Shown piece by piece: positions 1-21,217 of a stretch of DNA of 21,217 nucleotides. A model generated the notes under the pieces. It was given only the letters and a program-made list of their open reading frames with translations, made no database searches and had not been told where the DNA came from. Both the position numbers and the translations under genes were made by a program. The stretch is from a virus, in IMG/VR virus record IMGVR_UViG_3300028025_000801, positions 1 through 21,217 of that record; one strand, given 5' to 3'. How positions within the stretch are numbered: the stretch's first letter is position 1; each line of letters opens with the position of its first letter.

Positions 1-50
1 ACAGGCCATACATACGGTAGCTCGCTTGCGTTTACTTGGTAAAGTGGCAT
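1..50 (-). CDS. Partial CDS, N-terminal 16 codons of an unidentified phage protein
   Basis: An ATG at position 50 opens a frame that runs off the left edge of the window. The 16 visible codons begin MPLYQVNASELPYVWP. The start lies two bases after the TAA of the 548-aa gene, the same tight spacing used throughout the operon, which supports it being a real gene. There is no strong Shine-Dalgarno sequence, so it may be translated by coupling to its neighbour. The opening with a conserved-looking Pro-Tyr-Val-Trp-Pro recalls small GNAT-like proteins placed here in related environmental phages, but that is recollection and too little is visible to assign a function. Confidence 0.6.
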   Translation of the reverse strand, partial: MPLYQVNASELPYVWP

Positions 51-52
51 AG

Positions 53-1699
53 TTATGCTGGTAAATGTTTATCTGCTTTTGAGTTAACGGCTACCTTACC
101 TTTGCCTACGCTTTTATGTCTAGCCTTCTGCACGCGATCCATCATTGCATACAGCTTACGTGCGCCAGCTTCAGTAGAACCATTACCAAGTTCTGAAACG
201 ATTCGTGCAGGGACAACAAATTCTCCGTCGGCAAGGCGAGCAGGTTGCTTACGTCCAATAGTAGCCGGGATAGAATCACTAACACCATCACCGGGACCTT
301 TAAGTAAACGACCTCCGTCTGAGTAACCCCCTAGGTTATACATAATCCCACCGTTAGCTGCATGCTCAGTAGCATCTGCACCGCCCCCAGCCGTAGGGTC
401 ATTTAATTTAGCCATAGCCATAGGCGCGGCTTTGATGCCCGCTTTTTTGTTAATCGCATTTAAACTAGACATAGCAGCGTCTAAAGCGCTCATACCTGCT
501 GTACCCCTACCTCTTGAAATTTTACCAAGACCTTCATGCCCTTTAGCTTTAGCCATGACGTGTTGCGCTTGCGATATATCGTCTTCTAGTTGTTGCGGAG
601 TTTTACCTATAGACATGCGTTGGTAGTCCTTCATAGAAAGACCGCCTTCTGAAAAATTCTGTTGCTCCCCTGTGTATGGGTCAACATTGTTAGCGCCATC
701 CGTTAACATATTTACAGACATAGGGCGTTGGCTAAGGCCGTTTCCGTATAGGTTAGTATGTTGTTGAGACGTGGGGTACATCATGTTACCGCCCATAGCA
801 TTGGCATTCATGTTTGACATTTGCTCAACTGGGCCGTTTGCATTAGTAGTGCCACCGTCTGCGTAAGATTGCATGATGCCGCCGTTTGCGCCGTACAAGT
901 ACGTGCTAGGCATTTGAGGACCGCCCTGAAGGAACGCAGACATATCTGCACGCGGACCTTTATATTCCCTAGACCCCCCAGTGCTAGGCTGTTTAAATAA
1001 AAGTGGCTTTGCCGCCATAGCCGCACCTAAATATTGCAAAGGGGCTGGGGCTTTTTGATACCCTTCGTATGCAGTTTTTACTGTGTTGCCTATACCTTCG
1101 TAAGCAGCTTTAAAACCATCTATTAGTTTTGAGCCAGACGTTTTTATACCTTCGTTAGCTACTTGTGCTGCATCTGTAAGCGAGAAAGGGCCAGATACAG
1201 GGGCAGTAATGTCAGCACCCGGAAGAGGGCCAGCTAGCCCACGCTTCATTACATCGCCAGCGTTTTGGAACGCAGCAGAGTCCCCTTGTGCCCCACGCAG
1301 TACATCGCCAGCGTTTTGTAATGGCGTAACAGGTTCAGCAGGAGGCAACGGTTCAATAGGAGTAGCGGGGGCTGTGGCGGATACCGGTTCGACAGGAGGA
1401 GCAGCAGCACCGGGTGTAACTGTAGGTGGGGTTACGGCGGGGGTAGCACCGTTAAGTATTCCAGACTGGCCTCCTTGGGCAGCTAATTCAGAAATACTAG
1501 GGGTAGCTTGGGCGGCTTGGGCGGCTTGAGCGGCTTGAGCGGCAGCGGCGGCGGTTGCAGCGGCTTGGGCGGCGGCAACGGCTTGAGCCACAGTTGCGGC
1601 TTCTGCGTAAGACCCTACGGTAGCTACAACCGTAGCGGGGTCGTTATATATACGGCGGTTGTCCGCGCTATAGCCGTTGAATTTGTTTGGGATTCTCAT
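53..1699 (-). CDS. Ala-rich phage protein with conserved C-terminal domain, unknown function (548 aa)
   Basis: Function unknown; probably virion-associated by position. After a short N-terminus, residues about 25-70 are an Ala/Gln run, followed by a Pro/Ala/Val-rich linker to about 130, so the N-terminal quarter is likely disordered or helical. The middle is Gly/Met/Asn-rich with several Gly-Gly motifs (NGGI, DGGT, EGGL, DGGR). The last 80 residues look like the conserved part, with GPGDGVSDSIPATIG, LADGEFVVP and a basic tail. I recall similar C-termini in uncultured freshwater phages, where they are unannotated. The ATG at 1699 overlaps the upstream stop as ATGA and has AGGAG nine bases before it. 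A duplicated segment (QNAGDV) lies near residues 127-150. It could be an internal virion or tail protein; I cannot tell which. Confidence 0.85.
   Translation of the reverse strand: MRIPNKFNGYSADNRRIYNDPATVVATVGSYAEAATVAQAVAAAQAAATAAAAAQAAQAAQAAQATPSISELAAQGGQSGILNGATPAVTPPTVTPGAAAPPVEPVSATAPATPIEPLPPAEPVTPLQNAGDVLRGAQGDSAAFQNAGDVMKRGLAGPLPGADITAPVSGPFSLTDAAQVANEGIKTSGSKLIDGFKAAYEGIGNTVKTAYEGYQKAPAPLQYLGAAMAAKPLLFKQPSTGGSREYKGPRADMSAFLQGGPQMPSTYLYGANGGIMQSYADGGTTNANGPVEQMSNMNANAMGGNMMYPTSQQHTNLYGNGLSQRPMSVNMLTDGANNVDPYTGEQQNFSEGGLSMKDYQRMSIGKTPQQLEDDISQAQHVMAKAKGHEGLGKISRGRGTAGMSALDAAMSSLNAINKKAGIKAAPMAMAKLNDPTAGGGADATEHAANGGIMYNLGGYSDGGRLLKGPGDGVSDSIPATIGRKQPARLADGEFVVPARIVSELGNGSTEAGARKLYAMMDRVQKARHKSVGKGKVAVNSKADKHLPA
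1251..1318 (-). repeat. In-frame 17-bp direct repeat, 51 bp apart
   Basis: The 17 bases acatcgccagcgttttg occur at 1251-1267 and 1302-1318. The 51-bp period is 17 codons, so the protein carries two copies of a QNAGDV-type segment. It looks like a small internal duplication in the disordered part of the 548-aa protein. Confidence 0.8.
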
Positions 1700-2073
1700 G
1701 CGTAATTACTCCTGTCGCAACGAAGTAGCACTTTACCATCGTGTGCGCTTAATTTAACAAATCCTAACCGTTCGCAGAACCGCAGTCCAGCTAGGTTTTC
1801 TGCCTGTACCACGGTGAGTGCACAACCGTATTCGTCTATTACTTCTTTCAGCGTAGCCCGAATATGCGCCCGAATAGACCCGGTTGGTTTCTCGCCATAC
1901 CCTACGTGAATCTCGTTACCTTTTAGCAACACCCCGCCTATAACGCGCCCTGAATTAGTCAGGGGAACCACGGTCCAATCTTTTAACGCTTCCAGATACT
2001 CTGCTACCCCTATGGTTAGACGGTGCTTGACTGACGTATATAGCATCAGCATAGCGCGGTCTTGGGGCGTCAT
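1696..2073 (-). CDS. GNAT-like (acyltransferase-fold) phage protein, 125 aa
   Basis: A small protein with a GNAT-like C-terminal half. Residues 93-105 (NLAGLRFCERLGF) match the last helix and strand of GNAT acetyltransferases, where an Asn followed by a helix precedes Gly-Phe. A beta hairpin with RVIGGVLL lies near residues 43-50. The clear R/Q-x-x-G-x-G/A acetyl-CoA loop expected before the central helix is not obvious, so it may be a degenerate, non-catalytic member. Short GNAT-like proteins are known among podovirus virion genes (T7 internal virion protein A is a comparison by memory only). ATGA overlaps link it to both neighbours. An enzyme or a structural role are both possible. Confidence 0.75.
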   Translation of the reverse strand: MTPQDRAMLMLYTSVKHRLTIGVAEYLEALKDWTVVPLTNSGRVIGGVLLKGNEIHVGYGEKPTGSIRAHIRATLKEVIDEYGCALTVVQAENLAGLRFCERLGFVKLSAHDGKVLLRCDRSNYA

Positions 2074-2387
2074 AGTTTTACTTTAAGCACGTTGTTAGCT
2101 GTGGTGTCGTAATAAACGTCGCCTACCTTCAAGTTAACCAAGTCTGCCTCTGTGGGTAGGCTAACAACCCGAACGCCATTGCTATCTACTAGGCTGAAGT
2201 TCAGCGCCGATACAATCTGGTTACCGCCCCGGATGTTTACATACTGAGTAGACGCAGCGCATGGCCCCGGATTATCTAACGTCTGGAAGTAAAGACGCAG
2301 GATATTAAGTAGAGTGTCCATGTATCGTTGGGTGTACTCAATAGGCGCAGCGGGGAGCGTAGGGGCTTTAGTTGTCCCAGTTGACAT
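2070..2387 (-). CDS. Small conserved phage protein next to tail-hub gene, 105 aa
   Basis: No function recognised. The protein begins MSTGTTKAPTLPAAP, has a helical segment (about residues 17-35, with YMDTLLNILRLYFQ) and ends in a beta-rich half with a VGDVYYDTTANNVLKV strand-turn-strand that resembles short virion spike or fibre domains. The frame is open 18 codons further upstream, but the ATG at 2387 is preferred: GGAAGGAG stands seven bases before it and it overlaps the TAA of the tail-hub gene by one base (TAATG). Its end overlaps the GNAT-like gene as ATGA. A tail or trimerisation role would fit the context but is inference. Confidence 0.8.
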   Translation of the reverse strand: MSTGTTKAPTLPAAPIEYTQRYMDTLLNILRLYFQTLDNPGPCAASTQYVNIRGGNQIVSALNFSLVDSNGVRVVSLPTEADLVNLKVGDVYYDTTANNVLKVKL

Positions 2388-4846
2388 TATGCTCTCCTTC
2401 CGTCCGGACGTACATCCATACGCGGCACTCCTAACTGCCATTGGGTGCCTAACGTATTTGACTCAACTCTAAACGCCATTTGCCTACCCCGTAGGCGGGT
2501 ATATATCTGTTGGGTAAACGTCTGTACGTTGTATGTATTGACGTTTGTATAGTTTTCTAACGAAGTAACTACTGGCTCGTCAGTCACACCATACGGGGCA
2601 CCGGGGTTCTTACGTGGTTTGATGATGAACTTGGCGCTAGGCGCGTTTACGGTAGAGCCGTTAAAAGTTATGTCAGGCACAATTCTCCAGACAAACCCGT
2701 AGTCATGTCCGTCATTTATGTCGTAGTCAGACGATTGAACAAAAGCATTAATAGCAGTAGCTGGCAGCGTAGACCCATCATCCACACCGTTCTCATGTTC
2801 AACTAATATGTTTCCGTAAGTAGCAGCAAGAGGGTAATTACGTGTTGTGCTATCTATCCATGCTGTACGCCCTAACTTGCCGTAGTACCAAACGCCATCA
2901 AGGTAGTTGTATATAACGTAGCGGTCTACTACTGTGTTTGGGTTAGCCCGAGTGCCTGTGCCGTCGGAGCCGGTGATAGACGGATAAAACCACCATATCT
3001 CGCTGTAGGCTTCGTTAGAACCGCCCGTGCATTGGAACGCTTGGTCTTTATTAAAGTCTTCAAAGACATACTGACGTAGCGTGCAAGGTAGCGTCTCAAC
3101 ACGGCCTGAGTAAACGTAGAATTTATCTACACCCATCCAGTAGGTAATGCCGTTGGCAGTTGCTGCGGCATTGGGGCCAGCTAGTGAAATGTTATCCGCT
3201 AAGATGTTAAACCCGTATACATACGGTGGGCCTTGGTATTGCATTGAATACACAGCCGAATCAGTCCACACCAAAATCTCTTGACGAGTTTGCAGAGCGC
3301 CAACAATATAAGACCCATGCGACAGTCGGTAGCTACCCGCTTGGTTAGTAGTGCTAGGGGTCCAAAGTAAATAGCTCTCGTTAGTAGACCAACGAATAAG
3401 CAACGGGTCTTGTACAGTAGTGTCGTAATCGCCGTAATCGTTGCAACCAAAACAAATAACGATACGTGTAGAGTCCGATACAAGGATAGTATTTATCTTT
3501 GAAGGCACGTCAGGCACTGCCAGAATCTGAATGCCAGACTGTGTACCTGTTGTATTGATAGCAGCACCGCCTACCGTGGTAGATAAATTACATGTATTGC
3601 CAGTCAAATTAACTACGTAGTAAGTAGTTGTTGTATTTACCCCGGTAGGCAGTGCCCCTGTAGTACGCAGTTTAAATGGCGTGCCGTTAGGTAACGGCGT
3701 GGTTAACGTAATAACAGCGGGCGTGCCTATAGAAATAGTAATGCCTTGCGCCCCGTTAATTAGCTGCGCAGGGGTGGTATACGCTGGGTTAGTTGGGCCG
3801 GGTTGCCATATATACAGAGCACCAGTACGCGGTGATATAAGTAGGTTTTCACCAAAGTTAGCTTGCGACCATAGACGAATCTGATCTGCAATACCTGCTG
3901 AGTAACCCGAACCCCATGTGCCACGACTCCAAGGGCCAGCACTCCACCCAGTACCACTAGTGTATATGGCGCTTCCTACATTGATTTGATACGTGGCTGT
4001 AGTATAAGGGCCACCTGTACCAGTGTCAGTTGTTAACGCTACAACCGCTGCGCCGGGCGCTTCTACAGTAGTGCCTGCTTCTCTAGCATTAAACGTGTAG
4101 TAGGTTGTTGCCCCTACTGTATATATGTTTGTTATCTGGTATTGCTGATTAAGAACAGCAGTAGATATACCCGCAGCTACAGAAAGAGTATGCGTACCTG
4201 ATTGCGTGCCAGTAGTGTTGAGCGGCGAACCGTTAGGACCAATAGATAAATTGCAGGTCAACCCAGAAACATTAACCACGTAGTATGTGGTACCAACAGT
4301 AAGCCCAGTAGGAAGAGCGCCAGTAGTAGTCAAAGTGACGGGCGTGTTATTTGCCAACGCTGTAGTAAGCGTAAGTACCGCAGGAGAAGCTATGGTTACA
4401 GTAAACGCTTGCGAGTTCAAACCTAACGCACCGGAGAAAGTAACAAAGTCGCCCGTACGCGCACCCGCTACGCCAAGCTGATCGTCTACAATAATAGAAG
4501 AAGAGCCGGGGGTTGCAGTGAATGTAATTGTGCCACCAATACCTGCGTACCCTGTTGTTGTACGCACAGGGGTAATGTCGTAGTATTGCCCGCCAATGTC
4601 TTCAATATAAAACTTTAAGTTAGTACCTACGCCTACAAGGTTGTAGCTGGATAAAGTTATCCAATTCCACAATGAACGGCACACACCTAAAAATACGTTG
4701 AACGAAACCGCAGCCCACCCACCAATTTTTTCTGGGTATCCGGAACGAAACCTAATTTTGTCGCATTCAAAATAACCCCCTTCGTTGGAAAGGGAAGTAC
4801 CCTCGCGGTTAACCCCGGGGCGGAACTGTAGTTTCTGCAAAGGCAT
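2387..4846 (-). CDS. Putative tail hub/nozzle (packaged-DNA stabilisation-like) protein, 819 aa
   Basis: Probably a structural protein of the short tail, comparable in role to the P22 gp10 / T7 gp12 nozzle, though the assignment is by recollection of similar environmental-phage proteins. It opens MPLQKLQFRPGVNREGTS, followed by Trp- and Tyr-rich beta segments. Residues about 250-330 contain GWSAGPWSRGTWGSG, and residues about 600-690 contain EIWWFYPS and YNYLDGVWYYGKLGR, typical of propeller-like blades. Two copies of a Thr-rich module (about 150-222 and 368-443) interrupt this core. The ATG at 4846 follows the zinc-ribbon gene stop by two bases, with AGGT just upstream. The gene is longer than a core-only version would be because of the two modules. 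A different tail protein is possible. Confidence 0.75.
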   Translation of the reverse strand: MPLQKLQFRPGVNREGTSLSNEGGYFECDKIRFRSGYPEKIGGWAAVSFNVFLGVCRSLWNWITLSSYNLVGVGTNLKFYIEDIGGQYYDITPVRTTTGYAGIGGTITFTATPGSSSIIVDDQLGVAGARTGDFVTFSGALGLNSQAFTVTIASPAVLTLTTALANNTPVTLTTTGALPTGLTVGTTYYVVNVSGLTCNLSIGPNGSPLNTTGTQSGTHTLSVAAGISTAVLNQQYQITNIYTVGATTYYTFNAREAGTTVEAPGAAVVALTTDTGTGGPYTTATYQINVGSAIYTSGTGWSAGPWSRGTWGSGYSAGIADQIRLWSQANFGENLLISPRTGALYIWQPGPTNPAYTTPAQLINGAQGITISIGTPAVITLTTPLPNGTPFKLRTTGALPTGVNTTTTYYVVNLTGNTCNLSTTVGGAAINTTGTQSGIQILAVPDVPSKINTILVSDSTRIVICFGCNDYGDYDTTVQDPLLIRWSTNESYLLWTPSTTNQAGSYRLSHGSYIVGALQTRQEILVWTDSAVYSMQYQGPPYVYGFNILADNISLAGPNAAATANGITYWMGVDKFYVYSGRVETLPCTLRQYVFEDFNKDQAFQCTGGSNEAYSEIWWFYPSITGSDGTGTRANPNTVVDRYVIYNYLDGVWYYGKLGRTAWIDSTTRNYPLAATYGNILVEHENGVDDGSTLPATAINAFVQSSDYDINDGHDYGFVWRIVPDITFNGSTVNAPSAKFIIKPRKNPGAPYGVTDEPVVTSLENYTNVNTYNVQTFTQQIYTRLRGRQMAFRVESNTLGTQWQLGVPRMDVRPDGRRA
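3520..3740 (-). repeat. Thr-rich beta module, copy 2 (in tail-hub gene)
   Basis: Encodes about 74 residues with the landmarks TTGALPTGV, TTYYVVNLTGNTCNLS and NTTGTQSG. The same landmarks occur in copy 1 of this gene and in the 537-aa fibre-like gene. Boundaries are approximate. Confidence 0.75.
4180..4392 (-). repeat. Thr-rich beta module, copy 1 (in tail-hub gene)
   Basis: Encodes about 72 residues with TTTGALPTGL, TTYYVVNVSGLTCNLS and NTTGTQSGTHTL. It is more like the 537-aa gene copy than like copy 2 of its own gene (both have the VSGLTCNLS/ISGLTCNLS type). Boundaries are approximate. Confidence 0.75.
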
Positions 4847-4848
4847 GA

Positions 4849-5070
4849 TTAACCTATTGTGATAGTGAAGCCATCAATAGCGGGTAACGTAGTAGCAAAC
4901 ACTTTTACGCTTTGCTGAGCATTCCACGGCTGTCCACAATTAGTACACACGCCTGTGCTTTCCTCTTCTGTACTAACAGGGTCTTGGCAAGAAGCACAAA
5001 CAATTTCTACTTCATGCGCTGGCTCTACCGTACCGTCTTCTTTTGTATAGCTTTCAATAATACGTTTCAT
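4849..5070 (-). CDS. Zinc-ribbon protein, 73 aa
   Basis: A small acidic protein with two Cys pairs, CASC (C25, C28) and CTNC (C42, C45), spaced as in a zinc ribbon that would hold one metal ion. The N-terminus is charged (KRIIESYTKEDG), and the C-terminal third is a beta-like hydrophobic stretch (VKVFATTLPAIDGFTITIG). It has the best Shine-Dalgarno in the window, AGGAGGT overlapping the TGA stop of the lysozyme gene, so it is probably translated well. It lies between lysis and tail-hub genes. Its partner is unknown; nucleic-acid binding or a small virion component are both possible. Confidence 0.8.
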   Translation of the reverse strand: MKRIIESYTKEDGTVEPAHEVEIVCASCQDPVSTEEESTGVCTNCGQPWNAQQSVKVFATTLPAIDGFTITIG

Positions 5071-5071
5071 C

Positions 5072-5551
5072 TCAACCTCCTAGGTACAACGCACGTTCAT
5101 CTTTGCGGCGGTTCTCAAGCCCTTTTAAAACCTTACCACCTGCTTTGCAATACTTTAGAAGCTCGTCCGCTGCACCAGCGTAATCACTGCGGTTATGCTT
5201 TTGTCTGAGTGTGCTGCGCTGTAGAGTTCCCAACCCAACATTGAAGCTGAAGCTGACAAGAGCGTCCATCCAAGCTTGCTTAGCACCAGCAGTAGGACAA
5301 TATTTAAGAACTCCTCGTTCAAACCTTTCAAGGTCTTTTGCAAGTATGGCATCCACTTCTTCCATTGTAAATGTGCGGTCCCACCCCGCTGGGCAAGGCA
5401 AACTTAGTCTATCTTCAAACGGCACCCTTGCGTGGTTAGGGTCAATCACATGCCCCACGCCAACCGTCCACAGCCTAGCTGGACACCGGTAAGGTTTATT
5501 CCTTACTCCCTCGTGATGAGAGATCATCTTTAAAGCCTTGGGGCTTATCAT
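5072..5551 (-). CDS. Phage lysozyme (endolysin), GH24 family, 159 aa
   Basis: Endolysin that would hydrolyse the N-acetylmuramic acid to N-acetylglucosamine bond of peptidoglycan at lysis. The N-terminal catalytic block is clear: HHEG with E14, then C23 and T29. The spacing is the same as E11-D20-T26 of T4 lysozyme, so this is the E-C-T version with Cys in place of Asp. VGVGH follows, and a helical C-terminal domain includes SFSFNVGLGTLQRSTL (the usual N-x-G segment) and a basic GLENRRKDERALY end. No signal peptide or SAR anchor is visible, so release should depend on a holin. The length fits the family. The ATG overlaps the holin-like gene stop as ATGA. Confidence 0.93.
   Translation of the reverse strand: MISPKALKMISHHEGVRNKPYRCPARLWTVGVGHVIDPNHARVPFEDRLSLPCPAGWDRTFTMEEVDAILAKDLERFERGVLKYCPTAGAKQAWMDALVSFSFNVGLGTLQRSTLRQKHNRSDYAGAADELLKYCKAGGKVLKGLENRRKDERALYLGG
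5075..5081 (-). promoter_or_regulatory. Consensus Shine-Dalgarno for zinc-ribbon gene
   Basis: The minus strand reads AGGAGGTTGAGATG, with the ribosome binding site partly inside the lysozyme stop codon. It is a full match to the anti-SD core and fixes the start at 5070. Confidence 0.85.
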
Positions 5552-6063
5552 TTTCCAAACGCCCTGCCGCCAAAGTGGAACGCTATGATTGAAGCAAAGA
5601 GCGCCTGAGTCTCGTTATCCCAGAGTTGGTCAGCCAGCGCGTTAAAGTCTGTACCGCTAGTCAACCCTTTGTACGCAAGCACACCGTCAATACCAACCAG
5701 CAGGAAGAAGAACCCATAGGTAATTACTGGCCTAACTGATGCGCGGAGGTCTTTCATCCATTGACTTGTGCCTTCGTTTAAAGACATGTCGTGCGCGTAG
5801 ATGGCGTTCATCTCGGCTTGTTGTGCACCTATAAGAGATATTTTCTCGTCTGATGCGGTCTGCGTCTTTATCTCATCAAGTTTGATTTCTTCTATACGCT
5901 GTTGCGCTACGTAACCTGCCGCAAGCAATTGCATTTCGCGTTCAGTCTGCATTTGGGCTAGTTTTAACTCGTGCCCTTTGTCAGCTTTGTCTTGGAAAAA
6001 GTCTAGTATCTTGGGTAAGCCGCCCATCAAGAACGATACGAGCGTTGAAAAGATTGTAAGCAT
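5548..6063 (-). CDS. Holin-like membrane protein with three hydrophobic segments, 171 aa
   Basis: Probable holin, the inner-membrane protein that times lysis by letting the endolysin reach the cell wall. Hydrophobic segments lie at about residues 2-20, 112-133 and 152-168, with a long charged helix (about 25-105) between the first two. The stretch WMKDLRASVRPVITYGFFF resembles the 3TM holins of gene-transfer-agent and phage lysis cassettes (GTA_holin_3TM type), from memory. It sits immediately before the lysozyme with an ATGA overlap and overlaps the preceding gene by one base (TAATG). A GAGG stands about nine bases upstream of the start. It might instead be another lysis-associated membrane protein. 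Confidence 0.8.
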   Translation of the reverse strand: MLTIFSTLVSFLMGGLPKILDFFQDKADKGHELKLAQMQTEREMQLLAAGYVAQQRIEEIKLDEIKTQTASDEKISLIGAQQAEMNAIYAHDMSLNEGTSQWMKDLRASVRPVITYGFFFLLVGIDGVLAYKGLTSGTDFNALADQLWDNETQALFASIIAFHFGGRAFGK

Positions 6064-6323
6064 TATCGTTTGCCTCTTTCTTCCATAAGTTTGACTCGTA
6101 CTTGCAAGTCATGGATTTCTTTGTATAGCTCTTCTTTCATTACATGGCGACGTTCGGCTAAAATAGGGCTATCTGTTGGAACACCTTGCTCGGTAATCAA
6201 TGCTGGCATAGCGCCTTCAATCTTAGTTAGCCGTGTATTAAACGACCCTACCTCAGACAGCAACCATCCAATAGCAGCAACAAGGATAGGCAATACGGCT
6301 TTTAAAATGTCTTGCATGCTCAT
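6063..6323 (-). CDS. Small membrane protein with C-terminal coiled coil, 86 aa
   Basis: One transmembrane helix at about residues 7-24 (ILKAVLPILVAAIGWLLS) is followed by a charged region predicted to be a coiled coil near the end (EELYKEIHDLQVRVKLMEE). Topology and length fit a small holin or antiholin-like component of the lysis cassette, but no named family is recognised. The ATG is coupled to the upstream gene by ATGA, with AGGGGG six bases before it. MSMQ gives a second possible ATG two codons later, reminiscent of dual-start holin genes; this is only a formal possibility. Confidence 0.8.
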   Translation of the reverse strand: MSMQDILKAVLPILVAAIGWLLSEVGSFNTRLTKIEGAMPALITEQGVPTDSPILAERRHVMKEELYKEIHDLQVRVKLMEERGKR

Positions 6324-6616
6324 TGTTCCCCCTGTATTTCCATTAATATCTTAGCGCGTAACTCACGCATCTTCTTTATCTCTTCCATCGCCTTGGCTGT
6401 TGCGTTGTTCATGTCCATGTACATGATGCCCATGATTGGAAGTGCTATAACTAGCACAAGACACAAGACCAAAACGGCGACGAGAAGTGACCACGGTATG
6501 TGTGGCTCGTCCTTATCAGTATCATTACCCATACGTACCATAACATTATGAACAGCACCGCGATTACTGACGTTAGTTGTTCCTTGACCTTCCTTTTTAT
6601 TCTTTCCCGTCGCCAT
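6320..6616 (-). CDS. Single-pass membrane protein of lysis cassette, spanin-like topology, 98 aa
   Basis: A basic and polar N-terminal 40 residues, a transmembrane helix at about 42-66 (SLLVAVLVLCLVLVIALPIMG), then a charged helical tail to residue 98 (AKAMEEIKKMRELRAKIL). This layout could fit an inner-membrane spanin or an accessory holin; no lipobox is present, so it is not an outer-membrane spanin. The ATG has AGGTGG four bases before it. The first 55 codons overlap the 3' end of the previous gene in another frame (6451-6616), an unusually long overlap for this window. Function is inferred only from context and topology. Confidence 0.75.
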   Translation of the reverse strand: MATGKNKKEGQGTTNVSNRGAVHNVMVRMGNDTDKDEPHIPWSLLVAVLVLCLVLVIALPIMGIMYMDMNNATAKAMEEIKKMRELRAKILMEIQGEQ

Positions 6617-7062
6617 ATCGCCACCTGTTGCTTGTGTAGTTCTTGGCGCTGGACTTCAGCCCGTTCTGCTTTTACTCTGTCACGCATTACTTCAAATTCT
6701 GTCCAGATAGCACCTAATTCCTTTGGCGCTTGGTAGACCATCATTTCGCGCAACTCGGTTTCTAACCTAATCATTTCCTTTACTGCCATGACCCTGTTAA
6801 ATGCTTCTTGGTTTACCGACAACTCAGGGTCACGCGCTTTCTTTGTCTTTAACTCTTCTTCGTGTACATGCGTTTCAAGTTGTTCATGCGCTTTAAAAAA
6901 GTGTCCCAAATGACCGCTAATGTCAGCAACCACATCTTTGGCTTGACCGTACGCATCCACCAACTCCATGCCTTGTGCTTTGTACTCTTGATATAACTCA
7001 CAGCCTTTTCGTATTGCTGCCGCAGCAGTTTTTGCAGCCGCAAGTAGAGTAAGGGGGTCAAT
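6451..7062 (-). CDS. C-terminally membrane-anchored helical protein, probable ATT start, 203 aa
   Basis: A long, charged, mostly helical protein with one hydrophobic segment near the C-terminus (about residues 164-183, VIAVLFIMLWYVWVMILI). The first in-frame ATG is at 6969, but the frame stays open 31 codons further upstream and encodes a plausible Ala/Leu-rich helix (DPLTLLAAAKTAAAAIRKG) back to an ATT at 7062, just one codon after the stop of the preceding gene. GGGGT stands about six bases before that ATT. No ATG, GTG or TTG exists in frame in the extension. I therefore favour an ATT start; the fallback is ATG at 6969 (172 aa). The 3' end overlaps the next gene by 166 bases. Family unknown; probably a lysis-cassette protein. 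Confidence 0.65.
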   Translation of the reverse strand: MDPLTLLAAAKTAAAAIRKGCELYQEYKAQGMELVDAYGQAKDVVADISGHLGHFFKAHEQLETHVHEEELKTKKARDPELSVNQEAFNRVMAVKEMIRLETELREMMVYQAPKELGAIWTEFEVMRDRVKAERAEVQRQELHKQQVAIWRRERIKRKVKEQLTSVIAVLFIMLWYVWVMILIRTSHTYRGHFSSPFWSCVLC

Positions 7063-7065
7063 GGC

Positions 7066-10000
7066 TTACCCCACAAAACCAGCTTGGCTAGTACCTTGGG
7101 CAACTTGGTATCTAATGAAGATTAGCCCCGGACCCCCAGCGCCACCGTCACCAAAAGTAAATCCAGTGATAGCTACGCCCGTGCCTGTACCCCCACCACC
7201 TGCGCCAACACCTCCATCGCCGCCGCTCCCCGTACTGCCGGTCAAAACATAAGTGGTGTTGTATACCCCACTACCAGAACCGCCACCCCCGCCGGGGCCT
7301 ATACCCGCAGCAGGCAAACTACCCGTAGAACCGTTGTTATAGAGGTCGGGCATGATTACACCTTCCCATGCGCCGCCGTTACCCCCACTAGCCGTTACGC
7401 TGTTAATAGGGCGATATTTAACGGTAGCAACTGCATAAATATTTGATGACGCCCCCGTGAGTATTGTGAATGTATTAGTGCCAGTAACGGTAGCGGTGTA
7501 AGAAACTTGCGTATTGTTAGTAACGCCGTTACCAATAACAACGGTGCCGGAGCTAGGTAGTGATCCAGAACCCGTAGCAGTTACTGTAAATGCAGTAGTG
7601 CTAGTAACCGTGACCGCATACGAGCCTGTCGCGGGGGTAAAAGTACCGGGACCACCTGTTCTTGTGAATGTTAAGTACGTTGTATTGCCCGTGGTAAGAC
7701 TGTGAGGTGACGAGCAGTTGATAGTCAAAGTGCCGCCTCCAGCGTATGACCAAGTACCAGCTACCAAGGTAATAGTTAAGTAGACGGTGCGCCCCGTAGG
7801 TATTCCGTGACTAGCAGATGTAATGGTAGCGGTACTAGTACCTGCCGTACGTGTAAGAGAAGTAGCTGTTGTAAAACCAGTGTTTACTTCCGCACCGCCA
7901 CCGCCACCGCCCCCGCCAAAAATACCGTCGGAACCGTTAGTAGGCGGGTACCCTGAAGTACCGCCAGATGCTATACCCCCGTTAGCAGCTGCACCGCCAT
8001 CACCGCCATTAACCCCACCAGCAGCGCCTGCGCTAGAATAGCCGCCTCCACCCCCACCGCCTCTAGCATCATTAGCGGTCCCGGTAGTAGTACCAGCGTA
8101 ATAGAACGACGCACCACTACCAGACCCCGCTTTACCGCTTACGGCATAGTCAGCGAAACAGCTACCCGCACTACCGCCACTACCCCCAAAAGTAAATCCG
8201 CCACCCCCACCAATAGCTAATGTACCGTCTGTAGTTGAAGCGGGAGGGGTATTAACAGAATAGTTTACCCACGAGCTACTCCCAGTAGCTCCACTGCCCG
8301 CTGTAGTTTTTTTACCTGTGGTAGATGGGGCGCTAACGTATATTGTCCCCCCCGCAGCTAACGGCGCATTTACAGTAGCTGCGTAAGCTGCTGAACCACC
8401 CCCTTTATTATTAGAAGTACTAGCAGTACTTGCTTTTGCTGCTTGCCCCCCACCGCCCCACATAATAATTACTGCGCCGGGGGTTACATCTGATGGAAGC
8501 GTAGATGAACCAGAGAACGACGAATACGCTAAAGTCTTTACCGCACCAATAAAAGTTATTCCAGTATTACCAAACATGTCCGCAACAGCGGGGGCTATAA
8601 CTGTGCCGGAAGTTACCGTCACGTTACTGTAGTACATAAAAGTATTTGATTGAAATACTGAAGCGGAGCCGTAGTATGAAAAGTTAACCCCCGCCAATAA
8701 AAGAGCTTTGTTCTGTAAAGTTGTTACCGCTCCGCCTATATTTAAAGTGCCGTTATACCCGCTGTAATCAGTAATTACAGATTTACTGGCGTTAACAATT
8801 AAATTAGTAGCGACAAAAACATCTTTTATGCTCGCATTGCCCCCTAACGTAAGCGTATTCATATAAAAATTTGCGGGGCCTATGCTCATAGTTGACGTAG
8901 TGGTTATGCTGTTGCAAGTAACATCCGCTCCACCCCAAGCAGAGAATGTTGACCCCGCCCCACCGACAAAAGATACATTTGCAGTGCCAGTAAACGACGA
9001 TGGGTTACCAGCCGGATAGCCTAACTGTATATTGCCGCTAAGGGATATAGTTGACGAACCTGTGTTGAACGCAGCGTACCTCAACTCTATGCTTGCAACA
9101 GAAATAGTAGCGGCAGTCGCATTTATAGTAACAACGGATTGTGGAGTGTTAGGGTAGTTTTGCCATTCATTAAATATATCCCCGCTACATGTAACAGCGT
9201 TTGAATTTAGATTCACTGTTATAGGGCTAGGGTCTGGCGACACCGATGGTATGAAAGCACTATATGGGGTATACCAAATATTAAAAGCAGCGCAAGACAA
9301 CGTATTAGCAAGTAAGTCAAAAGTTCCTGCAATAACAGATACATTCCCAGTAGTGGATAAAGCGTTGGTCAGTGTGTAGGTTGCCCCGCATCCATAAACA
9401 ACTACAGAAACACCAGACATAGCGCTGCGTATATCTATGTTGTATAACGAGTCTCTCCCCGCAAAAACAAAAGCGTCAGTTCCAGTAATAGTAGTGGTTG
9501 CTGGAACTTGAATAGACCCGTAAATAAAACTACCTCTTGCCCCAGTGTTATTTACATTTATCGTGCCAGTAAAACCAGTCGTAAAAAGGTTAACGCCAAG
9601 CGCACGTCTATCAGCAGTATTTACAGTAATAGCGCCGGAAGCTGCATTAAACACTACCGAGTCTTGCGGAAGGGGCGCTGTTGCTCCTGTAGCACCACCG
9701 GACGTGGTTGACCAAACCCCAGTACTACTCCAATCTCCAGATGCTCTAGCGTACCTAGTTACTGCGGTAGTAAACGTAATGTTTGTATTGCCTAAACAGT
9801 TGCCTATTGAAGTGCCACTAGCCGCTGTACCAGTGAACGTAATATCTGAAAAATCTACGTTTGTTAAAGTGTTGCTGCCACGGGTAATAGACGCCGCAGT
9901 CTTATACACAGAAGAGCGTACAAAGTAACGGTTAACTAACGAGTTACCAGTAAGAGATAAAGCGCCGGTAACATTTAAACCAATAGTAAGGTCGAGAACG

Positions 10001-11259
10001 CCGTATGTATTGGTGAGAGTCGTGCCTGTGAATGTACCTGCGCAAGCAAGCGCAGTAGACCCACCAGTAGTGTCTTTAATAGTTTGAGTGTTACCGTTTA
10101 TGGCGACGTTTTGATACGTATAACCACCAGAGTCAAACGAGGTGTCTAAGGCAGCACTTGCTGCGTCAACCCCAGTAATAGAAACAGTAGACGTGGACCG
10201 AGTAAGGACATACCCCGCCTGCATATACCAAGACTGCCGTAGAGTGTAGGTAAAGGCACCAAGGACTAAATCGCCACCCGAGCGTGAAAACGACGTTGCG
10301 TTTAAATTGCCACTTAAAGTAACCGCCGCTGGGCCAGTAATAGTTACGGCGGTAGTAACATCAACCGTCGTTGTAGATATGGTCGTAGTTGTATACGCCG
10401 TGCGTATGTCAAGGTTAGGTACAGTAGTAGAAACTGTATTGCCTAGCGCTTGTAGCGCAATAGACGACTTAGCACCGCTCCCCTCTTCGTATATTTTAAT
10501 GTCCCCACTGGAACGCAATGCCGCGCCTGCGGACGCTGTGGTTGTAAGCGCTGTAGCGGCAACTCCGTAATAACCGGTTGTATTAAATTCAATAGTGCCT
10601 GTAGCAGTAACTACAGACGTTGCAAAAGCTATAGAAACATCAGACCCAGTAGCGGTAGCTGAAAAATTACCACCTATGGTACAAAGGGATGTACCAAGGT
10701 TAATTGTAGTAGTTAGGTTGTTAAACGGGTCATTACCGATAATAGAAAAATTAGCGGTGGTGGTTACATTGCCGTTACCTGTGCCAAACGTGCAATTGGA
10801 TATAGTGATGCTATAAAAAGTTATAGCCGTCGAAACAGCACTTGTATATGTAGTTAGTGTCGTCGATGTCGGTTGAACATTTAAATTAATTGCGGAACAA
10901 TTTATACCGCCAAAGTTAAAATTGTATGTAGCCGCAGTTGTTGCGCATAAATTTAATGTACCAACAGACCCTGTACTTGATATTGTTATACCCGAAGAAA
11001 GGGAAGCAGCACCGTATACGTTAAGCGTATTACCGTTAAAGTTTAGTGTTATTAAAGTTGTTGTGTTCGTTGTAGAAAAACTTGCGCACTCAGCGGGGTT
11101 TACATCTATAGTAATTGTTCCAGCCCCGCTAGAGTTATCAATAGTTACAGCGTCAGCAAGGGTAGGGACACTAGCTCCGCTTGCTCCGCCGGTAGTTGCA
11201 GACCAATGCGCAGTATCGTTCCAATTGCCAGTACCACCAACCCAAAATCTATTTGCCAT
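7066..11259 (-). CDS. Large tail-fibre/adhesin-like protein with glycine-rich tip, 1397 aa
   Basis: Probable receptor-binding fibre or appendage. It starts with MANRFWVGGTGNWNDTAHWS, a phage beta-repeat motif with Trp and Gly, and the related pattern GDWSSTGVWSTTSGG recurs at about residue 505. Residues 45-920 are Thr/Ser/Asn-rich strands suggestive of a beta-helix or stacked beta fibre. From about 927 the sequence becomes glycine-rich (IIMWGGGG, runs of 6-8 Gly), then a Thr-rich beta segment occupies about 1125-1282, and glycine-rich sequence resumes to the end with GGAGGPGLIFIRY. Glycine-rich sandwich tips are known host-recognition parts of phage fibres. Its ATG follows the 505-aa gene stop by one base. 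Exact attachment to the virion is unknown. Confidence 0.82.
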   Translation of the reverse strand: MANRFWVGGTGNWNDTAHWSATTGGASGASVPTLADAVTIDNSSGAGTITIDVNPAECASFSTTNTTTLITLNFNGNTLNVYGAASLSSGITISSTGSVGTLNLCATTAATYNFNFGGINCSAINLNVQPTSTTLTTYTSAVSTAITFYSITISNCTFGTGNGNVTTTANFSIIGNDPFNNLTTTINLGTSLCTIGGNFSATATGSDVSIAFATSVVTATGTIEFNTTGYYGVAATALTTTASAGAALRSSGDIKIYEEGSGAKSSIALQALGNTVSTTVPNLDIRTAYTTTTISTTTVDVTTAVTITGPAAVTLSGNLNATSFSRSGGDLVLGAFTYTLRQSWYMQAGYVLTRSTSTVSITGVDAASAALDTSFDSGGYTYQNVAINGNTQTIKDTTGGSTALACAGTFTGTTLTNTYGVLDLTIGLNVTGALSLTGNSLVNRYFVRSSVYKTAASITRGSNTLTNVDFSDITFTGTAASGTSIGNCLGNTNITFTTAVTRYARASGDWSSTGVWSTTSGGATGATAPLPQDSVVFNAASGAITVNTADRRALGVNLFTTGFTGTINVNNTGARGSFIYGSIQVPATTTITGTDAFVFAGRDSLYNIDIRSAMSGVSVVVYGCGATYTLTNALSTTGNVSVIAGTFDLLANTLSCAAFNIWYTPYSAFIPSVSPDPSPITVNLNSNAVTCSGDIFNEWQNYPNTPQSVVTINATAATISVASIELRYAAFNTGSSTISLSGNIQLGYPAGNPSSFTGTANVSFVGGAGSTFSAWGGADVTCNSITTTSTMSIGPANFYMNTLTLGGNASIKDVFVATNLIVNASKSVITDYSGYNGTLNIGGAVTTLQNKALLLAGVNFSYYGSASVFQSNTFMYYSNVTVTSGTVIAPAVADMFGNTGITFIGAVKTLAYSSFSGSSTLPSDVTPGAVIIMWGGGGQAAKASTASTSNNKGGGSAAYAATVNAPLAAGGTIYVSAPSTTGKKTTAGSGATGSSSWVNYSVNTPPASTTDGTLAIGGGGGFTFGGSGGSAGSCFADYAVSGKAGSGSGASFYYAGTTTGTANDARGGGGGGGYSSAGAAGGVNGGDGGAAANGGIASGGTSGYPPTNGSDGIFGGGGGGGGAEVNTGFTTATSLTRTAGTSTATITSASHGIPTGRTVYLTITLVAGTWSYAGGGTLTINCSSPHSLTTGNTTYLTFTRTGGPGTFTPATGSYAVTVTSTTAFTVTATGSGSLPSSGTVVIGNGVTNNTQVSYTATVTGTNTFTILTGASSNIYAVATVKYRPINSVTASGGNGGAWEGVIMPDLYNNGSTGSLPAAGIGPGGGGGSGSGVYNTTYVLTGSTGSGGDGGVGAGGGGTGTGVAITGFTFGDGGAGGPGLIFIRYQVAQGTSQAGFVG
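7068..7072 (-). promoter_or_regulatory. Possible ribosome binding site for ATT-started gene
   Basis: The minus strand reads GTGGGGTAAGCCATTGAC: a GGGGT overlapping the stop codon of the 1397-aa fibre gene, six bases before the ATT at 7062. It is an imperfect match to GGAGGT, but it is the only purine-rich motif at the right distance. Confidence 0.4.
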
Positions 11260-11260
11260 C

Positions 11261-12778
11261 TTAAGTCCGTGTCACAGTTAAAGATACAGTCACGCGTGTA
11301 ACCGTAGATGAAGAAGTTACACTGAAGTATAAAATGTCGTTCGCAGAAATAGATGTAGTCCACCCTGTCAAAGTTGAATCTGTAGACTTCAACGCGGATG
11401 TAATAGTTGGAGGTGCGCTAGCTACAATAGAAGTTGTTGTATTAAACGAAGCGTATGTGCCTTTTGCAATATCCATTACGATAGAGCCTGTTTGGTCAGC
11501 GAGCAGAGTTACAGAGTTAATCGTGCAAGCAAACGGCACTTGGATATAACCTTTACCCCCAACAGTAATGACCGCGCCACCACCATCAATAATGAACGGG
11601 ATTGCTAACTGCATGGCGACAAACGCAGGAGCCGATGCGCCATTAGACTTTAAGAAATAACCAGACACACCCGCCGAAGTTAGCGCCATACTTGACGCAC
11701 CGGAGTAAAGAACCCCGCCAGACACAGCAGTTAACGCTGCGTTAGTACCGCCATTAACTAAAGGCAATGCTCCGGTTACACCAGTAGAAAGAGGAAGCCC
11801 TGTAGCGTTTGTCAGGGTGCCAGAAGACGGGGTGCCTAACGCCCCACCATTTACTACTGGCGATCCAGCAGTACCTACATTTATACCAAGGGCGGTTGCC
11901 ACGCCAGTACCAAACCCACTGATACCAGTAGACACAGGCAGGCTAGTGCCATTCGCTAAGTTTACAGCGGTAGGAGTGCCTAGGTTTGGGGCAATAAGAG
12001 TAGGATTATTGCTAAGCACTACACTACCAACACCCGTACTAGTAGCAGTGCCAGTGCCGCCGCTAGTTACTGGAAGGGGGGCTGTAAGCGTTACAGCACC
12101 CGCGCTAATGTTGGTGGCACTTAATGTGCCGTTTATGTTGAAGTTACCCTGCGCGTTTGTGTGTGCTTCGTTAATGTTTAGCCCATCACTCCATATCCAA
12201 GCTGTTCTACCTGAAGGTATGGTGTAGCCTACATAGACAGTATCAGACGCCGCAGTTTGTGAATCTTTAACCGTGTATGTGTATGGCAGCGTAGCGTTCT
12301 GAATAACACTAACGATCTGCGTGGGTGTTGTTATGCTAGGTCCACTAACTGTTTGCCCTGTTACTAGTTTAGGGGCATTGGTACCTAACGACGTAACAGT
12401 AAGCGTAGTCCCTGATATGGACCCCGTCATTGCTATGGCGTTGGTTGTATTGTTTACCGCCGTACCTGTATAGAAATTAGCAGCATAGGAACTGGCATTT
12501 CTTACTATGTATACCTTACTTACCGGGGGGATAAAAACAGAATACGCAGTTGATATACCGCTAGTGTACAAGTCTAAGATCATGTTCCTAGACTGGTCAG
12601 CCGTTACGTACGCAGACACCAATGCGTAAGGCGAGCTTGTTACAGTTATGCTGGTGTAACCGGCAACAGCCGCTTCGAGGTAGGTACCTAAATTACTATT
12701 TGTGGTCGTACCCCATACTCCTGACTGTTCGCCAGTGCCAATTAGGTTAAGCCGTAGGCTGGACGAATATGTAGTCAT
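11261..12778 (-). CDS. Tail-fibre-like protein, 505 aa
   Basis: Structural fibre-like protein. The N-terminus (SSLRLNLIGTGEQSGVWG) is an opening I associate with virion fibre proteins of environmental phages; it probably anchors to the virion. Residues about 230-390 are repeats typical of phage fibre shafts: GGTGTATSTGVGS, NPTLIAPNLGTPTA, GALGTPSSGTL and LPLVNGGTN. The C-terminal 110 residues form a separate beta domain (IDGGGAVITVGGKGYIQVP, GSIVMDIAKG) that could bind a receptor or chaperone folding. The ATG has AAAAGG upstream and follows the 79-aa gene stop by 12 bases. Whether it or the 1397-aa protein contacts the host is open. Confidence 0.82.
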   Translation of the reverse strand: MTTYSSSLRLNLIGTGEQSGVWGTTTNSNLGTYLEAAVAGYTSITVTSSPYALVSAYVTADQSRNMILDLYTSGISTAYSVFIPPVSKVYIVRNASSYAANFYTGTAVNNTTNAIAMTGSISGTTLTVTSLGTNAPKLVTGQTVSGPSITTPTQIVSVIQNATLPYTYTVKDSQTAASDTVYVGYTIPSGRTAWIWSDGLNINEAHTNAQGNFNINGTLSATNISAGAVTLTAPLPVTSGGTGTATSTGVGSVVLSNNPTLIAPNLGTPTAVNLANGTSLPVSTGISGFGTGVATALGINVGTAGSPVVNGGALGTPSSGTLTNATGLPLSTGVTGALPLVNGGTNAALTAVSGGVLYSGASSMALTSAGVSGYFLKSNGASAPAFVAMQLAIPFIIDGGGAVITVGGKGYIQVPFACTINSVTLLADQTGSIVMDIAKGTYASFNTTTSIVASAPPTITSALKSTDSTLTGWTTSISANDILYFSVTSSSTVTRVTVSLTVTRT

Positions 12779-12790
12779 TCTTCTTACCTT

Positions 12791-13030
12791 TTAAGATATA
12801 GGGTACTGGGTAGTATTAATGAGCGTCCATGAAACAGGGAATGTGACACCCGCAGCGCCGCTATTTAAGATCGCCGTAGCTGATACACCCGTAATATTTA
12901 CGTAGTATTGCGGAGTCGCGTTAACACTGTTTAACAGCGCATTAGCTTGCAAGCCAGATACCGCCGCGTTATTAGTAACGAGGATATAGCTAGAAAACGG
13001 TGCACCAGAAAAACACGATAACCCGAACAT
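12791..13030 (-). CDS. Small hypothetical virion-region protein, 79 aa
   Basis: A short, nearly uncharged protein rich in Asn, Ala, Val and Ser (LVTNNAAVSGLQANALLNS, YYVNITGVSATAILN), which looks like a beta-strand domain and not a membrane protein. No family recognised. The ATG at 13030 has AGGA five bases before it, directly downstream of a strong UUCG hairpin. Position between two structural genes suggests a virion role, but a cut-down fibre or decoration domain is equally possible. Confidence 0.7.
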   Translation of the reverse strand: MFGLSCFSGAPFSSYILVTNNAAVSGLQANALLNSVNATPQYYVNITGVSATAILNSGAAGVTFPVSWTLINTTQYPIS

Positions 13031-13042
13031 AAGAATCCTTTG

Positions 13043-13060
13043 GCGGGGCCGAAGCCCCGC
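13043..13060 (-). terminator. Strong UUCG-loop hairpin, no U-tract (attenuator or RNA stabiliser?)
   Basis: The minus strand reads GCGGGGC-TTCG-GCCCCGC, a perfect 7-bp stem closed as C(UUCG)G, the unusually stable tetraloop. It lies between the stop of the 226-aa gene and the start of the 79-aa gene. What follows is CAAAGGATTCTT, so there is no poly-U run and it is not a canonical intrinsic terminator. It may lower expression of downstream genes or protect the 3' end of the 226-aa gene transcript. Confidence 0.7.
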
Positions 13061-13070
13061 GTTCTACTAG

Positions 13071-13751
13071 TTAGTAGGCAATAGCTGCACCCGTAGTTGC
13101 GGCAAGTTCAAACCATTCTACGTTTACATACAAGTTAACTACACCTGTTGCACCCATAGCGATAACATTGTTAACAATGAAGCCTTCGTTAGCTGCAAAA
13201 ATTAACGGATAGTCACCGGTTTGCTGTTGGAACACAGTTGCGGGAGTCAAAGTTGTACCGATAGCAGTAGACGAACCAGTAACAAAGCCCATAGCTTGAG
13301 TATCAAGCGTACGAGTACCAGCAGTATTAGCACCAGTGTTAGCAATCATAATCTGACCACCACCAGCAAACGCCGAAGTAGGCATAACCGTACGCAGCTT
13401 AGCGGTATTAGTCTGAGTAAACGCCGCCGCAGTACCGCCAGTATCCGAAGCACTCCAGTTACGGGCAACTTGAATCGAGTAGGACAGCGCTTGCGCAGTA
13501 CCAAAAGCAGTTGTTGTAGCAAACCCAATTTCAATACGACGGATTAAGCAAAGTTGCGAGTTGGTTGGTGGTGCCCAACGGAAAGAAAACACGGTGCTAC
13601 CCGCAGCAGCGCCAGTTAACGCGCCGGATACTAGGCCCATTTGATACCCACCTAGAATTTCAGGTGGACGAATAGAAGTACGACCCGCAGTAAAAGTTGG
13701 GTCAACGGTCATGAGAGTGGTGCCAGAAGCACCTGATTGAATAACAGCCAT
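13071..13751 (-). CDS. Probable virion structural protein, 226 aa
   Basis: A Thr/Ala/Gly-rich, Cys-poor beta protein, with VFSFRWAPPTNSQLCLIRRIEIGF near residues 54-77 and VVNLYVNVEWFEL near 205-217. The composition and the strong Shine-Dalgarno (AGGAG in TTTTTAGGAGCTTATAACATG) fit an abundant virion component such as a head decoration or tail-surface protein. A stable hairpin follows its stop. No named family is recognised, and it is too short and lacks features to be called the major capsid protein. It lies between two fibre-like genes. Confidence 0.72.
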   Translation of the reverse strand: MAVIQSGASGTTLMTVDPTFTAGRTSIRPPEILGGYQMGLVSGALTGAAAGSTVFSFRWAPPTNSQLCLIRRIEIGFATTTAFGTAQALSYSIQVARNWSASDTGGTAAAFTQTNTAKLRTVMPTSAFAGGGQIMIANTGANTAGTRTLDTQAMGFVTGSSTAIGTTLTPATVFQQQTGDYPLIFAANEGFIVNNVIAMGATGVVNLYVNVEWFELAATTGAAIAY

Positions 13752-13769
13752 GTTATAAGCTCCTAAAAA

Positions 13770-15383
13770 TTAGCCGAGAGAGTAAACAAAATTACGGCCC
13801 CCAGCTATATAACCGGGGCTTGCCTCAACAAATACAGTAATAGTGCCAGCGGTAGCACAATATGCAGCTACACTAATACCGTCCATTTCTAGTTCATCTC
13901 CCGCACCATCCAGAAGGGCGATGGGGACATAAAATCCAGAACCTAAACCTCCTATGACTGCACTGCTCGCAAACAACACGTCGCCATAAGAATATCCAGT
14001 ACCTGTACCGTTAGTAGCTATTGTCACCGAAGTAACCGCACCTACACTAACAATTAATGTTGAAGCAACCGCACCAGTGCCAGTAGCACTATTTAAAGTA
14101 TGAACCCCAGATTGAGTACCAGATGTTGTGATCGGTGTACCGCCCGGAGTCGCAGATAAATTACAAGTCAGACCAGAAATATTCACTACGTAATACGTAG
14201 TGTTCGCTGTTAGTCCTGTAGGTAAAGCTCCTGTAGTAGTAAGACGTACAGGAGTATTAGGTGGTAATAAATTAGTAAGTAGAATAACCGCTGGGCTTGC
14301 AATAGATATAGTTACCGTCTGCGTGCTAATTAACGATACGTTATTGTATGTACCATCCGTATACGCAGAACCAGCGGCAAAACTCCCTAGCCCAAATATT
14401 TTACCGGCGCTTGTCGCAACCGGGTCTATTACTATTTTGCTGCTCGTAGTAGCGTTTACATCTGCAACCGTAGCGTAGTAAGAACGCATTGGTACTGTAG
14501 GGCTGTAAGCGTTACCAATAGTTATAGTTGTGGCTGAATACGCCGTAGTTTGTATTGTACCGTTAGGGTATTTAAAACCCCCAGTAGTTGACTCTACAAC
14601 ACCTGCTGCACGAATTTTAGAAGTGCCCGCATCATCGGATGTGGTACCCACCAACAAGTTATTAGTAGTCGGTGCAAACCGCGCTACCTCGTTAGCAGCT
14701 AACGTACCGCCTTGGAAGAACTTTACTGACTTACCGGCAGTGGCTACACCAATAGCTAAGTTGGTGCTTTGTGAATAAATGTACCCGTCGTTAGCCCCGG
14801 CAATAGTAAAAGTGCCTAGGTTATATGTTGAGCCATTAATACCAAAGTCTACGTAGTAAGTAGTGTCAGTACCGTTATCAGCAGTCAACACAAGGTCAGT
14901 AGACGCGCTATTACCGGCGCTTAAGTTCTGATAGTTGATCTGCGAATAGTTATCAACATTACCAAAGAAAGAAGCAACAGAATAATTTAACGCTGTACCG
15001 GTACCGTTGTTATTAACAGTAAGTGGGCTATTAACCGTGCTGGTTAACGCTAACACACCATTAGGGTCTAAGTTAACTGACCTACCTGATGGGTAAGTTA
15101 CAAAAACAGTTTTTGTGCCCGCCGTAAATACTACAGGGCTATTTGAGTTAGACGACTTGTATACAGTTGTACGAGTAAGTATTGTGCCGGTAGCGTCAAG
15201 CGTACCAAAACCTACTTCCCATTCGCTAGCGTTGTTACTAGCAATGGTGTAGTAAGTAGTGTTGCTTGCCCCAATACCAGACGAAAAAGATTGAAACCCA
15301 GAAGGGGCACCTGCAAGAGTAAAAGTACCTGTACCAACACTGGTAGAAGTTTCTAGTACCCTATCATTAATAACGAATGCCAT
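13770..15383 (-). CDS. Tail-fibre-like protein with N-terminal virion module, 537 aa
   Basis: The first 105 residues (MAFVINDRVLETSTSVGTGT, TYYTIASN, WEVGFGTLDATGTILTR, VFVTYPSGR) form a module I associate with phage tail proteins. Then come Thr/Ser/Asn-rich beta repeats including YVDFGINGSTYNLGTF and KVRA-type strands. A copy of the Thr-rich module (TTGALPTGL, TTYYVVNISGLTCNLS, TTSGTQSG) lies at about residues 358-430. The last 100 residues form a compact beta end (LEMDGISVAAYCATAGTITV). The ATG at 15383 has AGGGGG five bases before it. Probably a fibre or spike component; chaperone-dependent folding cannot be judged. Confidence 0.8.
   Translation of the reverse strand: MAFVINDRVLETSTSVGTGTFTLAGAPSGFQSFSSGIGASNTTYYTIASNNASEWEVGFGTLDATGTILTRTTVYKSSNSNSPVVFTAGTKTVFVTYPSGRSVNLDPNGVLALTSTVNSPLTVNNNGTGTALNYSVASFFGNVDNYSQINYQNLSAGNSASTDLVLTADNGTDTTYYVDFGINGSTYNLGTFTIAGANDGYIYSQSTNLAIGVATAGKSVKFFQGGTLAANEVARFAPTTNNLLVGTTSDDAGTSKIRAAGVVESTTGGFKYPNGTIQTTAYSATTITIGNAYSPTVPMRSYYATVADVNATTSSKIVIDPVATSAGKIFGLGSFAAGSAYTDGTYNNVSLISTQTVTISIASPAVILLTNLLPPNTPVRLTTTGALPTGLTANTTYYVVNISGLTCNLSATPGGTPITTSGTQSGVHTLNSATGTGAVASTLIVSVGAVTSVTIATNGTGTGYSYGDVLFASSAVIGGLGSGFYVPIALLDGAGDELEMDGISVAAYCATAGTITVFVEASPGYIAGGRNFVYSLG
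14095..14312 (-). repeat. Thr-rich beta module, copy 3 (in 537-aa fibre-like gene)
   Basis: Encodes about 72 residues with the same ordered landmarks as the two copies in the tail-hub gene: TTTGALPTGL, then TTYYVVNISGLTCNLS, then TTSGTQSGVHTL. Boundaries are approximate. Confidence 0.75.
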
Positions 15384-15394
15384 GATTCCCCCTA

Positions 15395-15826
15395 TTAAGC
15401 GATACGAATGACCGCGTTAGTAGCGTCAGCTACCGGGAAAGAAACAGTAAACGAGCCTCCTACTACAGACTTATCTGAGCCAAAATCAAACACAGCAACT
15501 GCTTTATTAGAGCTACTAGTGTTATATATCAGCGCCCCACGGCAGGTAAAAGTTGCACCCGTCCATGTAGTATCCGCAAAGGATAAATAAGCAGTAGTGC
15601 CAGACGACGTAGGGGCGACCGACACGGTCAAGGTGTTGCCACCAGCAGTGTAGCCTGCACCGCTAATCTCGTTTGTAGACGAATAAGCAGTAGTCGTAGG
15701 GCCTAGCGTAGCTGACGACGTGTACAACGCCATCTTGTACGTGTTGCCCGTACTAGGGGTAAAGTTTTGTGTGCCGGTCAGTAGATCGACTTTAAAACTT
15801 GTGCAAAGTCCTTGAGTAATTGCCAT
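15395..15826 (-). CDS. Conserved phage structural protein, 143 aa
   Basis: A Thr/Ser-rich beta protein. The opening MAITQGLCTSFKVDLLTG and the block KMALYTSS, EISGAGYTAGGNTL, LSFADTTW and GALIYN are features I recall as a recurring small structural domain in tailed-phage genomes. Ends in a strand-rich VSFPVADATNAVIRIA. It has GAGGTG upstream of ATG and sits between the second adaptor-like gene and the 537-aa fibre-like gene. The exact position in the virion is unknown. Confidence 0.78.
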   Translation of the reverse strand: MAITQGLCTSFKVDLLTGTQNFTPSTGNTYKMALYTSSATLGPTTTAYSSTNEISGAGYTAGGNTLTVSVAPTSSGTTAYLSFADTTWTGATFTCRGALIYNTSSSNKAVAVFDFGSDKSVVGGSFTVSFPVADATNAVIRIA

Positions 15827-15836
15827 TTAACACCTC

Positions 15837-16568
15837 TTAATTTACAGGCACGCGAACCTGACCAGAACGATAAGCATCCTGTCGATCTCTGCCATCGCCC
15901 AATTGTTTGTACAGCATTAATGCTTCCATGTACCGCTGGGTGTACAGAGCGACCATATCCTGCTCACCCTTCATAAACGTAATAGCTTCCACCAAGCAGC
16001 CATACAACAGTACAGAATCAAAGTTGTCGCCAAGCCACGAATCCCCAGCCGTCACAATTGATTCTGGGTAATGGAAGTAATGAAGCTCTACCGCAAAGTT
16101 ATCGCTAGGGGTAGGAGCCACAATCAAAGTTGTTTGGTTATATGTAGGGTTTACATTAACCCCTTCGTTTGGACCAAACAACGCGTAGTATTCTGGGAGG
16201 CCCGTAACCGTTGGGTCTGGGTACGCTTCGCGCAAAAAACTAACGTCTTTGTTAAGTAAGAAAGCTTGTGCGCTATTTAATCCTGCCGCTGGAGTTGTGT
16301 ACACAGAAAGCGAGTACACAGACAAAAAATCCAACGGCAAATTTAAATACTTGTTACCAGAAGTCAGCGAACCGGTTACGTTTTTGCGCAACATCGGCGG
16401 CTGAACAGCGTTGTACAACCGTTGTTCAGCCTGTCTAATAAACGTATTAATCTGCTCGCTACTAGGTATAACGACAGCCGACGTATCGTTTGTCGCAGTA
16501 AAAGCGGTAGCCGCGAAGTCATTCTCGCAGTACGACTTAACAGTATTGAACAGAGTTGTATAGTTCAT
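15837..16568 (-). CDS. Adaptor/connector-like virion protein, 243 aa
   Basis: Probably a head-to-tail adaptor or tail-tube-type protein. An N-terminal helix pair (YTTLFNTVKSYCENDF, INTFIRQAEQRLYNAV) is followed by a beta segment (KYLNLPLDFLSVYSLSVY), then strands around ELHYFHYPESI, and a C-terminal helical part (YGCLVEAITFMKGEQDMVALY, YMEALMLYKQLGDGRDRQDAY). The helical ends round a beta core resemble the 246-aa protein. A GTG eight codons upstream (16592) lies within the 85-aa gene; I prefer ATG at 16568, which gives MNYTTLF. Its stop precedes the GAGGTG of the next gene. Confidence 0.75.
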   Translation of the reverse strand: MNYTTLFNTVKSYCENDFAATAFTATNDTSAVVIPSSEQINTFIRQAEQRLYNAVQPPMLRKNVTGSLTSGNKYLNLPLDFLSVYSLSVYTTPAAGLNSAQAFLLNKDVSFLREAYPDPTVTGLPEYYALFGPNEGVNVNPTYNQTTLIVAPTPSDNFAVELHYFHYPESIVTAGDSWLGDNFDSVLLYGCLVEAITFMKGEQDMVALYTQRYMEALMLYKQLGDGRDRQDAYRSGQVRVPVN

Positions 16569-16570
16569 TT

Positions 16571-16828
16571 TTACGCCATTGGACCACGGCACATTGTGCC
16601 TTTAGTTGCCGCACCAGCACCGCGCATCTTGATGCCGCTGGTTTTAGTTTCTTTGTAATTGCCCTTGCTAATGCCACCAACCGAAGGGTTGGATTCATTA
16701 ATTACTTTGGCACCAGCTGTGTACGACAAGTCACCCTTTACAGCTTTACCGTCCATAGTGTGCGGTTTAGCGTAAACAGCGCCTTGGCCTACTTCTTTAC
16801 CTTTAACTTTTTGCGAGAACTTAGCCAT
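16571..16828 (-). CDS. Small basic protein with C-terminal RGPMA, 85 aa
   Basis: Lys/Gly-rich protein of unknown function. The last 21 residues contain SGIKMRGAGAATKGTMCRG and end PMA; I recall similar short C-terminal motifs in uncultured aquatic phages. The sequence is likely disordered, with little hydrophobic core. GAGGT six bases before the ATG is a strong start, overlapping the 57-aa gene stop as TAATG. With its small neighbours it may be a virion-associated nucleic-acid- or capsid-binding peptide; this is inference. Confidence 0.78.
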   Translation of the reverse strand: MAKFSQKVKGKEVGQGAVYAKPHTMDGKAVKGDLSYTAGAKVINESNPSVGGISKGNYKETKTSGIKMRGAGAATKGTMCRGPMA

Positions 16829-17001
16829 TATCGACCTCTCTGGTTATTAGCACGGGCCATGTTGCGACCAACTTTACGCATAGCTTGGCCTGTAACGCCG
16901 CCCTTTTTCATGCCGTGCATTTTTTTCTCATGCGATTTGACTTCCTGCTTAGCAATCTTCTTGATAAGCGGCTTGTCTTCTTTTGCGTCACTGTTTTTCA
17001 T
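16828..17001 (-). CDS. Very small basic protein with MKKGG motif, 57 aa
   Basis: An ORF too short for most gene finders, fully supported by context. ATG at 17001 has AGGAG five bases before it, and its TAA overlaps the ATG of the 85-aa gene by one base. The protein is about one third Lys/Arg: AKEDKPLIKKIAKQEVKSH, then MKKGGVTGQAMRKVGRNMAR, ending NNQRGR. The MKKGG motif (residues 31-35) is shared with other genes in the window. Function unknown; a DNA- or capsid-binding peptide would fit. Confidence 0.8.
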   Translation of the reverse strand: MKNSDAKEDKPLIKKIAKQEVKSHEKKMHGMKKGGVTGQAMRKVGRNMARANNQRGR

Positions 17002-17009
17002 AATTACTC

Positions 17010-17423
17010 CTAGGTAATAGTTACCGTTAAATTCCCGACCTGTCCTTGCCCTACTAAGTTGTTAGGGGTCAAACCGTTGTCGTTAGCTCTTGCCCCGCCT
17101 ATGGGGTTCCAGCCCCATTGGATAATCCGACTACCTTCACCCGGAGTACCGAAGTCAGTATTCAAAGTAAGCTGCAATCCACCATAGCCTGACTGGTAAT
17201 AGCTGTTGTCTGGCCTTGGTTCGCGCACCGCTTGTGGGTCATCCACGGGGTACATACCCAGTTGCAGTTGTGGATGATCTTGCTCCCAACAGTTCTTACA
17301 TACTTTGATGCTAACCTGTTTGGTCTTAATCGTCAGCTTCTTTAGCTCTTTTAACTTATAGCGGAACCCACACCGATCACACTCGGCAATAGAATGCTTA
17401 CCGCTGGCAAACCGGTTGCCCAT
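17010..17423 (-). CDS. Zinc-ribbon phage protein, 137 aa
   Basis: An N-terminal metal site: CDRC (C15, C18) and CKNC (C42, C45) around a very basic stretch LKELKKLTIKTKQ, which should form a zinc ribbon. It is followed by HPQLQLGMYPVDDPQAVREP, a Pro/Asp-rich linker, and a Gly/Asn-rich C-terminus (GWNPIGGARANDNGL). Similar proteins are common near adaptor genes of aquatic phages in my recollection. It lies between the 246-aa adaptor-like gene and the small basic genes; its stop TAG overlaps the AGGAG of the 57-aa gene. Role may be virion structure or nucleic-acid binding. Confidence 0.82.
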   Translation of the reverse strand: MGNRFASGKHSIAECDRCGFRYKLKELKKLTIKTKQVSIKVCKNCWEQDHPQLQLGMYPVDDPQAVREPRPDNSYYQSGYGGLQLTLNTDFGTPGEGSRIIQWGWNPIGGARANDNGLTPNNLVGQGQVGNLTVTIT

Positions 17424-17425
17424 AA

Positions 17426-18166
17426 TTAAAAGAACGACTCACGAGGCACGAAGCGAATAGCAGCTTTTTCTCTATCTTCCTCAGACGCTAAAGTCCACGC
17501 TTCGTCGTACATCAATTTTAAAGCTTGCGCCCGATCAGGCGACACGTCTGGCAGCTTTATAGAAAGCATAAACGCCAAGCCAGCAGTCATAGCATTCAAA
17601 AATCTAAACGGTATATCCACCACGTTAGTACCTGTACCAGCGTCGTACATCCTACGCATGCGCCAGTAATAAAACACGTAGTACGGCTGTTGAGTTGTAC
17701 CTTGGTCCGGTGCGGGCCACACGTTAATCTGTGGGTTCTTTGCAGTAGCAGCTTCTGACCCAGCCTTCTGCCCATCTTGCCTATTAACCCAAACCTGAAT
17801 AGGACGCCCTTGCGCCAGCTTGTTAGGTATAGTTGAGTAGGTAGAAACAGAAATACGCGTGATGTTCAAATCAGTCTGGTTAGGGCCTTGTCCGGAATCA
17901 GTGCGAATAACATGTTCAATAAGATCAACGGTATCAATAGGTAGATCATACGTAGTGACTCCTTGCGCTAAATTGATCGAACCCTGCTCAATAGTCCACA
18001 GGTTAATCCCACGGTTAGCCCACTCAGCCAACAAGTAATTCAAGCTACGCCTAGCCGTACGGAAGTCGTAACCAGACCGTAGCTCTTTGCCACAGCGCTC
18101 AAACGCCTCTTCAAATATATCGTTGAGGGTTGGGTTAAAACTAGTAGTGGCTGTTGTGTAGGCCAT
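17426..18166 (-). CDS. Head-tail adaptor-like protein, 246 aa
   Basis: Probable connector or tail accessory protein. N-terminal helices (LNDIFEEAFERCGKELRSGY, RRSLNYLLAEWANRGINLW) resemble the P22 gp4-type adaptor helices, where an acidic/aromatic helix packs against the portal. A beta block follows (TTYDLPIDTVDLIEHVI; later NVWPAPDQ and YYVFYYWRMRR), and a C-terminal helical region (PFRFLNAMTAGLAFMLSIKL, RAQALKLMYDEAWTLASEEDREK). The ATG immediately follows the stop of the 105-aa Lys-rich gene (TAAATG). Pairing with the 243-aa protein suggests two stacked adaptor rings. Alternative: a tail tubular protein. Confidence 0.8.
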   Translation of the reverse strand: MAYTTATTSFNPTLNDIFEEAFERCGKELRSGYDFRTARRSLNYLLAEWANRGINLWTIEQGSINLAQGVTTYDLPIDTVDLIEHVIRTDSGQGPNQTDLNITRISVSTYSTIPNKLAQGRPIQVWVNRQDGQKAGSEAATAKNPQINVWPAPDQGTTQQPYYVFYYWRMRRMYDAGTGTNVVDIPFRFLNAMTAGLAFMLSIKLPDVSPDRAQALKLMYDEAWTLASEEDREKAAIRFVPRESFF

Positions 18167-18484
18167 TTAAGCTCTCGTCTTACCTCTAATTGCTATACCG
18201 TCTGCACGGGCCGAAGCGGATTTAACTTTGCCGCCTTTTTTCATACCTAAACCTTTTTTGTATACGTCGCCGTATTCTTTAGCAAACTTAGTTACTTCGT
18301 CGCCAAGCTTAGATGCTTTGTCTTTGATGTAATCAACAGCGTCGCTTACCGCTTTGCGGGGAGCTTCGTTCTCTTCTTTTTCTTTAGCTTTTTCGCGCAG
18401 ATAACCAGCGTATTCATCACGGTTCAGCTTATCTTGCTTAGCGTTTTCTGCGTAGCTATCTTTAGGGGTTGTATCTTTAGGCAT
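18167..18484 (-). CDS. Lys-rich helical protein with MKKGG and DGIA-RGKTR end, 105 aa
   Basis: Highly charged; residues about 17-75 are a long helix with DEYAGYLREKAKEKEENEAP and ASKLGDEVTKFAKEYGDVY, perhaps a coiled coil. The end is basic: MKKGGKVKSASARADGIAI then RGKTRA. The frame extends upstream, but ATG at 18484 is preferred, with GAGG five bases before it and starting just after the TGA of the 163-aa gene. Function unknown; the basic tail suggests contact with DNA or an acidic capsid surface. Confidence 0.8.
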   Translation of the reverse strand: MPKDTTPKDSYAENAKQDKLNRDEYAGYLREKAKEKEENEAPRKAVSDAVDYIKDKASKLGDEVTKFAKEYGDVYKKGLGMKKGGKVKSASARADGIAIRGKTRA

Positions 18485-18491
18485 CTTATCC

Positions 18492-18983
18492 TCACATGTA
18501 TCCGGGGTCATAGGGGGTGTAACCGGGCGGTTGGCTTGGCTGCGGTTGTTGCCCTTGTTGCTGTTGCGGTCCTTGCGGCATACCTTGTGGCAAACCTCTA
18601 AGCATTTCCGCCATTTTCTGTAACGGCATTTGTTGAGGCATGCCTTGTGGGTTTTGCCCTTGTTGCATCTGTGGTGGTGGCATGCGAGTCGGGTTAAACA
18701 TACCGGGTGGTGGCATAGGGCCACGAGGGCCGTACGGACCAAACATCATCCCGGGAGGTGGCATACCGGGGCGACGCATCATCTGCGGGGGCATACCCAT
18801 AGGAGGCCTAGAGAAGTTAGGGTTAAACGGAGTCATACCCCCCTGAGGTCCTTGTTGGTTTTGCTGCCCAAATGGGTTGGGCGCAAAGGTGCTCATATCC
18901 TGACGGGTTGCCTGCTGGTTCTGTTGCCCCATAGGTTGTCCGCCTGTACTTGCCCCTGCTCCACCTACTCCGCCATTAGCCAT
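18492..18983 (-). CDS. Pro/Gln/Met/Gly-rich low-complexity protein, 163 aa
   Basis: Almost entirely low complexity: QQNQQ, GPQGG, PPMGMPPQMMRRPGMPPPG, PQGMPQGPQQQQGQQ, ending PPGYTPYDPGYM. A short leucine/methionine segment (LQKMAEMLRGL, about residues 122-132) is the only part that might fold. Such proteins are usually disordered. Codon-phase composition is consistent and it sits in the operon with a tiny gap to each neighbour, so I take it as real. Shine-Dalgarno is weak. Function unknown; could be a flexible virion or assembly-scaffold component. Confidence 0.75.
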   Translation of the reverse strand: MANGGVGGAGASTGGQPMGQQNQQATRQDMSTFAPNPFGQQNQQGPQGGMTPFNPNFSRPPMGMPPQMMRRPGMPPPGMMFGPYGPRGPMPPPGMFNPTRMPPPQMQQGQNPQGMPQQMPLQKMAEMLRGLPQGMPQGPQQQQGQQPQPSQPPGYTPYDPGYM

Positions 18984-18990
18984 AACTATC

Positions 18991-19164
18991 TCACTTCATC
19001 TTTTTTAGGGTTTGGGCAAGCCTTGCACGTTGCCCCAACTTGCCGGGCTTTTTCGCAGCCGCTGCAAGTTTCTTTGCCGGTATTGGCTTGTTGCCTTTTG
19101 CGCCAAGCTGAGCACGAAGAGCACCGGGTTTTTTGATAGCTTTCTGTATCCATTTTTCAGCCAT
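18991..19164 (-). CDS. Very small basic protein with KPGALR and GQRARLAQTLKK motifs, 57 aa
   Basis: Read directly from the sequence: ATG at 19164, TGA at 18991. It begins MAEKWIQKAIKKPGALRAQL, continues GAKGNKPIPAKKLAAAAKKP and ends GKLGQRARLAQTLKKMK. I recall the KPGAL and R-x-x-LA-x-TL combination as a small motif widespread in phages of many hosts, without a known function. Lys/Arg/Ala make up most of it. Its ATG overlaps the preceding gene's TAA by one base (TAATG), and AGGG stands upstream. A DNA-binding, virion-internal role is plausible. Confidence 0.82.
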   Translation of the reverse strand: MAEKWIQKAIKKPGALRAQLGAKGNKPIPAKKLAAAAKKPGKLGQRARLAQTLKKMK

Positions 19165-19397
19165 TATCTATACCCTGCTGTTTTCTTTGCGATACCTTTA
19201 GGTTGCGCAACAAACTGTTTTCCCGCCTTCTTACCCGCCCGTTTTGCCTTTGTTGTAGCAGCATACTCGGCGGGGCTTAACGCTTTAATCGCCTTTTCAG
19301 GTAGGTACCGCTCCCCAGTCTTTGACGACGGCTTTCCGCTTTTGGTTCGCCATTTCTGGTCACCCCAAGCTTTTAAGCTTTGCTGTGGCGCTTTCAA
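19164..19397 (-). CDS. Small conserved basic protein, TTG start, 77 aa
   Basis: Contains KAWGDQKWRTKSGKPSSKTG, ERYLPEKAIKALSPAEYAAT and a Lys/Ala-rich C-terminus. I recall this W-RTKSGKPS-TGERYLP pattern as a widespread small phage protein with no established function. No ATG exists between the in-frame stop upstream and this block; a TTG at 19397 overlaps the stop of the 38-aa gene as TTGA, with GAGG about ten bases before it. I therefore choose TTG. Likely DNA- or protein-binding in the virion, unproven. Confidence 0.8.
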   Translation of the reverse strand: MKAPQQSLKAWGDQKWRTKSGKPSSKTGERYLPEKAIKALSPAEYAATTKAKRAGKKAGKQFVAQPKGIAKKTAGYR

Positions 19398-19510
19398 TCT
19401 TTTGCGTCCTCTTTTTCAAGCAGTTCAGCGTCTATCTGCTCGTCCGTCATGGCGTCGCAAGTACACTCACCCGCTACGTCAATCAAACAATCTTCTATGT
19501 GTTTAGTCAC
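19394..19510 (-). CDS. Tiny acidic Cys-containing protein, GTG start, 38 aa
   Basis: A gene below usual length cut-offs. It starts at GTG 19510, eight bases inside the 91-aa gene's end, with GGAGGG four bases before the GTG, and stops at TGA overlapping the TTG of the next gene (TTGA). The protein contains HIEDCLIDVAGECTCDAMTD and an acidic tail (DEQIDAELLEKEDAKD). H4, C8, C16 and C18 could bind a metal ion, though this is a guess. It is strongly acidic amid a run of basic proteins. Confidence 0.75.
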   Translation of the reverse strand: MTKHIEDCLIDVAGECTCDAMTDEQIDAELLEKEDAKD

Positions 19511-19778
19511 GGTACCCTCCACCTGCTGCTTTGTACTTCTTAGCTACCAACTGCGCTTTACGGGCTGACCACTGCCCTGCGCCTGTGCCATGCGTTGCTG
19601 CGGCTTTAACTTGGCTTACGATCTTTTTACGTAGATCGGGCTTAGTGTAGTTACCAGCGGCATTAACCTTCCCACCATCTTTATATTGAGTAAAGTTAGT
19701 GTCATCCCGACGGGCTTTCTTCTTCCCGCCGGGCATCTTGGATGGGTTAATGTTACCCATGCCACGCGAGGCCATCAT
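19503..19778 (-). CDS. Small conserved basic protein ending GGGYRD, 91 aa
   Basis: N-terminal MMASRGMGNINPSKMPGGKK, a basic middle with YKDGGKVNAAGNYTKPDLRKK, and a C-terminal helix GQWSARKAQLVAKKYKAAGG then GYRD. I recall the TKP-xx-RK and QWSARKAQ-LAKKYK-GGGY pattern in environmental phages, always unannotated. Two adjacent ATGs (19778, 19775) are available; the first overlaps the upstream stop as TAATG. Strongly basic and probably helix plus disordered arm, compatible with nucleic acid or capsid binding. Confidence 0.83.
   Translation of the reverse strand: MMASRGMGNINPSKMPGGKKKARRDDTNFTQYKDGGKVNAAGNYTKPDLRKKIVSQVKAAATHGTGAGQWSARKAQLVAKKYKAAGGGYRD
19515..19520 (-). promoter_or_regulatory. 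Shine-Dalgarno that supports the GTG start of the 38-aa gene
   Basis: The minus strand reads GGAGGGTACCGTGACTAA, with the binding site and GTG both inside the last codons of the 91-aa gene. It is the main evidence that the tiny gene is translated. Confidence 0.7.
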
Positions 19779-20278
19779 TACTTTTTACCCTTAGCCATGC
19801 CGCCGTAGCACATCTTGTTGCTACCAGCCATCTTAATCATGGTGCCTTTAGTCTTGCCTTTAGTGGCAACACCATCACGACTAGGAGCAGCGGTACGAAC
19901 CGAACCCATCTTGCCAATAACGCCGCCTTTGGCGTACTTAGCTACACCACCACGTTTCATAGCTGGTGCTGCTGGTGCCGCTGGAGCTTTAGTAGCAGTA
20001 ACTGCTGGCTTTGATGGCGCTGGTGGCATTGATCTAGCAGGAGCTTTAGTAGCACCGGCTGGAGCCTTAGACGCCATAGCTTTATCTTTTGCAGCTTTTG
20101 CTGCTGCCATAGCTTTATCTTTTGCAGCTTGCGCCATAGCAGCTTTATTAGAGTCTCCTGCTGGTTTAGCTGCTGGTTTAGCTGCTGCCTTAGCTGGCGG
20201 TTTCATACCCATTTGTGGGCGCTTTGACCCCATACCCATTTGTGGGCGCTTTGGCCCCATACCCATTCCGAATCCCAT
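19778..20278 (-). CDS. Ala/Lys/Pro-rich histone-like disordered protein, 166 aa
   Basis: Starts with nine-residue repeats (GMGPKRPQM, GMGSKRPQM), followed by KAAAKPAAKPAG and KDKAMAAAKAAKDKAMASKA, which look like the Lys/Ala/Pro tails of histone H1-like proteins, then Pro-rich linkers. The conserved part is the end: AMKRGGVAKYAKGGVIGKMG, PSRDGVATKGKTKGTMIKM and CYGGMAKGKK. AGGAGG four bases before the ATG gives a strong start. It may bind DNA or a capsid surface; no catalytic feature is present. Confidence 0.82.
   Translation of the reverse strand: MGFGMGMGPKRPQMGMGSKRPQMGMKPPAKAAAKPAAKPAGDSNKAAMAQAAKDKAMAAAKAAKDKAMASKAPAGATKAPARSMPPAPSKPAVTATKAPAAPAAPAMKRGGVAKYAKGGVIGKMGSVRTAAPSRDGVATKGKTKGTMIKMAGSNKMCYGGMAKGKK
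20073..20130 (-). repeat. 25-bp direct repeat, 33-bp period, in Ala/Lys-rich gene
   Basis: The same 25 bases occur at 20073-20097 and 20106-20130 (gccatagctttatcttttgc plus agctt). The 33-bp period is 11 codons and gives the repeated AKDKAMA segment of the 166-aa protein. Confidence 0.85.
20204..20270 (-). repeat. 27-bp tandem repeat, about 2.5 copies, 5' end of Ala/Lys-rich gene
   Basis: Units at 20204-20230 and 20231-20257 differ at one position, and a partial third starts at 20258. The period is nine codons and encodes the KRPQMGMG-type repeat, so copy number can change without breaking the frame. Confidence 0.85.
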
Positions 20279-20317
20279 ACTGCCTCCTAAATTAAAAATT
20301 GGTTGTTACTGCTGGCA

Positions 20318-21217
20318 CTACTTTTTCAAAACATAACCACCGCGTCGCATGCTAACGGGTTGTGCGTTGTTTTGCACTATCCCAGCATTGTTTTGCGCGG
20401 GTGCAGCAGCTTGCGGTGGAGGCTGCTGTGGCGGTGGTGGTGCTTTGTTCATACCCTGCGCAATACCCATTTGATTCTGTCCTTGCTGTGGGGGCGGCGA
20501 AGGTGGTTGTTGCGGTTGTGGCTGCTGTTGTTGAGCTTGTTGCATTTGCTGCGGCTCTGGCTGCTGCCCGTACATGTCATAAGGCTGCTGATACATCTGG
20601 TTTTGGTAAGGGTCAAAAGGATTAAACCCTTGCATCATGCCGCCGTAGGGGTCGTAACCCATACCGTAACCGCCCATACCACCATAACCACCCATACCCC
20701 CGTATGGATCATATCCTTGCATACCAAACCCGTATTGAGGTTGTGGAGAGTACGGTTGGTATTGCTGTTGGTCACCAGCCTGTTGATTAAACATACCGGT
20801 GTAATCCTGTTGCTGCTGTTGCTGCTGTGTATTCTGGGCTTGCTGTGTTTTTTGATTTACAAATTTTTGCTGTTCTTGCTGTTGTTGTTTTTCTTGCGCA
20901 GCTTCCTCTTCTCTTCTTTGTTGTTGCTCTCGCTGAGCTTCTTCTACTAACGGAGCTTGCTCTTCTTGGTATTGTTTATCAAGAACGGCTTTACCCGCTG
21001 CTTTAATCTTTTCTATTTCAGCGTTAGCTCTATCAATAGCGGCTTGATTACTGCCGCCCATACCTTGATACACAGGTGCGTTTGCTTGTTTTTGAAGATT
21101 CGCTATTTGCTTTACTTGAGCTGGAGTTAAACCCTCAGCGTTTGTAGCAGAAGCAGCTTTTGCAGCGGCGGCTTTTTTGCCAGCGGCGGCTTGTGCAGCG
21201 GCAGCTTTCTTATCTTG
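20318..21217 (-). CDS. Partial CDS: Gln/Glu-rich then Tyr/Gly/Met-rich low-complexity protein (299 visible residues)
   Basis: The frame stays open to the right edge, so the true start lies outside; a GTG at 21073 is internal. The visible protein begins with Ala/Lys-rich sequence, has a conserved-looking TPAQVKQIANLQKQ, then a Glu/Gln/Arg helix (QYQEEQAPLVEEAQREQQQR) and long Gln runs. Residues about 140-190 are Tyr/Gly/Met-rich (GYDPYGGMGGYGGMGGYG), like prion-type segments, then Pro/Gln-rich, ending SMRRGGYVLKK. The Ala/Gln start and poly-Gln tract could form a coiled coil. Function unknown; probably a flexible virion or assembly protein. The 38-bp gap after its stop holds only the next Shine-Dalgarno. 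Confidence 0.75.
   Translation of the reverse strand, partial: QDKKAAAAQAAAGKKAAAAKAASATNAEGLTPAQVKQIANLQKQANAPVYQGMGGSNQAAIDRANAEIEKIKAAGKAVLDKQYQEEQAPLVEEAQREQQQRREEEAAQEKQQQQEQQKFVNQKTQQAQNTQQQQQQQDYTGMFNQQAGDQQQYQPYSPQPQYGFGMQGYDPYGGMGGYGGMGGYGMGYDPYGGMMQGFNPFDPYQNQMYQQPYDMYGQQPEPQQMQQAQQQQPQPQQPPSPPPQQGQNQMGIAQGMNKAPPPPQQPPPQAAAPAQNNAGIVQNNAQPVSMRRGGYVLKK

Follow-up and report, generated by a model that had tools for sequence, protein, structure and literature searches.

In phage T4, the capsid targeting sequence (CTS) of the internal proteins is N-terminal and is removed by the head protease. The internal proteins themselves are a highly diverse set, in which the CTS alone is conserved (PMC3012670). 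Encapsulin cargo peptides are short and terminal, at either end of the protein, and are carried by unrelated cargo encoded beside the HK97-fold shell gene, several cargos per shell being possible (PMC7355545). The locus considered here lies on an IMG/VR viral contig of 21,217 bases (the window, i.e. the whole stretch of DNA that was analysed), with minus-strand genes, and belongs to a lineage of mostly uncultured, freshwater short-tailed phages with a Pam1/SU10-type adaptor and a Mu-gpT-like capsid protein. The lineage is similar to T4 in that diverse proteins, here of 112 body families, have only a short peptide in common. By contrast with the T4 CTS, this peptide (hereafter the tag) is mostly C-terminal and of unrelated sequence, and searches of 12 long contigs revealed no S78 or ClpP-type head protease (that for S77 lacked a working positive control).

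The comparison with encapsulins is similarly mixed. The tagged genes lie between the major capsid protein (MCP) gene and the adaptor gene, 217 of 218 tags being downstream of the MCP gene, and some homologues carry the conserved core N-terminally, as cargo peptides may. The tag is, however, longer, basic and of other sequence, the phage head is DNA-filled, and binding of the tag to the shell is putative.

The adaptor, capsid protein and gene order of the lineage are homologous to those of SU10/Pam1-type phages, including DSL-LC04, HTVC023P, CRP-901 and Pag-Yong1. The 246-aa portal-adaptor homologue of the window (17426..18166, minus strand), which is the downstream limit of the tagged interval, matches PF24175 above cut-off, as does a 251-aa protein, and is 43% identical to the DSL-LC04 adaptor; the DSL-LC04 MCP, which matches PF25209 and PF10124, is homologous to, and 62-65% identical with, the MCPs of the tag lineage. 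Besides DSL-LC04, the related phages with names are HTVC023P, HTVC027P, CRP-901/902 and Pag-Yong1. Unlike the window phage, the named relatives are without the tag, except for one weak form in Pag-Yong1 (protein UMO75986.1), RDGCAKRGRTKGRFI before the stop codon. Since the tag is missing in DSL-LC04, the capsid of that phage does not need it. Neither virion proteomics nor passages on the motif were found in papers on DSL-LC04 and HTVC023P-type phages, and neither a structure nor virion proteomics was found for any tag-bearing phage; literature searches on RGKTRG gave one irrelevant match, and those on phage C-terminal tags nothing relevant among the titles listed.

From a short motif to a C-terminal tag

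A sequence-only reading of the window had drawn attention to a Met-basic-basic-Gly-Gly motif, and to related Tyr-type forms, in small proteins of one gene cluster. All eight stretches that it named lie on the minus strand, in the correct reading frame and at the positions given: MRRGG in a Gln-rich protein (20336-20350; residue 290 of a partial 299 aa, 6 residues before the end), MKRGG and YAKGG in a 166-aa protein (19946-19960 and 19922-19936), MKKGG in a 105-aa protein (18230-18244) and in a 57-aa protein (16897-16911; gene 16828-17001), YKDGG in a 91-aa protein assigned to PHROG 17747 (19671-19685; gene 19503-19778) and, in a different context, YADGG (851-865) and YSDGG (311-325) in a 548-aa protein. 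When each protein's own residues were shuffled, either singly or with GG held as a unit, the four occurrences of M[KR][KR]GG in the 13 upstream proteins (window 21217-15837) compared with 0.027 or 0.053 expected, and none of 3000 shuffles reached four, so the motif is well above the frequency expected from Lys/Gly composition; the count in the 16 downstream proteins is zero. The looser [MYF]x[KRDEN]GG occurs seven times upstream (0.55 or 0.93 expected with the two types of shuffle) and four times downstream, with the 548-aa protein included (1.03 or 1.88 expected, p 0.017 or 0.12). The wider Tyr/Phe form is enriched in the upstream proteins; in the downstream ones, the 548-aa protein among them, its excess over chance is not clear.

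The motif, although real, had been described incompletely: in two of the proteins it is the N-terminal edge of a much longer C-terminal element, within which it is also found in homologues. Comparison with homologues identifies MKKGG of the 105-aa protein as the start of a C-terminal tag common to many unrelated proteins, with a lineage consensus of ~26 residues, [MYF]KKGGKVxSASxRADG[IC]AQRGKT[RK]G[RK][MI][VC], followed by the stop codon. The earlier proposal of a shared signal in unrelated small proteins is thereby strongly supported and extended.

The gene for the 105-aa protein (18167..18484, minus strand, ATG at 18484), the homologues of which form family 3, is directly upstream of the adaptor gene, and its tag MKKGGKVKSASARADGIAIRGKTRA (18170..18244), of the type termed class A, ends at the stop codon. 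The core ends 1-5 residues before the stop in 304 of 424 tags. In the 269 tags where it ends four residues before the stop, the invariant positions are D, G, G and T, with conservation of 0.99 for K and 0.98 for a later G, compared with only ~55% for the GG of the short motif in fixed register; another 33 have the core one residue from the end, as in the RGKTRA terminus in the window. In class B tags, e.g. that of the Ala/Lys-rich 166-aa protein (19778..20278, minus strand), 11-22 residues separate the core from the end, and a second Lys/Gly-rich stretch follows the core; in the window the core is RDGVATKGKTKG (19844-19879), within the region MKRGGVAKYAKGGVIGKMGSVRTAAPSRDGVATKGKTKGTMIKMAGSNKMCYGGMAKGKK (19781..19960) covered by the class B alignment. 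The G[IC]AQRGKT part of the core matches the Walker A pattern GxxxxGK[ST]; a P-loop was rejected, given the replacement of K by R in L082, L084 and Pag-Yong1, the mere 1-5 residues that follow the core in class A, and the predicted coil conformation of the tag.

The 57-aa, Gln-rich and 91-aa proteins of the window have the short motif without the long core. Relatives of the Gln-rich protein end in QPVSMRRGGYAWKR (L008) or AKRGGIMKGYK (L025), and the motif of the 91-aa protein is kept in homologues as Y[KA][DEK]GGKVNAAGNYTKP. Enrichment of [MYF]x[KRDENSA]GG in the gene cluster that precedes the adaptor persists when the tags are left out (34 versus 11.4 expected, z 6.7), with no enrichment elsewhere in the same loci (42 versus 41.7); a start of the form MKK(K)x[KR][YF]xxGG is present in 59 of the 424 tagged proteins. 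The small proteins of three tagless relatives contain 10 short motifs versus about 3 expected, as counted from annotated genes, the gene caller of the enrichment test dropping many small basic genes in those genomes. Because enrichment is observed both without the tags and in tagless relatives, the short motif looks to predate the long tag and to be more widely spread.

As a separate observation, an 85-aa protein of the window has a conserved tail that resembles the tag, KTSGIKMRGAGAATKGTMCRGPMA (16574..16645, minus strand; KTDGIKIRGTGAATKGVMARGPMA in homologues); its kinship to the tag is unproven.

Distribution and position of the tagged genes

The 424 distinct tagged proteins come from 184 viral loci, with up to five per genome; at E<1e-5, the bodies fall into 112 mutually unrelated families. 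A degenerate DNA pattern for ADG[IV]AQRGKT matched at least 120 viral stretches, compared with two across 257 Gb of genome sequence from bacteria and archaea. One of the latter (L205) is a phage contig with the gene order of the lineage, filed in a gammaproteobacterial MAG; the other (L206, Polaromonas) falls within a long frame on the strand opposite a transporter-like ORF and was taken as chance. The lineage's capsid, adaptor, cement or next-to-adaptor gene is also present in 182 of the 184 tagged loci, the remaining two being <1.7 kb long. A scan of viral contigs with the 246-aa adaptor gave 80 related loci; among loci selected by adaptor only and with >=3 kb upstream, 46 of 47 were tagged (mean 2.9 tags), and inspection of the 47th (L048) by eye showed a class B tag. 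The tag gave no match in Pfam, PHROGs or the PDB, nor in INPHARED by tblastn, the last being a weak search with a 28-aa query and filtering.

Tagged genes occupy the interval between the MCP and adaptor genes, as one to five late genes per genome, with 404 of 414 tags preceding the adaptor. When 16 contigs, 43-67 kb in length, were searched with the tag profile, each gave 1-5 matches, all between the capsid and adaptor genes except for a weak extra match at 14235 in G016, just past the adaptor (E 0.002). Class A tags directly after the adaptor number three (two in L123, one in L196), and L205 has an additional tagged 203-aa gene just after it. In seven loci, the core is in a short post-adaptor gene homologous to that of the window's 57-aa protein. 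Such homologues in L131, L174, L186, L188 and L190 have the core at or near the N terminus, an arrangement limited to 57-aa-protein homologues of one sub-lineage.

Modularity and exchange of bodies

Tags on different bodies at one locus have 87% core amino acid identity, and use differing codons at 54% of their shared residues, versus 59% expected at random. That codons are near-randomised among the tags of one genome implies that the peptide is under selection. However similar the bodies, core identity stays at 75-81%, and it is 76% for bodies with no similarity. Together with the DUF6321 and body-swap results below, these two findings distinguish selection on the peptide from copying.

The DUF6321 proteins exemplify the modular nature of the tag, in that, in about 100 loci, those of tagless relatives among them, they end in LRAW[KN]C or similar, with this end continuing into A[DE]GGYVxxADGIAQRGKTKG or a variant in at least nine (L107, L123, L126, L163, L172, L173, L194, L198 and L205). 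The window and its nearest relative, L008, the adaptors of which are 95% identical, have unrelated bodies in the gene that immediately precedes the adaptor gene, and homology between their DNA restarts 75 nt before the end of the stop codon, exactly at the start of the tag. Among 101 pairs with unrelated bodies, which are not independent of each other, 37 have the edge of homology between -90 and -60 nt, and one has it upstream of -90. The share of tagged bodies with a homologue in a related locus is 0.21, 0.23, 0.33 and 0.52 with rising adaptor identity, compared with 0.39, 0.44, 0.47 and 0.63 for untagged genes of the interval and 0.70-0.84 for genes after the adaptor. Since short, low-complexity bodies hamper the detection of homologues, which could partly account for their low conservation, this turnover is regarded as supporting evidence only. 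Overall, the tag is real, lineage-specific, modular and under selection at the peptide level, and is kept while recombination swaps the bodies to which it is attached.

The bodies are small, charged and mostly helical or disordered; in a Pfam search of 86 body representatives, DUF6321 was the sole clear match, together with one marginal one. AlphaFold2 predicts one long helix (residues 7-78) followed by coil for the 105-aa protein, and a three-helix N-terminal domain for class B. Both models are of low confidence (pTM 0.28-0.29) and show the tag as low-confidence coil; its placement on a flexible tail is consistent with linear docking. The N-terminal domain of class B is found, too, as a stand-alone protein of ~58 aa in phiKZ-like phages, at the start of proteins with structural annotation in phages 121Q and CBB, and, in Stenotrophomonas phage BUCT555, between the portal-position and capsid genes. 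These occurrences hint at a role in the head.

Possible roles of the tag

The processing role suggested in the sequence-only reading, whereby a head protease would cut after Gly-Gly and remove the tag, has the proteolysed T4 internal proteins as precedent, and GG does precede the conserved tail. It is unlikely, since the conserved part lies after GG and extends to the stop codon, GG itself is poorly conserved in register relative to the invariant D/G/G/T, and the 12 long contigs gave no S78 or ClpP-type enzyme, the S77 search lacking a working control. The Lys/Gly/Ala-rich nature of the proteins might suggest that the motif arose by chance, from low complexity or by recent copying of a single DNA segment; such an origin, which retains almost no probability, is refuted by the shuffles, by the near-random codons within genomes and by the viral specificity of the core pattern. 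A basic, nucleic-acid-binding tail, conserved mainly for charge and flexibility, could condense or coat the packaged DNA, and would accord with a mean net charge of +6.8 over ~30 residues of tag and +7.1 for the bodies. The invariant D, G, G and T and the near-invariant K, A and G, however, indicate specific recognition beyond charge and make this role improbable.

Docking to the neck/adaptor or portal assembly is doubtful, if a little more plausible; the tagged proteins would then be exchangeable accessories of the head-tail joint rather than cargo. It is favoured by the location of tagged genes just upstream of the adaptor gene, which some abut, and by the presence of a tag in all loci that were selected by adaptor and have sufficient sequence upstream, but parts of a symmetric joint would not usually number one to five per genome or have unrelated bodies that are rapidly exchanged. 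It could also be that the tag acts in the infected cell, in localisation, stability or the binding of a host or phage enzyme, on proteins that do not enter the virion: the bodies are nearly without known domains, and their placement in the virion is deduced from gene position and distant homology. The tagged genes are, however, inside the structural cluster in every contig examined, and an intracellular role is, if anything, slightly more improbable than a DNA-binding one.

That the tag is a docking peptide for loading into the virion or capsid, capsid loading or binding to one partner having been among the options of the sequence-only reading, has, in our view, about an even chance of being correct, and is favoured by analogy with T4 CTS proteins and encapsulin cargo peptides. 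From its flexible tail, the tag would bind one common virion component, i.e. the capsid interior, scaffold or portal vertex, so loading a rotating set of proteins into the particle, probably for delivery with the DNA; its working mode would be like that of the T4 internal-protein CTS or of encapsulin cargo-loading peptides. In such a role the tagged proteins would be analogous to the ejection proteins of podoviruses (P22, T7, SU10), as small virion proteins delivered with the DNA. No homology of the tagged proteins to P22, T7 or SU10 ejection proteins was found, and podovirus ejection proteins are not known to have a terminal tag in common.

If the tag does direct loading, it would be a sequence handle predicting which unannotated phage proteins enter the virion, and the 112 body families, nearly all of them without annotation, could be sorted together. 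The pattern of body swaps predicts that tagged bodies are fast-turning, delivered proteins. Loading by the tag would be a second, independent solution to the problem solved by the T4 internal proteins, and possibly a tool for putting foreign proteins into a phage head. More specifically, and with somewhat less than even probability, the tag may be a C-terminal, apparently uncleaved cargo-loading peptide of the phage capsid, fixed within a widespread freshwater lineage, to which recombination keeps adding new bodies, such that each phage has its own set of packaged and injected proteins; if so, the injected set might, e.g., counter host defences.

Conserved termini and tag cores at other positions

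The 85-aa protein of the window (16571-16828, minus strand) and its homologues end in a second conserved C-terminal element, KTDGIKIRGTGAATKGxxARGPMA, which at the level of sequence resembles the core of the tag (DGI..RG). In homologues of the window's 57-aa protein from three related viral loci (L188:3249-3438, L186:8344-8533 and L190:9956-10181), a tag core lies at or near the N terminus and is followed by KNLGDSG; a similar KRGHTRGKNMGDSG stretch is found close to the C terminus of the 166-aa homologue in L008, the nearest relative of the window.

A 43-aa N-terminal domain (MPSKSKKQHNFMEAVAHNPxFAKKVGVPQSVGKDF) is common to class B tagged proteins, i.e. those with a variant core 11-22 residues from the end (e.g. 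L138:3131-3592), to small phiKZ-like proteins and to others that carry a structural annotation, including in phages KTN4, PA7, 201phi2-1, 121Q and BUCT555.

Other proteins of the region

Gln/Pro/Met-rich low-complexity proteins (18492-18983 and 20318-21217, minus strand) are interspersed with the tagged genes of the window and are found in few relatives only (L008, L011, L025 and L042). The 819-aa structural protein (2387-4846, minus strand) contains two copies of a module of ~50 aa, LTTTGALPTGLTxxTTYYVVNxSGLTCNLS...TQSGxHTL, and the 537-aa structural protein (13770-15383, minus strand) has a single copy. The small protein adjoining the 548-aa protein (1696-2073, minus strand) looks like a GNAT acetyltransferase; annotated GNAT genes are also present in the structural regions of CRP-901 and QDWS535.

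A tagged contig in a bacterial bin

The phage contig L205, which encodes several proteins with class A tags (core close to the stop codon) together with the cluster genes, is binned in the gammaproteobacterial MAG LinL1_bin-0432, a placement that may reflect either contamination or a hint as to the host.
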